Shown here piece after piece: positions 1 through 64,000 of a DNA stretch of 64,000 nucleotides. The stretch comes from Synechococcus sp. KORDI-52 (GTDB lineage: Bacteria; Cyanobacteriota; Cyanobacteriia; PCC-6307; Cyanobiaceae): positions 1,550,001 through 1,614,000 of the forward strand of contig NZ_CP006271.1 of NCBI RefSeq assembly GCF_000737595.1. The letters run 5' to 3'. Numbering within the stretch: the first letter of the stretch is position 1; each line of letters begins with the position of its first letter. The notes beneath the pieces are model-generated. The model did not search any database, was not told the DNA's origin, and saw nothing but the letters and a program-made list of their open reading frames with translations. The position numbers were made by a program, and so were the translations under genes.

Positions 1-76
1 ATCGGTGAAGGTGAGAACTGCTGGTGATTCTTATCCCTTGGTCCAGGTTGACAGGGATCGAAGCTTCTTTTGAGTA

Positions 77-106
77 AAAAAAGCGCCCCGAGGGGCGCTT
101 TTTGTT
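77..106. terminator. bidirectional intrinsic terminator
   Basis: GCGCCCC and GGGGCGC arms with a two-base loop are flanked by an A7 run on the left and a T5 run on the right, so it can stop transcription in either direction. It sits 15 bases after the stop of the minus-strand porin gene and is most likely its terminator. Confidence 0.85.
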
Positions 107-120
107 TGATGAGACGATGA

Positions 121-1668
121 TCAGAATTTGAAGGTCGTCTTGACCAGACCACCGAATTTGTTGGCTCCTTTGATTTGATCTCTACCCCTGGCATCATCAA
201 CCCAAAACACCGCGGGTGTGATGGTGATGTTGTCGGTTACGCGGAAGTCGTAGTAACCCTCGATGGCAAAGTTTTGATCGCCTGGGTCGTCATTGCCCTT
301 GATGTTTGTGGCATAACTGGAGTAAGACCCTACGCCAAGTCCCAGCTTGTTGCCTTCGATAAAGGCGTCACTCCAATTCAGGCCAACCATCCAGCCAAAC
401 ACCTCTTCGGCGTTCCCACGCTTGTCAGCATCAGCCCAGCCGAAGTCCACACCAGCACTGATGGTGGGGATGAAACCGCTCTCTTCAGGAGACCAGTAAC
501 CGCGTAGGCCCACGGCATTCAGAGGATTGGCCAAATCCTTGGCCGTTGGCGTGGAAAAGCCCATTGCAGCATTGGCGGCATTTCCACCTTTCTGCCCTGC
601 ATTCTTCCAGGAATACAACCCTGACAGATACCACTTCCGATTGCCGTACCCAATTTGGCTGAGCACGTATCCATCGGTTTTCTTGCCGAACAATCCCTTT
701 TTGTTCGTGCTCTTCGCGCCGTCACCACCGTCAGCAACATAGTTCAGCGCGATGTTGAATGCTGGGTCACCAGGATCGACATCCTGACGCCATTGAACAC
801 CAAAACCTTGACCTGTGCTGGCACCCAATACAGCACCATAACCACCCAGCTTGAATGCCTTCAGAATCGGCTTATACCGGGTGGGTGTTTCAACCATGTA
901 GTAGTTCTCGATCAACGCACCCACGGTGACCTTGAACTCGTTGCCAAGAGGGAAGCTGTACCAAAGTTTGTCAACTTTTATGGTGTTATCGCCTTTCTTT
1001 GCATCGTTTAAGAACGAGTCTGATTGTGTAAAGACGTTATTCATGTTGCCCGTGCGAAGACGGGTGTATAAACGATCTTTACCGGTGAAGGAGGTGTCGA
1101 GATTCAGCGTGTATCGATAGGAAAAGCTGAATCCGTCATCCGTGCAGTTTCCACCCTTTTTGTTGCACAAGTCACTATCCGAATAAGCAACAGCACCGGT
1201 GAAGAAGTCAGCCTGGCCACGGAGTTTGGTGGTGGTGGAGAACTGGGTGGCTTCCAGTTCGCCGACGCGGGCCTCGAGACCGTCAACACGACCCTTGAGG
1301 ATGGCCAGCTCGGTTTCGAATTCCTTGAGCAGGCGACGCAGCTCGTCGGTCACTTCTGTGATCCGGTCGAGGCAGGCGTTCAGCAGGGCAGCCGCTTCGT
1401 AGCGGGTCATCGCCCGGTTGCCTCGGAAGGTGCCGTTGGGGTAGCCAGCCACGCAGCCGTACTGCTCCACTAGGTTGGCCAGAGCCTGATAGGCCCAGTC
1501 GGTGGGGTAGACGTCGGAGAACTGGGTGACGCTGGTGACTTGGTCAGCCGATGAGTACTCAGAAACACCGTTGATGTTGAGATCGGCGGCATTGGCGCCA
1601 CTGGCCATCAAGCCAAGGGCGGCAGGAGCCACCAGCAGTTGCTGGAAAAGCTTCATTGGATTCCTCAC
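121..1668 (-). CDS. SLH-domain outer-membrane porin (SomA/OprB-like, iron uptake porin family)
   Basis: Predicted 515-residue outer-membrane channel of the cyanobacterial SomA type. A signal peptide covers about residues 1-27 (ending ANAA). Residues 50-100 form one S-layer homology domain (DVYPTDWAYQAL, GYPNGTF, MTRYEAA) that in this family binds the peptidoglycan-linked polymer. A coiled coil of Glu/Leu heptads follows at 103-143, then a beta-barrel rich in alternating aromatic strands ending in a terminal Phe, typical of Omp85-inserted barrels. Length fits the family. The gene is monocistronic with its own terminator and a long AT-rich upstream region. Solute specificity cannot be read from the sequence; the family is linked to inorganic ions, including iron. 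Confidence 0.93.
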   Translation of the reverse strand: MRNPMKLFQQLLVAPAALGLMASGANAADLNINGVSEYSSADQVTSVTQFSDVYPTDWAYQALANLVEQYGCVAGYPNGTFRGNRAMTRYEAAALLNACLDRITEVTDELRRLLKEFETELAILKGRVDGLEARVGELEATQFSTTTKLRGQADFFTGAVAYSDSDLCNKKGGNCTDDGFSFSYRYTLNLDTSFTGKDRLYTRLRTGNMNNVFTQSDSFLNDAKKGDNTIKVDKLWYSFPLGNEFKVTVGALIENYYMVETPTRYKPILKAFKLGGYGAVLGASTGQGFGVQWRQDVDPGDPAFNIALNYVADGGDGAKSTNKKGLFGKKTDGYVLSQIGYGNRKWYLSGLYSWKNAGQKGGNAANAAMGFSTPTAKDLANPLNAVGLRGYWSPEESGFIPTISAGVDFGWADADKRGNAEEVFGWMVGLNWSDAFIEGNKLGLGVGSYSSYATNIKGNDDPGDQNFAIEGYYDFRVTDNITITPAVFWVDDARGRDQIKGANKFGGLVKTTFKF

Positions 1669-1943
1669 ACAGGAAAGCCCGAAACGGGCGACCCTATTCT
1701 GCTCTTTCGTTGTGTTGTCCGTTACTATTTCCCTTCATTTAAAAGTATCTTTCTATACATCTAGGAGTTCTTTTGATCCAACTCTTTGCTGATTCTCTCG
1801 ATGCAGGCCAGCACTCTATGCCGGCCGTTGGTCTGCGTTGACTCGCATTCGATGACTTGCGACCTTGTGTCTTTTGTTACGCTTTCAAGGTGGCCTCTGT
1901 CTTGCAAGGGCCTGTATTGTCTTGGGATAGATTTTCTGAGACC

Positions 1944-2048
1944 TTGGCTGAGCCTTCCGAAAAGCGTCTTTCAGTAAATAAGAAAAAGGGTTGTAAGAAA
2001 TCCAAATGCTCTAAGTGGAAGGGCGGAACATGCCGTTGTGGGCGTTAA
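1944..2048 (+). CDS. possible Lys/Cys-rich mini-protein (TTG start)
   Basis: A 34-codon reading frame whose end is strongly basic and carries four Cys (GCKKSKC, then TCRCGR). It ends one base before the stop of the converging Crp/Fnr gene. The TTG start is a guess; the same frame is open further upstream to 1857. Composition resembles a small metal- or nucleic-acid-binding peptide, but I recognise no family. Confidence 0.3.
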   Translation: MAEPSEKRLSVNKKKGCKKSKCSKWKGGTCRCGR

Positions 2049-2624
2049 TTAGTCCATAGGTAAAAGGATCTGATTTTTTAATTCATCAATGTAAATTTTT
2101 TTGGTCTTTTTGAGGGTGCTTATTGTTCTTGACACTGTTGATCTCGTGGATCCAATGATTTCAGCAATTCGTGCATGAGACAGGGTGTGCTCCAGTAGAA
2201 GTCCTTCCGCTGTTCGCTTGCCTAGTTTGGTCAGCATTAATTTAAAAAATTTCATCAGCCGACTTTCCAACTTTGCTTCATGTCTTAGGATATGCAATTG
2301 AATTATCCAGTCCATGATGGCGTCGCTGGAATTGAATTCTGTTTTGTTTTTCGATTCAACGAAATAGGTTGTGTCTGTTATGGCTTCTATTTTGATTTCC
2401 AGATCTGCTGGATAGCGGAATTTGAAAATATCTGCTCTGCATGCGAAAGCTAGTGTTAAATCTTCTGCATAATTGTATTTCTTGCCTGCAATCCTTATGA
2501 CACCATTTTTTACTGTTATTTCTATTTCTTCCTCGGCTTGAGGCCTTTCTAGTGGAACTATTTCGGAGGAGTTAAGGGATATCGGCTTTCCTCTCATGGA
2601 TCGATCGTAGTGCTTAGTATTCAT
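2049..2624 (-). CDS. Crp/Fnr-like transcriptional regulator
   Basis: 191 residues. The C-terminal third (about 135-185) reads as a Crp-type winged helix: LSHARIAEIIGSTRSTVSRT is the helix-turn-helix, with the TRSTVSR recognition helix characteristic of Crp/Fnr proteins, followed by a basic wing. The N-terminal part would correspond to a shortened cyclic-nucleotide-binding-like beta roll; it has no Fnr Cys cluster and no clear phosphate-binding cassette, so effector binding is doubtful. Codon use is AT-rich compared with most of the window. It converges with the mini-ORF at 1944. Target genes are unknown. Confidence 0.85.
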   Translation of the reverse strand: MNTKHYDRSMRGKPISLNSSEIVPLERPQAEEEIEITVKNGVIRIAGKKYNYAEDLTLAFACRADIFKFRYPADLEIKIEAITDTTYFVESKNKTEFNSSDAIMDWIIQLHILRHEAKLESRLMKFFKLMLTKLGKRTAEGLLLEHTLSHARIAEIIGSTRSTVSRTISTLKKTKKIYIDELKNQILLPMD

Positions 2625-2846
2625 TGACGTGTCGGCTTGTTCTTTTTGTTACACCACTTTGTAAGTGATTTTCTTATTGGCATTTTCTCGCTATGTATGA
2701 ACTGATGGTGCTGGATTATTCGTGTTTAATGTCTTTTATAGCACGATGTGGCTTCTTGGTGTTGTCTGTCCTTGTGATATTTGCTCTCTTCGAGGTGAGA
2801 TATGACACACTGCGTCGGTGCGATAATGATGCTGCATTCGTACGTA

Positions 2847-3020
2847 CTAAATCCATAGCGTTTTTTCGAGCCTGATGTTGCGGAGTGTTTCCATGTGCTC
2901 TTCCGTTAGTGCTTGTGCTTCGTGCTCTTGACCAGTCAGTGAAAGGTGGGATGCGCGTTGGAGGCACCATGCATTGATTTCGCGAAGCATCTTGTTTCTA
3001 AGCTGATCGCTGTTGCTCAT
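2847..3020 (-). CDS. conserved-looking small protein, 57 aa
   Basis: The frame opens with MSNSDQLRNKMLREINAW and ends with NIRLEKTLWI. It is a predicted all-helical soluble protein with charged heptads, with no signal peptide and no membrane segment. It lies in an AT-rich stretch with no other gene on either strand and its codon use is protein-like. No family recognised. Confidence 0.6.
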   Translation of the reverse strand: MSNSDQLRNKMLREINAWCLQRASHLSLTGQEHEAQALTEEHMETLRNIRLEKTLWI

Positions 3021-3200
3021 CTTTTTGAGATGCTGCTCTGTTTATTCTCCGTTCTCTGATTGATTTGTGATGAATTTATTTGCTTTTGCTTGTTTCATAT
3101 CGTTTCTTGTGTTGTGATTATTTGCCTTTCTTTTTTCGATTTCCTTTGTTCATTTTTGCTGTTTGTGTTGATCTTTTGATGCCAGGTTAACCTGCTGGCA
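3021..3200. other. AT-rich intergenic stretch
   Basis: T-rich sequence with no supportable reading frame. It forms the upstream region of the metallothionein gene and of the 57-aa gene on the minus strand. Confidence 0.5.
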
Positions 3201-3215
3201 TGAGAATCGTTCTCA
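3201..3215. promoter_or_regulatory. Zur/Fur-like operator
   Basis: TGAGAA-TCG-TTCTCA is an inverted repeat with six-base arms (seven with the flanking A and T). It lies 88 bases before the metallothionein start codon. The same 14-base core recurs at 6652-6665 before a G3E-type GTPase gene, and both neighbours point to zinc control. In cyanobacteria Zur sites are palindromes of the TGATAAT-N-ATTATCA type; this one has GC-richer arms, so Fur cannot be excluded. Confidence 0.6.
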
Positions 3216-3302
3216 TTGATTTCAGCGATTTTTGTGAGCTGATCCGTTTTTTTGGAATCTTTTGTTGATTGTGTCTATAAGTAAGTTAGTTGATTTTTTG
3301 TC

Positions 3303-3473
3303 ATGGCTCTTACTACTCCTTGTGCCTGCCCTCGTTGTACCTGTGAGGTGCAAGCTTCTAGAGCCGTTTTGCGCGATGGACAGAGTTTTTGTTCTGAGGC
3401 CTGTGCTAAGGGCCACCCCAACCACGAGCCCTGTCATGGTTCTGGCTCCTGTGGTTGTACCTGCGCTGAGTGA
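3303..3473 (+). CDS. smtA: SmtA/BmtA-type metallothionein
   Basis: A 56-residue cytosolic zinc/copper/cadmium-sequestering protein. It shows the family pattern in order: CACPRCTC at residues 7-14, a linker with ...DGQSFCSEACAKGH at about 26-39, and a C-terminal CHGSGSCGCTC with extra His residues. Nine or more Cys plus His ligands would form the Zn4 cluster known from cyanobacterial SmtA. The start is the first ATG in frame. The Zur-like palindrome at 3201-3215 lies upstream. The next gene is convergent, so it is probably monocistronic. Confidence 0.92.
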   Translation: MALTTPCACPRCTCEVQASRAVLRDGQSFCSEACAKGHPNHEPCHGSGSCGCTCAE

Positions 3474-3488
3474 GCCTATGGGGTTGAT

Positions 3489-3773
3489 TCACCCCTCTTT
3501 TGTTCGGGCTTGCCTGAGCAGCATCGACAGCCCAGAAACGGTCACTACAAGGGTTAGAGCTCCTAGCAGGATTGGGTACACGGGTTGAAGGTTGATCCAT
3601 CCGAACTGTCCCGTGTGCAGCTTGATCAGCCAGAACGCGTCAATGTTCTGCTCCAGCAGCAGGCTGTAGAGGGAGCCGGTTCCAGCGGTGATTAGCAGCG
3701 GCGCTGCGGTGATTGGCACCAGCCAGCGATGGATGCGCCGCGCCCGTCGACTGTTTGTGCCTGAGGGCTTCAT
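3489..3773 (-). CDS. PepSY-TM-like small membrane protein
   Basis: 94 residues with two membrane segments (about 17-40 and 66-87) joined by LHTGQFGWIN, resembling the short PepSY-associated TM proteins near metal-uptake genes. The N-terminus RRARRIHRWLVPITAAPLLIT is typical of that family. Its start overlaps the stop of the upstream 73-aa gene (ATGA), so the two are translationally coupled. It converges on the metallothionein gene. Function in heme or siderophore reduction is inferred only from the family. Confidence 0.75.
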   Translation of the reverse strand: MKPSGTNSRRARRIHRWLVPITAAPLLITAGTGSLYSLLLEQNIDAFWLIKLHTGQFGWINLQPVYPILLGALTLVVTVSGLSMLLRQARTKEG

Positions 3774-3991
3774 TGCTTGCGGAGTTGCCGGTGAAGCTCC
3801 CGTTCATCAGCGCAAGGCATCCAGCGTCCGTTGTTCTCGTGAACGGTGGTGCAACCGATCTCAGCGGCGCGTTGCTGGGCCTCGGCTTCGGTGGCGTAGA
3901 GCCCCTTGCCGTGGGCTAATCCCGGCGTTTGGTTCATCAAGATACTCAAGACACAGACAACAAGAGCCGTTAACGGTCGGATCGCGCGCAT
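3770..3991 (-). CDS. DUF3721-like secreted small protein
   Basis: 73 residues. Signal peptide about 1-26 (ends GLAHG), then a compact domain with GLYATEAEAQQRAAEIGC, HENNGRWMPC: the spaced Cys pair and the 'add to cart' of helix then GxWMPC match the picocyanobacterial DUF3721 pattern. It is coupled by a 4-base overlap to the downstream PepSY-like gene and follows the 85-aa gene by four bases, so the three form one minus-strand operon. Molecular role unknown. Confidence 0.75.
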   Translation of the reverse strand: MRAIRPLTALVVCVLSILMNQTPGLAHGKGLYATEAEAQQRAAEIGCTTVHENNGRWMPCADERELHRQLRKQ

Positions 3992-3995
3992 GGGG

Positions 3996-4253
3996 TCAGA
4001 AGCCTTCGCAGTGTTCGACCGCTTTTAAATAGTTCATTTTGCCGGGAGCAGTGTCTCCCTTGGGGTTGATGCTGGCCCTCATGGCGATCTGTGCATCGAT
4101 GCAGCGGTTGTAGCGATGGTTTTTGACCGCTTGCGGAATCGATAGAACAGCGATGCTGAGGAGGCTGAGGCTGCTGACCGCCGCCAGTACGGGGTAGGCG
4201 TGGGCTCGCACCATCTCGCGAGCCGTGAGCTGTTGTTGGCTGTGATCGACCAT
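3996..4253 (-). CDS. hypothetical membrane protein, 85 aa
   Basis: One hydrophobic segment at about residues 20-42, followed by a soluble part with two Cys (NRCIDAQ and VEHCEGF) that could form a disulfide outside the membrane. It is first in the tight 3991-3489 operon. No family recognised. Confidence 0.6.
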   Translation of the reverse strand: MVDHSQQQLTAREMVRAHAYPVLAAVSSLSLLSIAVLSIPQAVKNHRYNRCIDAQIAMRASINPKGDTAPGKMNYLKAVEHCEGF

Positions 4254-4322
4254 GCGTCGCTTGTGTTCTGCTCCAGCGTATGGACAGCCTTGTGCCGTGA
4301 GTGGTCTTGAGCAATAGGCCTG

Positions 4323-5033
4323 TCAGCCAAAACCCCGCCCCGCTGCATGGGCGGGTTCTCCCGCACTTCGAAACTCGATGTGATCCGTCGCGGGGTCGTA
4401 GAGGGTGTAGTGCCTCCCCCCGCCAACGCCGATCACGCTTCGCTTGGGCACAGCCTGTTCGCTTTGTTGCTCACCGGCATGGTCTTTGACGTGGGATTGG
4501 ATGGATCCACCGCAGAGCTCCAGCTGGAACTGTCGTCGGCAGCGTGCCGTGAACAGACGGTTCACATCCAGCCGCGTCAGCCGATCCAGCAGCACCAGGG
4601 CTGAGGTGTCTTCCGTCAGCCGGTCGCCGACGTCAGCGGAGCTGCCATGAATCAAGGCGCAGTCGAGTTCGATGAAGCCGAACTGCAGCGATGCCAACCA
4701 GTTGAGATGGTCGGCGTCCACCGCAGCAAGAAGATCGCCGACGGCAGCCTCGCCCTGTTCTTCCCTGAGGCTCTCCGCCTTCCGCTCTCCGCGGTATCCG
4801 CACTCCGCCAGGAGCTGCTCTTCCCACCAGCCGTAGATGCACTCGGGCTGAAGATCAGCGCGCTGCGGTTGTCTGAGCCGCTCGAGCAGCGCATTGCAGC
4901 TGCGTTGTGATCCGATCAGATCACCAAGCACAAAGAGGCTGGCAACACCCCGCTGTTGCTTCAACTCCTTCTGGATCTGCTCGTAGAGGTCCAGGTCTCC
5001 TTGGAGACCACTCACCAGGGCCCAGCGTTCCAT
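4323..5033 (-). CDS. degenerate metallophosphoesterase-like protein
   Basis: 236 residues in the calcineurin-like phosphoesterase fold: WALVSGLQGDLDLYEQI aligns with the usual D-x-H block and FVLGDLIG with the GD block, then LIHGSSADVGD with the VHGS block. The first block has lost both the Asp and the His metal ligands, and no GNHD or GHTH motif is clear. It overlaps the preceding paralogue by one base. It may be a regulatory or structural partner of that protein rather than an enzyme. Confidence 0.65.
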   Translation of the reverse strand: MERWALVSGLQGDLDLYEQIQKELKQQRGVASLFVLGDLIGSQRSCNALLERLRQPQRADLQPECIYGWWEEQLLAECGYRGERKAESLREEQGEAAVGDLLAAVDADHLNWLASLQFGFIELDCALIHGSSADVGDRLTEDTSALVLLDRLTRLDVNRLFTARCRRQFQLELCGGSIQSHVKDHAGEQQSEQAVPKRSVIGVGGGRHYTLYDPATDHIEFRSAGEPAHAAGRGFG

Positions 5034-5848
5034 CAGCGCTCACACACGTGGCTGGCGTCTTCAGCCCGCTCTGCGTATTCGAAGCCGTGGCTGAGCCTCC
5101 AGGCAAACACTTCCGGTAAGCCCGCATCAACGATGGCCTGACAGGTTTTGGCCACGTCGTAGTCGACCTCTCGGATCGTCACTTCCCCGGTGCTGTCGTT
5201 ATGGATGACGTAAGTGGCTTTGGTGCTCCCATGGCGCGGTTCCCCCACAGAACCAGCGTTAACGATCCGCCGCATCGGCAGTTCCAGCTCCTGTTCTGTT
5301 GGTGCGCCTTGATCGCGTTGTTGCACCTTCACCCGAATTGATCCCTGCTGTAGTTCGCGCACATAGGGCTGGTGGGTGTGGCCGCAGAACAAGGTTTCCG
5401 CTCCTGCTGTTTCCACCCGTTCAAGGGCCGCAAAAGCATTCATGTCAGGCAACAGATATTCGTGCTGACTGTTCGGACTGCCATGCACAAACAGCAACTT
5501 GTCGCGCCGCAGTGTCATTGGAAGTTCAGCCAGAAAGGCTTTGTTCTCCTCGCTCAGCAGCTCGGCCGTCCAGTGATGGGCGCGATGACCCCGTCGTTCC
5601 GCCAGCTGGGAGGGATAGCTGCATTCACAGGCATTCAGACCGTCAATGATGTCCTCGTCCCAGCACCCCTGGCAGCTGGGAATCCCGCGCTGACGCACCA
5701 GGTCCACCACTTCATTGGGCTGGGGTCCGTAGCCCACAAGGTCGCCAAGGCAGGTGATGGTTTCGATGCCCTGGGAGTCAATGTCGTTCAGCACGGCCTC
5801 CACGGCGGCCAGGTTGGCGTGCAAACAGGAGATGACGGCGTGGTTCAT
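5033..5848 (-). CDS. metallophosphoesterase (YfcE/MJ0936-like) with altered metal site
   Basis: 271 residues. Motif order is conserved: AVISCLHANLAAVEAVL (usually ...SDIHGN), CLGDLVGYGPQPNEVV, a GCWD block where GNHD is usual, LLFVHGSP and FCGHTHQP, then VNAGSVGEPR. Two positions normally Asp and Asn are Cys (residues in the first and third blocks), an unusual ligand set. It sits 5 bases after the G3E GTPase gene and 1 base overlapping the next, so it belongs to the Zur-like-controlled operon. Substrate unknown. Confidence 0.82.
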   Translation of the reverse strand: MNHAVISCLHANLAAVEAVLNDIDSQGIETITCLGDLVGYGPQPNEVVDLVRQRGIPSCQGCWDEDIIDGLNACECSYPSQLAERRGHRAHHWTAELLSEENKAFLAELPMTLRRDKLLFVHGSPNSQHEYLLPDMNAFAALERVETAGAETLFCGHTHQPYVRELQQGSIRVKVQQRDQGAPTEQELELPMRRIVNAGSVGEPRHGSTKATYVIHNDSTGEVTIREVDYDVAKTCQAIVDAGLPEVFAWRLSHGFEYAERAEDASHVCER

Positions 5849-5853
5849 GTCAA

Positions 5854-6633
5854 TCAGCCTTGCGATGGGGGTTGGTGTTGCTGGAGCTGTTGTTGCTGCA
5901 TGGCGAGTACGTCATCCGCGAGCAGGCAGTCATTGATGGTGGCTTGAATACCGTCCGGGTTGAGTGCCTTTCCCTGAACAACGAGCTCTGAGGTGCGACT
6001 CGGGCGACCATGCGGCGGTGATGTGGTGTCCAGGGGCAGGAACTGGGATGACTGCTGGCTCACCATCCAATTGCAGAAGAACGCTCGCCCGTCAGGACAA
6101 TTCATCAGGCCTTTGGCGCGGTACACATCGCCGTAGGCACCGTTGACGAGTTCAAACCAGAAGCTGCTCAGGCTGTTGGGATCCCAGACACAGCCCAAGA
6201 GAGAGGTGTGCCAGGCCTCGAGCTTGCTGAACTCCAAGGTGTCCTGTGCAGGCAATTCAGGGTCTCGCCCGAAGTGCAGAACTTGGTCGGGCAGCAGCTG
6301 CAAGGCCTCCAGTTTGGAGCGAACCTTGCCTCCGAGGCCCTCAATGCCCTCCTCTCTGGGGTGGTGGAACTGCTGCACTTCGATCAGGGTCAGTGCATCG
6401 TTGTCCTGCTTCAGTTCCGCAGCATTGGATGGCGTCGGCTCGTGAAGTCTGGGGACCTGGTCCTTGAGCCAGGTCAGGTCGATCCCATGGTCTGCCCCCT
6501 GCTCCAGCCCCGCTTCGTTGTCCCCCTCCAGTCGCAGATAGGCGCAGGGGCCTGGATGCTCCTGAAGCCTTTGGAGCGCCCAGGTTGTTTTCCCGCACCC
6601 TGGGGGGCCTGAAATCAGGCACACCTGGCCCAT
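5854..6633 (-). CDS. G3E-family (CobW/COG0523-like) GTPase, putative metallochaperone
   Basis: Start chosen at MGQVCLISG because AGGGGG lies just upstream; an ATG 11 codons earlier (6666) falls inside the operator. Walker A is GPPGCGKTT near the N-terminus; EGDNEAGLEQ at about residue 35 corresponds to the G3E switch region; the C-terminal half (FWFELVNGAYGDVYRAKG, then ELVVQGKALN) resembles CobW_C. The CxCC metal motif of classic members is absent. Length about 259. First gene of an operon with two phosphoesterases. A zinc-allocation role is inferred from the operator and family. Confidence 0.72.
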   Translation of the reverse strand: MGQVCLISGPPGCGKTTWALQRLQEHPGPCAYLRLEGDNEAGLEQGADHGIDLTWLKDQVPRLHEPTPSNAAELKQDNDALTLIEVQQFHHPREEGIEGLGGKVRSKLEALQLLPDQVLHFGRDPELPAQDTLEFSKLEAWHTSLLGCVWDPNSLSSFWFELVNGAYGDVYRAKGLMNCPDGRAFFCNWMVSQQSSQFLPLDTTSPPHGRPSRTSELVVQGKALNPDGIQATINDCLLADDVLAMQQQQLQQHQPPSQG

Positions 6634-6650
6634 CACACCCCCTTGAGGCT

Positions 6651-6665
6651 CGAGAATCGTTCTCA
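6651..6665. promoter_or_regulatory. Zur/Fur-like operator
   Basis: CGAGAATCGTTCTCA shares the 14-base core of the site before the metallothionein gene. It lies 17 bases before the preferred start of the G3E GTPase gene, in a position suited to repression of that operon. Confidence 0.6.
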
Positions 6666-6788
6666 TTATGGTTCGTCGGCACTCTCCTGTCCCTCCCCGA
6701 TCGAGCCACTGGACGCCTGGCTTGGTATCGCTTGCTATGGGCGTCGTCTCCGTCTCTCGCTAGGGTCAACCAATCCCGGTTTTGACCT

Positions 6789-7058
6789 ATGCAGGCCCTT
6801 GAGTTCCTCGCTCTCGTGCTGGTGAACTTGGCTCTTGTTGTTTATCTGTTTGAGAAAGGGTTCAACGTCTGGAGGGAGAAGCGCCGCCTGGGTCGACTTG
6901 TCAATCAACATCCCGAGATGAAGGGAGTTCATCCCGAGGAAGATGGTCTGTTTGTGTTTGAAAGCGATGATTCCCTCAAGCTGCTGGTGCTTGAGAATGA
7001 TCAACCTGGAGCGGATGAACCGTTTTATGTGACTGAAGAGGATCTTGAAGAGGATTGA
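6789..7058 (+). CDS. membrane-anchored acidic protein, 89 aa
   Basis: One N-terminal membrane helix (about residues 5-25), a short basic stretch (REKRRLGRL) and an acidic C-terminus ending TEEDLEED. The topology suggests a cytoplasmic tail anchored in the thylakoid or plasma membrane. The next gene follows after 36 bases on the same strand. No family recognised. Confidence 0.75.
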   Translation: MQALEFLALVLVNLALVVYLFEKGFNVWREKRRLGRLVNQHPEMKGVHPEEDGLFVFESDDSLKLLVLENDQPGADEPFYVTEEDLEED

Positions 7059-7094
7059 ACGCAACCTCTTGATGGTGTTTTGGAGGGTGATTGA

Positions 7095-7274
7095 GTGGTG
7101 CAGGAATGGAATGACGAATTCATCACTCAAGCTCAACATGAGCTCAATGCCGTGGTTGCCGACTGGAAATATGACTACGGCGTCAGCGATCGCGACTGTT
7201 CGGCCATGTTGCTGTGGATGCTGATCAAACTCAATCCAGACATCACGATTGATGCCGGACTGCTTGATCATTAA
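7095..7274 (+). CDS. small soluble protein, 59 aa (GTG start)
   Basis: GTG start (a second GTG follows at once) with GGAGGG at 7082-7087 placed at normal distance. Sequence features: EWNDEFITQAQHELNAVV, DWKYDYGVSDRD, AMLLWMLIKLNP. Probably cotranscribed with the upstream membrane protein and followed by the terminator at 7401. No family recognised. Confidence 0.65.
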   Translation: MVQEWNDEFITQAQHELNAVVADWKYDYGVSDRDCSAMLLWMLIKLNPDITIDAGLLDH

Positions 7275-7400
7275 GGAGCCCGATCGGGTTGCGGACTGTT
7301 TGACCCATTGTTAAGTGGAATCACCGATGCCGTTTGGTTCCTGGCGATACACACTAAAGGGGTACCCCCGCTCAGAACAGGGGACTCTGCGTCGAACCTG

Positions 7401-7429
7401 GGGAGGGAATAGGGGACCCTCCCTTTTTT
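7401..7429 (+). terminator. intrinsic terminator
   Basis: GGGAGGG and CCCTCCC arms with a 9-base loop, followed by T6. It probably ends the transcript of the two small genes at 6789-7274. Confidence 0.8.
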
Positions 7430-7533
7430 GTGCGTGGCCTGTGATCGCTTTGCTCCGTGATCAGACAACAACAGGCGGACGCTCGGTTGGTTGTGGCTAA
7501 ACAGTCGTGGTGCTGGAGAGACGAATGTGTCGC

Positions 7534-7716
7534 TCACCGTTGCCAGTGCAGTTGTTGCTTTGCTGCGGGAATGCTTCGGCTCAAGCTCAGCGCATTGCTG
7601 AGACCCAGGACCATGCTGCACCCTGTTGGTCCGCAGACCCGATAGACGTGATTCCCGATGGATTCAACCGTTCCGTTGCCTTGAACGGGATACGGCAGAT
7701 TCAGGATCTCGGCCAT
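7534..7716 (-). CDS. small hypothetical protein, 60 aa
   Basis: The AAGGA element seven bases before ATG supports this start. Sequence begins MAEILNLPYPVQGNGTVE and has two Cys (VCGPTGC) that could bind a metal or form a disulfide. No signal peptide. A frame on the other strand (7507-7878) overlaps it but has no ribosome site. No family recognised. Confidence 0.5.
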   Translation of the reverse strand: MAEILNLPYPVQGNGTVESIGNHVYRVCGPTGCSMVLGLSNALSLSRSIPAAKQQLHWQR

Positions 7717-7896
7717 GGGATCGTCCTTGACGTTGGAGCTGTCCTAGGGATCCGCCGTTGGACCCGAATGCGACCTCTGATACAGATTTGCCTTTCTTTG
7801 TGTCTCTCATTCTTTCTTAGGGTCGTGAACAGCTTTGGGTCGCCATCCGATGCGGCCAACGCAGTCCCTTTAACGTGATGTGACCGTGAGGTTCCG

Positions 7897-8316
7897 ATGA
7901 AGGTTCTGCAATCCGTTCTGGCGTTGCTGTTTGTGGTGGTGCTGGGTTGTGCAACAACCTCAACGGCGTTTGCCGCAACGATTGAGGAGTCAGCCAGCGG
8001 AGATCTGATCGCCACGCTGGAAAAGGCGCGGGATGTGCGCGAGCAGGCGGACTTCAAGATCCGTGAAAACCTCAAACTGATGGCGTCCAGTTGTCTCTAT
8101 ATGAGTGATTCGTTGAAGGAGTTGATGGCTCTGGAGAATCAGTTTGAAGACCGCCAGATCGACGATTTCACGGTGGGAATGGCGGACGCCGTTGAACTGG
8201 AATTGCTCGATGAGGAGTCTCGGAAGATCAAAGCCCTTTACCGCAGGTCCCACTGTGATGATCCGATCATCCTGAGGGAACAATTGCGGCAGGCCGATCA
8301 ACATCGCAAGTCCTGA
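7897..8316 (+). CDS. secreted helical hypothetical protein, 139 aa
   Basis: Signal peptide at residues 1-28 (hydrophobic core LALLFVVVLGCA, ending AFAA). A lipobox-like GCAT is present but the following residues favour signal peptidase I. The mature part is helical and charged, with two Cys (SSCLYM, SHCDDP). Probably periplasmic. The upstream 180 bases are gene-free and should hold its promoter. No family recognised. Confidence 0.75.
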   Translation: MKVLQSVLALLFVVVLGCATTSTAFAATIEESASGDLIATLEKARDVREQADFKIRENLKLMASSCLYMSDSLKELMALENQFEDRQIDDFTVGMADAVELELLDEESRKIKALYRRSHCDDPIILREQLRQADQHRKS

Positions 8317-8425
8317 GCATCAGCCGCCTGCCGTTCCCTGTGATGGAGGGTGCGGCGGGGCTCAGGGCACCTGGGGCGGTGCAGATGGAGTGCCTTCGCA
8401 GGGGACAACCCGCTGAAAGCAGGGC

Positions 8426-8635
8426 TTGTGTGGCTGCGAACTGATTAACCTGAACCACCGCGCGTGGCTGATGACCATTCCCTTCGGCACGCCAGAGCCT
8501 TCTGACGGTCTGCTGAACAAGTCGGTGTCGTCCACACGACTGCGCTCCTGGTTGAATACACGTCTCCGCCAGCTCGCCTCGGGTCAGCGGATTCAGGATG
8601 CACGTGCCTTGCGCAGCGAATTTCTACTGGAGTGA
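8426..8635 (+). CDS. hypothetical protein, start uncertain
   Basis: Reading frame ending ARALRSEFLLE. The likelier start is the internal ATG at 8471 giving 54 residues, MTIPFGTPEPSDG. The C-terminal half is basic and helical. No clear ribosome site for either start. No family recognised. Confidence 0.4.
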   Translation: MCGCELINLNHRAWLMTIPFGTPEPSDGLLNKSVSSTRLRSWLNTRLRQLASGQRIQDARALRSEFLLE

Positions 8636-8646
8636 TCGTTCAGCGA

Positions 8647-9525
8647 TCAACCCAGCTCGAGGCAGGCCAGGCCATAAACGTTGCGGTCGTGGCCCTGGGG
8701 CATCACGCCCCTATACATCCGCACCGTTGAGGCCATGGGTTTGAAGCCCCTGGCGCTGAGGATGGATTTCGCGCTCGGGTTGTGGCCGGGGGTGTCGATC
8801 AGCACGACACCACTGTGGTGGTCCAAGGCGTTGTTCAGCAACAGTGAGGCCATGCCGGGATCTTCGGCGAGCCATGGGCCCACCCGCCATCCCTCGCCGA
8901 TCGGCAGCAGGCAGGGCCGAATGCGCACGTAGCCATGGCATTCCCCCTCGGCATCCCTGGCCACAAACACATGTCCTGACCTATGGCGAAGCCATAGGTC
9001 AAGGAAATGGGGCCGTGGGCTGATCTCATGACGTTCGTCGTAACGCTGAATCGCCTCGAGGGACACCTCGCTCAGGGGAACGACGGCAATGTCGCTGCGT
9101 TGGCTCGGGCTTGAGACCTGCGATGGATGATCGCTCCGGCACAACATCTGCTGGCGTTTGGTGATGCAGTCCTTCTGAAATCCGGCTTTTTCGTAGAAGT
9201 CCATCATCTGCACAGCTGCTTCAAGCCCGATGCACTGCACGCTGCTGAGGGTCTTCAAGGCGTGTTGCCAGAGGTGCCGGCCGATTCCCTGGCCCCGATG
9301 CTCCGGCTTCACCACGAACAGGCCGATGAAGGCGTAGGCGGGGGTGTAAGTCACCGCTGCGATGCAGCCCACCGGCGCGTTGTCCTGCCATGCCAACCAG
9401 ATCCCCTGGCGATCGGTGTTGGCGTAGATCTCAATATCGCCGACTCCCGGCGCGAAATCCTGCTCACGGGCCAGGTCCGTGACGACGTCGAGGTCGGATG
9501 GGGTGAAGGGTTTGATCTCCAGCAT
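8647..9525 (-). CDS. tandem GNAT-family N-acetyltransferase
   Basis: 292 residues with two GNAT-like halves. The first (about 1-135) has the acetyl-CoA loop VVKPEHRGQGIGRHLW followed by GLEAAVQMMDFYEKAGF, a complete canonical domain. The second half (145-285) has the fold pattern VFVARDAEGECHGYVRIR and a C-terminal ARGFKPM typical of motif B but a weak CoA loop, so it may be degenerate, as in two-domain YitI/Eis-like enzymes. Acceptor unknown. Monocistronic. Confidence 0.88.
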   Translation of the reverse strand: MLEIKPFTPSDLDVVTDLAREQDFAPGVGDIEIYANTDRQGIWLAWQDNAPVGCIAAVTYTPAYAFIGLFVVKPEHRGQGIGRHLWQHALKTLSSVQCIGLEAAVQMMDFYEKAGFQKDCITKRQQMLCRSDHPSQVSSPSQRSDIAVVPLSEVSLEAIQRYDERHEISPRPHFLDLWLRHRSGHVFVARDAEGECHGYVRIRPCLLPIGEGWRVGPWLAEDPGMASLLLNNALDHHSGVVLIDTPGHNPSAKSILSARGFKPMASTVRMYRGVMPQGHDRNVYGLACLELG

Positions 9526-9559
9526 CGGCAGCCCAACCCATCCCGTTTGCGCTCAACTC

Positions 9560-9744
9560 CGTCTTAACGCCTTCGGACGTTGATCTCCATCCCCCTCAGG
9601 GTCTGACCGTTGCCACCCAGGGGAGATCCGAACGGTTGCGGGCGGTCCTCCTCTTCCCGGTCCTGCCGTCCCGAGGCGAAGCTGAAGCGGGACGGATGTT
9701 CATGTGGGGACCAATCCCTGAGGCCCACCCCTCAGGGGTTTTTT
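9560..9744 (+). ncRNA. candidate structured non-coding RNA
   Basis: No open frame on either strand, but three successive hairpins: an ACCGTT/AACGGT stem near 9607-9638, a perfect seven-pair CGTCCCG/CGGGACG stem at 9667-9694 and a terminal stem with T6 at 9716-9744. A terminator with no gene before it on the plus strand implies a transcript ending here. I could not match it to 6S, SRP or tmRNA motifs. The 5' end is not defined. Confidence 0.4.
9716..9744 (+). terminator. intrinsic terminator
   Basis: CCCTGAGG pairs with CCTCAGGG around a six-base loop, followed by a G and T6. It has no upstream protein gene on its strand. Confidence 0.8.
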
Positions 9745-10222
9745 ATGACTTCTAGGTTCTGACCGTCGTCGGTCATTCTCTCTCGACCCATAGTTCAGAT
9801 TTGCAAGTTCGCATGCTTAAGGATGAGATGTTTCGCATTACCAGGACTAAGTATTGGGCCCGCGCAAGGTCAATCCACTGGTTCCGCTTCGCCGTTGTTT
9901 TTCCTTGCTCTTGAAGGAAGGTTTCTAGGTGAACCGTCTCATGGTTCAAGCAAGTTGTCCGCCGTTCAGCCCTCTCAACTGCTGGGGGTTCTATTGCGCC
10001 AAGTCGAGGAGTATCTTGGCAATACCTGGCGAAATGAGAAGCGTTATGATTGGAAGTTCAGTAGAAAATGCTTCTTTTAAGTACGGCTTGCGATGCGCCG
10101 CTAGCAGGCCCAGCATCACCAGATAGGTTGGTACCCAAAACTTTATAAAGCCCCATGTCGAAAATTTGCTGGCGATTTGAGTTGGGCAGGCTCAAGCATG
10201 AGTAACAGCTTGATGTTTGATT

Positions 10223-10369
10223 TTACCCTTCCTTTCCCAGCAGTTCCCGTAGCTTTGAAGCGGCATTGATCAGGTGCTTGGCTTCTCTTCTGCTGGTGGT
10301 TTCTTCTGCTCTTTGAAGCAGGCCCGCCATCGCTTGATTCAACTGGTCATCTGTTTGTTGGTAGTTCAT
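10223..10369 (-). CDS. small helical protein, 48 aa
   Basis: Starts MNYQQTDDQLNQAMAGLLQ and ends KLRELLGKEG. Amphipathic helix with alternating charges, no signal peptide. Codon use is regular in an otherwise empty AT-rich stretch. No family recognised. Confidence 0.55.
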   Translation of the reverse strand: MNYQQTDDQLNQAMAGLLQRAEETTSRREAKHLINAASKLRELLGKEG

Positions 10370-10903
10370 TTTTAATTCCGCGTTTCAGCAAATGTTCTTT
10401 TGTTGGCTTCGTGATGGGGTGCGTTTTGATGCCACCAAAGCTAGCTCTTCTATCGTTTTAAGGGTGGTTTTTGCTGTGTATGCGCAAAGGCTCATTTGTT
10501 GTATTAGTGAATCAGTGGCTTAAAGGGCTTGCTCCTCTAGCATTGTTTCTGACTTTCAGTTTTTTGCGGCGGTTGATGCTTTTGATTGGAGCGTTGCAAG
10601 CCTTATGGTTTGGATCGCTAGGGTTGATGTCTGTATAGTCTGCTGTTGATTGATCTATTCCTTGGGCTGCCTTTCAAGCTTTTGCTTTTGAGGATGTTTG
10701 TCAGCATTCCTCAGGTATGTGTTTTAGGAGCTGGAGGTTGTACCGATCGTGCGGCTCCCGGCGAGTGTTTAAAGCGGCGTCAAATCATTGCCGTGAATTG
10801 GTTGAACGTGGCTGGGGCAATGTGTGTTGACGAAGACATAACCGATTTGACAGCGCAACCCCGCCATTGCTGACGGGGTCAAGGAGTTGGCGCAGATTTT
10901 CGC
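10370..10903. other. gene-poor AT-rich stretch
   Basis: T-rich sequence without a supportable gene. A 75-codon frame at 10646-10873 has no ribosome site and irregular composition, so it is not called. Confidence 0.45.
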
Positions 10904-11455
10904 TTAGTCCTCCATGTTCATGCAGGTTTCAGAGAAAGCCATGCAAGTCACCCCAGTCATCAAGTTCGGGAGGCGGATTGGAAGCGCAGGCATGACATGG
11001 CTAGGTTGCACATAAGGGCGAGGCATGATCGGTCTCACCCCAAGAGCGTCGCGGCAGCTTTTGGGCAACACGTTGTAGAGGCCTTTTTCCTTTCTTGCTG
11101 CGCAGAGCTCGGCCCAGTCGCTTCGCTTCATGCAGGCTGGCAACAAAGCCATGCATGTAGGACCCTCGTGGTCATCCGGCAGGAAGTGTGTTCCAGGATC
11201 AGCGTAGACATGGCTACGGGAGCTGATTGCATCTTGGCAACTCTTGGGCCATGGGTGGTGCATCGGGTAGGTCGATCGGCAGTGGTTGGCCCACTGTTGT
11301 TTGGTCATGCACCCGGGCTTCAAGGCGCGGCAGGCAGGTCCGCGATAACCCTCTGGTAAGAACCGGGTGGTGCCAGTGGCGTGGGCCTGATCCGCTGGAG
11401 CGAGCAGCAGCAAAGCCTGAAAGGGAAGCACAACCAGAAGATGTCTTGGTGCCAT
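10904..11455 (-). CDS. secreted cysteine-repeat protein
   Basis: Start taken at MAPRHLLVVLPF so that a signal peptide (to about ADQAHA) is at the N-terminus; the frame remains open upstream to 11572. The mature part holds two full repeats of about 50 residues: FLPEGYRGPACRALKPGCM ... WANHC ... PKSCQDA, and FLPDDHEGPTCMALLPACM ... WAELC ... PKSCRDA, then a third truncated copy (GVTCMAFSETCM) at the end. Each full repeat has four Cys, suggesting two disulfides per unit. Function unknown; no family recognised. Confidence 0.75.
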   Translation of the reverse strand: MAPRHLLVVLPFQALLLLAPADQAHATGTTRFLPEGYRGPACRALKPGCMTKQQWANHCRSTYPMHHPWPKSCQDAISSRSHVYADPGTHFLPDDHEGPTCMALLPACMKRSDWAELCAARKEKGLYNVLPKSCRDALGVRPIMPRPYVQPSHVMPALPIRLPNLMTGVTCMAFSETCMNMED

Positions 11456-11888
11456 GGTTTGCGTTGGGTGTTTGGACTGCGTTGTCGGGCGGATCGTTGG
11501 GCTGTGCCTTCCCGATATCAACACGATCGATGCGTTCAGTCGGTCAGTTGATGACCCCAGACAAAGCTGCATGTGAGCTGGATCACACCCCAGCAGTTGT
11601 ATTCAACTGGCCTGCTCTGTAGGCAGCTCAGTTGAGTGATGTCGTCTTTGAGAAGTATTTGCTTAGAAGCTCACGCCCAGGTGCTAACCCACAAGCCTGT
11701 CCTCTTCTTCCGTGATCAGGAACGTGTCTGGCCAGTCGAGCAGGAGCTTCACCACCAAGTGCTCACTGAGGCCTTTCACTCCCCTGGACAGTCATTGCTT
11801 CATAACGACAGGGTTGCTTGCATGGAGTTCTGCTCAGTGTGAAGCCTTGATTCGTGGCAGACCATTCACATCTTTGTTCGCCTCATAA

Positions 11889-12287
11889 ATGCTTGGATTA
11901 ATATTTCTTATTCCAGCATTTGTTGTTTTTGGATTGGGATTTCTTCTCTCAATCGTCGCTCTTTGCTTTTTGGGGCGAATTGGACCATGTCGAGTCACGA
12001 GTGATTCGACTTGCTTCCTGATGATTGTTTTAGGTGTTTTCGTCTGGTTGGTATTGGTTTCATCAATCCCCATTGGAAACCTTCTGCGAAACTACGAAGA
12101 GGCGTTTCAAGGACTTTTACGATCTTCATTCCTGGTTGGATTGACACCCATAGCTGCACTTCCTGCACTTATGCTTTATGGGCCTGGAAAAAGTGATGCT
12201 TGTCAGCGGTTCATGCCGCTTGCGTGTTGTTCTGATTCCAGTCAAAGCAGCGATGGAGTGCACTTTCGGGGGAGGCTTGTTTCATAG
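11889..12287 (+). CDS. hypothetical membrane protein, 132 aa
   Basis: Three predicted membrane segments (about 3-30, 43-65, 80-98). The frame is AT-richer than neighbours. No clear ribosome site and the last 30 residues look non-conserved. No family recognised. Confidence 0.45.
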   Translation: MLGLIFLIPAFVVFGLGFLLSIVALCFLGRIGPCRVTSDSTCFLMIVLGVFVWLVLVSSIPIGNLLRNYEEAFQGLLRSSFLVGLTPIAALPALMLYGPGKSDACQRFMPLACCSDSSQSSDGVHFRGRLVS

Positions 12288-12580
12288 CAAGACATCAGGC
12301 TCCTCTTCAATAAAAATTTTTCTCCAATTTGTTTTCAAGGCCGACCAGATCGCGCCAGCACAAGTACCACTTCAGAATAATCAGCTGCCCTTAGATGTCT
12401 CGCTGTCGGTAACACCTCCTTCTGCCAGATAAGGGAAGATTTTTTACTGGATTGGGTCGAAAAGCTGCTCGCCGGTCGTGCTGTACATCAATTTCCCAGG
12501 ATGGGTGCAACTCCCGGTCTGAAAGCCTTGTCCGCAAGGGGTTTTCGCTGTGATGGCCAGGCGTCAGCCAGCGCGAGGGA
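12288..12580. other. intergenic stretch, no feature seen
   Basis: No supportable gene or strong hairpin terminator between the membrane protein and the stop of the gamma-glutamyltransferase gene. Confidence 0.4.
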
Positions 12581-14353
12581 TCAGGGCAGGGCCAGAGCTG
12601 TTCCCTCGCGGCGTGGATCAGCCGCCCCCTCCCAGACACCATTGAACCTTTGCACCAAAGCGGTGCCGCTGCCGATGCTTTGACGCCGCAGTGTCGCCTC
12701 TGTTGTGATCCGCCCCATAGGGATCGGCCACGGCAACGGAGGGTCGTTTTCCAGAACCAACATGCTGCCCCGCCGGGACAGATGGGGCAGGGCCACCGCC
12801 CGAGCTGGTGTTTCGTTCCAGGCCAGTGACGCCAGCAGCACACGGCTGAGCAGATGGGGGATGCTGCGGCCGCCGGGGCTGCCGAGGGCCAGCACCGGTT
12901 GGCCGTTGTGAAACACCAGCGTCGGTGCCATGGATGACATCGGTCTCCGTCCAGGCAAGCGGCGGTTCGCCACCGGTTTGCCGCCAAGGCTGGGCCTGAA
13001 GGAGAAGTCGGTGAGCTGATTGTTCATCACCATGCCGGCCACCAGGTGGCGACTCCCGAAGATCGTCTCCACCGAGGAGGTATAGGAGACGATGTTGCCG
13101 TCGCCGTCCACGATCGTGATCTGGCTGGTGCCCTGCTCGATGCTCTGATCCGGTTTGCCAAACGGATACCTCTCGATTCCTGGGGGTAGCCCGGGTGCTG
13201 GCCCTGCGCCATCGGTATGCTGCAGCGCTCTGGCTCGGGTCGTGATGTAAGCGGGATCCAGCAGGGCTGCGGTAGGGACCGCTCCATCGCGAGGGTCGTG
13301 CACCCAGTAGAGGCGGTCGGTATCGGCCCAGGCCTGGGTGCGGGCCAGCAGCGTCCAGATCTGCGGCTCGCCAGCGCTGGTGCCGAGCAGGTTGGTGCTC
13401 TGATTGAGCAGGGCCAGCGTTTGCAGAAGGGCCAGCCCGCCACTGCTGGGGGGTGGCATGGTGCAGATCCGATGTTGCAACTGTTGGCTGCAGAGGGGGG
13501 CGCGCCGGACCACGGCATAGCTGGCGAGATCGTCGGGGCTCCAGCCTCGGAAGTTGGGCTCGTTGGTTTGCAGGGCGTTGATCCGGCGAAGGATTTGCTG
13601 CGCTAACGGGCCTTGATAGAAGGCCCTGCCACCGCCGTTGGCCAGCAGCTGGAGGGTCCGGCCCAGGGCGGGGTTGCGGAAGGGTTGATCCGCAGGAGGT
13701 GGATTGCCGCCGGGCAGGTAGAGCGCCTGAAATTCAGGGCTGTGGCTGACGCCGAAACGCTGGGCGAGACGAATGGAGCGCAGCAACCGCGGGCTGGGCC
13801 GGAAGCCGGAATTGGCCAGCCGGATCGCCGGTTGCAGGGTTCGGGCCCAGGGCAGATTGCCGTGGGTTTGATGGGCGTCCCAGAGCAGGGCCACAGTGCC
13901 CGGAATTCCGATGGCGGTGGCCTGGGTGGTGGCCTGCTGCCAGGGCAGGGGATCACCGGAGGTGTCGATCAGGTCGTCAGGCCGGCTGCGTTCGGGCGCC
14001 ATTTCACGGCCATCCAGCACCTCAAGGTGGCGCTGTTCTTCATCCCAGTAAAGGAGAAAACCCCCGCCAGCGAGTCCGGAACTCTGCGGTTCGACCACCG
14101 CCAGCACCGCCTGCGCCGTGATCAGGGCATCGATGGCGTTGCCACCGTCCTTCAGAACCGTCAGGGCCGCCCTGCTGGCCAGGGGATTGGCGGTCACCAC
14201 AACCGCTGATCCCCTGGCCGTGGAGATGCCCGTGCGGCGAGGGTCGGTCGATTCCGGATCATCGCGGCTGATCGGTGCCGCCATGACTGGGCTGCAGCTG
14301 CAGAGGCTCAACGCCAGCAGCAGCGATCTGAGCAGAGGGAATTGGCGCCGCAC
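12581..14353 (-). CDS. ggt: gamma-glutamyltransferase
   Basis: 590-residue Ntn-hydrolase that cleaves the gamma-glutamyl bond of glutathione in the periplasm. N-terminal export signal about 1-26 (LLLALSLCSC, possibly a lipobox). Large subunit: GGNAIDALITAQAVLAVVEP and SGLAGGGFLLYWD are family hallmarks. The autocleavage site and catalytic Thr is T409 in QGTSQITIVDGDGN; the small subunit then carries SSMAPT and GSPGGRSIPH of the substrate pocket. Length matches the family. It is downstream of the 190-aa secreted protein on the same strand, 41 bases away, perhaps one transcript. Confidence 0.95.
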   Translation of the reverse strand: MRRQFPLLRSLLLALSLCSCSPVMAAPISRDDPESTDPRRTGISTARGSAVVVTANPLASRAALTVLKDGGNAIDALITAQAVLAVVEPQSSGLAGGGFLLYWDEEQRHLEVLDGREMAPERSRPDDLIDTSGDPLPWQQATTQATAIGIPGTVALLWDAHQTHGNLPWARTLQPAIRLANSGFRPSPRLLRSIRLAQRFGVSHSPEFQALYLPGGNPPPADQPFRNPALGRTLQLLANGGGRAFYQGPLAQQILRRINALQTNEPNFRGWSPDDLASYAVVRRAPLCSQQLQHRICTMPPPSSGGLALLQTLALLNQSTNLLGTSAGEPQIWTLLARTQAWADTDRLYWVHDPRDGAVPTAALLDPAYITTRARALQHTDGAGPAPGLPPGIERYPFGKPDQSIEQGTSQITIVDGDGNIVSYTSSVETIFGSRHLVAGMVMNNQLTDFSFRPSLGGKPVANRRLPGRRPMSSMAPTLVFHNGQPVLALGSPGGRSIPHLLSRVLLASLAWNETPARAVALPHLSRRGSMLVLENDPPLPWPIPMGRITTEATLRRQSIGSGTALVQRFNGVWEGAADPRREGTALALP

Positions 14354-14394
14354 GCAGAGACGTTGGTGTCCGCCACCAGCTTGGCTGCAGCGGT

Positions 14395-14967
14395 TCAGGG
14401 CGTTGGCTTCAGCAACGTCTCGAGATAAGGCTTGAGCTGAAACACCCGTTCATTGCGGTAGGTGATGTCGGCGATATGCCATTGGCCTGCCCCGTCGTGT
14501 TTCAGTTGGTACACCAAGCGGCGCGGTGTTCCGCTGGCTGGGTTCCGCAGACCCGCCTGCACGTCCACCGCCGCTTGGATGCTGTTCCCCTGAGCTTCGC
14601 TGCAGCCGGTAACGGCCGCCCCGAAGGTCCGGACCTGGGTGTTGCTGAAGACGTCGAAGTCGAGGTATCGACCATCCTGTGCCGGGGTGAGTTGCCGGGC
14701 CTTCAGCAGCAGGTTGAAGAGCTCGGGCGTGAAGCGGTCGCTCTGGCTGGCCAGCCCAGCAGCTGGGCTGTTCGGTTGGGCCATGCGCTGCAACTGCCAG
14801 CGGTAGAGGCCATCAAGCTGATGGCGTACACCCTTCGGACAGGTCAAGTTCAGTGGTGATGCGGCTGCTGGAGCATCAACGGCGACCAGGCTGGCAGCGA
14901 GCAGCGGCAGCACGGCGGCAATTCGGCTGACAGCATTCTTTTGTCTTGTGATGTGTGCAGGAACCAT
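14395..14967 (-). CDS. secreted DUF3828-like protein
   Basis: 190 residues. Signal peptide to about residue 36 (DAPAAASP). The mature protein has a DRFTPELFNLLLKARQL helix followed by a beta-rich part with YLDFDVF, RRLVYQLKHDGAGQWHIADI and YRNERVFQLKPYLETLL, the order seen in DUF3828 proteins. Two Cys may form a disulfide. It starts close after the terminator at 14971-15000 on the same strand. Function unknown. Confidence 0.72.
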   Translation of the reverse strand: MVPAHITRQKNAVSRIAAVLPLLAASLVAVDAPAAASPLNLTCPKGVRHQLDGLYRWQLQRMAQPNSPAAGLASQSDRFTPELFNLLLKARQLTPAQDGRYLDFDVFSNTQVRTFGAAVTGCSEAQGNSIQAAVDVQAGLRNPASGTPRRLVYQLKHDGAGQWHIADITYRNERVFQLKPYLETLLKPTP

Positions 14968-14970
14968 TGC

Positions 14971-15000
14971 AAAAAAAAGAGCCGGCCCCTCAGCCCGCTC
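14971..15000 (-). terminator. intrinsic terminator (minus strand)
   Basis: On the minus strand GAGCGGG pairs with CCGGCTC followed by T8. It probably ends the transcript of the 65-aa gene at 15095-15292. Confidence 0.7.
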
Positions 15001-15094
15001 CTGCTAGACGCATTGAAGGCCTCCAAGCCTTCAACTCAACAGTGGCTCAGCTGCTCGCAGAGAGGTAGCTTCTCGAACGCTTCTCAGGTAACTC

Positions 15095-15292
15095 TCAGGC
15101 ATGGAATTGGGGCCTGTGCCGATCAAGCTTGTTCTGAAGCTGAATGTCTTGACTTAAGGACTTTTTAGGACGAGATGTATCCGCAGGCCCACCTACGGGA
15201 TACATCGCCATCCTGTCTAAGAACTTACAGAGAAAAGGTTCGCCAAGAGCCCATTCTTCGGGAACCAAGCGTGCATGCGGGAAGAACTTCAT
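15095..15292 (-). CDS. small basic hypothetical protein, 65 aa
   Basis: Starts MKFFPHARLVPEEWALGEPF; AGGGAG lies 11 bases upstream. A TTG three codons earlier is an alternative. C-terminus is rich in Gln, Lys and His. A terminator follows about 95 bases after the stop. No family recognised. Confidence 0.55.
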   Translation of the reverse strand: MKFFPHARLVPEEWALGEPFLCKFLDRMAMYPVGGPADTSRPKKSLSQDIQLQNKLDRHRPQFHA

Positions 15293-15400
15293 GCTGTGCA
15301 ATCTCCCTTAACAAGGGGTGGTTGCGCAAAGTTTGAGAGGGGTCGGTCTCGCGTTGATGTGCAGGACGTTGGGCCTCATTGGGCTTCACTGGCCGCTCAC

Positions 15401-15425
15401 AAAAAAGCCCTGCTTTTGGCAGGGC
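15401..15425 (-). terminator. intrinsic terminator (minus strand)
   Basis: GCCCTGC and GCAGGGC arms with five-base loop; the A6 on the left becomes T6 on the minus strand. It lies 33 bases after the stop of the small membrane protein at 15458-15640. Confidence 0.85.
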
Positions 15426-15457
15426 GTTAAAAGATGGCTTGTTTGGGGCTGATTGGA

Positions 15458-15640
15458 TCAGAGGCCGAGGAATTTTGCGGGGATGCCATCGAGGCTGTTG
15501 TTTCCCAGCATCTGGAAGATGACGTTGATCAGCATGCCTCCGATGTGGAAGGCTCCGACCAGAGCCAAGCCCCGCCAGAGCTTCTCAAAGGCCGCTGGGG
15601 GCTGGTTGTTCACCCAGGTGCCGGATCCGCTGGTCATCAC
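15458..15640 (-). CDS. small membrane protein, 60 aa
   Basis: Begins M(M)TSGSGTWVNNQPPAAFE, then one membrane helix LALVGAFHIGGMLINVIFQM. The arrangement of a short polar N-terminus followed by a single helix resembles small photosynthetic-membrane subunits, but I recognise no named family. Own terminator follows. Confidence 0.7.
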   Translation of the reverse strand: MMTSGSGTWVNNQPPAAFEKLWRGLALVGAFHIGGMLINVIFQMLGNNSLDGIPAKFLGL

Positions 15641-15707
15641 TTGATCGCAACTTGGATCACGCTGGCGCTAATAGGTGCAGAGGGCCAGCACTCGTTACTG
15701 AGATTCA

Positions 15708-15977
15708 TCAGCGCAAGGGCGGCGAGCAGCGACGCCAACCTGTTTTCAGCATCGTGTTCCAGGCCTCGATGGCGTTGTGCCTGAGCATCCGCCGACGGGT
15801 CTGGGGCACAGGTGGCCTGGGCGGTATCCAGCTGTAGGTGCGCACCGCGATCCACTGGGCGTGGGCGCTGGCAGCGTCTGGCTTGAACTGCACCACTTTC
15901 TGCTGTTCAGGGCTGACCAGCCAGCCTTCGCCACCTGGCTTTGACGGCGGTTCGTGGGTGGCGCTGTAACGGGGCAA
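15708..15977 (-). CDS. DUF1651 family protein
   Basis: 89 residues. GEGWLVSPEQQKVVQFKPD, then RTYSWIPPRPPVPQTRRR and a C-terminal ML..NAIEAWNTMLKTGWRR are the DUF1651 pattern, a short soluble family found almost only in Prochlorococcus and marine Synechococcus. Function unknown. Separate from the 60-aa gene by 67 bases; possibly the same transcript. Confidence 0.8.
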   Translation of the reverse strand: MPRYSATHEPPSKPGGEGWLVSPEQQKVVQFKPDAASAHAQWIAVRTYSWIPPRPPVPQTRRRMLRHNAIEAWNTMLKTGWRRCSPPLR

Positions 15978-16651
15978 AGTGGGTGGGGCGACGACAACAG
16001 AAGACAGCTCTGCAAAGCACCTGCTGCCGGAGCGATGCCCCGGTCAAGGATGGCGAATCTCAGCTGAGGGGGTGGGCCGGATCGAGGGAGAAGCGCTCAG
16101 ATCGCCGGATCACAAGGGTGATTGGGTCTTGTGAGCTTGATGCTGATGCACAGCTGCTGCAGATCAGGTGGAGCATCGATGGCGTGGAGCGTCACCGGCT
16201 CCCTGCGTTCAATCAACGCCACGGCACCACAGCAGAAGGATCAGTGTGAATTGATCCCCGTGAAGTTTTCGTCACTTTTGAAGAGGCTCGCCACCTCCCC
16301 AACCCTGTCAGGTGCTCTTAATGGCTCGAATGATTCTGATCTCGAGGGGCGACATCAAGCCCTGATCGAGGCAATGTGATCGTGCTGACTCAGGACGACG
16401 GTTCATCAACCACTGGCTTTTGATGATTTCATCTTTAGCAAGCAATTTATTGGTTAGGCAGCGCGGATCAGCGTGTTGTGCTCAGCAGCAAGGTTGGAAA
16501 TATTTACCTCAATTAGGCTTGGCGGACCTTCGCGCCGTTAGGGTCATTGTTTGTATGGTTTTAGGCGATTACCGATCAGGCTGTATCCCTGCATCCCTAT
16601 TTCAAGATGAAGCCTGGCTGTGAATCTTCGTTCAGAGATAGGTGTGGTCAG
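15978..16651. other. intergenic region without a supportable gene
   Basis: Several frames of 60-100 codons exist (for example 15941-16249 and 16420-16623) but none has a ribosome site, recognisable motif or regular codon use. The right end probably held the lost 5' part of the monooxygenase remnant. Confidence 0.4.
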
Positions 16652-16923
16652 ATGGTTTCACAGACAGGTGCAGAGAAGGGATGCATTAACTATGGAATTT
16701 CTTTTTTTGGGCAAATAGTTTTTGCCGAGAGTCGTATGTCAATGCTGAGGCAGCCTGGCTTCAACTGAACAATGTCGATGGATTGTTGAATCAGGCCTTG
16801 CAGTTTGCTGATATGTTCCGACTTGAAATTCATGGCAATTCTGAACAATTAGAGATCCTGAAAGATGTTGTTTATCCATTTCATCCTGATCTCTTCACGC
16901 TTGAAAAGGGCTGCAGGGATTAA
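16652..16923 (+). pseudogene. frameshifted antibiotic-biosynthesis-monooxygenase-like remnant
   Basis: Reading from ATG at 16652 gives MVSQTGAEKGCINYGISFF and then QIVFAES; one base must be skipped near 16733 to continue in the next frame as YVNAEAAWLQLNNVDGLL, then FRLEIHGNSEQLEIL and HPDLFTLEKGCRD. This is the order of ABM-type dimeric alpha/beta-barrel proteins (EKGC.NY, E.Y....A...H, EIHG, FTLE.G). The first beta strand (about 25 residues) is missing upstream. A decayed gene, or a sequencing error plus a lost start. Confidence 0.6.
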
Positions 16924-16947
16924 AGACGGGATCGCCACTTAAAAGTC

Positions 16948-17115
16948 ATGCTTGAAGCGGATCCTTTGGGCCCTACTGTTTCATATGTTGCCGGATCCCG
17001 AAGCTGGAATGATGGCGGCTCTGCCTACATCGCTTTGCCGGGTTGGAACCTCCAGCGGGTGCAGGTCAGCCATTCGGAGGTCGATCCTCCCTTCCGTCTG
17101 ATCCTTGAGGGATGA
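16948..17115 (+). CDS. possible small protein, 55 aa
   Basis: Frame MLEADPLGPTVSYVAGSRSW ... FRLILEG with good codon composition. It lies 24 bases after the monooxygenase remnant. No ribosome site or family recognised. Confidence 0.35.
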   Translation: MLEADPLGPTVSYVAGSRSWNDGGSAYIALPGWNLQRVQVSHSEVDPPFRLILEG

Positions 17116-17281
17116 GGCAGGGAGATGTTGTGGAAGGCAGCAGAAGCCGGTCATCAATACAACCGGCTTTGACATGGATTGGCGGCAGCGTGGTGGTTGT
17201 GCTGCGAGAGCGAAGCAATATGGAGTTTCACCCTCCATGGCCATGACGTGCCTTGATTTAGACGATTTCATCGGGGTTGAT

Positions 17282-17527
17282 TCAGGCCGTTAATGGCTGT
17301 TGCTTCAGCGATAAGCGGCCGCCAGGCATCGAGTTATGAACCAGATCTTCGGCATAGCGGCGACCTGCCTGTTGGGCTTCTCGAACGCTGTTGAAGTTGC
17401 CTACAAAATCATATTCCTTCCCATCTGCGGTTGCTGCTACCGCGTAAAGTTTGTCGGCAACCTTGCTTACAGACCATCGCAAAAAGCATGAAGGGGAGTT
17501 CGTCTGGCCGTGCATACTGTCCTCCAT
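17282..17527 (-). CDS. small hypothetical protein, 81 aa
   Basis: Core sequence FLRWSVSKVADKLYAVAATA, DFVGNFNSVREAQQAGRRYA and an NSMPGGRL tail. A beta-hairpin followed by a helix is likely. The second Met (MHGQTNSPS) may be the true start. No family recognised. Confidence 0.6.
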   Translation of the reverse strand: MEDSMHGQTNSPSCFLRWSVSKVADKLYAVAATADGKEYDFVGNFNSVREAQQAGRRYAEDLVHNSMPGGRLSLKQQPLTA

Positions 17528-17611
17528 AAATGACCGGACGAATTAAGCACTTGTCTGCTTCTGGAATTCACAAGCTTTATATATCGACAATAGGTAATTA
17601 TTTTCTTTTTA

Positions 17612-17752
17612 TTATTTGCTCATCAAAGTCTCATTTGAGGTCCAGGCACGACGTGGATCATCATCCGGCTGATGCAGCGCACTGAGTTGCTTTGCGATCA
17701 ACTGGAGTTCTCCATCGTGCCCGGAGGTGAGGCTTCTGGTCTGCCTCAGAAT
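17612..17752 (-). pseudogene. coding remnant without start codon
   Basis: An open stretch of 46 codons (TSGHDGELQLIAKQLSALHQ ... ETLMSK) with clearly protein-like composition but no usable start codon. It begins within the last codons of the 17746-18144 gene in another frame, so the two may be one gene split by a frameshift near 17750. Confidence 0.3.
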
Positions 17753-18144
17753 TTATTGGCCCGTATCCAGCCAATCGTTCCAGCTTGTGCATGGCTGGAA
17801 GCCGTTTGGCTGCTTTGGTTTTGCACAATGCGGACTTGATACCAAAGTCCCCGTTGTCCTGAACGATTGCGTATCACGGTCTGCAGCAGTTCGACTGTTG
17901 AGCCAGTGGCCACAAAACCCTTGGCACGGTTTGGACATTCCTTGCTGACTGATTGCACGGAAGCTGGTGTTTGTGCTCCTGGTGTTTGTGCGCCGCAGTT
18001 GTGGAGGAACGCCGCCGACTTTGTTTTCAGTTGATGCTGGCTGTGGTCTGACGATGGGTGAGCGACTGCAACGCCATGAAGACGTGTTGTCGCCGTGAGG
18101 CCCCTAACGATTGCTTTGTGCAGGGAGTGAATCAACTGAGCCAT
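17746..18144 (-). CDS. hypothetical protein with C-terminal SH3-like segment
   Basis: 132 residues. The C-terminal half, with GFVATGSTVELLQTVI, GLWYQVRI and GTIGWIRAN, reads like a bacterial SH3 domain, which usually binds cell-wall peptides. The N-terminal half contains a duplicated GAQTP and is low-complexity. No convincing signal peptide; the start is uncertain. Possibly continues beyond its stop through a frameshift (see 17612-17752). Confidence 0.5.
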   Translation of the reverse strand: MAQLIHSLHKAIVRGLTATTRLHGVAVAHPSSDHSQHQLKTKSAAFLHNCGAQTPGAQTPASVQSVSKECPNRAKGFVATGSTVELLQTVIRNRSGQRGLWYQVRIVQNQSSQTASSHAQAGTIGWIRANKF

Positions 18145-18400
18145 GCTCCTGGTGATCGATCGACAGGGACGTCGTGCGCCTGACGCTTGGTTTCGGTCAG
18201 GCTCTGTGGTCAGAACTGTCTTGTGAGGGCGTTTTTGGATTGTTCTGTTGCGCGTCCTCGCCTGGTTTACAGATCAGACATCTAGGCAGGCACGCCGTCC
18301 CAACATTCGATCGTTTATGCCGTCAAGGCAATGCGCCTTAATGCCGATGACGTTGTGAGCTGGAGGAACAAAACTAGGTGCATCGAGATCGGAGGAGCCC

Positions 18401-18445
18401 ATGACGGACGACACTCCACCCCAGCAGATCCAAGAAGCAGACTGA
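18401..18445 (+). CDS. mini-ORF, 14 aa, in the dispersed element
   Basis: MTDDTPPQQIQEAD, preceded by a near-perfect GGAGGAG ribosome site at a distance of three bases. The paralogous unit has the same length (14 codons) with synonymous and conservative changes, which is what selection on a translated peptide would leave. Acidic, no known family. Confidence 0.45.
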   Translation: MTDDTPPQQIQEAD

Positions 18446-18654
18446 CTTTCTGGCCCCTGCTCCAACAGTCTCAACCATGACCTGGGTTGGTCCTTTGGCG
18501 GGCACGCAATGGTCCGCCACGCCAATCGACGCTCCACTTGCACCGTCTCAGGTGCCCTCGGAGACAACGACCCGATACCTCGAGCCCATGGCCCCAGGGC
18601 GCCTCGAGCCAGACGCTTCGACCCTCTCTCTTCTCTAAAGCGATGGGTTGAACC

Positions 18655-18712
18655 ATGCACAAACGAGCGAGCTAGGCCGTCTTTCCATCGGGAAGGGCGG
18701 CCTTCCTCTTTG
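18655..18712 (+). terminator. mini-ORF MHKRAS plus hairpin terminator
   Basis: A six-codon frame (MHKRAS, 18655-18675) runs directly into a hairpin: GGCCGTC...TTTCC pairs with GGGAA...GGGCGGCC (about 18676-18702), then TTCCTCTTT. The second copy has MHKRAN and the same hairpin with compensating length changes. Confidence 0.6.
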
Positions 18713-18907
18713 GTGTGATAAGTCGCTTCAGGATCTCTGGCATTCGATTTCAACGGAGCTGTTCTCAACACAGTGGCTTGACTGGCGTTGCTTGTCAGGT
18801 TCTCTTAAGGATTGAGGGCCGCAGCTTCCAGTCACTTGCGCGATATTGGCTTGACGCGAATGGGCCGTAAGACCACGACGCGAGATCTGAATAACAGGAG
18901 CATTCCA

Positions 18908-19072
18908 ATGAGCAGACGAGGACTTCATCCCCTTTTGATGGGGTTGGACAAGCCCGGGCGCCAACCGGTTGAGCCGCCGAAGCAAAGTGACTTATCTGGC
19001 AATGAATCCGCTCAGCGCAAGCGCTTCATCCGGTCCGAGGATGAAAGCTCAGGCAACCAGCAGGCTGCTTGA
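18908..19072 (+). CDS. small basic hypothetical protein, 54 aa
   Basis: Start at MSRRGLHPLLMGLDKPG with CAGGAG eight bases upstream. Polar and charged, probably unstructured. A strong terminator follows at 19133. No family recognised. Confidence 0.6.
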   Translation: MSRRGLHPLLMGLDKPGRQPVEPPKQSDLSGNESAQRKRFIRSEDESSGNQQAA

Positions 19073-19132
19073 TCATCCATAACACTGGCGATCAGAGCGA
19101 GGCTAGGTCTATTTCCATCTTCACGACCCTCT

Positions 19133-19163
19133 AACCGTTCTTCCTGTGTGAAGAGCGGTTTTT
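19133..19163 (+). terminator. intrinsic terminator
   Basis: AACCGTTCTT pairs with AAGAGCGGTT (one mismatch) around an eight-base loop, then a T-run. It closes the transcript of the 54-aa gene. Confidence 0.75.
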
Positions 19164-19677
19164 CTTTGTGTAAAGGAATGAGTTAAGTACCTATTGATTC
19201 TGCGGGTGAGGGGAGTAGAGATAAGTCAGCGACAAGGAGAGAGATGGTCACGATCTGTTCAAGTTTTTTCGATCTATGGTTCCCGCTCAACGCATCTGAC
19301 AAGACTCAGCCAAAGCAGGCTGATGAACCCATGCATGCGATGAAATCTCAGCACGATATGTACTGGGATGAGCGTTGTGGCAAGTCCCCCACTGCGCCGG
19401 GATGCAAGATCTACGGCGACTGAGTTCAGCGCAGTTGCGTTGAGCCAAACGAGGTAATTCAAGGAATTGCCTTCTGAGCAAATAACACCCCTCGGTTGTC
19501 TTACTTCGGGTTGTTGTTTGCTCTCTTGGAGGTCTCATCGTCTGCCACCGATACAACTACAAGGGGCGCTAAAAGCTGATCTTTGATCAGGAAAGCACCA
19601 TGTTGTTGCTTTTTGTCGTGCCTCGAAGCCCTTGGATTGGCGTTAAAACGCTGATCAACATTCCGGTGCGAAATCTC

Positions 19678-21066
19678 ATGAAAGATAAAATTGTCGTTCT
19701 CGACACGAATGTGCTACTTCACGATCCTGAAGCTCCACATCGCTTTGGAGATCTGCGGGTTGTGATCCCCATGCAGGTGGTCGAAGAAATTGACCGCTTC
19801 AAAAAAGATCATTCTGAAAAAGGCCGGAACGCTCGGCGGATTTCAAGGCTTCTCGATTCCTATCGAGCTCGTGGAAGTCTTGCTGACGGTGTTCCTATTG
19901 AGGGTACGAACAACGGCCTGCTTCAGGTGGTTTTCTGTCAGGCCCAAGCCCTCAACGCCTTACCAGCAGAGCTTCAGGGCGGCGGCGGCGACAACAACAT
20001 CCTTGCCGTGGCTCTGGAGCAGATGCGGTGCAGTGGGCTGAAACAGCCCCCAGAAGTTGTGCTGATCAGCAAAGACATCAACCTGAGAATCAAGGCCGAT
20101 GCGGTGGGACTGAAAGCTGAGGACTACGTCAACGACAAGGTTTCGATTGAAGATCTCTATTCAGGTTTCCGTGAAATCAGCACCGATGCGGAGACGATCA
20201 AGATCCTGCATGACCAGGATGAGCTGCCTGTGGAGGCTGTCACCGATCCCGACCGGCAGCATCTCCAGGCCAATGAAGGCGTTGTACTGGTGGATCAGCA
20301 CAACAACAGCCATACCCTGCTAGCCCGGCACCACCCCAACAGCAACACGATCAAACCGCTGCAATGGCTGAATCGAGCCCATTTGGGCCGCATCAAAGCG
20401 AGAAACCGTGAACAGAGCTTCGCGCTGGATCTGCTGCTCGATCCATTCGTCGCGCTGGTGACCCTGGTGGGCAAGGCAGGCACAGGCAAAACGCTTCTGG
20501 CCATCGCTGCTGGTTTGCACCAGGTGGCCGATACCCATCACTACGCTCGTCTTCTGGTGACGCGTCCGCCAATCTCCCTCGGCAACGACATCGGCTATCT
20601 CCCCGGCACTCTTGAGGAAAAACTCGGCCCCTGGATGAAGCCGATCATTGACAACATTGACTTCATCACCGGTTCATCCACTCGCGAGGACTTTGAGCAG
20701 ACGAAGAAGCAGCGGCACCGCGAACCACGCAACGCCTGGGCCGACCTGCAAGGCATGGGCTTGTTGGAGGTTGAAGCGATCAACACCATCCGCGGCCGAT
20801 CCATTCCCAATCAGTTCCTGGTGGTGGATGAGGCGCAGAACCTGACACCCCTTGAAGTGAAGACGATCGTCACGCGGGTGGGCGAAGGAACCAAGGTTGT
20901 TTTCACCGGTGATCCATATCAAATCGACAACCCCTATGTGGATGCCGACAGCAATGGGCTCACCTGGCTCGTGGACAAACTCAAAGGTCAGCCCCTGGTG
21001 GGACACATGACCCTTACGAAAGGCGAGCGCAGTGAACTGGCTGAATTGGCGGCCAACATCCTCTGA
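19678..21066 (+). CDS. PIN-domain plus PhoH-type ATPase (YlaK-like)
   Basis: 462 residues from the preferred start MKDKIVVLDTNVLLHDP, where PIN-PhoH proteins normally begin; the frame is open to an ATG at 19600. Residues 1-160 form a PIN nuclease domain (acidic residues in LDTNVLL, EEIDRFK, GDNNILA). Residues 240-460 form a PhoH P-loop ATPase with Walker A GKAGTGKT at about 265-272 and Walker B FLVVDEAQN, then FTGDPYQID. The fusion is believed to unwind and cut RNA. The LOG-family gene follows after 24 bases and is probably cotranscribed. Confidence 0.93.
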   Translation: MKDKIVVLDTNVLLHDPEAPHRFGDLRVVIPMQVVEEIDRFKKDHSEKGRNARRISRLLDSYRARGSLADGVPIEGTNNGLLQVVFCQAQALNALPAELQGGGGDNNILAVALEQMRCSGLKQPPEVVLISKDINLRIKADAVGLKAEDYVNDKVSIEDLYSGFREISTDAETIKILHDQDELPVEAVTDPDRQHLQANEGVVLVDQHNNSHTLLARHHPNSNTIKPLQWLNRAHLGRIKARNREQSFALDLLLDPFVALVTLVGKAGTGKTLLAIAAGLHQVADTHHYARLLVTRPPISLGNDIGYLPGTLEEKLGPWMKPIIDNIDFITGSSTREDFEQTKKQRHREPRNAWADLQGMGLLEVEAINTIRGRSIPNQFLVVDEAQNLTPLEVKTIVTRVGEGTKVVFTGDPYQIDNPYVDADSNGLTWLVDKLKGQPLVGHMTLTKGERSELAELAANIL

Positions 21067-21090
21067 GGCAAGACGACACAGCCGAAAACA

Positions 21091-21990
21091 ATGAAAATTG
21101 GACACATGACTCGATTTACAGCAACTTCAACACCTGAGCACGTCAATCTGGATGCCATTCTGAATTCCCCCACTTACACAATTGCTCATGAAGATCAAGA
21201 CTTGTTGAACAGCAACGAAATGCGTGGTGTACGCATGCTGCTTGAAATCACCAAGCCGGATCTGCATCTCGACATGGCCGGGATTGAATCGACGATCATT
21301 GTTTTTGGTGGTGCCAGGATCGTCGACAAAGCCACAGCTGCAGCGAAGCTGGTAAAAGCCAAGAAGTGCCTGAGCGAAGATCCTGATTCTCCAACTCTGA
21401 AAAGAGCATTAACCCATGCCAAACATTTGTTGCACCTGTCTCGTTTTTATGAGGCAGCCCGACACTTCGCTTATCTGGCTTCCCAGCACGGGCGGTGCAC
21501 TAAGGGACAAAGCCATGGCTGCTCATCCCATGTGATCGTGACTGGTGGTGGGCCGGGAATCATGGAAGCTGCCAACCGTGGTGCCTTTGAGGCCGGCTGT
21601 CGCTCGATCGGGCTGAATATTACGCTTCCATTTGAGCAACATCCCAATCCCTACATCACCCCCGATCTTTGTTTCAAGTTCAATTACTTCTCTCTTCGCA
21701 AATTCCATTTTGTGATGCGCTCCGTTGGAGCCATTTTGTTCCCAGGTGGTTTCGGCACCCTTGATGAATTGTTTGAGCTGCTGACCTTGAGGCAAGTGGG
21801 CACCAAGGGAAGCATGCCCATTGTCCTCTTTGGAACAGATTTCTGGACCAAGCTTGTCGACTTTGAGGTCCTCGCTGAGATGGGATTGATCGCAGACGAT
21901 GACCTCGACCTGATTCATTTTTCGGATACTGCAGAAGAGGCCTGGGAGTTCATCCGTCGTTGTACCTGTGCCGAGCCTGAGGACAGCTGA
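21091..21990 (+). CDS. LOG-family (TIGR00730-like) Rossmann-fold protein
   Basis: 299 residues. The signature is present: VTGGGPGIMEAANRGAFEAG and PGGFGTLDELFELLT, the PGGxGTxxE nucleotide-binding motif of cytokinin-riboside-monophosphate phosphoribohydrolase and related nucleotide hydrolases. An N-terminal extension of about 70 residues before IESTIIVFGGARI is typical of the larger bacterial subgroup, whose substrate may be a purine nucleotide. A second ATG at 21106 is an alternative start. Confidence 0.9.
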   Translation: MKIGHMTRFTATSTPEHVNLDAILNSPTYTIAHEDQDLLNSNEMRGVRMLLEITKPDLHLDMAGIESTIIVFGGARIVDKATAAAKLVKAKKCLSEDPDSPTLKRALTHAKHLLHLSRFYEAARHFAYLASQHGRCTKGQSHGCSSHVIVTGGGPGIMEAANRGAFEAGCRSIGLNITLPFEQHPNPYITPDLCFKFNYFSLRKFHFVMRSVGAILFPGGFGTLDELFELLTLRQVGTKGSMPIVLFGTDFWTKLVDFEVLAEMGLIADDDLDLIHFSDTAEEAWEFIRRCTCAEPEDS

Positions 21991-22296
21991 CGAGGACGAG
22001 ATGAAAATTGATGTTCTCGGAATGTTGATCAGAACATCGACATTGCCTTGATCTTCCCCAGCTTCAATTGGTTGAGACCATAGTGAGGAGTCCGGGAAGA
22101 TCTGGCGAGCTTTATTGAGCGTGAACATCCAGGACGGCGGGATGCGCTTGATCAGTCCGCGCCTCAAGCGAGATTCAGCACCCTCAAGCCGGATGACACT
22201 CCTACATCCCGCTGCTGAGCGGGGTTCAGCTTTTACTTATCCAGGGTTTGGTTCTGACTCCGCTGGGCCTTCTGGGCCAGATCAAGCACTACAGGA
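21991..22296. other. intergenic, imperfect hairpin only
   Basis: A GATGTTCT / AGAACATC stem at 22010-22041 lies just after the LOG-family stop but has no T-run. No gene is seen in the rest. Confidence 0.4.
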
Positions 22297-22539
22297 TCAC
22301 AACTTGGGCTGAACTTCGCAAGCCTGCTTGCGGAACAGGCCTCCGAGGTAGTGCTGTACAACGGCGCGCTCCTGGCAGCCCTGCTGAAAGAGGAAGCCAG
22401 CAATGGCTGCCTGAACGAGGCGGTACTGGTCCCAGTGCGGATGCTGGTCAATGAAAACGCCCATCGCACGGTGCAGATCCTCCGGTAGCTGGTTTTCCAC
22501 ACTCACGTGAACTGGCATCGCATCAGGTGTCTCGTTCAA
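22297..22539 (-). CDS. DUF2811 family protein
   Basis: VSVENQLPEDLHRAMGVFID, HPHWDQYRLVQAAIAGFL and YLGGLFR match the small cyanobacterial DUF2811 family, a helical protein of about 65 residues. The second Met (MPVHVSVEN, 22518) is a plausible true start. Function unknown. Confidence 0.82.
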   Translation of the reverse strand: MNETPDAMPVHVSVENQLPEDLHRAMGVFIDQHPHWDQYRLVQAAIAGFLFQQGCQERAVVQHYLGGLFRKQACEVQPKL

Positions 22540-22973
22540 CTCGCCCCATTGCTGTCAACCCATCCATAAGGCCATGTGGGGGAGGTCGATGTCAAAAACA
22601 TGGATTCGCTTCGCTTTGCTCGGGCGCCAAGCTGAGAATCATTGCTGTCACTGGGTTTTATCCCTTTGGATGTGCCCGTCGATACAGCATCGAGCCGCCC
22701 TGGATCTGTCTGTCAAGTGGAGGACCGTTTTTCCCCGGGATGGCCTTAAGTGATGAAGGAGCCTGGCTTAGGAGCTCCCGGGTCTGTGGAAAAGTTGTGG
22801 AAATCTTGTTCTCGATGGTGGATTGATGCCTTGTTCAAGGGTGCTTATCGGTCTCCTCTGTGGCTGCAGGAATGCCAATTCCCCTTGCCAGTCGGAGCGG
22901 CTTTACCCCACGCATTGACCTGGCGTGCATCATCCATATGGCATCGATCTCTGTTGATGCCGTTGTTTCAGCC

Positions 22974-23165
22974 CTAGATGGAACCAGACTCGAACAGGTG
23001 GTCCATCAAGGCTGCATAGAGCTGGGTCTTCATGTTCAACAGGCAGGCTTGCTCGCTGGCATCACCACCCGGCCAGCTGTCATGAGCCTCAGCAACAACC
23101 CGGTGCAAGAGACGCAGGGCTTCAATTTCCACCGACATGGTGGTGATCATTGGATTGTCTTCCAT
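22974..23165 (-). CDS. small helical hypothetical protein, 63 aa
   Basis: MSVEIEALRLLHRVVAEAHD and LLNMKTQLYAALMDHLFESG suggest a two-helix hairpin. The true start may be the Met at residue 6 or 10. It lies 27 bases after the 58-aa gene on the same strand, so the two may share a transcript. No family recognised. Confidence 0.6.
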   Translation of the reverse strand: MEDNPMITTMSVEIEALRLLHRVVAEAHDSWPGGDASEQACLLNMKTQLYAALMDHLFESGSI

Positions 23166-23192
23166 GGCTTCTGGGTATGGAATGAACTGATT

Positions 23193-23369
23193 TCAGAGGC
23201 CCTGGGACTGGCGGATGATCCAGGCTGATGCGGCTTGCTGTTGTTTCCACGCCACCAGAAGCTCTTTGGCAATGTGGCGGAGAGCTGGTAGATCATCCGA
23301 GTTGTCGATTTCTCGAGAGAATTTTTCAATCTCAAATTTCTGACCCAGAGTCAAAGCAATTGGTTCCAT
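23193..23369 (-). CDS. small NblA-like protein, 58 aa
   Basis: MEPIALTLGQKFEIEKFSRE at the N-terminus resembles the phycobilisome-degradation protein NblA (PI.L.LEQ.F.I..F), and length (58) is in the NblA range of about 55-65. The C-terminal half (HIAKELLVAWKQQQAA, IIRQSQGL) keeps the helical register but not the conserved NblA LxKxLY motif. Possible role in antenna protein turnover is weak inference; it may be an unrelated helical-hairpin protein. Confidence 0.6.
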   Translation of the reverse strand: MEPIALTLGQKFEIEKFSREIDNSDDLPALRHIAKELLVAWKQQQAASAWIIRQSQGL

Positions 23370-23566
23370 TGTTCTTTGGCTGTGTCACCGAAACGTATCC
23401 CAAATTTTTTTGAACGGCAATTTCAATTCGTAGTGATTGCAACCGTTTCGAAGGAAGAATGATCAGCTCAATACATTGCTGTCATTACAGAACATTTCTG
23501 AATGCGACTGATCGCTTCGATCGCCAGGGCTAATGGTCCTAGAAAGTGCTGACAGGACAGGGATTA

Positions 23567-23737
23567 ATGCATTTTTCCTGGGAAAAACATCTGGAATTGT
23601 CCCGGAATGTAGCTGTTGCTTCAGACAAAAATCAGGGCATTGCTCTGGCTCTGATGGGCATTGCCCTCACGCTTCTGATCAACGATCTTCTGGCCCATGA
23701 AATGCTCGTTACGGCCTTGCCCTCATCCAGGGACTGA
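23567..23737 (+). CDS. possible single-span membrane protein, 56 aa
   Basis: Frame MHFSWEKHLELSRNVAV followed by a hydrophobic segment IALALMGIALTLLINDLLA. Likely a one-helix protein; no ribosome site is obvious. Confidence 0.4.
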   Translation: MHFSWEKHLELSRNVAVASDKNQGIALALMGIALTLLINDLLAHEMLVTALPSSRD

Positions 23738-24103
23738 ATCAAAGAAAGTCGATTTCATCCGTATTGTCGTCGTCTTCTCTCGATTGGATCCACAGGGCCG
23801 AGAGCGGAAAGATGAAGCAGCCGACAATCAGAAATTCCATGGTGTGCTGAAGGTGAATCAGCACAATCAAGGAAGCCAGGAGTCAAATCTGTATCAATGG
23901 TTGATGTTTGTCTCGCATTTGGTCGCCAATGAATCAGTTTGATTCAGTTGAGCGATTGTGCTCAGTCAGCCCAATCTGAGCGAGGGCACCCCTGCAACAA
24001 CAGCTGCATGAAGCACAAACAAGCTTGATGTCATCGGTTGCCTGTTGCTTTGATCAACGCCCTCAGCGTTGAGGTTGATTCAGCCCTCACTGGCTAGCGT
24101 CAG
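23738..24103. other. intergenic, no feature seen
   Basis: No supportable gene or terminator before the channel gene. Confidence 0.4.
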
Positions 24104-26299
24104 ATGACTCTTTTGATGTTGGCGGGCGTGCGCAGAGGCAAGCGGATCGTTGCGTTTCTGGCTGGCCTGCTGAGCGTGTGTTTGCTCTCCGGGCTGCCGC
24201 TCTGGGCTGGTTTTCAACACCAGGAGCATCAACTCCTGGATCAGCGTTATGCCAGCTCCCAACCGGTGATTCCGCTGGAGCAGCAGCCCTTCCATGCCGA
24301 ACTGGAGCGGCGGGCTGATCTCTGGCGCCACACCCCCCTCGGCCGGGTGGTGGGCGACTCACCGCAGGACACGCTGCTCAACTTCTACGCCGTGATGGCT
24401 GATGTGGGCCAGCTGATTGAAGACGTTGAGGCGTCGCATCTCAACGATCGCGGCCTGTTCTGGAATCGCCAGGCCCGCGCTGAGATGGCGGAGGTGGAGG
24501 TGCTCTTCGATGCGGCGGTGGCGTCGTTGGATGGCTCGCTCTTCCCGCTCGGTGTTCGTCCGTACCTCAAGGACGAAGCCGCGATTCAGCTCAAGCACGT
24601 TCTCGACTTCATCTTCAACAGCAGCCGGCAGGTGGTCACCATCCCCGATGCCGCCGCGATGAAGGCGATGAATGACGAACGCTCCAAAGACACCCAGTCG
24701 TGGACGCTGCCCGGATCCTCGATCGTGCTCACCAGCCAGGTGCTGGAGGATCCGGCCAACAGCAATTTCTACTTCTCAGCGGCCACGGTGGCCAACGCCT
24801 CGGCCATGTACGCCCAGGTGAGCCGTCAGGTGGAGGATCTCGGTGATCAACCCTTTTTCACCCGCAATTTCTACGCCGATTTCATCCACACTCCCGGCCG
24901 GTTGTTTCCGCCCAAGTGGTATCTGAATCTTCCGGCTGGCCTTCGCGCCGGCCTTGAAACGGAGGTCCTGTTCGGCCAGACCCTGTTCCGACTCGTGCTG
25001 TCGGTGCTGGCGATCGGTTGTCTGCTCGTGCTGCTGGCGGTGTTGTTCCGGAAGCTGATTCATTCGTTTCGATCGGATTCCGGTGAGGCGGTGGGGATCT
25101 GGTTGCGAGATTCGCTGGCCTGGACGCGGTTCCTGATCGTGCTGCCGATGGTGATCGCCACCAAGGCCGCTGAGTTGTTTGTGGATGACTACCTCAACTA
25201 CACGGGCATGCCCCTGGTGGTGCTCACGGTGCTGTTCGAAGTCGCTTACTTCAGCCTGTTCGTGCTGCTGGTGTTTCTGTTTTTTGAAGCCCTGGGGCGT
25301 TCGGTGTCGGAGGGCCTGGTGCGCCTTTCCGGTCGTGAGGACGTCTGGCGCCTCTCGCGCACCAGCAACCGGGTGATGCCCACCTGCCGGATCGTGTCGG
25401 GGGTGGTGGCTGTGGCCCTGATCTACAAGCTGCTGCTGCAGCTGGGGCTCTCGCCCACCCTGGTGCTCGCCCTCTCCACGGTGCCCGGCCTGGCGATCGG
25501 CCTCGGCGCCTCGAAGCTGCTAAGCAATCTGTTCGCCGGCCTGTCGCTGCAGACCGACCGGCCGCTGCGGGTGGGGGAGTTCTGCGAGATCGGCGACAAG
25601 CGGGGCTTCCTCACCAAGATCGGCCTGCGCTCGGTGGAAATCGAAACGGTCACCGGCCGGATCACGATCCCGAATGCGGTGGCGGAAGACTGCATCGTCA
25701 ACAACCTCTCTCGCCATGGACCTGTCGCCGGCGCTTCGCAGCTGCAGGGCCTGGAGCTGAGCCTGGAGCTGGACGCCGATTCCCCGTTCAGCCCGGATCA
25801 GATCGCCGATCTGCTGGCGCTTGCCCGCCGCTACGCCGACGAGCGGACCGACCTGATCAATCCATGCCTCACCGTGGAGCTGGAGCCGGGTTCACCGCAG
25901 CGGCTGCTCTGCATCGGCCTGATTCACGTCGTGAACTGGCGCGATTACATCGATCTGCAGGAGTCCCTGACGCTCGCGTTGAATCAGCTGATCTATCGGG
26001 TGGATCTCTCCCACTTCGTGCTCTCGGTGTCGTACGACACCACCGATCAGCAGTTGGCGGCGATCCCAGCGCTGGTGCAGGGGATCATTGATCGCACGGC
26101 GGGTTTCGAGCTGAAGGCCTGCCGGCTGCTCGTCATCGGAGAGTTCAGTTACGACTTCAAATGCCATCTCTTCTCGGAAGGGCTCAGCTTCATTCAGTTC
26201 AAGGATTCGATCGACTGGATCAACCGCGAGCTGTTGCGGGAGCTGGCGGTGGCGGAGATCGTGATCCCCTTCCCCACGGCAATCGAGATCAAGGGGTGA
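24104..26299 (+). CDS. MscS-family mechanosensitive channel with large periplasmic domain
   Basis: 731 residues. One N-terminal membrane anchor (about 14-36), a 250-residue soluble region of the periplasmic type (RLFPPKWYLNLPAGL near its end), then membrane segments at about 297-320, 345-365, 368-395, and 425-445. The pore-lining helix with Gly/Ala packing is PGLAIGLGASKLLSNLFAGL at about 462-481, followed by the MscS beta domain (QTDRPLRVGEFCEIGDKRG, VEIETVTGRITIPNAVAEDC). It would release osmolytes on membrane tension; the large first domain is a sensor of unknown ligand. Monocistronic. Confidence 0.9.
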   Translation: MTLLMLAGVRRGKRIVAFLAGLLSVCLLSGLPLWAGFQHQEHQLLDQRYASSQPVIPLEQQPFHAELERRADLWRHTPLGRVVGDSPQDTLLNFYAVMADVGQLIEDVEASHLNDRGLFWNRQARAEMAEVEVLFDAAVASLDGSLFPLGVRPYLKDEAAIQLKHVLDFIFNSSRQVVTIPDAAAMKAMNDERSKDTQSWTLPGSSIVLTSQVLEDPANSNFYFSAATVANASAMYAQVSRQVEDLGDQPFFTRNFYADFIHTPGRLFPPKWYLNLPAGLRAGLETEVLFGQTLFRLVLSVLAIGCLLVLLAVLFRKLIHSFRSDSGEAVGIWLRDSLAWTRFLIVLPMVIATKAAELFVDDYLNYTGMPLVVLTVLFEVAYFSLFVLLVFLFFEALGRSVSEGLVRLSGREDVWRLSRTSNRVMPTCRIVSGVVAVALIYKLLLQLGLSPTLVLALSTVPGLAIGLGASKLLSNLFAGLSLQTDRPLRVGEFCEIGDKRGFLTKIGLRSVEIETVTGRITIPNAVAEDCIVNNLSRHGPVAGASQLQGLELSLELDADSPFSPDQIADLLALARRYADERTDLINPCLTVELEPGSPQRLLCIGLIHVVNWRDYIDLQESLTLALNQLIYRVDLSHFVLSVSYDTTDQQLAAIPALVQGIIDRTAGFELKACRLLVIGEFSYDFKCHLFSEGLSFIQFKDSIDWINRELLRELAVAEIVIPFPTAIEIKG

Positions 26300-26672
26300 T
26301 GGAGAGGGTGATTTCGTTCCGAGGCTGATTCGATGTTCGGCTCGTTCGAGACGACAGAGAGACCCGTTGCACCGGGAGCTGAAGACATCGCCCATGGCTT
26401 TCGGCTTCCTTCCTCTCTTCAGCCTCGGCCAGGGAGGAGTGTTTGCAGGTCATGGGCCAAGTGCATTGAGAGGGTGACCCTTTGGGCTGAGGTTGCCAGC
26501 AGTTCTTGTCTTGCTGCTAACGCCAGCGATGGGCATGGGCGTGATCCTTGTTTCTGGATCGGGCTCAGCCCCCTGGCAGGCCATCTCCTTCGGCCAGGAC
26601 TTACGTGCTGCTTGCACATTCAAAAGGTGCTTGTGGTCGACGGGGGTCTACCTGGGCGGTCCTGAAGGCCCT
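26300..26672. other. intergenic, no supportable gene
   Basis: Frames here are irregular and lack ribosome sites. Confidence 0.4.
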
Positions 26673-26990
26673 TCAGAAGGCGCAGAAGCGCACATCCACC
26701 GGTGCCGCTGTCATCACTCTGTAGATGTACCGGCCCCCGCGGGGCGTATGCAGGCGTTTGCAGGCCGCCGGTTCGATCACGGCGAACTCCTCCTCCCCCG
26801 GCACCAGCAGCATCACCTCAAGGGACGGGCTGTTCGGTGCAGGTGTGGATCGATGTCGACGGTCTGCGCTCCGGCCAGTTGCAGGGTGAGGTCCACCGGC
26901 CCGCGCCCCACGAAAACCCCGCAGCTCGAGCCCGGTGCGAACTGAATCGGTACAACCGGAATGGCAGCCAGCAGCAGGGGGAAGGATCAT
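26673..26990 (-). pseudogene. frameshifted secreted protein gene
   Basis: ATG at 26990 begins MILP; skipping one C in a C5 run gives a signal peptide LLLAAIPVVPIQFA and then GSSCGVFVGRGPVDLTLQLA. That frame hits a stop after HLHRTARPLR, while the first frame resumes as SLEVMLLVPGEEEFAVIE and ends with RYIYRVMTAAPVDVRFCAF. Two compensating single-base shifts thus separate three coherent parts of one small secreted protein of about 100 residues. Decay or sequencing error; no family recognised. Confidence 0.5.
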
Positions 26991-27036
26991 GATCTGCTGG
27001 TTGATGCCCTCAGTCTGGCTCCGGCAGATGGGGGGA

Positions 27037-27879
27037 TCATTCAGCGACTGATGCCGGCACCCAGATTGCAGCGGTGTCATCCCCCAGGCCAACGGTTCGG
27101 CCTTCGAGGTATTCGAGACCGATCCAGGCGCAGATCAGGCCATCGAGCATGTCTTCCACTGGCTTGAGCGACGCCAGGGTTGTCACTTCGCAGGGATCGG
27201 GGATGAACTCCGGGATGCCGCGGATGTGTTCATCCAGGCCGTCTTTGATTGCGTGGAATTGTTTGAGCAGCCGTTGTATGCGTTCACTGCGTGTCAGCTT
27301 CTCGTCTTTCCAGTACTGGCCTGAGCGGCTCACCTTGTAGGGCACGCGGTAGTCCCGCTTGAGTAAGGCCAGCAGGGCGACATGGGGATAACACTCGATC
27401 AGAGCCTGGGTTGTCTGTTTGCTGGCGTTGGTGTGAAGGATGACCCCAAGGGCGGCGAAGTCGGCGCGCAGCTGATCGGCCATGCCGCCAGGGCGTTCGG
27501 CGGATGGGCTATGAACCGCGCAGCCGCTTGGCCCGAAGCGGCTGGAGATGGCGGTGTCCGCCGCCCGTCGGCTGGTGATCGGTGTGGTGGCCAGGGGCAT
27601 GTCGACTGACACGCAGCTCAGCTCTGCACCACTGATCTGTTTGGAGGCTTCGAGCAGTGCTGCTGGGTCGGGTCTGCTACCGGTGGCCTTTTGCTCTGGA
27701 TCCCAGGCTTGACCTGATGCCTGTGCGATGAAAGCTTCGTAGCTGGGGGCGATGGCCAGACAGCTCCATCCTGTCGCCGTGTTCTGCACCAGGGCGATGC
27801 CGCTGGGCTGATGGGCCGTCCAGGCGGCGTCGATGCCGAGGACGCAGGGTCCGTTGCCCGGATCAGATCGGCGTGCCAT
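27037..27879 (-). CDS. DUF429 family protein
   Basis: 280 residues. The N-terminus VLGIDAAWTAHQPSGIALV is the RNase H-like first strand of DUF429, followed by SVDMPLATTPITSRRAAD, ALIECYPHVALLALL and the C-terminal DMLDGLICAWIGLEYLEG that is the family hallmark. The fold suggests a nucleic-acid or nucleotide-active enzyme, but no function is established. A second ORF-free gap of 5 bases separates it from the vapBC remnant upstream. Confidence 0.88.
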   Translation of the reverse strand: MARRSDPGNGPCVLGIDAAWTAHQPSGIALVQNTATGWSCLAIAPSYEAFIAQASGQAWDPEQKATGSRPDPAALLEASKQISGAELSCVSVDMPLATTPITSRRAADTAISSRFGPSGCAVHSPSAERPGGMADQLRADFAALGVILHTNASKQTTQALIECYPHVALLALLKRDYRVPYKVSRSGQYWKDEKLTRSERIQRLLKQFHAIKDGLDEHIRGIPEFIPDPCEVTTLASLKPVEDMLDGLICAWIGLEYLEGRTVGLGDDTAAIWVPASVAE

Positions 27880-27883
27880 CGAA

Positions 27884-28096
27884 CTACCAGAGATTGACCA
27901 ACTTCAGGCCAATGGGATCGAAGTCTGCGGTGTTGCGGGTGGCCAGTTGCCCGTCATGGGCGAGAGCCGTCGCCGCGATCACGACTCAAGGCTAGGTGCT
28001 GATGGCTTGTCGCTCCTGGATGGCAACTCCAACTCGGCGCTGCCGGAGCCGATCGCGCACGGTGTCGTCGAGCCTGCGGATCGTTAGGGTGGCCAT
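27884..28096 (-). pseudogene. fused remnant of a VapBC/FitAB toxin-antitoxin pair
   Basis: MATLTIRRLDDTVRDRLRQR at the start is the ribbon-helix-helix antitoxin N-terminus (FitA/VapB). The same frame then runs QERQAIST, stop (TAG), one codon, stop (TGA), then VVIAATALAHDGQLATRNTA and DPIGLKLVNLW, the C-terminal part of a PIN-domain VapC toxin. An internal deletion has fused the two genes and two stops have followed. Both proteins must be inactive. Confidence 0.72.
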
Positions 28097-28182
28097 GGTG
28101 CTGACGTTGCCAGCAGTGCTGTCATTGCTAGCAACGCTAGCGATGGGCATGGGCGGGGTCTGTCTGCGGGTCTGTTGGATCC

Positions 28183-28335
28183 ATGCCCGGGCTGTCCCAT
28201 CTCTCAAGGTCGGCACGCATTGCTGCATTTATGCCGCAGGGGCGCCGTTTTGCCGATCTGGCGGGGCAGAACGGCGAGATCGATCTGAGTGATCAGATTG
28301 ATGAGGTGGTGCGGGAGATTCAGAATGGCGATTGA
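28183..28335 (+). CDS. possible small protein, 50 aa
   Basis: Frame with RIAAFMPQGRRFADLAGQNG and acidic C-terminus DQIDEVVREIQNGD. The latter resembles the toxin-wrapping tail of small antitoxins, but no ribosome site or DNA-binding part is visible. May be a remnant. Confidence 0.35.
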   Translation: MPGLSHLSRSARIAAFMPQGRRFADLAGQNGEIDLSDQIDEVVREIQNGD

Positions 28336-28371
28336 CAGGCCGCTGTCGGTGATGACTGGCCCTCAACGCTG

Positions 28372-29157
28372 ATGTATCTGCCTCTGTATGCCCAAATGCT
28401 GGCGGTGCCGCGTGATGTGATCACGATGGCCAGTGCCAGTGGCGATGCAGTTGCGGCACAAATGATCATGGATTCCCATGATTTTGATGTTCTGCCGGTG
28501 GCAACCGATCGTCCCGGCGGATTGATTGCCTCTTACTGGTATCGCCGAGAGCGTTCTGGCCTGCCGCAATGCTTCCCCGTGCTGGCTGAAGACATGCTTC
28601 CGGGCCAAACGCCGATCGAGGTGGCTTTGGATGTGATTCTTCGCTCCGACAAGCCTTTTGTGTTCATCCGCGATCGGCTGCGCGTGACGGGGTTGCTGGG
28701 CTTGTCAGACTTCAATGGCAACGCCTTTCGCGTTTATGTGTTCTCTCAGGTGGTGATGCTGGAAATGCTGTTGTCTCGCTTTGTGGAGCACAAGCTCGGC
28801 AACGACGTTGTGGAACAACAGATCTCCCAGCCAGGGAGGGAACAGCTTCAAAAGGATAAAGATCAGGGATTGAACTATTCACCTTGCCACTATCTCTATT
28901 TCAAGGATTTGTTGAATCTCTGCGGAGAACGCCGGCTTTATACCGATCTGGGTTACCCCTCAAAATCGCAGTTCGAGAAGCTGAATTCTGTAAATTTGTT
29001 GCGAAACAGTGCTGCCCATTCCACCAAAACTTTGATCCGCAACCGATCCGAGGCCGAAAAACTTCTCGAACGCCTGCGCAAAGTTGATGATCTCAGTTTC
29101 CGCATTCGTGGATCAGGTTTGCCGGATCACTGCTTCCTCCAGGTGAATCAAGGTTGA
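28372..29157 (+). CDS. CBS-pair protein with C-terminal HEPN-like domain
   Basis: 261 residues. Residues 13-57 (VITMASASGDAVAAQMIMDS, FDVLPVA) and 71-115 (PIEVALDVILRSDKPFVFI, VTGLLGLSDFN) read as two CBS repeats, a nucleotide-sensing module. Residues 120-240 are helical and contain LLRNSAAHSTKTL, i.e. R211-N-S-A-A-H216, the R-x4-H motif of HEPN ribonucleases. Together they suggest a ligand-gated RNase or a tRNA/cNMP sensor, possibly for phage or stress response. It lies between two gene remnants in an accessory region. Confidence 0.65.
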   Translation: MYLPLYAQMLAVPRDVITMASASGDAVAAQMIMDSHDFDVLPVATDRPGGLIASYWYRRERSGLPQCFPVLAEDMLPGQTPIEVALDVILRSDKPFVFIRDRLRVTGLLGLSDFNGNAFRVYVFSQVVMLEMLLSRFVEHKLGNDVVEQQISQPGREQLQKDKDQGLNYSPCHYLYFKDLLNLCGERRLYTDLGYPSKSQFEKLNSVNLLRNSAAHSTKTLIRNRSEAEKLLERLRKVDDLSFRIRGSGLPDHCFLQVNQG

Positions 29158-29315
29158 ACAGAGGGTTGTGTGTGCGGGTTGCTCGCATCGTGGGGGGGGG
29201 TGTGCTGGGCTTGCTGGGGACTTGTGAAGCCCTGAGCACTTGGTGAACATCCTTTGAAGAGCGCGAGATCGTGCTCCTGAGTGCTCCATGCTCAAGGATG
29301 AGATGAAGGGGGTTG

Positions 29316-29621
29316 ATGACTACTGCCTTCCCGTCGACTGGGGATTTCCTTGCCGAGCGCGGCACCCTTGAACGTGAAGAACTCGATGCGGCGTAACTGG
29401 AGCTGCGCCGGGTGAAGGAGGAGCTGTCCACTTGCCAGCTTCTGATTGTGCTGGTGCTTGAAATCCAGGCCGTGGTGCAGGAGGTCATGCAGGCCTTCGC
29501 CGATGCGGAGATCTTTAAATCAAGCCTTGGCACAGGCAAGGGTGATGTCGTTCCAGCACTCCAGTCCCTCTCTGATTCTGCGTCTGCAGCTCCTCACACC
29601 AGGCCCCGATCACTGGGCTGA
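29316..29621 (+). pseudogene. truncated copy of the LuxR-type regulator
   Basis: From 29397 on the translation (LRRVKEELSTCQLLIVL, AVVQEVMQAFADAEIFKSS, LGTGKGD) is clearly paralogous to residues about 85-145 of the complete regulator at 31868-32578; the DNA-binding part is absent. Upstream in the same frame, ATG at 29316 with AAGGGGG gives MTTAFPSTGDFLAERGT and stops at TAA (29394) before the homologous part. A partial duplication that has decayed. Confidence 0.65.
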
Positions 29622-29700
29622 TGCTGAACAGCGATAGCTGGCTTGGCCTGATCAGGCTGGTGGGCATGGGCAGGTCGATCCCGTTCAACCTTGGCTGAAT

Positions 29701-30000
29701 TCAGCCGAGTTGCACGCCCAATGCGGTTAGGAACTGCAAAGTTTGGAGCATCTGCTGTGCTCCTCTCGGCTGCTCCATCGATGTGTGCGGATATCTGAGC
29801 TCTCCAACCACCAGTTTCGGCCAGAGTTGATCCGCCGGCTGCTTCGGGAGATCAAAACCAAAGTCGTATCTGGTGCCCTTGATTGATATCCAAGGCATCA
29901 CTTTGTTGAAGATCGCTCCACAATTTGATGATCGATTCGATGGTCTCCGGCATCCAACGGCTTGGAATACCGAAGCATCAATGGACGCAATGAAGTTTTG
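29701..30000 (-). pseudogene. possible frameshifted remnant
   Basis: Two frames carry protein-like halves: IPSRWMPETIESIIKLWSDL (then QGHQIRLWF, stop) and, from about 29855 down, DLPKQPADQLWPKLVVGEL and QQMLQTLQFLTALGVQLG. A one-base shift in the TTTT at about 29858 would join them. No start codon is clear. Confidence 0.3.
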
Positions 30001-30062
30001 AACACCTCGGCTTGCGATGCCGCAGAGATTCATCAAAATTGGCCAACGTGTCCACACAATTG

Positions 30063-30617
30063 ATGTTCTCCCGCCTGAAAACGTCAGCTGCCCTGGTGAC
30101 CCTTCTGCTGCTTGGTTCGGCTGCCCATGCGGACACCGCCCAGTCTCTGCTGAACAAGCTACCGGCCTCGATCAGGGAGAATTCCCAGTCGATGTTCAGT
30201 GCCAACACCATCGGCCAGGTGGCCTTGAATGGCCAATACAGCAAAACGTCCCTCAACGATCTCCTCGCCAGGATTCGCGCTGATCTCACAGCGGCTGGTT
30301 ACTGCGAAGAACCGATTCGCACGGTGGTGAGTCGCGGCGGGTTCTCAGCAACCTGGGCCCCTCCCAAAGGAACCAGCGTTGATGGTGTGGCGCCGGGCAA
30401 CTATGGAGTGCTCGCCACCCAGGCAGTGATGCTCGGCCAATCCACGGTGAACCTCAACACCAGCTTCAGGGATGTTCTGGCGGGTGATCAAGCCGTCACA
30501 ACCGCTTGCTACCAGGACCCCTCCAAGTCGACATCAACGACGCCCAGCCAATCCGAGGCCTCTCCCAAGCCATCGGCGGCCCCATCCAAGCCCTCGATCA
30601 AGATGAAATTCTTTTGA
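30063..30617 (+). CDS. secreted hypothetical protein, 184 aa
   Basis: Start at MFSRLKTSAALVTLLLLGSA, giving a signal peptide to about AAHADT. The mature part has LLARIRADLTAAGYCEEPI and a Ser/Pro-rich C-terminus (KPSAAPSKPSIKMKFF). Probably periplasmic or outer-membrane associated. No family recognised. Confidence 0.72.
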   Translation: MFSRLKTSAALVTLLLLGSAAHADTAQSLLNKLPASIRENSQSMFSANTIGQVALNGQYSKTSLNDLLARIRADLTAAGYCEEPIRTVVSRGGFSATWAPPKGTSVDGVAPGNYGVLATQAVMLGQSTVNLNTSFRDVLAGDQAVTTACYQDPSKSTSTTPSQSEASPKPSAAPSKPSIKMKFF

Positions 30618-30726
30618 TCTGTGTTGATCACGCCTACGGCCTGGCACTAGCAGGCTGAGCGCCGCGGTGGCCGCCCTACGCCTGTGGCGTAGCCGTCGTT
30701 GCATCGGAGATGGCTCGGCGATCGCC

Positions 30727-31521
30727 TCAGGGGCTGCTCACCGTGATCCGGTTGCCGTTGCCGCCGATCTCCTCGAGTTCGAAAGAGTGATGGCCGCTCA
30801 TCGACCAGCGCTGGCCTGAGCCATCCACCATCTCCCGGCTATCGGTGGTCGGTGCGCCGACGGGCGTGAAGCTGAACATCGGACCTTCGCCGTGGGAGAA
30901 ATAGAGCCTGAAGCCGTCCTTCGCTGCAGGCTCGGTTCTGCAGGTGGAGGCGATGCCATTGAGTGTGCAGGCGAGCGGCCATGTCGCTTTGTCCTGAATC
31001 GGGGGCAGTTCCGTGAGGTCGGGAAAGTTGCCGCGGGTGGAGCCCTGGGCGTCGTAGGTCACCACCTGGAGGGAACCGGATCCATCCAGCGGCTTGGCCA
31101 GCTGGACCATGGCAACGCCGCTGTCGCATGGCCGTGGTTGCAGGGTGAGCCTGACGACGCCGTACACCAGGTCTGTTGGTTCAGATGGAGGAATCAGCTG
31201 ATCGGGGAAGCGGCCATTGCGTCCCCAGGGGAGTTGCTCAACGCTGTAATCGCTGTCGCAGATCCCATTGGCGGCGTTACCCCACCGCACCCGGTTCGGT
31301 TCGACGCTTAGCACATCAATCACAGCGCGCCCGGCCGTGCTGTTGCCCTGCCAGCGGCCAAGAAAAAAATTGTCGCTGTCCCAACCCCTGGGTTTTTCAG
31401 GGTTCGCGGCGGGTTGTTCAGCGTCCGGGGCCGGTGCCGACGTGTTGGCTTGGGGCTCACTGCAGGCCCCGAGCAGCACGGCAGCAAGCAGAGCAGTGCG
31501 GCCGCCGGTGATCTTGATCAT
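30727..31521 (-). CDS. lipoprotein, 264 aa
   Basis: Start at MIKITGGRTALLAAV; the lipobox LGAC is at residues 17-20 followed by SEP, so it should be acylated and kept by signal peptidase II. After a low-complexity Ala/Pro linker (to about 45) comes a beta-rich domain of about 215 residues beginning WDSDNFFLGRWQG, with paired Cys (GICDSDY, RPCDSG, LACTLNG, STCRTE). The pattern resembles calycin-like secreted lipoproteins, but no family is certain. Confidence 0.75.
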   Translation of the reverse strand: MIKITGGRTALLAAVLLGACSEPQANTSAPAPDAEQPAANPEKPRGWDSDNFFLGRWQGNSTAGRAVIDVLSVEPNRVRWGNAANGICDSDYSVEQLPWGRNGRFPDQLIPPSEPTDLVYGVVRLTLQPRPCDSGVAMVQLAKPLDGSGSLQVVTYDAQGSTRGNFPDLTELPPIQDKATWPLACTLNGIASTCRTEPAAKDGFRLYFSHGEGPMFSFTPVGAPTTDSREMVDGSGQRWSMSGHHSFELEEIGGNGNRITVSSP

Positions 31522-31668
31522 CGTGCCCAACCGCTGAGGGCTTCGTCATAGCCATCATGCGCTGCAAAACCAGCCACCCGAGGCAAAGGTTTGCGCGATG
31601 TCTCCCCCGATGGAGGGATGTGGAATCCCCTGTCTTGTAAGTGAATACGGGGACTCGTTCTCAGCCGT

Positions 31669-31842
31669 ATGTCACCGATCTATGAATTGATCTTCAAGCA
31701 TCAGGGCCAGCTGATGACCAAAACAGTGCAGGTCGCTGACGCCTCCCAGGCCTGGCAATTGGGGAGACAGCGCTATCCCCATGGCATGAGAGATGTCGTC
31801 TGCCTTGATGCTGCTGCAGCTGAACCCGATCAGCAGCGCTAA
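31669..31842 (+). CDS. small protein, 57 aa
   Basis: MSPIYELIFKHQGQLMTKTV followed by ADASQAWQLGRQRYPHG. A short alpha/beta fold with an RYPHGM motif. It ends 25 bases before the regulator's start and the two share the strand, so they may be cotranscribed. No family recognised. Confidence 0.65.
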   Translation: MSPIYELIFKHQGQLMTKTVQVADASQAWQLGRQRYPHGMRDVVCLDAAAAEPDQQR

Positions 31843-31867
31843 AAGGAGGGCACCTGATCGGCATCAG

Positions 31868-32578
31868 ATGGAGCTGCGGCTCGAGTCGCCCGCGTTGAGC
31901 GCGGCCATCGAAACGACGGCGCAGTTCTTCCGCAAGCAGCGGGTGGTGGCCTGCTGCGGCGATCGCTTTGCACTCGCCTGCCTCTGCCTGGCCGAGCCGA
32001 TCCGCCGTGCCCTGGTGGGTGCCGCTACCACCGAGGCGGAGGGGGTGCAGCTGGTGCTGCGCACCCGGCCGAGCCTGTTGATCTGCACGTCGGATCTGGA
32101 GACGGGCTACGGCATGAATCTGCTGCGGCGGGTGAAGGCGGAGCTGCCCACCTGTCAGTTGCTGATCGTGCTGGAGCGTGAAACCCAGGCCGTGGTGCAG
32201 GAGGCGATGCAGGCCCATGCCGATGCCGTCATCTTCAAATCAAGCCTTGGCACGGGAAAGGGCGATTTCACCCAGGCCCTTCACACCCTCGCCGAAGGCG
32301 GTGTGTATTTCCCCGAAGAGATTCGCCGGCTTGCCGCCGCTGAGCTGCCCCACCCGAACCTGCCTCCCTTGATTGAACACCTCACCGAGCGGGAACTCGA
32401 GGTGGTGGCGGGGGTGGCCCGTGGCCTCACCAACCAGGCCATCGGCAGCAGGCTCGGCATCTCGGTGGAAACGGTGAAGACCCACGTGATGAACGCCAAA
32501 GACAAGTTGGCTGCGGCTGATCGCACCCAGCTGGCTGTGATGGCCCTCCTTTACGGCCTGATCGATCCCCTCGGCTGA
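31868..32578 (+). CDS. LuxR-family (NarL-like) response regulator
   Basis: 236 residues from MELRLESPALS (the frame is open to 31793 but would overlap the 57-aa gene). The N-terminal 150 residues resemble a receiver fold (VVACCGDRFALACLCL, RPSLLICTSDLETGYG, LLIVLERE) but the usual Asp-Asp-Lys phosphorylation residues are not clear. Residues about 170-230 form the GerE-type HTH: LTERELEVVAGVARGLTNQA, GISVETVKTHVMNA KDKL. A degenerate partial copy lies at 29316-29621. Confidence 0.88.
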   Translation: MELRLESPALSAAIETTAQFFRKQRVVACCGDRFALACLCLAEPIRRALVGAATTEAEGVQLVLRTRPSLLICTSDLETGYGMNLLRRVKAELPTCQLLIVLERETQAVVQEAMQAHADAVIFKSSLGTGKGDFTQALHTLAEGGVYFPEEIRRLAAAELPHPNLPPLIEHLTERELEVVAGVARGLTNQAIGSRLGISVETVKTHVMNAKDKLAAADRTQLAVMALLYGLIDPLG

Positions 32579-32685
32579 TTTCTGGTGGGGGGCTTTTGGG
32601 TGATCGCCAGTTCGGTGATCACGGTCGTGATCTCGCTTCGATCCCTAACGCTTGATGCATAGGGTCCCCACGTTGCTTTTGTGTG

Positions 32686-32919
32686 ATGTCCGAGGGAACC
32701 ACCACCCAGCAGTCCTGCGGCGGCAAGAAGCGGTCGATGCTCGCCTATGGCCTGGTTCAGATCTCCGCTACCGTGGTGTCCGCCGTGTCGTTGGCGGCCA
32801 TTGCCGTTGGTCTGTGCGCCGTGAAGCAGGAGAGCCGCCTGTTCAACGGCTGCGTGGAAACCGTTGCGGCTGATGGCCGCTCCCAAGCTGTAGCCGTTCG
32901 CTACTGCAATGGCGGCTGA
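32686..32919 (+). CDS. small membrane protein, 77 aa
   Basis: Begins MSEGTTTQQSCGGKKR (the previous codon is also ATG), then one helix AYGLVQISATVVSAVSLAAI, then an external or periplasmic tail with three Cys. No family recognised. Confidence 0.65.
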   Translation: MSEGTTTQQSCGGKKRSMLAYGLVQISATVVSAVSLAAIAVGLCAVKQESRLFNGCVETVAADGRSQAVAVRYCNGG

Positions 32920-33118
32920 GATTCAAGACCAACCCTTCCAAAGGGTTGTTGCCAACACCCCTGGTTGAGCCTGCGTTTTGGCCGAGATCAGGCTTTCGTT
33001 TTGGTCTGAACCAATGAATGTCTCTTGCTGCTGCAACGCAGCTTTTAACTATTACTAAGTTCATCTCCATAGATGAAGCGATCGCCATATCTTTGATCTG
33101 ATTTCACTGTTTCCTCGG

Positions 33119-33991
33119 ATGCCAGCCCTGAAGTACAAGCGGGATTTCACCCACGAACAGCGGGTGTCGTTCGCCTTTGCGAACTCCGTGGATGCAGCCA
33201 AAAGTGCCAGCTCCAACAAGGGCAAGGCGGCATCTACACCTGCTGAGTACAAACAAAACCAGTGCGCCGCCATGGGCATTGGTATGGGCCCTCGGATCCA
33301 TGAGGAGTGCCCCTTCTCGGCGATCAACCACTCCTATGCCTCAACAGGCAGCCAGGCTCTGGAATCTGCCATCTCCGCTGGCTACAAGCAGGTGTTTGGC
33401 AACATCGGCATCTCCGACAACCAGCGTCTTGTCTCGCTGGAAGCCTTCCTTTGTGACGGCCGCATCAATGTGCAGGGATTCATGGCGGGCCTGGTGAAAT
33501 CTGAGCTGTACAAGCAGAAGTTTTTCCACGCCGTGTCACCCATGCGCGGCATCGAGCTCACCACCAAGCACCTGCTCGGTCGCCCTCCGATCAATCAGAA
33601 GGAAGTGAGTGCTGGCATTCAGCTGATCGCTGAAGAGGGTTTCGACGCTTTCGTTGACAGCCTCGTCCGCTCAGAGGAGTACCTCGAAACCTTCGGAACC
33701 GACACGGTTCCCTATCTTCGTGGTTTCAAGTCGGAAGCACGGGCTTCCTGCTCCACCTTTGTTGGCATGGCCGAAATCACTCCGGCCAATGCCAGCTCTG
33801 AAAACGCCATGTACACCGGCCCTTCCCTGGTGAAGCGTTTCAGCATGGATCTCAATTCCTTCGCAGCAGCTGCTGTTTACTCAGACGACAGCGACCGTGG
33901 TGGCTTCTCCTATACGAACGCCGTCAGCAACCCCCGCAACGCTGCTTACCGCCGCATGTACGGAGGCAAGTTCAACTACGGCCGCTTCTGA
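33119..33991 (+). CDS. phycobilisome rod linker of phycoerythrin type (gamma-subunit-like)
   Basis: 290 residues. The Pfam 'PBS linker' domain covers about 65-210: SALESAISAGYKQVFGNIGI (first block approximates SQALESAI...), RLVSLEAFLCDGRINVQGFM, VKSELYKQKFF, IELTTKHLLGRPP, FDAFVDSLVRSEEYLETFG. The basic N-terminus and the Cys at positions 49 and 64 resemble bilin-bearing phycoerythrin II gamma linkers of marine Synechococcus, in which the chromophore is attached near residue 49. The C-terminus is unlike CpcD. It assembles PE hexamers on the antenna rod. Monocistronic, strong terminator. Confidence 0.9.
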   Translation: MPALKYKRDFTHEQRVSFAFANSVDAAKSASSNKGKAASTPAEYKQNQCAAMGIGMGPRIHEECPFSAINHSYASTGSQALESAISAGYKQVFGNIGISDNQRLVSLEAFLCDGRINVQGFMAGLVKSELYKQKFFHAVSPMRGIELTTKHLLGRPPINQKEVSAGIQLIAEEGFDAFVDSLVRSEEYLETFGTDTVPYLRGFKSEARASCSTFVGMAEITPANASSENAMYTGPSLVKRFSMDLNSFAAAAVYSDDSDRGGFSYTNAVSNPRNAAYRRMYGGKFNYGRF

Positions 33992-34027
33992 TTCATTGCT
34001 GCCTGCAGCGATGAGATGAGCAGAAAG

Positions 34028-34055
34028 GCAGGAGGGGCAACCCTCCTGCTTCTTT
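34028..34055 (+). terminator. intrinsic terminator
   Basis: GCAGGAGGG pairs with CCCTCCTGC around a four-base loop, followed by TTCTTT. It ends the linker transcript. Confidence 0.85.
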
Positions 34056-34103
34056 ATGAGAGCTCCAATGATTGGCACAGTATTTGCGTGAGTATTTATG
34101 CTC

Positions 34104-34120
34104 ATTGCGAATGATTCTCG
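34104..34120. promoter_or_regulatory. possible Fur/Zur-like half palindrome
   Basis: GCGAATGATTCTC has a perfect GAAT-G-ATTC core and lies 34 bases before the 79-aa gene. Weaker than the two sites at 3201 and 6651. Confidence 0.3.
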
Positions 34121-34153
34121 GTTTTGTAAAGTCTCGTCGCTTTGAATCGGGCG

Positions 34154-34393
34154 ATGCATTACTTCGGGTTATTGGTTCACGAAAGCGGCCAGGTAACGCC
34201 TCTCTTTGGTACTGAAGTCCTTGAAGTTGCTGTCTCTAAATTCTTTGAATGCTGTCTGAGAGCGGGGTACAAGCCGATTGATGTTCACTTGCGGCTGATC
34301 AAATCGGCGTCGCCACAATTTCCGGCCGAGATCTGTCTGGATAAAAATCTGCTGGTGTCGGCTTACAACCTTCAGGTGGAAAACTATCAATAA
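34154..34393 (+). CDS. small hypothetical protein, 79 aa
   Basis: Start at MHYFGLLVHESGQVTPLFG; an ATT/GTG-type start four codons upstream is less likely. Alpha/beta sequence with KFFECCLRAGYKPIDVHLRL. Soluble. No family recognised. Confidence 0.62.
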   Translation: MHYFGLLVHESGQVTPLFGTEVLEVAVSKFFECCLRAGYKPIDVHLRLIKSASPQFPAEICLDKNLLVSAYNLQVENYQ

Positions 34394-34461
34394 CCCGTCA
34401 ATGATTTTGGCTGAGGCTGCTGGATTTGGTGCCAAGGTGGGGTAATATCCACTGACTCATC

Positions 34462-35070
34462 GTGGCCAGCCCCGCCGACGCCGACGCCAACCTCAAGCGG
34501 GCTCTCGAGCAACTCAATGAGAACGAGGCCGCCGTGGCCGAGGCGATCAATGAAGCCCGCGCCGAGCACGCCCGCAGTGAACCGCCCCTCACCGGGCCCT
34601 CCCTGATCGAGCGCATCGATCAGCTGGCGAGCCAGCGCTCCCTCGACAGTCAGGACGCCGCGATCCTCTGCCACTGGCCCGACGCCGCCTCCATCGGTCA
34701 GGCCTGGTTCGAGCTCAAGCACCCCGGCAAGAGCGTGCCCAGCCCAATGCTCGTGCTCGATGCCTACCTCGTCGGTGCCCCGCCTTTTCTCAGCAAGGCC
34801 CAGCGGGATCTGGTGGGCGACTGGTACCGCAGCAAAGTGAGTGCCAATCCCGAGTACACCGACGCCGTCACCGGGGCGGCCAAGGCCTTCGTGCTAATCG
34901 GCGACCTCAATGCCAGCGCGGCCGGCATGGCCTGGCAGACGATCATTCCCGACCTGCTTGAGCAGGGCCATGATCTTGAGTTCAACGTCACCAAGGAACA
35001 GGTGACAGCGGCGGCAGCCCGTTGGATTGTTGCGGTGGCCGACACCTTCACGCCACCATCGCTGGATTGA
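34462..35070 (+). CDS. hypothetical helical protein, 202 aa (GTG start)
   Basis: GTG start giving M-A-S-P. An Ala/Glu-rich coiled-coil N-terminus (about 10-40) and a helical core with HWPDAASIGQAWFELKHPG, LVGDWYRSKVSANPEYTDAV. No membrane segment. The 74-aa gene follows 12 bases later on the same strand, so they likely form an operon. No family recognised. Confidence 0.7.
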   Translation: MASPADADANLKRALEQLNENEAAVAEAINEARAEHARSEPPLTGPSLIERIDQLASQRSLDSQDAAILCHWPDAASIGQAWFELKHPGKSVPSPMLVLDAYLVGAPPFLSKAQRDLVGDWYRSKVSANPEYTDAVTGAAKAFVLIGDLNASAAGMAWQTIIPDLLEQGHDLEFNVTKEQVTAAAARWIVAVADTFTPPSLD

Positions 35071-35082
35071 CACGAGCGATCG

Positions 35083-35307
35083 ATGGGTCTGCAGCTGGTT
35101 TCCGCCGACTACCTCCATGAGGACGGCATCATCTACCGGATCCGCCGCGACAGCCTCGAGCAGGACTTCACGATTGAGGAGAAGCGCGACGGCGCCTGGG
35201 TCGATTGCGGCCTGGATCAGGCTGTGAAGGATGTGAACTTCGCCGAGTTCAAGCGCCTCGGCCTGCTGATCAAGAAGGTGATGGATGCCGATCAGTGGCT
35301 GGCGTGA
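35083..35307 (+). CDS. small hypothetical protein, 74 aa
   Basis: MGLQLVSADYLHEDGIIYRI, then FTIEEKRDGAWVDCGLDQAV. Mixed alpha/beta, soluble. Likely cotranscribed with the 202-aa gene. No family recognised. Confidence 0.7.
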   Translation: MGLQLVSADYLHEDGIIYRIRRDSLEQDFTIEEKRDGAWVDCGLDQAVKDVNFAEFKRLGLLIKKVMDADQWLA

Positions 35308-35381
35308 GTCGATCCATGGGGGGAGGCTCAATCGAGACCTAAAACGGAAGAGAGCAACCAGGTTGCGCCGGGATTCACGCC

Positions 35382-36635
35382 ATGATGCACGTCTCAAGCG
35401 TTGACGATGCACTGACCACGGAAGACCTCTGGTCCTTGATGCGGCGCCGTGTGCCCCCGATCGTCTCGGAATATTTCCGCGGTGGTGCCGATGACGAAAT
35501 CACCTTGAAGGGCAATGTGAAGGCGTTCCAGCAGACGGTGCTCAATGCCTGTGGTGCGACTCGTGTCGACAACCTGAACACGACCTCTCAGGTGCTGGGT
35601 CATCAACTGGCGGTGCCCTGGTACATCACCCCGGTGGGCAGTCTGCGCACCCTTCACCCCCGCGCTGAGGCGGTTGCCGCCCGCGTCGCCGGACATTTCG
35701 GCACGGTGATGGGGCTGTCCACACTCTCGGGCACCCCCATGGAAGAGGTTGCCGCCGCGTCGTCGAGCCCATGTTGGTTTCAGCTCTATCTCTGTGGAGG
35801 CCGCGACACCGCTATACGCGGTATCCATCGGGCTCGAGAGGCTGGTTTCAGCGCCTTGCTGCTCACCATCGACACGGGGGTCTCCGGTCAGCGCCGCCTG
35901 CACGAACGGATGAAACCCCTGGAGGCGATGCGCTCCCGTCAGGGATTGAGCACCCGCGACACCATCGGCTGGTTCGCCAAGCGGCTTCAGCTGACACCTC
36001 AGATGGCAACGCGCTTGCCCTGGCTCGTGGAGTTCTGGCGGGACCAGGGCGTGATGGAGTTTGTGAATGTGATCGATGCCAACGGCCATCCCATGCCTTT
36101 CACCGACATCGGCCGTCAGTTGGCCCAATCCGCCATCACCTGGGCCGACCTGCAATGGATTCGTGAGGCCTGGGGACCTGAGCGACCGATCATCGTCAAG
36201 GGCGTCCATTGCGCGGATGACGCAAGCCGGGCGGAGGACGCGGGTGCGCAAGGGGTGATCTGGTCCAACCACGGAGGACGACAGATGGATCGCGTTCCTC
36301 CGTCGCTGCACATCGTGCAGACAGAAATGCCGAAGTTGAAGGAGTCCAAACTCACCTTCCTGATGGACGGCGGCATCCGCAGCGGTACTGACATCCTGAT
36401 CGCTCTCAGCTACGGCGTCCAGGCGGTGGGGATCGGTCGCGCCATGGCGGCAGGCCTCGGAGCGGGTGGCGAAGAGGGACTGATCCGCACCTTCACGATT
36501 TTGAAAGAGGGCCTGGAGCGGGCCATGCGGCTCACCGGCGTGAGCTCCATCGCCGAGGTCCAGGCGCTGGGTGATGAACTGAGGCGTCCGTCGTTGCTGC
36601 ACGGAGACAGCCATCTGCCTCCCTTCGTTTACTGA
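35382..36635 (+). CDS. FMN-dependent alpha-hydroxy-acid oxidase/dehydrogenase
   Basis: 417 residues of the lactate/glycolate oxidase family, TIM barrel with FMN. Family marks: YFRGGADDEITL near the N-terminus, PVGSLRTLHPRAE (about 84-96, FMN contact), CWFQLYLCGGRD (about 131-142), LLTIDTGVSGQRR, the active-site block IWSNHGGRQMD with His at 297, then FLMDGGIRSGTDIL and GIGRAM for FMN phosphate. Substrate could be lactate, glycolate or a related 2-hydroxy acid. It is monocistronic; a strong palindrome and hairpin follow the stop. Confidence 0.9.
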   Translation: MMHVSSVDDALTTEDLWSLMRRRVPPIVSEYFRGGADDEITLKGNVKAFQQTVLNACGATRVDNLNTTSQVLGHQLAVPWYITPVGSLRTLHPRAEAVAARVAGHFGTVMGLSTLSGTPMEEVAAASSSPCWFQLYLCGGRDTAIRGIHRAREAGFSALLLTIDTGVSGQRRLHERMKPLEAMRSRQGLSTRDTIGWFAKRLQLTPQMATRLPWLVEFWRDQGVMEFVNVIDANGHPMPFTDIGRQLAQSAITWADLQWIREAWGPERPIIVKGVHCADDASRAEDAGAQGVIWSNHGGRQMDRVPPSLHIVQTEMPKLKESKLTFLMDGGIRSGTDILIALSYGVQAVGIGRAMAAGLGAGGEEGLIRTFTILKEGLERAMRLTGVSSIAEVQALGDELRRPSLLHGDSHLPPFVY

Positions 36636-36688
36636 ATTCCACCCATCGGCAGTGGGAGGCTTCGTCTCAGTGCGGCACGGAACCGCGA

Positions 36689-36837
36689 GGAGAACAGTGT
36701 TCTCCCCGAGCGATGCGGACTCCGCATCACCACCTTCCTTGCCTGGAGAACACTCTTGGCAAATGCCCGCATTCTTTTCGGAGATCTGAAGCGCGCAGAA
36801 AGCGCCCTCAACCATCGCTCCTGGTTGAGGGCGCTTG
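36689..36837. promoter_or_regulatory. operator-like palindrome and long hairpin
   Basis: GGAGAAC-AGT-GTTCTCC (36689-36705) has seven-base arms and a second partial copy (GGAGAACACTCTTGG) lies at 36743. Further on, a perfect 15-pair stem of AAGCGCCCTCAACCA with its complement spans 36800-36836 around a seven-base loop. The latter lacks a long T-run, so it may be a weak terminator of the oxidase gene on one strand or an RNA processing element. Confidence 0.5.
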
Positions 36838-37096
36838 GACCGCCAGCCACCGAGTCGCTCTCTCGATGCTGCCTGGCTACTACAGATGGTCTGCAGGGTC
36901 AGCCAGGACACCAAATATGGTGGATGACCGCTGAATGTGCAGCGTTTTTCAGAGAGGTCTCGGTTTCCGGACTTTTCTCGTCGATCGCTGTTGGCCAGGG
37001 GCTGGGCACGCCATCCCCACAATCGTTCGATCAGCGTCAGATGGCAATGAGTACGACAGCTGATTGCCGGGCGCTCCGTCGCTGACGAGAGTGTGT
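36838..37096. other. intergenic, no gene seen
   Basis: No supportable reading frame between the hairpin and the repeat element. Confidence 0.4.
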
Positions 37097-37480
37097 GCAT
37101 CGAGATCGGAGGAGCCCATGACGGCCGATACTCCACCTGAGCAAATCGCAGAAGCAGCCTGACTTTTCTGGCCCCTGCTCCAACTTTTCAACCCAACCGT
37201 GAGCGCCTCGTCTGTGACGACACTGATGTGCGTCTGATCAGTCGACACTCCTCTGCACCGTTCGTCGAGGTGCCCCGCAGGAGTCCCGCTTCACACCTGG
37301 ACCCAATGGCCCCAGGGTTGCCACAAGCCAGACGCTTCGACCTACTCCTTTCAGTTCACTGTCGTTCGATCGAGCATCACGCTTCACAGAACCAGCTCCA
37401 CTGATCAGGTCGATTGCCATGCACAAACGAGCGAACTAGGCCGTCTCTTCCATCCGGGAGGGGCGGCCTTCCTCTTGGCT
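37097..37480 (+). repeat. dispersed mini-ORF/terminator element, copy 2
   Basis: 384-base paralogue of the unit at 18379-18712. The leading block (from TGCATCG), first mini-ORF (37118-37162, MTADTPPEQIAEAA, same GGAGGAG site), TGGCCCC, AGACGCTTCGAC, second mini-ORF (37419-37439, MHKRAN) and GC-rich hairpin (37439-37468) are all preserved, while intervening parts diverge or carry indels. Confidence 0.7.
37118..37162 (+). CDS. mini-ORF, 14 aa, in the second element
   Basis: MTADTPPEQIAEAA, with a strong GGAGGAG ribosome site three bases before ATG. Eight of fourteen residues match the copy at 18401 and the others are conservative or synonymous at similar places, which argues for translation. 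Confidence 0.45.
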   Translation: MTADTPPEQIAEAA

Positions 37481-37540
37481 GAACCCTTTGTGATGCCCTT
37501 GGGGCGCACGACGTCGCGACTGCCGGCAGGACGCGCCAGG

Positions 37541-37560
37541 ATGTAACGAATTCGTTACAT
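37541..37560. promoter_or_regulatory. perfect 20-base palindrome at the start of a gene
   Basis: Half-site ATGTAACGAA followed immediately by its exact complement, overlapping the ATG at 37559. Perfect symmetry over 20 bases with no loop is typical of an operator for a dimeric repressor. It resembles but does not match the NtcA GTA-N8-TAC box (spacing is N10 here). Confidence 0.55.
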
Positions 37561-37567
37561 GCCTCTC

Positions 37568-37822
37568 ATGACAGTTGGAGAAATCTTTCTGGAAAGCCTG
37601 TCCACCGGGGTGATCACAGAGCAGGAGGTGGATTGGCTGGCCTCGCATCAGACCAGCTTTGATCGTCCGGAGGAGGCTGCCGCCATTCGGCTGGGGCGCC
37701 TGATGGATCAGGGGCAGGTCAACCTCGGCTGTCGCCTGCCGGAGCCGTTGCTGCGTCACAAGGAGGTGCTGGTGGATTGGATCGAACCCCTCGGCCGACG
37801 CCGTCACCGTGCTGTGGCCTGA
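37568..37822 (+). CDS. small helical protein, 84 aa
   Basis: Start at MTVGEIFLESLSTGVITEQE (37568) because the earlier ATG (37559) lies inside the palindrome. Rest: WLASHQTSFDRPEEAAAIRL, GRLMDQGQVNLGCRLP. Soluble and helical. It converges on the P450 gene with a 19-base overlap. No family recognised. Confidence 0.7.
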   Translation: MTVGEIFLESLSTGVITEQEVDWLASHQTSFDRPEEAAAIRLGRLMDQGQVNLGCRLPEPLLRHKEVLVDWIEPLGRRRHRAVA

Positions 37823-39042
37823 ACCAGCAGACCATCCTTCGGCGTAGGGCTGGGCAACCGCTGCAGCCCCAGATCCTGCTCCGGCTCCAGCTGCAGCTCA
37901 ACTGACTGCAGCAATCCCGTTGCCATCAGGCGGATTTCCAGTTCCGCCAGGGCCTTGCCGAGGCAGACCCGCTCACCACCACCGAAGGGCAGCAGTGTCT
38001 GCCCGAAGGTTCCATCCAGGTGGCGTTGCGGCCGGAATGCCGCGAGATCAGCGTCATCCTCAGGCGCCGCTGATCTCAACACCACCTGAACCACACTTCC
38101 CTGCGGGAGGGCCACATCGGCCAGGGAGATCGGCTCCAGGCAGCGTCGATAGAACCCCCCAACAGGAGGTGTCAGTCGCATCACCTCCAGCACCGTGGCA
38201 TCCAATCGCTCCGATGTTGTGGATTCGGCCAGGCCCTCCCGTACCCAGGTCTCCACCTCCGGGTGAAGCAGCAGTGCCCGGAACAGGCAGCTCAGCGACG
38301 AGGCGGTTGTTTCGTAACCGGCGAACAGCAGCAGCAGCAGTTGTTCGGCCAGATCGTCGTCGTCCAGGGGGATACCGGCTTCATCCAGCCCGCCACTCAA
38401 CAGATCCAGTCCCCCCGCCTTGTCAGCCCGCTGCAGTTCCGTCTTGATTCGCTCCAACAGCCGTTGGCGTGCAGCCATGGCCCTGGCGAAGGGGGTGCCC
38501 GGAATGGCCAGCGGCACCGAGAACAGAGCCTTTGTCCACACCTCGAAGTCGTTGAAGAGAGCGTCACGGCTGGCGCCATCCAGCCCCAGCACCGTGGTGG
38601 CAATCACCGAAAAGGCGAAGCGCCTCATCCGGGGTGCCAACGGCAGAGCCGCGTCGCTGGTGACCAGCTCCAGGATCAGCTCGTCCACCAATCCCTCAAT
38701 CGACGGCCTGTAGCGCGCCAGCGCAGCGCTGGAGAACAGTTGCCCCACCACCCGGCGGCGGGCCTTGTGGCCGGGGCCCGTGCGGTTGGCCAGCGACTTG
38801 CTCCCCAGCAGCTGTTTCACACTTTCAGGCCACCATCCCTCCAGCACATCGCTCTGCCGGAACAAATCGCTGATGGCCTGCTCGCCCTGGATGAACACCA
38901 TCCGCTGGCCCAGCAGTTTGGTTTCGAACACATCGCCGTAGGTCTTGAACCGCTGCTGGGCGAAGTCAGCTCGGGTGAAGAAGGCCAGGGTTTCCCCCAA
39001 TCCGGTCACGGCGCCCGTGCTGGGGAGGGTGGAGGTGGTCAT
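37804..39042 (-). CDS. cytochrome P450 (CYP120-like)
   Basis: 412 residues. All P450 marks are present: the I-helix AGYETTASS at 241-249 (proton delivery Thr), the K-helix ExxR as E286-V-M-R289, and the heme loop LPFGGGERVCLG with Cys360. Length and the very short N-terminus without a membrane anchor are of the soluble class; TTSTLPS... resembles CYP120 of cyanobacteria, known for retinoid hydroxylation. Redox partner not nearby. Substrate is inference. Confidence 0.93.
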   Translation of the reverse strand: MTTSTLPSTGAVTGLGETLAFFTRADFAQQRFKTYGDVFETKLLGQRMVFIQGEQAISDLFRQSDVLEGWWPESVKQLLGSKSLANRTGPGHKARRRVVGQLFSSAALARYRPSIEGLVDELILELVTSDAALPLAPRMRRFAFSVIATTVLGLDGASRDALFNDFEVWTKALFSVPLAIPGTPFARAMAARQRLLERIKTELQRADKAGGLDLLSGGLDEAGIPLDDDDLAEQLLLLLFAGYETTASSLSCLFRALLLHPEVETWVREGLAESTTSERLDATVLEVMRLTPPVGGFYRRCLEPISLADVALPQGSVVQVVLRSAAPEDDADLAAFRPQRHLDGTFGQTLLPFGGGERVCLGKALAELEIRLMATGLLQSVELQLEPEQDLGLQRLPSPTPKDGLLVQATAR

Positions 39043-39122
39043 TTCAGCTCCGGGTGAACCGTTGTTCTAGGGCTGACAGCGCTGGAGCTGCTGGCTAGTT
39101 CAGGGTGTGTTGCGACTTCCCC

Positions 39123-39380
39123 GTGGATCTCAAGTTCCTGCTGATGGTGCTGGTCTCCCATGGGATCAGTGCCGGGTTATCCAAGACCGTCGCCGCACAG
39201 AAGGCGCGCAACAGCAACCGCTGGCTGTTGGCCGGCCTGCTGTTCGGTCCGCTGGGACTGATCGCGGCGGTGGGACTGCCGGACCGCCATCAGATCGTCT
39301 ATCTCCGCTATCTGGCTGAACAACAGGGCTACCAACCACGCCATGTCTGTGGAGGGCAGAAGCCCGATACCGAGGCCTGA
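39123..39380 (+). CDS. small hypothetical membrane protein, 85 aa
   Basis: GTG start at 39123 preferred (VDLKFLLMVLVSHGI...); an earlier GTG at 39105 is possible. A membrane hairpin (about 3-20 and 37-55, NRWLLAGLLFGPLGLIAAV) precedes a soluble C-terminus. It diverges from the P450 gene. No family recognised. Confidence 0.6.
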   Translation: MDLKFLLMVLVSHGISAGLSKTVAAQKARNSNRWLLAGLLFGPLGLIAAVGLPDRHQIVYLRYLAEQQGYQPRHVCGGQKPDTEA

Positions 39381-39399
39381 GGACGCGGCGGGGCAGCGC

Positions 39400-39854
39400 T
39401 CAGCTGCAGCGCTGAAACTGAACAATGCTGCGTGTCAGGCCTCTCTCCGGCCAGTTGGGCATCACCCGCCAGGGGGTGTGCACCGTGAGCAGGTCGCCGT
39501 CGATCGCGAAAAAGCGGGTCTGTTCCGTGCCAACCCACTCAGGATTCCAGGCCACATCCACCTGGGTGATCCAGCGGTCACCGTCCAGGCGGTAAACACC
39601 TGTGTAAGCAATCATGCTGCTCAGCAAGGCCGAACGTTCCTCGGCGTTGGATCCCGGTTGTCTCCCCTCCGCCGACAGCATGAATGAAAGCCGTCCTTCC
39701 GGGTGAAGATCACATAGCCGCTGGGGGATGTCCCCATGGGCGTGAAGGTGTCGCCGTTGGACTGCTGTTCGACCACGTAGCTCAACAGCTGCCAGGCGCC
39801 ATGCACCGTGGGGGACGTGATGGCTTGGGCGGGTTGAACCGAACTGACGTTCAC
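39400..39854 (-). pseudogene. frameshifted lipocalin-like protein
   Basis: Reading down from ATG at 39854: TSPTVHGAWQLLSYVVEQQS, TPMGTSPSGYVIFT, the start of the pfam Lipocalin_5-like fold. At about 39700 one C is missing from ACC(C)GG; the next frame then continues PEGRLSFMLSAEGRQPG, SSMIAYTGVYRLDGD, and VDVAWNPEWVGTEQTRF to the end RSIVQFQRCS. Joining the two gives a normal 150-residue lipocalin-like protein. Real frameshift or assembly error in a C-run; start possibly further upstream. Confidence 0.7.
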
Positions 39855-40202
39855 AACTGGACCTGTTCCTGAACAGCAAACTATCGATCGTGATCAGGCG
39901 TCGACAGGATCGATCAAGGCATTTCCGCTGAATTGATGCCAATGGCTGCCAATCCCGTAGCAACAGCAACCAAACGAGCAGGATGGCGGTCAGACGTCAG
40001 TAGGTTGGGCTGATCACCTTGATCGTGATTTCAAAGGTTGGCGTTGATGGGTCTGTTCAATGATGTTGTTCAGCTGATCACATTTTTGATCACGTCCGCT
40101 GGTTTGAAAGACGCTCGAACGATTCAACTGAATTGAGCTCTTTTTGCTCTTGTTCTTTTGAAGATATGGGCTCTAATACAGTTGTCACGTCTTCACCGAC
40201 CC
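39855..40202. other. intergenic, AbrB promoter region
   Basis: No gene. AT-rich toward the right end, which should carry the promoter of the AbrB-like gene. Confidence 0.4.
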
Positions 40203-40568
40203 ATGCTTACTGGAGCTGATTTGCTCAACCGCGTCAAGGAACTTGGCGACTGCGCTAAAACTGATCTAGCCAAGGGCTGTGGTTACGTCGTAACGAAGAA
40301 AGACGGCTCTGAGCAAGTGAAGTTCACGGCGTTTTACGAGGCTTTGCTGGAAGCCAAGGGCCTGTCCTTCTCCACCGGCGGATCTGGTGTGGGGAAAGGT
40401 GGCCGCAAGCTGTCCTACAAAGCTGTGGTTCAGGGCAATGGCAATCTTCTGATCGGCAAGGCCTACACCGCCATTCTTGAGCTGCAACCTGGCGACGAAT
40501 ATGAGATCAAGCTGGGACGCAAGCAGATTCGCCTGATTCCTGTGGGCGGTTCTGAAGAAGAGGATTGA
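40203..40568 (+). CDS. cyanobacterial AbrB-family transcriptional regulator
   Basis: 121 residues from MLTGADLLNRVKELGDCAKT, the invariant start of cyAbrB proteins; an ATG at 40158 in frame is not supported. Then LAKGCGYVVTKKDG, VKFTAFYEALLEAKG, and a C-terminal AbrB swapped-hairpin DNA-binding domain with LIGKAYTAILELQPGDEYEI. In cyanobacteria cyAbrB proteins tune nitrogen and carbon metabolism and stress responses. Strong terminator follows. Confidence 0.92.
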   Translation: MLTGADLLNRVKELGDCAKTDLAKGCGYVVTKKDGSEQVKFTAFYEALLEAKGLSFSTGGSGVGKGGRKLSYKAVVQGNGNLLIGKAYTAILELQPGDEYEIKLGRKQIRLIPVGGSEEED

Positions 40569-40595
40569 TATCCGGATCAGCGGAAACAACATTCA

Positions 40596-40632
40596 CCCCA
40601 CGGCTCCTTTAGGTTCCGTGGGGAATTTTTTT
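40596..40632 (+). terminator. intrinsic terminator
   Basis: CCCCACGG pairs with CCGTGGGG around a 12-base loop, then AA and T7. Confidence 0.9.
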
Positions 40633-40638
40633 GATCCG

Positions 40639-40830
40639 ATGCCCTATCACCCCACCAAGGAGCATCTGGACCAGCAGATTCCAGCCACCTTCAAGACCAT
40701 CAACAACCTGATGCGTCAGCTCAAGCGGGACATCGGCATGGATGACCGCTACATCGCCCTGATGCTCGATGCCCTGTCGCGGGAGTATTCGGCGAAGCAG
40801 CCCAGCCGGGATGGTTTCGGCTTCCGCTGA
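40639..40830 (+). CDS. small protein, 63 aa
   Basis: Start at MPYHPTKEHLDQQIPATFKT, seven bases after the terminator T-run. A helical segment NNLMRQLKRDIGMDDRYIAL follows. Soluble. The first of a run of very small genes. No family recognised. Confidence 0.68.
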   Translation: MPYHPTKEHLDQQIPATFKTINNLMRQLKRDIGMDDRYIALMLDALSREYSAKQPSRDGFGFR

Positions 40831-40892
40831 AGTCCGATGCGTTGGGCCAACCACCTCGTGCTACCAACCGGTGAACGGCTCGTCCTTCATCG

Positions 40893-41060
40893 ATGAAACG
40901 ACTCCTTCTCGTCCACAACCTCGTGCATGGTCAGAGTGTCGTGCATGAATTGGACAACAGGGATTTCGCTGTTGAATTGGTGGAGGGCGACCCTGAGCAC
41001 AATGAGCAGGGAGAGATGGATGTGGAGAGCCGCTTTTTCATCCGCGTTGATTCCGAATGA
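40893..41060 (+). CDS. small acidic protein, 55 aa
   Basis: MKRLLLVHNLVHGQSVVHEL, VELVEGDPEHNEQGEMDVES. Codon use is regular; no signal peptide. No family recognised. Confidence 0.55.
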   Translation: MKRLLLVHNLVHGQSVVHELDNRDFAVELVEGDPEHNEQGEMDVESRFFIRVDSE

Positions 41061-41144
41061 GGACGTGCCGGTGAGCAGCTCAGCACAGAGCTGATCGGCT
41101 CCGCCCGTTCAGCGCTATCGCGACGTCAGCAGCGGCTCAAGACG

Positions 41145-41333
41145 ATGACGACGCGTTATGTGCTCCGCACGGGAGACATCATCCATTCCGACCGCAACCC
41201 TGACGAGCTCGATGTCTACTGCTACCGATCGGGCACCAACCCCCCCACCTGCCTGCTTCTCTCCGAGCAAGCCGAAGCCGACTTCCTGCTCCGCTACGGA
41301 TCGGAGGAATTGAACATGGCCTATCCAGGCTGA
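41145..41333 (+). CDS. small hypothetical protein, 62 aa
   Basis: MTTRYVLRTGDIIHSDRNPD, then PPTCLLLSEQAEADFLLRYG. Mixed alpha/beta, two Cys. Same strand as its neighbours. No family recognised. Confidence 0.65.
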   Translation: MTTRYVLRTGDIIHSDRNPDELDVYCYRSGTNPPTCLLLSEQAEADFLLRYGSEELNMAYPG

Positions 41334-41373
41334 CGTCAGCTTGGACCTTGACGCTGCCTGGATCCTGGCCTGA

Positions 41374-41547
41374 ATGGGTTGGCATCAAGGCAATTCCATG
41401 GATGACGTCAGGCTGCAACGGCTGCTACAGGAAGCTGAAGACCATCTCCGGTCCCGCAGCTGCCGTCAACGCTATGAACGCGCAGTGGTCCGTCTTCCCG
41501 ACAGCCGACGCGGCATCTGGTTCGGAGATGACAAACGTTCTGCCTGA
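41374..41547 (+). CDS. small basic protein, 57 aa
   Basis: Starts at ATG 41374; the ATG at 41398 (MDDVRLQRLLQEAEDH) is an equally good choice. Helical, Arg-rich. Ends 12 bases before the DUF805 gene, so likely cotranscribed with it. No family recognised. Confidence 0.6.
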   Translation: MGWHQGNSMDDVRLQRLLQEAEDHLRSRSCRQRYERAVVRLPDSRRGIWFGDDKRSA

Positions 41548-41559
41548 TTTTTTGATTCG

Positions 41560-41862
41560 ATGCTGAGTTTTTATCCCCAGTTCTGGACCCGTGCCTTCGA
41601 CTTTGAAGGCCGCACATCCCGGATCGATTACTGGAAGATTTTTGCCGTCAACCTGATCCTTGGCGTCCTGCTGTCGTGGCTGGCTCCCAACGCCCTACAC
41701 ATCGTCTTTGTCGTGGCCTCCATCTGCCCGGGCCTGGCGATGAACATTCGCCGCATCCGCGACACCGGACGTTCATGGGCCTGGATTTTCATCGCTCTGA
41801 TCCCGTTGATCGGCTTCCTCTGGTTGCTCTGGATTGAGCTTCAGCCCTCAGCCGACGGCTGA
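41560..41862 (+). CDS. DUF805 family membrane protein
   Basis: 100 residues. W-T-R-A-F-D-F-E-G-R-T-S-R as 'FDFEGRTSRIDYWKIF' is the DUF805 N-terminal signature; two or three membrane segments follow (about 30-60, 75-98) and the family's IRRIRDTGRSWAW block is present. Inner-membrane protein of unknown function. Overlaps the converging TerB-like gene by 15 bases. Confidence 0.88.
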   Translation: MLSFYPQFWTRAFDFEGRTSRIDYWKIFAVNLILGVLLSWLAPNALHIVFVVASICPGLAMNIRRIRDTGRSWAWIFIALIPLIGFLWLLWIELQPSADG

Positions 41863-42288
41863 GGGAATGACCGCTGAGGAGCGAACCGGCTCGAGGGGTG
41901 CATGCAACAGCTCGAAAACGGAATCAATGCGCTCGGCTTCCATCTGGGAGATCGAGAGCATTAGAGCCAGCAGATCGAGCCGGCGCCGCTCTTCTGCTGA
42001 GTAAGGCCCATCGGAGCGCATCAGTTCCGAGGCCATGGCGTAGGCGGTGAGGGCCTGCTCGGCCGTCAGCGCCTTGGCCGCCTCCAGCATCAGAGCCTTG
42101 TTTCCCCGCTCCAGACGCATGGCGAGCACGGTATCCATCAGCAGCACCACCTCCTTGTCATTCATCCGGCAGTACGGCTCCCGGTAGTCGAGGGCATGCC
42201 GGAACGCCCTTGCCCCAGCGCGGCTGAGGCTGTCGTCCCACGACACCGCAGTGAGACCAACGGCTGCGAAGGCAGTGACGACATCCAT
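41848..42288 (-). CDS. TerB-like helical protein
   Basis: 146 residues. The segment LTAEQALTAYAMASELMRSD, PYSAEERRRLDLLALML and a MEAERIDSVFELLH end is the TerB (tellurite resistance) pattern: an acidic EF-like D-G-...-E-E-R loop. No membrane segment. TerB domains bind metals or partner proteins; no other ter gene is adjacent. Confidence 0.72.
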   Translation of the reverse strand: MDVVTAFAAVGLTAVSWDDSLSRAGARAFRHALDYREPYCRMNDKEVVLLMDTVLAMRLERGNKALMLEAAKALTAEQALTAYAMASELMRSDGPYSAEERRRLDLLALMLSISQMEAERIDSVFELLHAPLEPVRSSAVIPSAVG

Positions 42289-42398
42289 TGGGAATGGCGC
42301 AATCGTTTCACAAATTTCGACGAACCGGCCGGATCCCTGTTGTTAAAAGCGCAACAGAGTCAGACAGATGAGTCGATTCCCCTAGTGGGGCATGGCCC

Positions 42399-42560
42399 TC
42401 ACTCCGGCAGCCGTTCCACCGCCACATGCATGAACCGCTTCACCATGGCGATCGGCCAGCCTTCCCGCTGCAGCTCTTCAGCAATCTGACCGATCTGATA
42501 AACGATCTCCTCCGCCACCAGCTCCTCCAGCAGCTGATTCGAGTGTTGTGTGGTGGTCAT
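42399..42560 (-). CDS. small helical protein, 53 aa
   Basis: MTTTQHSNQLLEELVAEEIV, QIGQIAEELQREGWPIAMVK. Highly helical with strong codon regularity. Separated from the TerB-like gene by 110 bases. No family recognised. Confidence 0.65.
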   Translation of the reverse strand: MTTTQHSNQLLEELVAEEIVYQIGQIAEELQREGWPIAMVKRFMHVAVERLPE

Positions 42561-42677
42561 GGGTCAAGTGCAATGCTTCGGGGCTAACCCATCCCGGGGG
42601 GGTTGTGCCACACCGTTGCCCCATGGCTGCCGGTGTGATCTCTTGCAGGTTCCGGGCGCTGTTGCCAGGTTGAAGGG

Positions 42678-42830
42678 ATGAAAGCGCCCTTCCTGCTCCG
42701 ACGTATCGGCACCTATCTGCTCGGTCTGGTGGACGAGTACTGGGCGATGCGACGGCCCTGGCACTACGGCGCCAAGCAACCCCAGTGCGGGCTGCAGTGC
42801 GATGGCGACCACTGCGAACGGGCCGACTGA
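42678..42830 (+). CDS. small Cys-rich protein, 50 aa
   Basis: MKAPFLLRRIGTYLLGLVDE, then QCGLQCDGDHC, three Cys plus His that could bind a metal. GAAGGG lies at 42672. No family recognised. Confidence 0.58.
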   Translation: MKAPFLLRRIGTYLLGLVDEYWAMRRPWHYGAKQPQCGLQCDGDHCERAD

Positions 42831-42907
42831 GTCAGCACAATGCGCGATTTCACGGGTTGCGGTCCTTCGTCGTCCCCACAACAGTGAGGTCAGCGCTTGG
42901 AGATGGG

Positions 42908-43069
42908 ATGGAGTTCAGAAGTCGCATTTTTGCCACCTCGCGAGGGTCCACCATCGACGCCATCGGTGCAGGCAGGTATCTGGTCTGCAATGCGACCGAT
43001 TGCTTCATGGTGCATGGCCTGCGCCAGGCCCATGAGGCCGTGCAACGTCAGGAAAAGTCCGCACTCTGA
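42908..43069 (+). CDS. small protein, 53 aa
   Basis: Start at MEFRSRIFATSRGSTIDAIG with GGAG at 42899; a longer frame to 42785 is not supported. Then RYLVCNATDCFMVHGL. The next small gene begins three bases later, so they form an operon. No family recognised. Confidence 0.6.
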   Translation: MEFRSRIFATSRGSTIDAIGAGRYLVCNATDCFMVHGLRQAHEAVQRQEKSAL

Positions 43070-43072
43070 GCC

Positions 43073-43249
43073 ATGGCGGAGTACCGGATTCATTGCAAGC
43101 ACTGCGGCTACGAAGGCCAGGCCAACTCCCGTTGGATCCCCTTCGTGCAGGTGGAGAAGCGGGGACAGGATTGCCCCCATTGCGGTCGCCCGACCCTGCT
43201 TGAGCCCTGGTGCACGCTCAGGGCTGAGGCGTCCATGCCGGACTACTGA
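43073..43249 (+). CDS. zinc-ribbon mini-protein, 58 aa
   Basis: MAEYRIHCKHCGYEGQANSR ... GQDCPHCGRPTLLEPWC: two CxxC knuckles about 27 residues apart, a zinc ribbon like those of ribosomal or transcription accessory proteins. Starts three bases after the preceding gene's stop. Likely nucleic-acid or protein binding. Confidence 0.7.
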   Translation: MAEYRIHCKHCGYEGQANSRWIPFVQVEKRGQDCPHCGRPTLLEPWCTLRAEASMPDY

Positions 43250-43273
43250 CCCGACTACTGACCGGACTACTGA
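43238..43273. repeat. three tandem 12-base repeats
   Basis: CCGGACTACTGA occurs three times in succession (middle copy CCCGACTACTGA). The first copy carries the stop codon of the zinc-ribbon gene and the third overlaps the stop of the converging membrane gene. Likely a small slippage duplication. Confidence 0.75.
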
Positions 43274-43416
43274 AAGGTCTGCCAGCTGCTGGTGAGCCAC
43301 TGGGGAGCCAGGCTCCACCAGATGGCCGTGGCCACAAAGATGGCGGTGAGGCCGATCAGGCTGGTGATCAGCTCCTCCTGCCGAATATCGCCTCGAAGTT
43401 TCCTGGTTTTGCCCAT
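43267..43416 (-). CDS. small single-span membrane protein, 49 aa
   Basis: MGKTRKLRGDIRQEELITSL then a membrane helix (IGLTAIFVATAIWWSLAP). Basic N-terminus inside, short tail outside. No family recognised. Confidence 0.6.
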   Translation of the reverse strand: MGKTRKLRGDIRQEELITSLIGLTAIFVATAIWWSLAPQWLTSSWQTFQ

Positions 43417-43523
43417 GGGCCGCTTGGATGCTTCCCTCGGTGTAAGGCCTCGACTGGCGCCTGGCCATCGGTCAAAACACCCGGCTGCAGCCCTGGCGAT
43501 GATGGGGTCAGCTGCAAGGCCCG

Positions 43524-45197
43524 ATGAGCACCGCCACGTTTGCTGAGTTCGCCGAGCGGGTCGACTACTCCCTGCTGGAAGCCCTCACGATGGATCCGCA
43601 GGCCACCGCGGATGGGGAGGACCATCAACCGCGCCAGGTGGTCTCCGGGCATTACGTGCCGGTGACACCCACGCCGCTCCCCGAGCCAGAATACGTGGCG
43701 CACAGCCACGCGTTGTTCAGTGAGCTCGGCCTCACGGATGACCTGGCCCGGGACGCTCAGTTCCGTCGGATGTTCTCCGGAGATCTCGGTGTTGCCACCG
43801 GTCCGATGCGGCCCTGGGGCTGGGCCACGGGCTATGCCCTCTCGATCTACGGCACGGAATACACCCAGCAGTGCCCCTTCGGCAATGGCAATGGCTACGG
43901 CGATGGCCGTGCCCTGTCGGTGTTTGAAGGGGTGTTTGAGGGGCGCCGCTGGGAGATGCAGCTCAAGGGGAGTGGTCCGACCCCCTACTGCCGTGGTGCC
44001 GATGGTCGCGCCGTGCTGCGCTCCAGCGTCCGTGAATTTCTGGCCCAGGAGTTCATGCATGCCCTCGGCGTGCCCACGTCACGCTCGTTGACGCTCTACG
44101 TCTCCCACGCCGAGTCGGTGCGTCGCCCCTGGTATTCCGAGCACTCCCGCTCCCTGGACCCGGACGTGATGGTCGACAACCCGGCGGCCATCAGCACCAG
44201 GGTGGCGCCATCGTTTCTGCGGGTGGGTCAGCTGGAGTTGTTCGCCCGCCGTGCCCGCAAGGATGCCCATCCCCGGGCGCACCAGGAGTTGCACCAGATC
44301 GTGGCGCATTTGATCGAACGCAACTACCGCCAGGAGATCGATCCCCGCCTGCCGTTCAGCGACCAGGTTGTGCTGCTGGCGCGCTTGTTCCGTGATCGCC
44401 TCACGGCTCTGGTGGCCAACTGGATCCGTGTGGGCTACTGCCAGGGCAATTTCAACAGCGACAACTGTGCCGCCGCTGGCTTCACCCTCGATTACGGGCC
44501 GTTTGGGTTCTGCGAGCTGTTCGATCCGCGCTTTCAGCCCTGGACGGGTGGGGGCGCCCACTTCAGCTTCTTCAACCAGCCGGTGGCTGCAGAGGCCAAC
44601 TACCGCATGTTCTGGACATCCCTGCGCACGCTGATGGAGGGCCAGACGCAGGCCCAGGCCCAGCTGGACCAGTTGCTGGAGGGTTTCCCCGCCGCCATGC
44701 AGGAGGCGATGCAACGGATGTGGAGTAGCAAACTCGGCCTGCCCCATGCCGACGACGCCCTGGTGCAAGAGCTGTTGCAGCTCCTGGTCGACTCCAGCGC
44801 TGATTATTCGATGCTCTTCCGTTGCTTGTCGGAGCTGCCTGAGCAGATCGATCCGCTGCGGGACTGTTTCTACCTGCCCCTTTCGGCACCCCTCGAATCC
44901 CAGTGGAACGACTGGTTGCTGCGCTGGCGTGACCAGTGGCCCAGTGGCGTTGATCCGGCTCTGATCTCCGCTGGCATGCGGCGGGTCAATCCGGCACTCA
45001 CCTGGCGCGAGTGGTTGATCGCTCCGGCTTACCAGCAGGCAGCCCAGGGCGACACCACACTGATCGCAGAACTGCAGCAGCTGTTCAGCGCGCCCTACGA
45101 GCCCCTGTCCCCCGAACTGGCGGCCCGCTACGACCGCTTGAAGCCGCGGGAGTTCTTCAGTGCTGGAGGGGTATCCCACTACAGCTGTTCATCCTGA
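43524..45197 (+). CDS. selO: protein adenylyltransferase SelO
   Basis: 557 residues, pseudokinase fold that AMPylates Ser/Thr/Tyr in redox proteins. Marks: [40 protein letters not shown], then [20 protein letters not shown] (SelO hallmark), [20 protein letters not shown] and [20 protein letters not shown], the metal/ATP block. The length is slightly above the usual 480-500 because of the C-terminal extension common in cyanobacteria. Monocistronic; the last codons face a convergent gene. Ends after [17 protein letters not shown], lacking a penultimate selenocysteine. Confidence 0.95.
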
Positions 45198-46379
45198 TCG
45201 CCACCGCTGGCGCCCAAGCTCGGCGCGGAGTTGCCGCCACCGTCGCAGATGCTGGCGGCGCTGGGATGTACTGAGACAGGCATGGGCAAGCCGTTGCTGC
45301 TGATCCGCCATGGCCTCAAACACCATGGCCTGATCGGGATGCTTCCTTGCGGCACGCCGGCAGAGACCCGGGAAGCTTTCCCCCGGCAGCGGCCTGACGC
45401 CCCAGAGCGCCAGAAGCCGCAAGGACTGAGCCAGGGGTGAGCGAGGCCGGAGGCCCACGCGCAGCAACAACCATCCAGCTGCGACAGCCACCATGCCACC
45501 GCCAACGATGGCCACGCCCAACCAACGCAGCTGAGCCCCAAACAGCATCTGCAACCAGACCAGTTGATTGGCTTGGTCAAAACTCAACCACCAGCGAGTC
45601 CAGATCAGATCCAGGCCCCACCACTGCCACTGGAGCCATCGCCACCAGAGCACCTGGCCTTCCTGGCGCTGCGTTGGCGGCCCAGGCACCGCACCGGCCT
45701 GCGACCCAGTGCTCGCGGCCCAGAGGCTGGCATCCACCCGCTGCCAACCATCCCCCTCCAACCAGACTTCCACCCAGGCGTGGGCATCGCTCTGGCGCAG
45801 CTCGAGAAAGGGACTGCCGCTGAGTGGCTTCACCACACGGCCTCCCTGATAGCCGCTGATCACACGGGATGGCACATCAGCAGCCCGCATCAGGGCCGCC
45901 ACGGCACTGGCGTAGTGACCGCAGAACCCCACCTGTTGATCAAACAGAAAAGCATCCAGATCAGCCACCGCACCGGGTTGAAGGCTGTACCGGAAGGGCT
46001 GGCTTCGAAACCAGGCTTCAACCGCCTCCAGACGTTCCCGTCCGGTGGGCAGCAGGCGCAGCTGTTGCGCCATGGCGTTCAGCCTGGGCGATGACGCCGG
46101 TAGCGCTTCCCGTTCACGCAGCACCGGAGGACGCTGCTGCCATGCCGCTTCGTCGGCACTGGACTCAAGCCGAAAGGATCGGCGCTGGCGTGCGCTGGGA
46201 CCCACCAGCAGTTCCCCGTCCGACGTCACCCGTTGATCCGGTGCTGTCGGCAGGGCGAAGCCATCCCAGGGGACAGCCCTGATGGCCGAGGGGTCCACCA
46301 CCCACCACTGACTGGGCCCTTGCCCGACCCCTCGATCATCGCCAGTGCGCTGAACAACGGGGGGGGCCGGCGTTGCCAC
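45189..46379 (-). CDS. TgpA-like transglutaminase, C-terminal part (frameshifted)
   Basis: This frame begins inside the preceding one (a GTG start at 46379 is accidental). It holds the transglutaminase-like domain ([40 protein letters not shown] with catalytic Cys, then [17 protein letters not shown] with His and Asp), one membrane helix near residue 290 and a C-terminal DUF4129-like region. Together with 46226-46972 it forms one TgpA-type protein of about 600 residues. Cut from its N-terminal part by a one-base change in a C7 tract at 46355-46361. Confidence 0.75.
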
Positions 46380-46972
46380 CGGCGGCCGTCGAATTGGTCA
46401 TGCACCAGGACCCGCCAGTAGCCATCCCTCTGAAGGGTCTGCCCCTTCGGCAACAACAGCCGCGCTGCCGAGTCATCCACCAAGGTCAGCTCGGCGATGC
46501 TCAGTGGATCCAGCTCTGGAGACAATCCCGAGACGGCTCCGCGCGTGGCGCCCAGTTGTGTGGTCCACAACGGCGGAACCCTGGGCACAAACACAAACAG
46601 CAGCAGAGCCAGGGGCAACGCCGCCGCCAGCAGCTGAACGCTGCGCTGCAGAACACCACGGAACGTCAGGGCGCCAACCAGTTCATGACCGAGCAGACCG
46701 GCAAGGCTCAGCATCACCGTCAGCAGCTGGAGCACAGTCGCCAACAGACCCTGCAGTTGGGCTGCCAGCAGGCCGGTGGACACCAATTGCAAGAGAGCGA
46801 CGAGCCGTTGCTCGAAGGGCCGCCGGCATTCCCGCAGCTTGACCATGGTGGCCATCACCAATGCCCATGACGGCAACGTGAGTGGCGCAGACCAATTCAG
46901 CACGAGGCACTGCAGCACCAGGGGCAGCAGGGCCCACCAGGCAAGAGTCGTCGCGGTTCGATCCCGGCTCAT
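46226..46972 (-). CDS. TgpA-like transglutaminase, N-terminal membrane part (frameshifted)
   Basis: 248 residues; about 200 are the true N-terminal part: five membrane helices (LAWWALLPLVLQCLVLN, SWALVMATMVKL, LLQLVSTGLLAAQ, LLQLLTVMLSLAGLLG, LLAAALPLALLLFVFVP) and the DUF3488 end VPPLWTTQLGATRGAVSGLS. From GRRWQRRP onward this frame leaves the real protein; with six instead of seven C at 46355-46361 it would run on into the transglutaminase domain. Fourth in the MoxR-DUF58 order; overlaps the DUF58 stop by four bases. Confidence 0.75.
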   Translation of the reverse strand: MSRDRTATTLAWWALLPLVLQCLVLNWSAPLTLPSWALVMATMVKLRECRRPFEQRLVALLQLVSTGLLAAQLQGLLATVLQLLTVMLSLAGLLGHELVGALTFRGVLQRSVQLLAAALPLALLLFVFVPRVPPLWTTQLGATRGAVSGLSPELDPLSIAELTLVDDSAARLLLPKGQTLQRDGYWRVLVHDQFDGRRWQRRPPPLFSALAMIEGSGKGPVSGGWWTPRPSGLSPGMASPCRQHRING

Positions 46973-47865
46973 ACCGTCGCCAACGCCTCCAGGCAGGCAT
47001 CGCGATGGCGAACCCCCTTTGATGGCGCCAGGTTGAAGGACTGAATCTGCAGGCCGTAGCAGGCGCCGCTGTGGTGCAAGCGCCAGATGCGATCCGCCAG
47101 GTGCTCGCGGGCCGTGTCCAGGGCAAGGCCCGGTGCAGGGGCGAGAATCAGTTCAGGCTCCTCAGGGTCGTTGAACACCTTGGCCTGCAACGGTTTGCCG
47201 CGGGCGACGCTGGACCAATCCACCAGGGCTGGACGTTCACCCTCGCGCAAAGGCCTGAGGTCATGCCATTCCTCCAGTCCATCCCTGGCCCGTGAGGGTT
47301 GCCGTTCGGAGACAGGGCCAGGTCGGCGGCGAGGCCAGATCAACTGCGGCTGTTTGGGCTGCCAGCGGCCCCAACAGATGAACAATCCGAGGGGGGCAAT
47401 GGTCTCGATCGTTACGGGAGGCGGCAGCTGCCAACCCCTGTTTTCGGCCACCCAGGGAAGCAGGAGGTTGGTGCTGCCTGCGGCCAGATGATCACGCACC
47501 ACAACGGCATGCCCTTGAACACGCAAGCTGCAACGGGGCCGGGCGGTTGGGCTCTCCAACGTCAATGGATACGTTGCCGGCTCGCAGGCGAACATCGGTG
47601 AGGGCTGATCACAACGCAGGGTGAGGCCCTGGAGGGTGTCGTGGGTCAGAAACATCGCCAGCAACATCAGCCCGAGCATCACAAAGGCCAGCAGCAGGGT
47701 GCTGTTGCTCCCCGTCTGGATGGCCACCAGCAGCAACAGGCCAGCACCAGTGATCCAGAGCGCCCCGAAGCGACTGGGAACGATGTACAGGGTTCGCTGC
47801 CCGAGTTTCAGATCAGCGCAGGGCCGGGACGGCCTGGAGAAGGGATTCGCTGTGCGGCGCTCCAT
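46969..47865 (-). CDS. DUF58-domain protein
   Basis: Start at MERRTANPF (47865), which overlaps the MoxR gene end by 53 bases; an in-frame extension to 47934 exists. A membrane hairpin (about 30-75, FGALWITGAGLLLLVAIQ, LLLAFVMLGLMLLAMFL) precedes the hallmark DUF58 block GLEEWHDLRPLREGERP with VDWSSVARGKPL. DUF58 proteins with MoxR and transglutaminase genes are thought to assemble or fold cell-envelope complexes. Middle gene of the operon. Confidence 0.85.
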   Translation of the reverse strand: MERRTANPFSRPSRPCADLKLGQRTLYIVPSRFGALWITGAGLLLLVAIQTGSNSTLLLAFVMLGLMLLAMFLTHDTLQGLTLRCDQPSPMFACEPATYPLTLESPTARPRCSLRVQGHAVVVRDHLAAGSTNLLLPWVAENRGWQLPPPVTIETIAPLGLFICWGRWQPKQPQLIWPRRRPGPVSERQPSRARDGLEEWHDLRPLREGERPALVDWSSVARGKPLQAKVFNDPEEPELILAPAPGLALDTAREHLADRIWRLHHSGACYGLQIQSFNLAPSKGVRHRDACLEALATV

Positions 47866-48715
47866 GACGTGCGGGACAACCGGCATCCATTCGATGCTCC
47901 ACCACTGCTGGCAAAACGGCCTGGACGTCGTCAATCACCACGTGATCACGACCCTCGAGCAGGGACCAGGCCCGGGCAGCCGCCAGGAGTCCCTGACTGG
48001 CCCGCGGCGAGAGACCGGGATGTCGTTGACGACTGACCTCGACCAGATCAAGGACGTAATCGATCAGCAGCTCAGAGCAATGCTGGTGGCATGAGCGGTG
48101 CTGCAACTGCTGCAGCACATCGTGGCCCAACTGCGGCAGGTTCTCGGATGCTGAATCAAATCCGGCGTGCAACATCGCCCGTTCCGAGCGACGATCGGGG
48201 AATCCAAGACTGAGACGCATCAGAAAGCGATCGAGCTGGGCCTCGGGCAATGGACTGGTGCCCACCTGATCAAGGCTGTTCTGCGTCGCGATCACAAAAA
48301 ATGGCTGCGGCAAGGCTCGGCTCACACCATCGACGCTGACGCGACCAGCTGCCATCGCTTCCAGCAGAGCACTTTGGGTGCGGGGGCTGGCGCGATTGAT
48401 CTCATCAGCCAGCAACACCTGAGTGAACAACGGTCCGGGCTGAAAACGGAAGCTGGCTTCCGCCGGGTTGAACACATTCAGGCCCGTGAGGTCTGCCGGC
48501 AACAGATCACTGGTGAAGCTGACCCGCTTGAAGGCGAGTGCAAACATCCGCGCCAAGGCTTCCGCCAGGGTGGACTTGCCCATGCCCGGGCGGTCCTCGA
48601 TCAGCAGATGACCATCGGCCAGCAAACAGCTGAATGCCAGGCGCACCTGATGCTCCTTGCCCAGCAGCACCCGACCGACGGCATCGATCAACGGCAACAG
48701 CTCATGTGCAGCCAA
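47813..48715 (-). CDS. MoxR-family AAA ATPase
   Basis: 300 residues. Walker A GRVLLGKEHQ... precedes DRPGMGKSTLAEALARMF, the P-loop; then Walker B VLLADEINRASPRTQSALLE, sensor FVIATQNSLDQVGT, and arginine-finger FLMRLSLGFPD. The C-terminus has the MoxR lid (YVLDLVEVSRQRHPGLSPRA). It heads the operon MoxR-DUF58-transglutaminase, in which it is thought to act as a chaperone for the downstream proteins. Confidence 0.92.
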   Translation of the reverse strand: MAAHELLPLIDAVGRVLLGKEHQVRLAFSCLLADGHLLIEDRPGMGKSTLAEALARMFALAFKRVSFTSDLLPADLTGLNVFNPAEASFRFQPGPLFTQVLLADEINRASPRTQSALLEAMAAGRVSVDGVSRALPQPFFVIATQNSLDQVGTSPLPEAQLDRFLMRLSLGFPDRRSERAMLHAGFDSASENLPQLGHDVLQQLQHRSCHQHCSELLIDYVLDLVEVSRQRHPGLSPRASQGLLAAARAWSLLEGRDHVVIDDVQAVLPAVVEHRMDAGCPARHGAPHSESLLQAVPALR

Positions 48716-48773
48716 GGAATTGCAGCCGAAGGCACCCTCACGTTGACAGGTTCGTCAGAACAACGCTTGGGGG

Positions 48774-49052
48774 TCACGTCCATTGCTTCATGGCCCAGAG
48801 CAATTCCCCCGCGTCCCAGCTGCACAGGTCAAAGTTCTGAACGGAAACCTCGTCTGAAGCCGAGAGAAGTCGATTGGCATAGTGTTTAACAACATCAGCG
48901 GGTCTTAATTCGATGCCTGCTGAAGAAGCAACCTCGCAGATGGCACTTGCTGTGGTTGCCATTTTTAACTGCCGCTCAAGCGAGGGATTGTTGGCAACCG
49001 CTTTCAGCAACTGTTCAAGCTTGGATGCAACGGAATGTGCTTGATCCGTCAT
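48774..49052 (-). CDS. Nif11-domain protein, orphan
   Basis: 92 residues from MTDQAHSVASKLEQLLKAVA. The Nif11 domain is in the first 55 residues: LEQLLKAVANNPSLERQLKM, TASAICEVASSAGIELRPAD. No double-Gly leader site follows, so it is unlike a lanthipeptide precursor. The longer frame to 49139 lacks support. Nif11 proteins in picocyanobacteria are often orphans of unknown function. Confidence 0.8.
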   Translation of the reverse strand: MTDQAHSVASKLEQLLKAVANNPSLERQLKMATTASAICEVASSAGIELRPADVVKHYANRLLSASDEVSVQNFDLCSWDAGELLWAMKQWT

Positions 49053-49167
49053 GGTGGTGACTGCTTGGCTTGGGTGCCATTCAATCTCTCCATTCAATCT
49101 CTCCATCCAACGTCCCGAGCGCGATGCACGGGATGTCATCCCTGAGAGGGTCCTGCTGTTGCGTCGC

Positions 49168-49332
49168 TTAGTCGGCTTCGTCGGCCATTAACCGAAGCGC
49201 AGCATTCATCACGGCGACTTTGACGTCCCGTCGCTCAAGCCCTTGACGTTCAAAATGCCGGACAATTCTCGACAGGTCCCACCAGACGGCGACTTCAACT
49301 TCATCCATTGCGTTGGCGACGTGAAGAGCCAT
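49168..49332 (-). CDS. small acidic protein, 54 aa
   Basis: MALHVANAMDEVEVAVWWDL then RIVRHFERQGLERRDVKVAV. Soluble, helical. It may be cotranscribed with the Nif11 gene downstream. No family recognised. Confidence 0.6.
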   Translation of the reverse strand: MALHVANAMDEVEVAVWWDLSRIVRHFERQGLERRDVKVAVMNAALRLMADEAD

Positions 49333-49468
49333 AGCTGTGTTGCGTCCTCTTTCTGCTGTAGCCCGCTGCCAGACCGTCCCAGGCCTCCTGCTGAATGACT
49401 GCTGAATTCAGTCGCACTTCAATGCTTCAGCCGACGATGACGCCTGAACGACACAGCGGAGTCTGATC

Positions 49469-50662
49469 ATGTCGCTTGCCTTGCTTGAGCCTCTGTTGTT
49501 TCTCTCTGCGGCTCTGGCGGCTTCAGCGGGGTTGTTGATTCTTCAGCTGGGATTGCAACGGGTGTTTGCTGTTGCCCCTCGCTTGAGGTCGGCCCGGGGG
49601 GCTTCTGCCCCGGACACCTCTTTGACTGTGGTGATCCCCGCCTTCAATGAAGCCCACAACATCGCCTCCTGTGTGGGCTGTGTGCTGGCCAGTGCGCCCC
49701 CCTGCCGGGATTGGTCGGTCCTGGTGGTGGATGACGAATCAACCGATGCCACCGTCCAGAACGCCATGGGTGCCGGTTCAGCAGACGCGCGCTTTCGGCT
49801 GATTCAGGCCGGTCCTCGGCCGGTTGATCAGCGCTGGGTCGGTAAGAACTGGGCCTGCAGCAAGGCCGCTGAGCTGGTCAAGAGCGATTGGCTGCTGTTT
49901 ATCGATGCCGATGTTCGTCTCCAGCCGGACGCGCTTCAACGGTCCCTGGCTCAGGCCATCGATGAGAACGCCGATTTGCTGAGCCTGGCACCGAGGCTCA
50001 GTTGCGGATGCCTGGCGGAATGGATGGTGCAGCCGATCATGGCCAGCCTGCTGGGCCTCGGCTTTCCCATCCTCGAAACCAATGACCCGGTATCGCCGGT
50101 GGCGTTTGCTGCGGGTCCCTTCATGCTCTTCAAGGCCTCCACCTACAGGTGGATCGGTGGCCACCGGGCCCTGGCTGGTGAGGTGGTGGAAGATCTCGCT
50201 TTAGCCCGTGCCATCAAGGCCGGCGGTCATCGGCTTCGTTATCTCCTCGGGCTTGATGCGGTCGATCTGCGGATGTACAGCGACCTCGCGGCGCTTTGGG
50301 AGGGCTGGACCAAGAACTGGTTTCTGGGCTTGGACCGCGACCCCATCAAAGCCCTCGGTGCTGCCTTGGTGGTGGTGTTGATGTTCACCGTGCCCTGGCT
50401 GTTGTTGCCTGCATCGCTGGTGCTGCTCTGGCTTCAACCCCTGCTGTCCGTGGTCTGGTGGTGGCTGATGGCGTTGTCGGGTCTGGCCATCGTCCAACAG
50501 CTGTTGCTGCGGCTGTGGATCCGCAGCAGCTTCGATATGCCACTCAGCCATTGGTGGCTGATGGGTGCCGGTGGATTGCTGGTGGGTGCGATCGGACCTG
50601 TATCGATCTGGCGTACGCGCACCGGTCGGGGCTGGACCTGGAAGGGCCGACCTCTGAATTAG
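49469..50662 (+). CDS. family 2 glycosyltransferase, membrane-bound (HpnB/CruG-like)
   Basis: 397 residues. N-terminal membrane helix (about 8-30), then the GT-A core: LTVVIPAFNEAHNIASCV, VLVVDDESTDATV, WLLFIDADVRLQPDAL with the DxD metal site, GPFMLFKASTYRWIGGH, and the base QxxRW-like WEGWTKNWFLGL. Three or four C-terminal membrane helices (310-370) follow. The arrangement resembles hopanoid- or carotenoid-associated GT2 enzymes of cyanobacteria. Acceptor unknown. Confidence 0.85.
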   Translation: MSLALLEPLLFLSAALAASAGLLILQLGLQRVFAVAPRLRSARGASAPDTSLTVVIPAFNEAHNIASCVGCVLASAPPCRDWSVLVVDDESTDATVQNAMGAGSADARFRLIQAGPRPVDQRWVGKNWACSKAAELVKSDWLLFIDADVRLQPDALQRSLAQAIDENADLLSLAPRLSCGCLAEWMVQPIMASLLGLGFPILETNDPVSPVAFAAGPFMLFKASTYRWIGGHRALAGEVVEDLALARAIKAGGHRLRYLLGLDAVDLRMYSDLAALWEGWTKNWFLGLDRDPIKALGAALVVVLMFTVPWLLLPASLVLLWLQPLLSVVWWWLMALSGLAIVQQLLLRLWIRSSFDMPLSHWWLMGAGGLLVGAIGPVSIWRTRTGRGWTWKGRPLN

Positions 50663-50841
50663 GGGTGGCGTCCCTGTTTTCGAGCATCTTCCGCCCGTCT
50701 CCGCAGTGCAGCATGGCGGAATGCTTTTTCCAGCTTGGTCAATCTGGGCTGTTTGTCCTGCAAGGCAGCTTCCCCGCGTGCCTTGGCTGCATTGATGAAG
50801 TCGTCTGATTTGGTACCGCTGAGTCCATTCATGTCAAGCAT
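50659..50841 (-). CDS. small basic helical protein, 60 aa
   Basis: Start at MLDMNGLSGTKSDDFINAAK; a longer frame to 51009 lacks support. Highly charged (EKAFRHAALRRRAEDARKQG). No family recognised. Converges with the glycosyltransferase, overlapping four bases. Confidence 0.6.
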   Translation of the reverse strand: MLDMNGLSGTKSDDFINAAKARGEAALQDKQPRLTKLEKAFRHAALRRRAEDARKQGRHP

Positions 50842-51076
50842 TTCAACCACCTGAATCCTGGTCGCGGTCAGGCTTGATTTGGCTCGAACAAAAGGCCTTC
50901 TATGGAATTCGGCCCGGAACGGAGCCTGACTTAAGGGCCTTGTGGCGCCATGGCGTTGCACCCTTCCATGGGTCTGGATGACCGTGTGGGTTTCTGCCGA
51001 GCCGATCAAAGCAGGGACGGCCGATCAACCCCTGTCGGCTCATGTGCGAAGGTAAAAGATCTTGATCCATTTTTTT

Positions 51077-51322
51077 TTGACGATCTTTATTGGAAACCTC
51101 TCCTGGGACGCTGAGCGGGAAGATCTGATCCATCTGTTCGGACAGTACGGAGAAGTGAGCAAATGCTCCCTGCCCCTCGACCGGGAGACAGGCCGCAAGC
51201 GTGGTTTCGCTTTTGTGGATCTCAGCAGCGAAGCCGATGAGCAGTCGGCGATTGATGATCTTCAGAACGTTGAGTGGATGGGGCGTGCCATCTCGGTTCG
51301 CAAGGCCGAACCCCGCCGCTGA
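51077..51322 (+). CDS. RNA-binding protein of the cyanobacterial RRM type
   Basis: TTG start at 51077 (translated M) giving MTIFIGNLSWDAEREDL, the usual N-terminus of Rbp proteins; the ATG upstream at 51062 would add ILFF-like residues. One RRM domain of about 80 residues with RNP2 IFIGNLSW and RNP1 KRGFAFVDL. Family members bind mRNAs for membrane protein targeting or cold adaptation. An 8-base T-run lies directly before the start. Confidence 0.88.
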   Translation: MTIFIGNLSWDAEREDLIHLFGQYGEVSKCSLPLDRETGRKRGFAFVDLSSEADEQSAIDDLQNVEWMGRAISVRKAEPRR

Positions 51323-51349
51323 CCTTTGGGGTCAATCCCGGGCTGAAAC

Positions 51350-51369
51350 GCCGGTGAGTGCTCACCGGC
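51350..51369. terminator. GC-rich palindrome after the RRM gene
   Basis: CCGGTGAG-TG-CTCACCGG with one extra G-C pair, 28 bases after the RRM stop. No T-run, so its role as terminator is uncertain. Confidence 0.35.
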
Positions 51370-51415
51370 AGCCCCGGCTTGCATCCACCCCTGGTTCTGT
51401 TGGCCAATCTTGCCT

Positions 51416-51667
51416 TTAATCTCCAAAGCCTCGTTCGCTTGTTGCCGACGGTTCTTTGCGGTGCTTGGATTTCGGCTGTTGCTGTTGTGAGGTCTGGTTG
51501 AAACGGCTGTCGATCCAACGTGAGATCACATAAATTCCAATGAACATTGGGATGTAGATCGGATATACGTTCGCTTGGTCAAGCTCCAGCTGATTCACCA
51601 CCTTGACCGCAGCCGTACTCAGCACGATGTAGATCCCGACGCGTCGTAACAGGGGTGACATCAGCAA
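51416..51667 (-). CDS. small membrane protein, 83 aa
   Basis: Two short hydrophobic segments (about 8-25 and 38-52, VYPIYIPMFIGIYVISRW), then a basic Gln-rich tail. The second Met (51661) is an alternative start. No family recognised. Confidence 0.65.
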   Translation of the reverse strand: MLMSPLLRRVGIYIVLSTAAVKVVNQLELDQANVYPIYIPMFIGIYVISRWIDSRFNQTSQQQQPKSKHRKEPSATSERGFGD

Positions 51668-51789
51668 ACGTCAAACAGGGTCTGAGAGTCTCATCTTTAC
51701 TTGAGTCGGTAAACAGCGAAATCGCGCGATCGCTCGCGCGAATTTGTGTCATGCGGGTCTAAGGTTGAGACACGATTGGGAGCGGAGTT

Positions 51790-51957
51790 GTGGTCGGTCT
51801 GATCGCGTCGGGTGTGTTCCTCGTGCTTCCATCCTTTCGCGGAGCTGACCTTTCCCTGTTTCGTCAGCTGAACCGTGAGCTTGGAGCGCTTTGTCAGGAG
51901 CCTCCCGTTCAGGCGCTCAGGGTGTGTCGCCTGCATGCGCGGTTGGTGAACCGCTGA
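51790..51957 (+). CDS. small secreted-type protein, 55 aa (GTG start)
   Basis: GGGAGCGGAG lies just before GTG. The N-terminus VVGLIASGVFLVLPSFRGAD is a short signal or anchor, followed by SLFRQLNRELGALCQEPPV. It converges with the superoxide dismutase gene. No family recognised. Confidence 0.5.
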   Translation: MVGLIASGVFLVLPSFRGADLSLFRQLNRELGALCQEPPVQALRVCRLHARLVNR

Positions 51958-51965
51958 ATCAGCGG

Positions 51966-52496
51966 TCAGTCAGCGACCACGCCACAAGCGATCCGTGCTC
52001 CACCTCCTCCGAGGGGAGGCTCGTCTCTGTAGGTGTCGCCCCCTGCATGAACAATCAGCGTCTTGCCCCGCAGGTCGGCTGTGCTCAGCCGTGGAGCAAC
52101 AACGCTGGTGTTGGTGTTCCCGTCGCCATCGACAACCAGTCGGCTCAGGTCGCCGCGGTGGCCGTTGCCGAAGGGGCCGAGGTGTTTGCCTGTGCCGTCA
52201 GGGTCCCAGTGCCCACCAGCTGCCAGGGCGGCAACGTTGGTGCCCTCTGCGGTTTGCCCTGGATCACAGCTGCCGATGCTGTGGAGGTGGAAGCCATGTT
52301 CTCCTGGCATCAGCCCCGATAAAGCGGGATAGATCACAAGGCCTTGATCGGTGTCCTGTGCTGTGATGCTGCCGATCGATTCTCCGATGCCGTCGACGTC
52401 AACACGGTTCAGCGTCACGTCCAGCGCTCCGCACCAGCCTGGTGTGGCCGTGAGCAAGCTGACGACCAGAAGGCACTGGGCAAGCAAACGCCGCAT
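51966..52496 (-). CDS. sodC: Cu,Zn superoxide dismutase
   Basis: 176 residues from MRRLLAQCLLVVSLLTATP, a signal peptide ending near WCGA, so the enzyme is periplasmic. Copper ligands: GFHLHSIGSC (two His), GGHWDP; zinc ligands and loop: HLGPFGNGHRGDLSRL, and DGNTNTSVV. The SOD signature GGGGARIACGVV closes the protein and its Cys pairs with SCDPG. It converts superoxide to H2O2. The frame is open upstream to 52784 but the signal peptide fixes the start. Confidence 0.95.
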   Translation of the reverse strand: MRRLLAQCLLVVSLLTATPGWCGALDVTLNRVDVDGIGESIGSITAQDTDQGLVIYPALSGLMPGEHGFHLHSIGSCDPGQTAEGTNVAALAAGGHWDPDGTGKHLGPFGNGHRGDLSRLVVDGDGNTNTSVVAPRLSTADLRGKTLIVHAGGDTYRDEPPLGGGGARIACGVVAD

Positions 52497-52580
52497 CACA
52501 GAACTGCATGTTCTTGAATTGTGCCCTCCGGACGGCGCCTTCTGCGTGACAATGGTGCGTCCTTCGGCCGACTCTCCGTG

Positions 52581-52817
52581 ATGCGATGGGAATACACCCA
52601 ACTTCGCTTTGTGCCCCGTGGAAAGTCGTGGACCGGCGAGATTGAGGAGCTTTGGCTGGATGATCGTCAGTTGATCTCCCGCAGCCATCCGCAGCGTGAT
52701 GTCACCCTCGTGGGGCTGATGAATGAATTGGGTGATCAGGGCTGGGAGCTGGTGACCTACGCCCAACCCTTCACTGGATACCACGGAGGTTGTTACACCT
52801 TCAAGCGTCAGATGTGA
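52581..52817 (+). CDS. small hypothetical protein, 78 aa
   Basis: Start at MRWEYTQLRFVPRGKSWTGE; then LWLDDRQLISRSHPQRDVTL and MNELGDQGWELVTYAQPFTG, a DUF4177-like beta-hairpin ending with WELVT. The first residues of that pattern (WEY..L) are common in DUF4177. Soluble. Converges with the next two. Confidence 0.7.
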   Translation: MRWEYTQLRFVPRGKSWTGEIEELWLDDRQLISRSHPQRDVTLVGLMNELGDQGWELVTYAQPFTGYHGGCYTFKRQM

Positions 52818-52827
52818 GCAGAGGCTT

Positions 52828-52950
52828 TCAGATTGGATGGGTATGGATGTGCTGCACCATTCCCATGAAACCCATCACGAGAAGAGCGATGGCAACAGTT
52901 GATGCGATTGAAGCCAGGCCCATTTGTGCTTGATTATTCAGGGTTCTCAT
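52828..52950 (-). CDS. small single-span membrane protein, 40 aa
   Basis: MRTLNNQAQMGLASIASTVA, IALLVMGFMGMVQHIHTHPI: one membrane helix with a His-rich C-terminus. Its ATG overlaps the stop of the 52-aa gene (ATGA), so the two are coupled. No family recognised. Confidence 0.6.
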   Translation of the reverse strand: MRTLNNQAQMGLASIASTVAIALLVMGFMGMVQHIHTHPI

Positions 52951-53105
52951 GCTTCGACCTCATTTTTCAGATGCACCAGAATGCATTGCTCATAGCAATG
53001 ACCATCGTCAAGATTGCAAAGCGTTAGACACTCAAAGTAAGCATTGACTTGTGATTCAGTGACGCAAGCATGACCTGCATCTGGACATTCAAGGTGGCTA
53101 TTCAT
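52947..53105 (-). CDS. small Cys-rich protein, 52 aa
   Basis: Start at MNSHLECPDAGHACVTE. Six Cys (CPDAGHAC, FECLTLC, GHCYEQC) in regular spacing, suggesting a disulfide or metal cluster. No signal peptide. Translationally coupled to the 40-aa membrane protein. No family recognised. Confidence 0.65.
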   Translation of the reverse strand: MNSHLECPDAGHACVTESQVNAYFECLTLCNLDDGHCYEQCILVHLKNEVEA

Positions 53106-53254
53106 CTTGTTTGTTACTGGCTCGCCAGGCGACACTATGCTGATTATTCTTTTTGAGCAACAATATGATTGCGGCGGGTAAATACCTAGATAAAATTACC
53201 TATAGCTGGACAAATCACTGTTGATCGATTTCCCGGGCTCTTTAGGCTGATGGG

Positions 53255-53608
53255 ATGAGCAACCGGAATCCCACGGAGCGGCTGGAGCATGAGCTCGATC
53301 GCGCCAAGATGCGTGGGCGCTGGCTCAGCGACGATGAGCAGGCTGACCTCGACCTTGAGGCTGCTGAAGTCGCCACTCAGGTTGAGGCCAAGCGTCGGCG
53401 TGATCGAAAGCTGGTGATTCTCACGGCGGTTTGCCTGGTCATCCCTCCGCTATGGCCCTTGGCGCTCGGCTTGACGTTGTTCCTTCTGTATCCAGACACC
53501 ATGGCCAGGGTCGGTCTGGCTGCAGCTGTGGCTTGTCTGGTCGGCGGTCTGATGCTGGCGGTGGTGCTGGGGGTTGCCATGGTCTGGCTGATTCAGCTCC
53601 TGTTCTGA
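53255..53608 (+). CDS. hypothetical membrane protein, 117 aa
   Basis: A charged, coiled-coil N-terminus (about 5-50) followed by two membrane helices (LVILTAVCLVIPPLWPLALG and AAAVACLVGGLMLAVVLGVA). The next gene is convergent, with the stop codons adjacent. No family recognised. Confidence 0.72.
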   Translation: MSNRNPTERLEHELDRAKMRGRWLSDDEQADLDLEAAEVATQVEAKRRRDRKLVILTAVCLVIPPLWPLALGLTLFLLYPDTMARVGLAAAVACLVGGLMLAVVLGVAMVWLIQLLF

Positions 53609-54019
53609 TCACTCCAGGGCTTTGGACGTCACCACGGTCATGCCGACAGGAGCCAGGGCGATCAACGCCAATTTGATGTGCTGGATGCCAAAAGGGATTC
53701 CGATGATCGTGACAAAACATGCCAAGGCGCTGCTCAGGTGACCCAGGGCCAGCCACCAGCCGGCCACAAGAAACCAGAGAACGTTGCCCACCACGCCGAG
53801 GGGGCCGGTTCCCAGGTCGCCTCTCCCCCTGAGTTGACGACGGTTCACAGCCTCGGAGCCGAAAGGCCAAAGCGAGAAGCATCCGATCACCCAGCACGAC
53901 CGCGCCCAGGGCAGGCCAACGATGGTGATCGCACAGATCAATGCCGCGAACCACCAGCCCAGCGCCATGGGCAGTCCCCCGAGAACAACCCAGAGGAGGT
54001 TGAGGGCAATGGACAACAT
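53609..54019 (-). CDS. YccF-family inner-membrane protein
   Basis: 136 residues with two YccF-type repeats: LNLLWVVLGGLPMALGWWFA and VLWFLVAGWWLALGHLSSAL, each followed by the ITIVGLPWARSCW or VTIIGIPFGIQHIK turn typical of the family. Four membrane segments. Function unknown. The gene converges with the coiled-coil membrane protein. Confidence 0.88.
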   Translation of the reverse strand: MLSIALNLLWVVLGGLPMALGWWFAALICAITIVGLPWARSCWVIGCFSLWPFGSEAVNRRQLRGRGDLGTGPLGVVGNVLWFLVAGWWLALGHLSSALACFVTIIGIPFGIQHIKLALIALAPVGMTVVTSKALE

Positions 54020-54084
54020 GTCTCCATTGTGACGCCATGGCCAGTGATCCTTCGTTAACTTCTGTGAAATATGTTTGACCAGGC

Positions 54085-54945
54085 ATGGCTGGACGTCTCG
54101 GGATTATTGGATGCGGATATGTCGGCTCCGCTGTGTCCCTCCATTTCAGGCGTCAGGGTCATGAGGTGGTAGGCACCACCACCAGCCCCGCCCGGTTGGC
54201 TGAACTCTGTGATGTGGTCGATCACCCGAGGATCTACAGGGCTGAAGACCCCATGGCAGATGCCAGCTTCCTGGATCATCTCGATGGTGTTCTGATCGCG
54301 ATGGCGCCGACAACTGACAGCTTTGAGGAGGATCAGTACAAAAAGGTTTACGGCCAGGCTGTGCCCGCCCTGGTGAATGCCCTGCGTCAACGTCAAGGCC
54401 GCAGACCGCTGCATGTGAGCTACCTGAGCAGTGCAGGGGTGTATGGAGATCAGTCCGGCGCAATCTGCAATGAACAGACGCCCCCCGACTGCTCCAGCAG
54501 CACCAACGCTCTTCTGGCCAGCGGTGAGTCTGCCGTTCTTTCATTGAACGACGCCTCAACTCAGGCCTGTGTGCTGCGGCTCGGGGGCATTTATGGTCCC
54601 GGCAAGGACATTCCCTCCTACATCCGCAGTGCTGCTGGCCAGTCGGTCCGCAAAAACGGCAACCACATCAACGCCTGGGTTCATCTGAAGGACATCATCC
54701 GCGGCGTTGATTTCGCATTCGCCAAACGTCTCCAGGGGATCTACAACCTGGTGGATGATCTCCAGCTCACCCGTCGTCAGTTGTCCAATGCGCTCTGTGA
54801 CCAGGATGGTCTTCCTCCGGTGATCTGGGATAACCACGATCGCCCCGGTGCCCGCATCTTCAATGCCCGTGTCAGCAATGCGAGCTTGCGTGAAATTGGT
54901 TTCCAGCCCAGCATTTCCTCCATGCTTGAGCCAGTGGTTGCCTGA
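54085..54945 (+). CDS. NAD-dependent epimerase/dehydratase family protein (extended SDR)
   Basis: 286 residues. Rossmann glycine motif GIIGCGYVGSAV (about 6-17). The region AGVYGDQSG corresponds to the YxxxK block but the usual catalytic Tyr and Lys are not in the classic spacing, as in the SDR subgroup acting as atypical epimerases. LRLGGIYGPG at about 165-175 and WVHLKDIIRGV are of the family. Substrate likely a nucleotide sugar or a plant-type chlorophyll-related molecule; unknown. Confidence 0.88.
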   Translation: MAGRLGIIGCGYVGSAVSLHFRRQGHEVVGTTTSPARLAELCDVVDHPRIYRAEDPMADASFLDHLDGVLIAMAPTTDSFEEDQYKKVYGQAVPALVNALRQRQGRRPLHVSYLSSAGVYGDQSGAICNEQTPPDCSSSTNALLASGESAVLSLNDASTQACVLRLGGIYGPGKDIPSYIRSAAGQSVRKNGNHINAWVHLKDIIRGVDFAFAKRLQGIYNLVDDLQLTRRQLSNALCDQDGLPPVIWDNHDRPGARIFNARVSNASLREIGFQPSISSMLEPVVA

Positions 54946-55111
54946 ATCTCATTCGGATAGCGCTTCGGTTTGTCTGATGTGACTGATTTGATTTTTCGAT
55001 ACATGCCCATCTTATTTGCCCGATTGTTCGTGTTCATGTAAAGCGGGATTGCAGGATCCACGATCGGCAGGCTTTGTTGATTAGACACTCTGCATTCCAA
55101 GCCGTTACGGT

Positions 55112-55258
55112 GTGAAAGACGAGTCTTTCTGTATCGAATTCGCCACGTCTCTGGCTGTCATGCTTCTTGAGCTCAATGCCGAGTTGCTTGAACTGGCGGA
55201 ACAAGACGGTGACGTCTTTCCGGTGAATACCGCTGTTGAATTCGAGCGATCTTGCTGA
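55112..55258 (+). CDS. small protein, 48 aa (GTG start)
   Basis: VKDESFCIEFATSLAVMLLE then ELLELAEQDGDVFPVNTAVE. Regular codon use. Starts with GTG, weak ribosome site. No family recognised. Confidence 0.5.
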   Translation: MKDESFCIEFATSLAVMLLELNAELLELAEQDGDVFPVNTAVEFERSC

Positions 55259-55367
55259 AGCACAAACGGCGTCTTTGGATCAGTTCCGAGGTGTGGACAT
55301 TCTTCATCACTTCAATTCCGTTCGAACCTGATCAGCCCTCTGCACCCCAACAGGTGTTCTCTTTTGC

Positions 55368-55604
55368 TCATCCTTCCGCGTAGCGAAGTGCTTTCAGCCC
55401 CATCACCAGGTGGGTCCTGAAACTTCCCAGCGCCATCACCTGTTTTGGCGTTCGTGTGTCGCTCACAGCATCCCCCTGGGTTTCAATCCAACGAAGCAAC
55501 TCCTGGGTTTGATCAGCCCACGCACTCAGTGCTGCTCGAAGCAGTTCGTCCTCGTTGAGTTGGCCCTCTGGAGTGGCAGCCGGTTCCATCGCCGCTTTCA
55601 GCAA
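55368..55604 (-). CDS. small helical protein, 78 aa
   Basis: TTG start at 55604 or ATG at 55589. NEDELLRAALSAWADQTQELL and FRTHLVMGLKALRYAEG. The coding pattern continues upstream (about 20 more codons, SIDPDPFVPDALSHQQLNAL) without a clear start, so the gene may be longer. No family recognised. Confidence 0.65.
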   Translation of the reverse strand: MLKAAMEPAATPEGQLNEDELLRAALSAWADQTQELLRWIETQGDAVSDTRTPKQVMALGSFRTHLVMGLKALRYAEG

Positions 55605-55737
55605 GGCGTTGAGCTGCTGATGGCTTAACGCGTCGGGAACGAAGGGATCAGGGTCGATGCTTAAGGAAACCTTTAGGCGGTGCTTCGACGGTAGACGAAT
55701 GGTTCGACGCTGCCCATCCGTGATTCAACCCATTGAT

Positions 55738-56124
55738 TCAGCCCATCGGCTGTTCGTCCGGATCAACGCTCATGCCACGTGATGCCAGGGCCAGGCGCCG
55801 GGCCGCCAAGAGAGCCGGGTAAGCCAGTGCTGATCGTTTGTCGTCGCAGAACAGTTTCGCCATCAACTTCAGCAAGGGATCGCTGGGCGTCATGCGACGG
55901 CAGAGTTCTGCAATCGCTTCGCTTCCATGCCATCGATGGTCCCCTTCGATCAGAACGGCGCCGTTGCGGAGAGGCAGGCCAAGGGCGTTGAGGTCCTGAC
56001 GGATCTTGTGATCTGTGCGTCCGTCGACAATGCGCAGGTGGGCGAGGCCCGCCTTGAGTTCACTGCGCAGGGCGAACTCCCGGCAGAATGGGCATCCGCC
56101 GTCGTAGATGAGGGTTAACAGCAT
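55738..56124 (-). CDS. DCC-family thiol-disulfide oxidoreductase (DUF393)
   Basis: 128 residues. LIYDGGCPFCREFALRSEL gives the hallmark D-x-x-C-P-F-C motif. Then a thioredoxin-like core, HGSEAIAELCRRM and a C-terminal region typical of the family. Redox role in electron transport is suggested by the family. Its start overlaps the TTG start of the opposite gene (56124). Confidence 0.88.
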   Translation of the reverse strand: MLLTLIYDGGCPFCREFALRSELKAGLAHLRIVDGRTDHKIRQDLNALGLPLRNGAVLIEGDHRWHGSEAIAELCRRMTPSDPLLKLMAKLFCDDKRSALAYPALLAARRLALASRGMSVDPDEQPMG

Positions 56125-56498
56125 TGCTGAATTCTGTCGCCAAAGGCCTTGGCCTGGCGTTGCTCCTGGCTTGCTGGTTCGTGATTTGTCCTCAGCCGTG
56201 TCGCGCCGATTGGATCTGTGACGGTGATCGGCTCAGTGTCGAGATCACCCGTGGACCCGTCGATGTCACTGGTTTGAAGGCGGCAATCCCCAACGCCATG
56301 GAGGGAACCCTGCCTGGAGATGGTGTTCTCATCCGTTGGGGTGATGTTGTTCTGCAGCTGCCACGCACCAATAACGCTGGTTCGCCCAGCTACACCGATG
56401 GCCGTTGGTGGTGGCGCCCTGAGGATGTTTCTGCGCCGGAATTCTTTGAACGCCGCGGCACGCTGATTCGCCATCAATGTGCATTGATCGAAGCCTGA
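56124..56498 (+). CDS. secreted hypothetical protein, 124 aa (TTG start)
   Basis: TTG at 56124 (the only in-frame start before the signal) shares its base with the divergent DCC start. Signal peptide: LALLLACWFVICPQPCRA. Mature beta-rich part includes CDGDRLSVEITRGPVDVTGL, GRWWWRPEDV. Two Cys at the ends could pair. No family recognised. Confidence 0.7.
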   Translation: MLNSVAKGLGLALLLACWFVICPQPCRADWICDGDRLSVEITRGPVDVTGLKAAIPNAMEGTLPGDGVLIRWGDVVLQLPRTNNAGSPSYTDGRWWWRPEDVSAPEFFERRGTLIRHQCALIEA

Positions 56499-56504
56499 AT
56501 CCCG

Positions 56505-56747
56505 TTAACTCCGTCGGCGCTTGCGTCGGTTCGCTTTTCGCGTTCCTCCATTGCGATAACCAGGTTCGCTTCGAATGGCTGACCAGCAAGCTTCACACAC
56601 CAGGATCCAGTTCGTCCTTCGGGTCGTGGTGACCCGGAAGTGCACATCTCCGGGCTCTCTGCACTGTTCACAACACCACTGATCGTTTTCCACAATTTCA
56701 GGCGCTATTGCCGAGACTTGCTTCACTTTGGAGGTCCAGCTGAGCAT
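56505..56747 (-). CDS. small zinc-finger-like protein, 80 aa
   Basis: Residues 24-55 carry two CxxC knuckles: CCEQC and CEACW, about 24 residues apart, a treble-clef or ribbon. Basic C-terminus RKANRRKRRRS, likely nucleic-acid binding. No family recognised. Confidence 0.65.
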   Translation of the reverse strand: MLSWTSKVKQVSAIAPEIVENDQWCCEQCREPGDVHFRVTTTRRTNWILVCEACWSAIRSEPGYRNGGTRKANRRKRRRS

Positions 56748-56978
56748 TCTGAACCCAAAATCCGGTAATGATCACGTGCTTCTGGTTCGATGCTTGTCCA
56801 GAATCACGCCGCTCGCTCAGCGGTTACATCTGTTGCAATCACTACAGTTCTGGACGCTGCTCCCTGCGGGCTGTCATCCCAGGCAGGCTTATGCGATCGG
56901 TTGTGCACGCTGAACGCCACATTCATCACTCCGGCTTGGATCGTTGGCTGGAGTCCTGTGGAAAAGCTGTGCATAACT

Positions 56979-57272
56979 CTACGACGTCTTTGGGATTGGA
57001 GCGTGAATGGAGGCTTTCAGGGCTGCCATCTCATGGACGCTGAGGTGCTCATCGATGGCCTCAGGGTTGTTGTTCAGATAGTGAATCCAGGCTTCGTAAC
57101 ACTGGTCCTGAGTGGGGATCGCGTCCCGTGCCTGTTGTTCCCTCGCGTTGAGCAGCAGCGCCTCGATGGTTTCCAGCCGCATTTCAATGCGGCTAAGGCG
57201 TATGGCGATGGAGTCGTCTGGTTGCGTCATCTCTGGAGCGACGGAAGCTTCCGTGATTGTTGCGGACCCCAT
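56979..57272 (-). CDS. small hypothetical protein, 97 aa
   Basis: Central coiled-coil (IRLSRIEMRLETIEALLLNA), then a helical region with IHYLNNNPEAIDEHLSVHEM. The Met at residue 15 (MTQPDDS) is an alternative start. No family recognised. Confidence 0.65.
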   Translation of the reverse strand: MGSATITEASVAPEMTQPDDSIAIRLSRIEMRLETIEALLLNAREQQARDAIPTQDQCYEAWIHYLNNNPEAIDEHLSVHEMAALKASIHAPIPKTS

Positions 57273-57327
57273 CCGGGTTGACGCAGTAGTACAAGCGCAC
57301 TAAAACAGATGTACTGCTTTGTTGCTT

Positions 57328-57516
57328 ATGTCTGCAAGTTCCCCTTACGCCACTTTCCGTGCTGATGAGTGGATGCGTCACTCCTTGATTCGTCCACGAA
57401 AGGCTTTGTCATCTGCTGGCGGGAGCTCGAAAGCTCGTGTCGGGCCCGCTGCTGCAGCTCGCGGTTGCGATGCCGTTCAGGGCGAATTGTTCCTTTTTCC
57501 GGTTGTGATCTGTTGA
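57328..57516 (+). CDS. possible hypothetical protein, 62 aa
   Basis: MSASSPYATFRADEWMRHSL and SKARVGPAAAARGCDAVQGE. A competing minus-strand frame (57326-57586) covers nearly the same bases; neither has a good ribosome site. Low confidence. Confidence 0.35.
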   Translation: MSASSPYATFRADEWMRHSLIRPRKALSSAGGSSKARVGPAAAARGCDAVQGELFLFPVVIC

Positions 57517-57644
57517 GCTGATTCTCAATCCTGACGACGATCTCACCCGATGGTGGTGGCCCTGCCGTATTGATTTGGTTGCCCATCCCCTCTGCGTTGT
57601 GGCCGACGGACTTGCTTTGAAAATCCGCTCTGGCCTGAGCGATA

Positions 57645-57809
57645 TCAAAGTCTCATATAACTTCTCTTTGAGCATCGTTTGACGAGAAGAAGACCGTTGG
57701 ATCTCTTTGGGTACATCAAGCCAGCCTTCAGTTCCGTTGATGCGAAGATACTCTTGAGCGCTGATTCATCATTGTGATAAACACGTGTACCACCCTTTTT
57801 TGTATCCAT
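57645..57809 (-). CDS. possible small basic protein, 54 aa
   Basis: Start at MDTKKGGTRVYHNDESALKS with AAAGGGA six bases upstream; the first 41 bases overlap the end of the upstream secreted-protein gene. No family recognised. Confidence 0.4.
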   Translation of the reverse strand: MDTKKGGTRVYHNDESALKSIFASTELKAGLMYPKRSNGLLLVKRCSKRSYMRL

Positions 57810-58146
57810 ATGAGTCCCTTTCAAAAGTGATCTTTTCTTCAGTCCACGTGGGTGCCTGAGAAAAGGTGATTCCCGTGCTTGGCGACGTCCAGTTGCGGAC
57901 ACTTGCACCAGCAGAGCGAATCAGCTTGACTTCGCTGCCAGAGGGCAATGTGAGAACAAGGAAGTCAGACCATGGAGAACGAAGACTGTCTTCATTGGGT
58001 GTCGCCTCCGTGATCTTAATCCGTCCCAAGGGCGAGCAATTGAATCGAACAGTCTTGAGCGCACTGGCGTGAACATCCTTTCCTGTCAATACAGCAGCCA
58101 GGGAGCTGAGTGCAACCAAACTGCTGACGATGGCAACACCCTTCAT
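57769..58146 (-). CDS. secreted hypothetical protein, 125 aa
   Basis: Start at MKGVAIVSSLVALSSLAAV; signal peptide ends near DVHASA. Mature part is beta-rich (FNCSPLGRIKITEATP, FLVLTLPSGSEVKLIRSAG) and ends KKGWYTCLSQ; its two Cys probably form a disulfide. No family recognised. Confidence 0.7.
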   Translation of the reverse strand: MKGVAIVSSLVALSSLAAVLTGKDVHASALKTVRFNCSPLGRIKITEATPNEDSLRSPWSDFLVLTLPSGSEVKLIRSAGASVRNWTSPSTGITFSQAPTWTEEKITFERDSYGYKKGWYTCLSQ

Positions 58147-58353
58147 CGTCGTAAGTGATGGAAGGTCCAATCATTCCACACCGGCATCTTGGGATGGTTT
58201 GCCCGGGTACGCCTTGAATTATTGCTGCAGCTCATCTCCATTCTGTTCGATGATGGTTTGGCACGCAGCTGCTTCGTTGGGCCTTAACTGCGCTCAGAGC
58301 AAGTCTGATTTGTCAAAACTCAGGTTCTGATTGGCAGTGGGCATGCCACGCCA

Positions 58354-58731
58354 TCAACTTCTCCGCACCCATTGGGGGGAGCCTTGAAACCACTCGCCCA
58401 GGTCGTCTTGTGATCCGTTGAAATGGTCTTCGCTGGTTTGCCCTGGAAGATTCATCTGCTGCATGAATCCACCAACGGATTGCTGGTCCAAGTGACCTTT
58501 TGCTTGTATAGAACGGGCTTTGCGGAGCCAGTGCCAGACCGTTGAGTTCCTGTCTGCGTGCTTCTGAACAAGAATTCTTTCATCAAGGCTGACAAACTCG
58601 TTTCTGGACAGACGTGTGAGAATGTCTTGAAGTTTCAGCCTTGTTTTGGTGCTAAGCATCGGAATAAATCCGTTGTGAATATCCTGGCCATCTAGAGACA
58701 TTTGTCCATAAAGTTCTGGATATCCATACAC
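58354..58731 (-). CDS. hypothetical helical protein, 125 aa
   Basis: LSTKTRLKLQDILTRLSRNE, VSLDERILVQKHADRNST and GFMQQMNLPGQTSEDHFNGS. Soluble. AT-richer and in a different codon register than neighbours. No family recognised. Confidence 0.62.
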   Translation of the reverse strand: MYGYPELYGQMSLDGQDIHNGFIPMLSTKTRLKLQDILTRLSRNEFVSLDERILVQKHADRNSTVWHWLRKARSIQAKGHLDQQSVGGFMQQMNLPGQTSEDHFNGSQDDLGEWFQGSPQWVRRS

Positions 58732-59010
58732 ATCCTTGCTCTGAAGTTTCGAGCACTACAGAACCATTTGAAATGTCTTCATCGCTACTTACTCAAGATT
58801 ACAGCTTTACCCCGTCACCGGAAAACTGATTACCTCAGTTGAAATGGAGATTATTTCGGGTCAGGCGAGAGTCTTGATCTTCAAGTGACAGGATTGTCCA
58901 CGTCCTTGCTTGAGAAGGGGGATGAGCCGTGCGCTGTCATCGGTCCCAGAGCAGTTCCCGCTCCAAAAACCCAGTCGTATCAGGGCGTGTTGCATGACAA
59001 ACATTTGCAG

Positions 59011-59193
59011 ATGCCGCTGATTGCCCCTTCTTCTGCCAGGCTGGCAGGCGGTGTTTTTTGCCAGATCATGCTGTTGTTCGCCTCTCAAACAGCTCAGGGT
59101 GGGCCTTCTGTCATTCTCCCGGCACTGTTGATCACTGGCCTGCTCGTTGCGGCATCCCAGGCTTTTGTTCCCAAGGGCGACGACCAGAACTGA
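59011..59193 (+). CDS. possible small membrane protein, 60 aa
   Basis: Start at MPLIAPSSARLAGGVFCQIM; the frame is open further to 58885. One hydrophobic hairpin with LLITGLLVAASQAF near the end. No family recognised. Confidence 0.45.
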   Translation: MPLIAPSSARLAGGVFCQIMLLFASQTAQGGPSVILPALLITGLLVAASQAFVPKGDDQN

Positions 59194-59203
59194 GTTGCCT
59201 GGC

Positions 59204-60589
59204 TCAGCGAAGGGCTGACAGAACGTCAGCCCCAAAGGCATTTCGATCAAATCCAGGCTTCTTCGGCGTCTGTCCCAGGCGCACGATCACGGCGCGTTGA
59301 CTAGGAGCCACCAACAGCAGTTGTCCCTGATAACCCTCTGCAGAAAAACTGTCTTTGGGGAAGTCTGGCCGAGATTTGCGTTTGCTCAGCCACCAGTGCG
59401 CCCCATATCCCCCCCTTGCACCGCGCGATGGTTTGCGGGCATGGCTGACCCAGTTCTTGGGCAACAACTGACTGCCGTTCCAGCGGCCGTCATCCAGGTA
59501 AAGCTGACCAAATCGGGCCCAATCGCGAGCGCTGGCCCACACCAACGATGAGCCGACAAAGGTTCCACTGTTGTCGCGCTCGAAAAAAGCTGTCGTCATG
59601 CCCAGGGGGCCAAACAGTTCCTGGTAGGGAAACGTCCTGTAGCGCTGATCGTCGTCGATGGCGTGTCTCAGGATCCGGCTGAGGATGTTGGTTGTCCCGG
59701 ATGAATACCTCCACTTTTTGCCCGGTTTCTTCATCAGTGGTTGGCTGGCGGCGAACTTTCCCATGTCTGCTTCCTGGGTGAGCATCAGCACGAGATCTGA
59801 GTTCAGTGCTGTCGTGGCTTCCTCAAAGGCCAGTCCGCTGTTCATCCTCAGGAGTTGATCCAGGGTGATGGCACGGCGTGGGTCATCTGGGTCGCTCCAC
59901 TCGGGCACGGTTGCTGGGCGTTCCAGCTCCAGCAGTCCTTGTTTGATGGCCAATCCGATCACGGCATGGGTGATGCTCTTGCTCATCGACCAGCCGATCA
60001 GAGGCATCTCCGGAGCGATTCCGTTGGCGTAGCGCTCAGCGACCACCCAGCCATCCTGAACCACCACAACGGCTCGGCTTCGCTTCGGAGTGGAAGGATC
60101 CTCCTCGCGAAAAGCGCGATCGAGCACCTTGTTCAGCGCTTGTCTGTCGATCTCCGGCGGGTCAGGACTTGCCGTGGCGACAAGGGGCCAGGGTTCAGTG
60201 GATGGGGTTTGATCTGTGGTGAACGGATGGTCTGGGTGGGGGCGACGTGGCTTGGGTCGACCACTGATCCGTTGGGTGCATTCCTGCCCGCCATTCTGAA
60301 CGGCCTCCGCCTGGATGAGTCCGAACAAGGCACTGGCTTCAACCCGGCCACCTGCTCTGTCGATCGTGGTCTGAATCAGCCCCTCTCCGATCGCCAGGTC
60401 TTCGTTGAGCATTTGATCCGGATCCATTCCAGCGATCAGGACGCCAGTGCACAGTTGCTTGGCGCTGAAACTTGTTCCAGCCTTGGCGAAGTGGATCAGG
60501 TTCCGCAGCGTTGGGTCCAGACCGGCCGTAGTGCTGAAGGCCACCGCCGATGCAGTGATCAGCAGATAACGCCAAGGGATCGTTGTCAC
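59204..60589 (-). CDS. class C beta-lactamase-like serine hydrolase
   Basis: 461 residues. Short N-terminal signal or anchor (about 1-23), a 130-residue linker containing PRRPHPDHP, then the penicillin-binding fold: the nucleophile block LIGWSMSKSITHAVIGLA contains SxxK (Ser-Met-Ser-Lys), the tyrosine block is YSSGTTNILSRILR (YxN-like), and the third is near LLLVAPSQRAVIVRLG. It may be an esterase or peptidase of the AmpC/EstB type rather than a lactamase. Separated by 62 bases from the DUF4278 gene. Confidence 0.88.
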   Translation of the reverse strand: MTTIPWRYLLITASAVAFSTTAGLDPTLRNLIHFAKAGTSFSAKQLCTGVLIAGMDPDQMLNEDLAIGEGLIQTTIDRAGGRVEASALFGLIQAEAVQNGGQECTQRISGRPKPRRPHPDHPFTTDQTPSTEPWPLVATASPDPPEIDRQALNKVLDRAFREEDPSTPKRSRAVVVVQDGWVVAERYANGIAPEMPLIGWSMSKSITHAVIGLAIKQGLLELERPATVPEWSDPDDPRRAITLDQLLRMNSGLAFEEATTALNSDLVLMLTQEADMGKFAASQPLMKKPGKKWRYSSGTTNILSRILRHAIDDDQRYRTFPYQELFGPLGMTTAFFERDNSGTFVGSSLVWASARDWARFGQLYLDDGRWNGSQLLPKNWVSHARKPSRGARGGYGAHWWLSKRKSRPDFPKDSFSAEGYQGQLLLVAPSQRAVIVRLGQTPKKPGFDRNAFGADVLSALR

Positions 60590-60603
60590 TCTGAACGGTC
60601 ATG

Positions 60604-60627
60604 AAAAAAGCGGGGAGATCCCCGCTT
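60604..60627 (-). terminator. intrinsic terminator (minus strand)
   Basis: GCGGGGA and TCCCCGC arms with a two-base loop; the A6 on its left reads T6 on the minus strand. It closes the DUF4278 gene at 60652. Confidence 0.88.
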
Positions 60628-60651
60628 CAATCATGGAGGGTTCAGGCTGGC

Positions 60652-60894
60652 TCAGTACACGTCGTAGCTGACGCCGCGGTAGCGCAGTTCCTGTCCGCCG
60701 GTCGGATGCTGCTGCTGGTCGACCTGTTGGTAGGCAACGCCCCGGTACCGCAAGACCTTTGCTTTCACTCCGATGGGCGTGTGCACCCGGTCGGTATGGA
60801 CGGGATGGCGGAAGGCCTTGGCCATCTCAATCCTGGCCGTTTCGATGGCCTGGGTACGCACAGCCCGAGCCTTGATCAGTTGAAGTGTGTTCAT
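60652..60894 (-). CDS. DUF4278-containing small protein
   Basis: Start at MNTLQLIKARAVRTQAIET (AGAGAGAG just before); the longer frame to 60966 is unlikely. The second half carries two copies of the DUF4278 motif: VLRYRGVAYQ and ELRYRGVSYD. About 80 residues. Cyanobacterial, function unknown. Confidence 0.85.
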   Translation of the reverse strand: MNTLQLIKARAVRTQAIETARIEMAKAFRHPVHTDRVHTPIGVKAKVLRYRGVAYQQVDQQQHPTGGQELRYRGVSYDVY

Positions 60895-60966
60895 CTCTCT
60901 CTTGCGCGGTGCCCACACCCCCGTTGCCTGGCGTGGGTCTGACTGCTGCCTGCCGAAGAGGCTCAA

Positions 60967-61838
60967 CGTCCTTTCACTATAACCAAAATTGGTAGCAACG
61001 GCTACTGTTTTGCTGATGGTTGTCGCTGCCGTTGCCAGCGTGGGGCCGGTTTAGGGATGCCTTTGTCTGAAGCCGTTCCACCTTTGTAGGGGAAGAGCGG
61101 CAACCCTCGCAGCTGGGTAGTCCCCCCTGCCAGAGCTCAGAGAAGAGCCGAGGCGAGTGGGGTTCTCCCAAGCCCAGTCCACTTGGGCGATGCGGCCTGA
61201 AGCTGTCTGGGTTGCCTAAGTCTTTGGCAAGACCTTTTTGGCTTTCATCGGATCACATCAATCTTCCTTGCATGTGCCTGGCAGGCCTCAAGTGCATTGG
61301 CTCCGCGATCAGCATGGCTGTCCTTGAGTTCTGAGCCCAAGGATCAACTCAATCAACAACTGAAGGAGTGTATTTCGCACTCTATTGCAGACGGATCGTG
61401 TTCCTGCTGCATCGAATCCTCTTGTCGATCAGACGAAAGACGTTTCGATTGATAGGTTCACCTGTTGAGTTCATCTCGAACCATTCGACTTAATTGGCAG
61501 CCCCTTTGGAGTTCTCAAGTGTCCAGCCTTGTTCAAGAAGTCTGCTCACTTGGATGAACGACCATTTTGATTATCCAGCTGGGACCAGGCTCGATGTCCC
61601 CAGTGCGCATCGAACGCCGCTTGTTCAGGCAGATCCTGCTCATCAGCCTTGGGGCTTGAGTGCATGCCAAGCCTGACACCCACCAACACATGCACATGTG
61701 ATCAAGCATTCGAGATTTCGCTTCATCATGCATGAAATCAGTAGGCGTAAATATGCTGATAGTCTGTAATTAGTGCGTAAATTGAATGCACATTCCCTAT
61801 ATCTAAGGGATCTGAATTATTGGATTTTTGAACTTCAG
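60967..61838. other. gene-poor stretch of about 870 bases
   Basis: No supportable gene. Two frames (61494-61676 plus, 61533-61733 minus) are short and irregular. The right end is AT-rich, as expected of the promoter-distal side of the next gene. Confidence 0.4.
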
Positions 61839-62846
61839 TCACCAGCAAAGGCTTGAGTCTGCAACTCCTTTGAGTGGTGGGCTGACATTATATTCTTCCC
61901 GAATTTGGGCCAAAGGCATCGTCGCTAATTCAAGATGATCGATTGTGCTGAAGTCCTTGCTGCAATTCATGCCTCGATTAAAGGCGTCGGCCAGCATTTC
62001 TGGAGCTCCATCGAGAGTCATAACACCTCGTTTGCCTTCTAAGCCATCAAATGGATCACCATCAGCACCAAGTGGTTCATACTGAACATTATGACCTGGT
62101 TTGAAAATGCCAGCTTCGTGAATCAAAAAATTGGTCAAAGACGCCATCCAGTTGGCATCAGAATCATTCATCCCTAGCTTAAATGCACCTAAGCATATTT
62201 CTCCAATCCCCGTTGGTTCGTAGCCAGCGATGATGTGATTCATGTCATGACAGACATAATACCCAGGATTTATTGAATCTTTGGTTGGTATTTTCATGCC
62301 ATTGCGTTTGTAAAACTCTGCAAATTTCCGACCTAGGGTTTCCTTGTGCATGGATGAACAAGATTCCAAGATCTTGAAAAATTGCTCATCATATTGTCGT
62401 GCGCCATGATTAAATGATTCTGGTCCATGCTTTTCTTGCAGAGATAAGAAGTAGCTTTCGTATCGCCTGATGTAATCAGTTGTGGTATCTACAGCTGAAT
62501 GATCTATCATTTTCCGGCATACAGCAAGCACATCGCCTTCCAGTTCCAATTGCAGTGCAGCTTTATCCAATTTGCCAAGCTGTTGGGATGATCTTGGATG
62601 TCTGCATAGTTCGAGCATCACACCCAATTGAATGTATCTTCTTCGAAGGGATTCATCGCCAACACATTGAGAAAGTTTGTCTTGATCAATGGGTGTTAGA
62701 TTTTCAAATGAGTCGGGCGTTAGTTTTAATATGCTTAAAGCTATGGCCTGAAGAACGCTTCTTTGTTCAATTGTGCCTCGGTCCCCACAGTCGATTAAAT
62801 CCTTGAGCCCCGCGGCAAAGGCTAGGCAAGTCTGTCTGTCGAGCAT
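61839..62846 (-). CDS. Coq4-like protein with N-terminal helical (TerB-like) extension
   Basis: 335 residues. At about residues 204-220: YYVCHDMNHIIAGYEPTGIGEI, i.e. H-D-M-N-H followed by 11 residues and E, the zinc-binding HDxxH-X11-E motif of Coq4, the ubiquinone-biosynthesis scaffold. It is followed by a helical segment with LTNFLIHEAGIFKPGHN. The first 130 residues are helical (YIQLGVMLELCRHPRSSQQL) and resemble TerB. Codon use is AT-rich compared with most of the window. Cyanobacteria make plastoquinone without Coq4, so another ligand or lipid role is possible. Confidence 0.72.
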   Translation of the reverse strand: MLDRQTCLAFAAGLKDLIDCGDRGTIEQRSVLQAIALSILKLTPDSFENLTPIDQDKLSQCVGDESLRRRYIQLGVMLELCRHPRSSQQLGKLDKAALQLELEGDVLAVCRKMIDHSAVDTTTDYIRRYESYFLSLQEKHGPESFNHGARQYDEQFFKILESCSSMHKETLGRKFAEFYKRNGMKIPTKDSINPGYYVCHDMNHIIAGYEPTGIGEICLGAFKLGMNDSDANWMASLTNFLIHEAGIFKPGHNVQYEPLGADGDPFDGLEGKRGVMTLDGAPEMLADAFNRGMNCSKDFSTIDHLELATMPLAQIREEYNVSPPLKGVADSSLCW

Positions 62847-63089
62847 TTGATTTTTGCAGTTGTCCCATTAAACACTATTTGTTTTGGTTTGCCTTGGTTT
62901 GTCTTGATTGCAGATTTTGGGTCTGGCCTTTGTCTTCAAGTTCATGTGGAATAGTTTGCTGTTGATGTGATTTAACTTGATTTCAAGGCAGTGCATCAAT
63001 CCACTTCGGTAAGGTTTTGTTTGGAACATTTGCAGCTAAGACCAGTTTGGATGAAGCCCCTGGGAAGTTGTTATTTGTGGTTCGGTGAG
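62847..63089. other. AT-rich intergenic
   Basis: T-rich, no gene. Upstream region of the Coq4-like gene. Confidence 0.4.
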
Positions 63090-63332
63090 CTAAAGCAGGT
63101 TGCCATTTGAATCGTAGTTGCTCATTCTTTGATGTTGATTCGCTGTATGGTGCGTCCAGACTTCTTTTACAGATAATTTGTTCAGCTGGTGAAGATCTAC
63201 TGATCCGGTGAATGGCCCCTCATTTTGTCTATTGATTGACGGCATCATTTCCGTCTTCGGATTATTTCTGATGCTCAAATGGAGCTGAGAATTTTCGATT
63301 CGGATATGTCCCCGACCATCGCTGCTCCGCAT
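63090..63332 (-). CDS. possible hypothetical protein, 80 aa
   Basis: GHIRIENSQLHLSIRNNPKT and VWTHHTANQHQRMSNYDSNG. Polar, no ribosome site or family. May be a remnant. Confidence 0.35.
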   Translation of the reverse strand: MRSSDGRGHIRIENSQLHLSIRNNPKTEMMPSINRQNEGPFTGSVDLHQLNKLSVKEVWTHHTANQHQRMSNYDSNGNLL

Positions 63333-63467
63333 AATTTTTATTATGTATTTCTTGTCTTGATATTTCGCTCAACATCAATGTTCTCCATATTCTTGCACTG
63401 TGAATTGATTAGTGGCCCAAGTGTTCTTGAATTCATTGATGGTTGGTGATTGATAGGCTGTGACGGT

Positions 63468-63779
63468 ATGGTGGTTTTTTACTTTTCTTTGGCACGCTTA
63501 CGCATGTTGGTTGCGATGTTGCTGCTGGCTTTCTTTGACGTACCTGGCGATTCGTGGCTCCAGGAATTTTATAGATTTGTACGCACTTCAGAGTGATCGC
63601 GCGCTGATGCTGTTGAAAGCGCTGCCTGTATTAAACAAATTAATGCTTGCATTCCTCAATATTTGGCACCAAAGAGTGTTCGGCCTGAGATTGATGTTCA
63701 TTCCTTCGCCGCGTGTGCTTTTGTCGACGGCTACAGAATTCATGGACTGCTGCATGCCAGCTTCTTGATTCGCTTGTAG
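63468..63779 (+). pseudogene. gene interrupted by an in-frame TGA
   Basis: ATG at 63468 gives a signal-like LRMLVAMLLLAFFDV, then WLQEFYRFVRTSE and TGA at 63594. The same frame continues with good coding sense for 60 residues (ADAVESAACIKQINACIPQY, EIDVHSFAACAFVDGYRIHG, LLHASFLIRL) without any start codon. A 102-codon frame at 63460 overlaps it in another register and is probably a shadow. No family recognised. Confidence 0.4.
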
Positions 63780-63800
63780 ACCGGTGAAAAGACGTCCGTC

Positions 63801-64000
63801 GTGTTGGTCGTGGCTGCTGGGGAGCGAGCTTCCGGTTGGTTCCCACAGGGACCCACCAAGAGGGCGGGGGATGCAAGCAAAACTGTGCCGATCGTTTGCA
63901 TCTGCGGTCCTTCCGCTGCTGGAAAAACAACCTTTGCTGCCGACCTAGCTGGACGGTTGCGGCTCAGCGGAAGGCTTCCGCTCTTGATCGCCTGCGACGA
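63801..64000 (+). CDS. uridine-kinase-like P-loop kinase, 5' part
   Basis: Cut by the window edge. From GTG at 63801: LVVAAGERASGWFPQGPTKR, then VPIVCICGPSAAGKTTFAAD, the Walker A of the uridine kinase/phosphoribulokinase family, and LPLLIACDD, the start of the second strand. The start codon could also be later. Substrate cannot be assigned from this part. Confidence 0.7.
   Translation, partial: MLVVAAGERASGWFPQGPTKRAGDASKTVPIVCICGPSAAGKTTFAADLAGRLRLSGRLPLLIACD

Follow-up and report, generated by a model that had tools for sequence, protein, structure and literature searches.

What does a single gene with a CBS pair and an HEPN-like domain do in a cyanobacterium, and is it a defence gene? 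The window that we analysed is a stretch of 64,000 nucleotides from Synechococcus sp. KORDI-52, corresponding to positions 1550001-1614000 of a one-contig genome of 2,572,069 bases. A first-pass annotation, made from the sequence alone, had described in this window a protein with two CBS-like halves followed by a helical domain carrying an R-x4-H signature, and we found the ORF, its coordinates and its residue numbers to be as given there (Table 1). The ORF contains no internal stop, its length equals that of the family, and relatives of the same layout occur in cyanobacteria, haloarchaea and Bacteroidota; given this long stop-free frame and the conservation across the family, we rejected a frame or annotation artefact. 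The genome holds one match to the protein. The composition of the gene is foreign, with a GC content of 52.4% and a GC3 of 59.8% versus 57-65% and 69-82%, respectively, in six neighbouring genes.

Table 1. Positions (in the window) of the CBS-HEPN gene, its parts and the surrounding gene remains.
Feature	Position	Strand	Basis or remark
CBS-HEPN gene (P0001)	28372..29157	+	261 aa; ORF list and relatives of the same layout
CBS half 1 (residues 13-57)	28408..28542	+	structure match within 6-122; F/Y conservation; alignment A7
F38, at the position of DS-11 Y157	28483-28485	+	within CBS half 1
CBS half 2 (residues 71-115)	28582..28716	+	structure match; D113 kept, Gly at 110
Helical HEPN-like domain (residues 117-250)	28720..29121	+	pLDDT, domain model, HEPN rows top in VIA-align
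R211-N212-S-A-A-H216 (R-x4-H motif)	29002..29019	+	alignments
DUF429 gene, left border of the variable block	27037..27879	-	PF04250 E 2.1e-12
vapC remnant (residues 106-141 only)	27875..27982	-	sequence comparison
vapB remnant (residues 1-49 and 82-101, different frames)	27985..28150	-	
rmuC 3' end scrap, about 37 codons (114 bases)	28222..28335	+	81% to G147 RmuC residues 363-399
LuxR-type response regulator fragment	29403..29594	+	repeats part of the full copy
Full LuxR-type response regulator	31793-32578		2.4 kb downstream of the fragment

Searches with the protein alone returned no domain from Pfam, no relative from the genome contig collection and no match among PDB sequences. A PHROGs search gave a best E value of only 0.01 or worse; in the same database, a haloarchaeal relative (L006) weakly matched an abortive-infection family (E 0.048). 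We saw no sign of a phage-borne gene, as the protein had no match in phage records and viral contigs searched with it or with profile A3 yielded no confirmed match.

Relatives emerged from broader searches. Using tblastn against plasmids (E <= 1), we obtained eight records, seven haloarchaeal and one from Hymenobacter; outside the cyanobacteria, our survey comprised plasmid records and E. coli genomes. Profile A2 matched in 36 of 386 genomes of the phylum, including 265-aa proteins of filamentous cyanobacteria, a count which, like the family listings, includes weak rows that are CBS-only matches in other proteins. A search of the contig collection gave 97 relatives, of which we kept 80, under names such as Nostoc, Anabaena and Microcoleus. 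Alignment A4 uses 78 of these 80 loci, with L100, whose frame stops at 200 aa and thus before the motif, and L079, an identical copy, excluded; alignment A6 uses 61 of 67 distinct relatives, with L103, L114 and L121 among those excluded. Within the cyanobacterial family to which the window belongs, 12 of 400 genomes matched, and these comprised the window gene, seven CBS-HEPN-DUF3293 fusions (G051, G059, G102, G137, G171, G221 and G372), one equivalog of the E. coli defence protein DS-11 and three partial or CBS-only matches (G159, G164 and G348). No other member of the genus was among the matches of the own-family searches (3 and 12 of 400 genomes matching), and the 20 other genus genomes listed had no match to the gene.

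The profile check that the first-pass annotation had proposed supported the CBS pair and weakly favoured the HEPN domain, both of which came to light when the A4 relatives, rather than the window protein alone, were searched. Pfam CBS was found at E <= 0.1 in 77 of 79 A4 proteins, the window protein not being one of them, and HEPN_Swt1 was found below its cut-off in 56 of 79 (E <= 0.1; best 5.1e-4), a level which other, unrelated Pfam families also reach in up to 11 members. We predicted the structure from a 79-row alignment (mean pLDDT 77), and residues 6-122 of the model aligned with CBS pairs with Z up to 12.8, in agreement with the two halves originally proposed; the best Foldseek E value was 1.1e-4, and the VIA-align list for the whole model was filled by CBS proteins. 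As modelled, then, the N-terminal half has the fold of a CBS pair. Position 38 is always aromatic, with F or Y in the 78 A4 rows and in the 15 other rows of alignment A7. D113, which the window protein keeps, is identical in 78 of 78 and 14 of 15 of these rows, while position 110, a Gly in the window protein, is Thr in 78 of 78 and 13 of 15. Two of the 15 other A7 rows are also in A4, so these paired counts overlap.

An R-x4-6-H motif is the mark of HEPN superfamily ribonucleases. R211, N212 and H216 are identical in all 78 filamentous-cyanobacterial relatives of A4, and the same three residues are identical in all 15 other A7 rows, which come from archaea, Hymenobacter, Rhizobium and E. coli. 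A further relative (L039, from G698) reads RDELAH, keeping R and H with D in place of N. By these alignments, the protein carries a conserved motif of the kind expected of an HEPN ribonuclease; variation of R and H among homologues, which would have told against the first-pass claim, was not seen. The fold itself was less clear-cut. In the full model, pLDDT was 85-92 over residues 131-200, 65-79 over residues 201-250 and 65 in the motif block; the C-terminal domain modelled alone reached 79.8, yet only 63 in the block that bears the motif. The best VIA-align rows for this domain model were AF_0298 (Z 8.0), MntA-HpeT (7.8) and Csm6 (7.5), and 6 of the top 12 rows (Z 8.0 to 6.3) have HEPN or HpeT in their titles, all of these at values of Z <= 8.0 that are common for helical models and below the 13 advised for helical bundles. 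We take rows 7bxo and 8jbb (Csm6) to be HEPN proteins, and 1wty and 1jog perhaps so. Foldseek with the domain model alone gave nothing significant (best E 0.98). Since HEPN proteins are among the best VIA-align rows and the motif is conserved, we conclude that an HEPN fold is likely for the C-terminal domain; this part of the original description is thus favoured rather than proved, with the Pfam HEPN match remaining below its cut-off.

The closest characterized protein of this build is DS-11. The available part of the 2026 DefensePredictor paper (PMC13092281) describes E. coli DS-11 as a one-protein CBS and HEPN system that stops phage, and reports that its defence is abolished by Y157A in the CBS part and by HEPN mutations. 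We took WP_000257686.1, an E. coli protein of 365 aa found via the G132 protein, to be DS-11 from its NF053863 name, its product name and its Tyr at 157. It passes NF053863 (DS11_antiphage) with a score of 404.9 versus a cut-off of 260, and at the DNA level its gene was matched in 128 of 5426 E. coli genomes, with 80% or more of the query covered in 126. Against the same model, the window protein was not reported at E <= 10, and relatives scored 20 (L042), 15 (L002) and 19.9 (L006), with L007 not listed. BLASTP of the window protein itself against DS-11 was not significant (E 0.32). Profile A5, which has 15 rows with the window protein among them, matched DS-11 over both the CBS pair and the HEPN domain with 54.1 bits. 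Split in two, the profile scored 32.9 bits with its CBS half and 17.4 bits with its HEPN half (E 0.2 for a million sequences), versus a best score of 7.8 in 2000 shuffles. Counting against kinship with DS-11, the CBS half, a domain of very wide occurrence, contributes more to the A5 score than the HEPN half does. In a tree of 28 proteins, DS-11 was split from the rest with branch support 100/99, and the window protein was a lone long branch of unsure placement.

Like the window protein, DS-11 is a single gene with a CBS pair, then a C-terminal HEPN or HEPN-like domain and an R-N-x3-H motif, and its Y157 falls at the position of the aromatic F38; unlike the window protein, it has an extra N-terminal region of roughly 110 residues. 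At the profile level, the CBS-HEPN order and its domains appear homologous to those of DS-11, most strongly in the CBS half, and the window protein looks like a minimal, separate variant and a distant cousin of DS-11. Our preferred reading, which we hold with moderate confidence, is that it is a single-gene HEPN ribonuclease gated by an adenine nucleotide that acts against phage through growth arrest, of DS-11-like build and belonging to a separate, shorter lineage. We graded DS-11-like defence slightly lower because the HEPN half matches DS-11 weakly and the models are of low confidence around the motif; a putative defence role is nevertheless likely, by distant homology and context. For the window protein, we infer the dimer, the nuclease activity, the ligand, the trigger and phage defence as follows. 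Two CBS-HEPN protomers would pair, with an adenine derivative bound by the CBS pair at a site of which F38 is part. If the ligand changed during infection, this would rearrange the dimer, two R211-N212-x3-H216 motifs would come together in one active site, and the resulting cutting of RNA would stop phage production.

The first-pass annotation had suggested that no CBS-HEPN defence protein of this form was described in marine cyanobacteria, and this novelty was not sustained. The accessible text of Anantharaman et al. 2013 (PMC3710099) already notes CBS-HEPN fusions, including alr3009 and a Pelobacter protein, with the CBS-to-HEPN join as in the window protein; some bear HD domains, unlike the window protein. 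Given these fusions and DS-11 itself, as covered by the parts available of PMC3710099 and PMC13092281, the architecture is not new; the lineage of the window protein is separate. The part available of PMC10696648 describes an MNT-HEPN pair in coastal Synechococcus bins, without CBS, and that of PMC6563490 holds nothing on the CBS-HEPN kind. Csm6 resembles the window protein in joining a ligand-sensing domain to an HEPN or HEPN-like domain, but its sensor is CARF rather than a CBS pair. Csm6 profiles did match weakly over the HEPN region of the window protein (NCBIfam E 0.0082; PADLOC E 0.0018), and we rejected membership on the score of 15.2 bits versus a cut-off of 150 and on the match of the sensor half to CBS pairs.

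The DUF3293 fusions, found in the own family and in Hymenobacter, share the CBS pair and HEPN-like domain with the window protein, with motifs of RNHLAH, RNHIAH, RNDLAH or RNWIAH, and differ by the extra DUF3293, which the window protein lacks. DUF3293 was identified by Pfam in G059, G221 and Hymenobacter and by BLASTP in the rest, and is partial in G372. Our literature search found no paper on DUF3293; this domain could add a further component to the defence protein. The fused loci are L157, L164, L158-L162, L004 and L039. We also considered that a DUF3293 had been lost just downstream of the window gene and rejected this, as tblastn finds none in the window.

We asked of the neighbourhoods, as the first-pass annotation had suggested, whether relatives stand among defence genes, and the answer was divided. 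Defence-type genes lie near five of the seven own-family DUF3293 fusions: HsdM, AbiEi and AbiEii in G051; HsdM (scanned) and AbiE genes (by eye) in G102; JAB and ThiF in G171; ThiF in G221; and TIR in G059. At the loci of G137 and G372, where neighbours were read by eye without a domain scan, no defence-type neighbour was recognised. The DS-11 equivalog of G132, which lies in the same cyanobacterial family (L163:7047-8180; 337.8 on NF053863), stands near an HSDR_N protein. In filamentous cyanobacteria, the neighbours are varied, with the commonest family in at most 26 of 79 loci, and those nameable by eye are not defence genes. That setting suits a sensor of cell physiology, in which the CBS pair would sense the cell's adenylate energy state, leaving the HEPN domain to trim RNA in starvation or darkness, defence being incidental. 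Such a role would also fit a common gene, and in families f7 and f11 full-length copies (E <= 1e-100) occur in 88 of 192 and 20 of 61 genomes, respectively (119 and 42 at any strength); moreover, the available part of PMC3710099 proposes nucleotide-controlled RNA stability for CBS-HEPN fusions. We regard this alternative as unlikely. The spread is patchy, with short or split, remnant-like matches in G502, G558, G463, G869, G891 and G908, as for accessory genes, and the neighbours of the DUF3293 fusions are of defence type. In addition, DS-11 of the wider group is, per the available part of PMC13092281, an experimentally tested defence protein. Overall, the context of the relatives favours defence.

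Haloarchaeal plasmids suggested a possible partner. We compared five type-1 loci (L005, L006, L008, L009 and L010; records H11, H13 and H16 were left out), and each of the five carries a conserved 118-aa gene in divergent orientation to the CBS-HEPN gene; three of them also have an 89-aa gene that follows. The two 118-aa proteins scanned had no Pfam match above the cut-off, and this gene is a possible regulator or partner of CBS-HEPN. The annotation of two haloarchaeal plasmids also places an ADP-ribosylglycohydrolase gene close to CBS-HEPN (L006:6655-7635 and L005:4140-5048).

A conserved divergent gene is what one might see if the protein were an HEPN toxin that has lost its antitoxin, or whose antitoxin has escaped recognition, with the CBS pair serving as a brake instead. 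MNT-HEPN toxins are among the best fold matches of the HEPN domain, and the site in the window is rich in toxin-antitoxin remains. The vapBC pair is dead, vapB and vapC surviving only as fragments, which agrees with the decaying accessory block that the first-pass annotation had seen here; in G267 (L137 8505-9244), an intact-looking vapBC pair could be named by eye. The DUF429 gene that borders the block has a match in 13 of 34 genus genomes, this one included, and at the G249 site (L136:5960-6268) an MNT-like nucleotidyltransferase lies near DUF429 (by eye; PADLOC PDC-S09). The site collects toxin-antitoxin genes. We nevertheless judge a toxin role improbable: no neighbour family is shared by more of the filamentous-cyanobacterial loci than stated above, and DS-11 acts as one gene in the available account (PMC13092281). 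No adjacent MNT nucleotidyltransferase was recognised in the window's ORF list or in five scanned neighbours, the small ORFs being scanned in part. Least probable of all is a decaying passenger without present function, which the surrounding scraps, the absence of the gene from the other genus genomes listed and the missing Thr of CBS half 2 would suit, and against which stand an ORF intact at family length and the retention of R211, N212, H216, D113 and an aromatic residue at 38.

Returning to a DS-11-like immune ribonuclease, we tentatively entertain a broader proposal, of which we are less than half persuaded: that nucleotide-gated immune RNases of the CBS-HEPN type make up a broad family with several lineages, reading an adenine-derived infection alarm, with DS-11 as one branch, a chromosomal backbone gene in filamentous cyanobacteria and a minimal picocyanobacterial copy. 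The lineages in this proposal are DS-11, the DUF3293 fusions, the two haloarchaeal types, the filamentous cyanobacteria and the window protein. If it is true, DS-11 would be one branch of a wider family spanning bacteria and archaea, whose smallest members (about 261-275 aa) would be simple objects for finding the supposed adenine ligand of DS-11. This ligand question can be tested directly through the F38 position and the R-N-x3-H motif.

How the gene came to lie here is suggested by the rmuC scrap, which ends 36 nt upstream of its start. The block from DUF429 (27037) to the response regulator (31793) is mosaic, with seven genus-relative stretches rearranged there. Of 34 genus genomes, 8 carried rmuC in whole or in part, and defence genes adjoin its 3' end in five of the eight and lie within 2 kb in one. 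The intact rmuC of the window's own genome (1986812-1988248) faces, at its 3' end, a NucS-like nuclease and hsdR (both by Pfam) and, named by eye, hsdS and hsdM beyond them, that is, a type I R-M system with a nuclease; a type I R-M system also adjoins it in G285. In G147, the neighbours' best PADLOC names are PLD_Helicase, HmaB and HmaC, and two neighbouring proteins in G089 match this set with 96.6% and 80.5% identity. DrmA/DrmMI-like genes adjoin an rmuC scrap in G162. The case within 2 kb is that of G249, with a cysteine-desulfurase-like gene (by eye; Pfam Aminotran_5) and SspB after it. No defence genes were seen at the rmuC 3' ends of G174 and G261. The rmuC 3' end is thus a defence hotspot in this genus, bearing type I R-M, Hma-like, DISARM-like and Ssp-like genes, and it is a place to seek further ones.

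Given the rmuC scar beside it and the defence genes at rmuC 3' ends, the CBS-HEPN gene probably passed through this hotspot. The scar tells the origin of a piece, not the function of the gene. In the five bordering loci, the defence genes stand tail to tail with rmuC, whereas the window gene runs in the same direction as the scrap and away from it. The hotspot loci are G000:C1:1980000-1988248 (L180), L181, L186, L187, L188 and L190.
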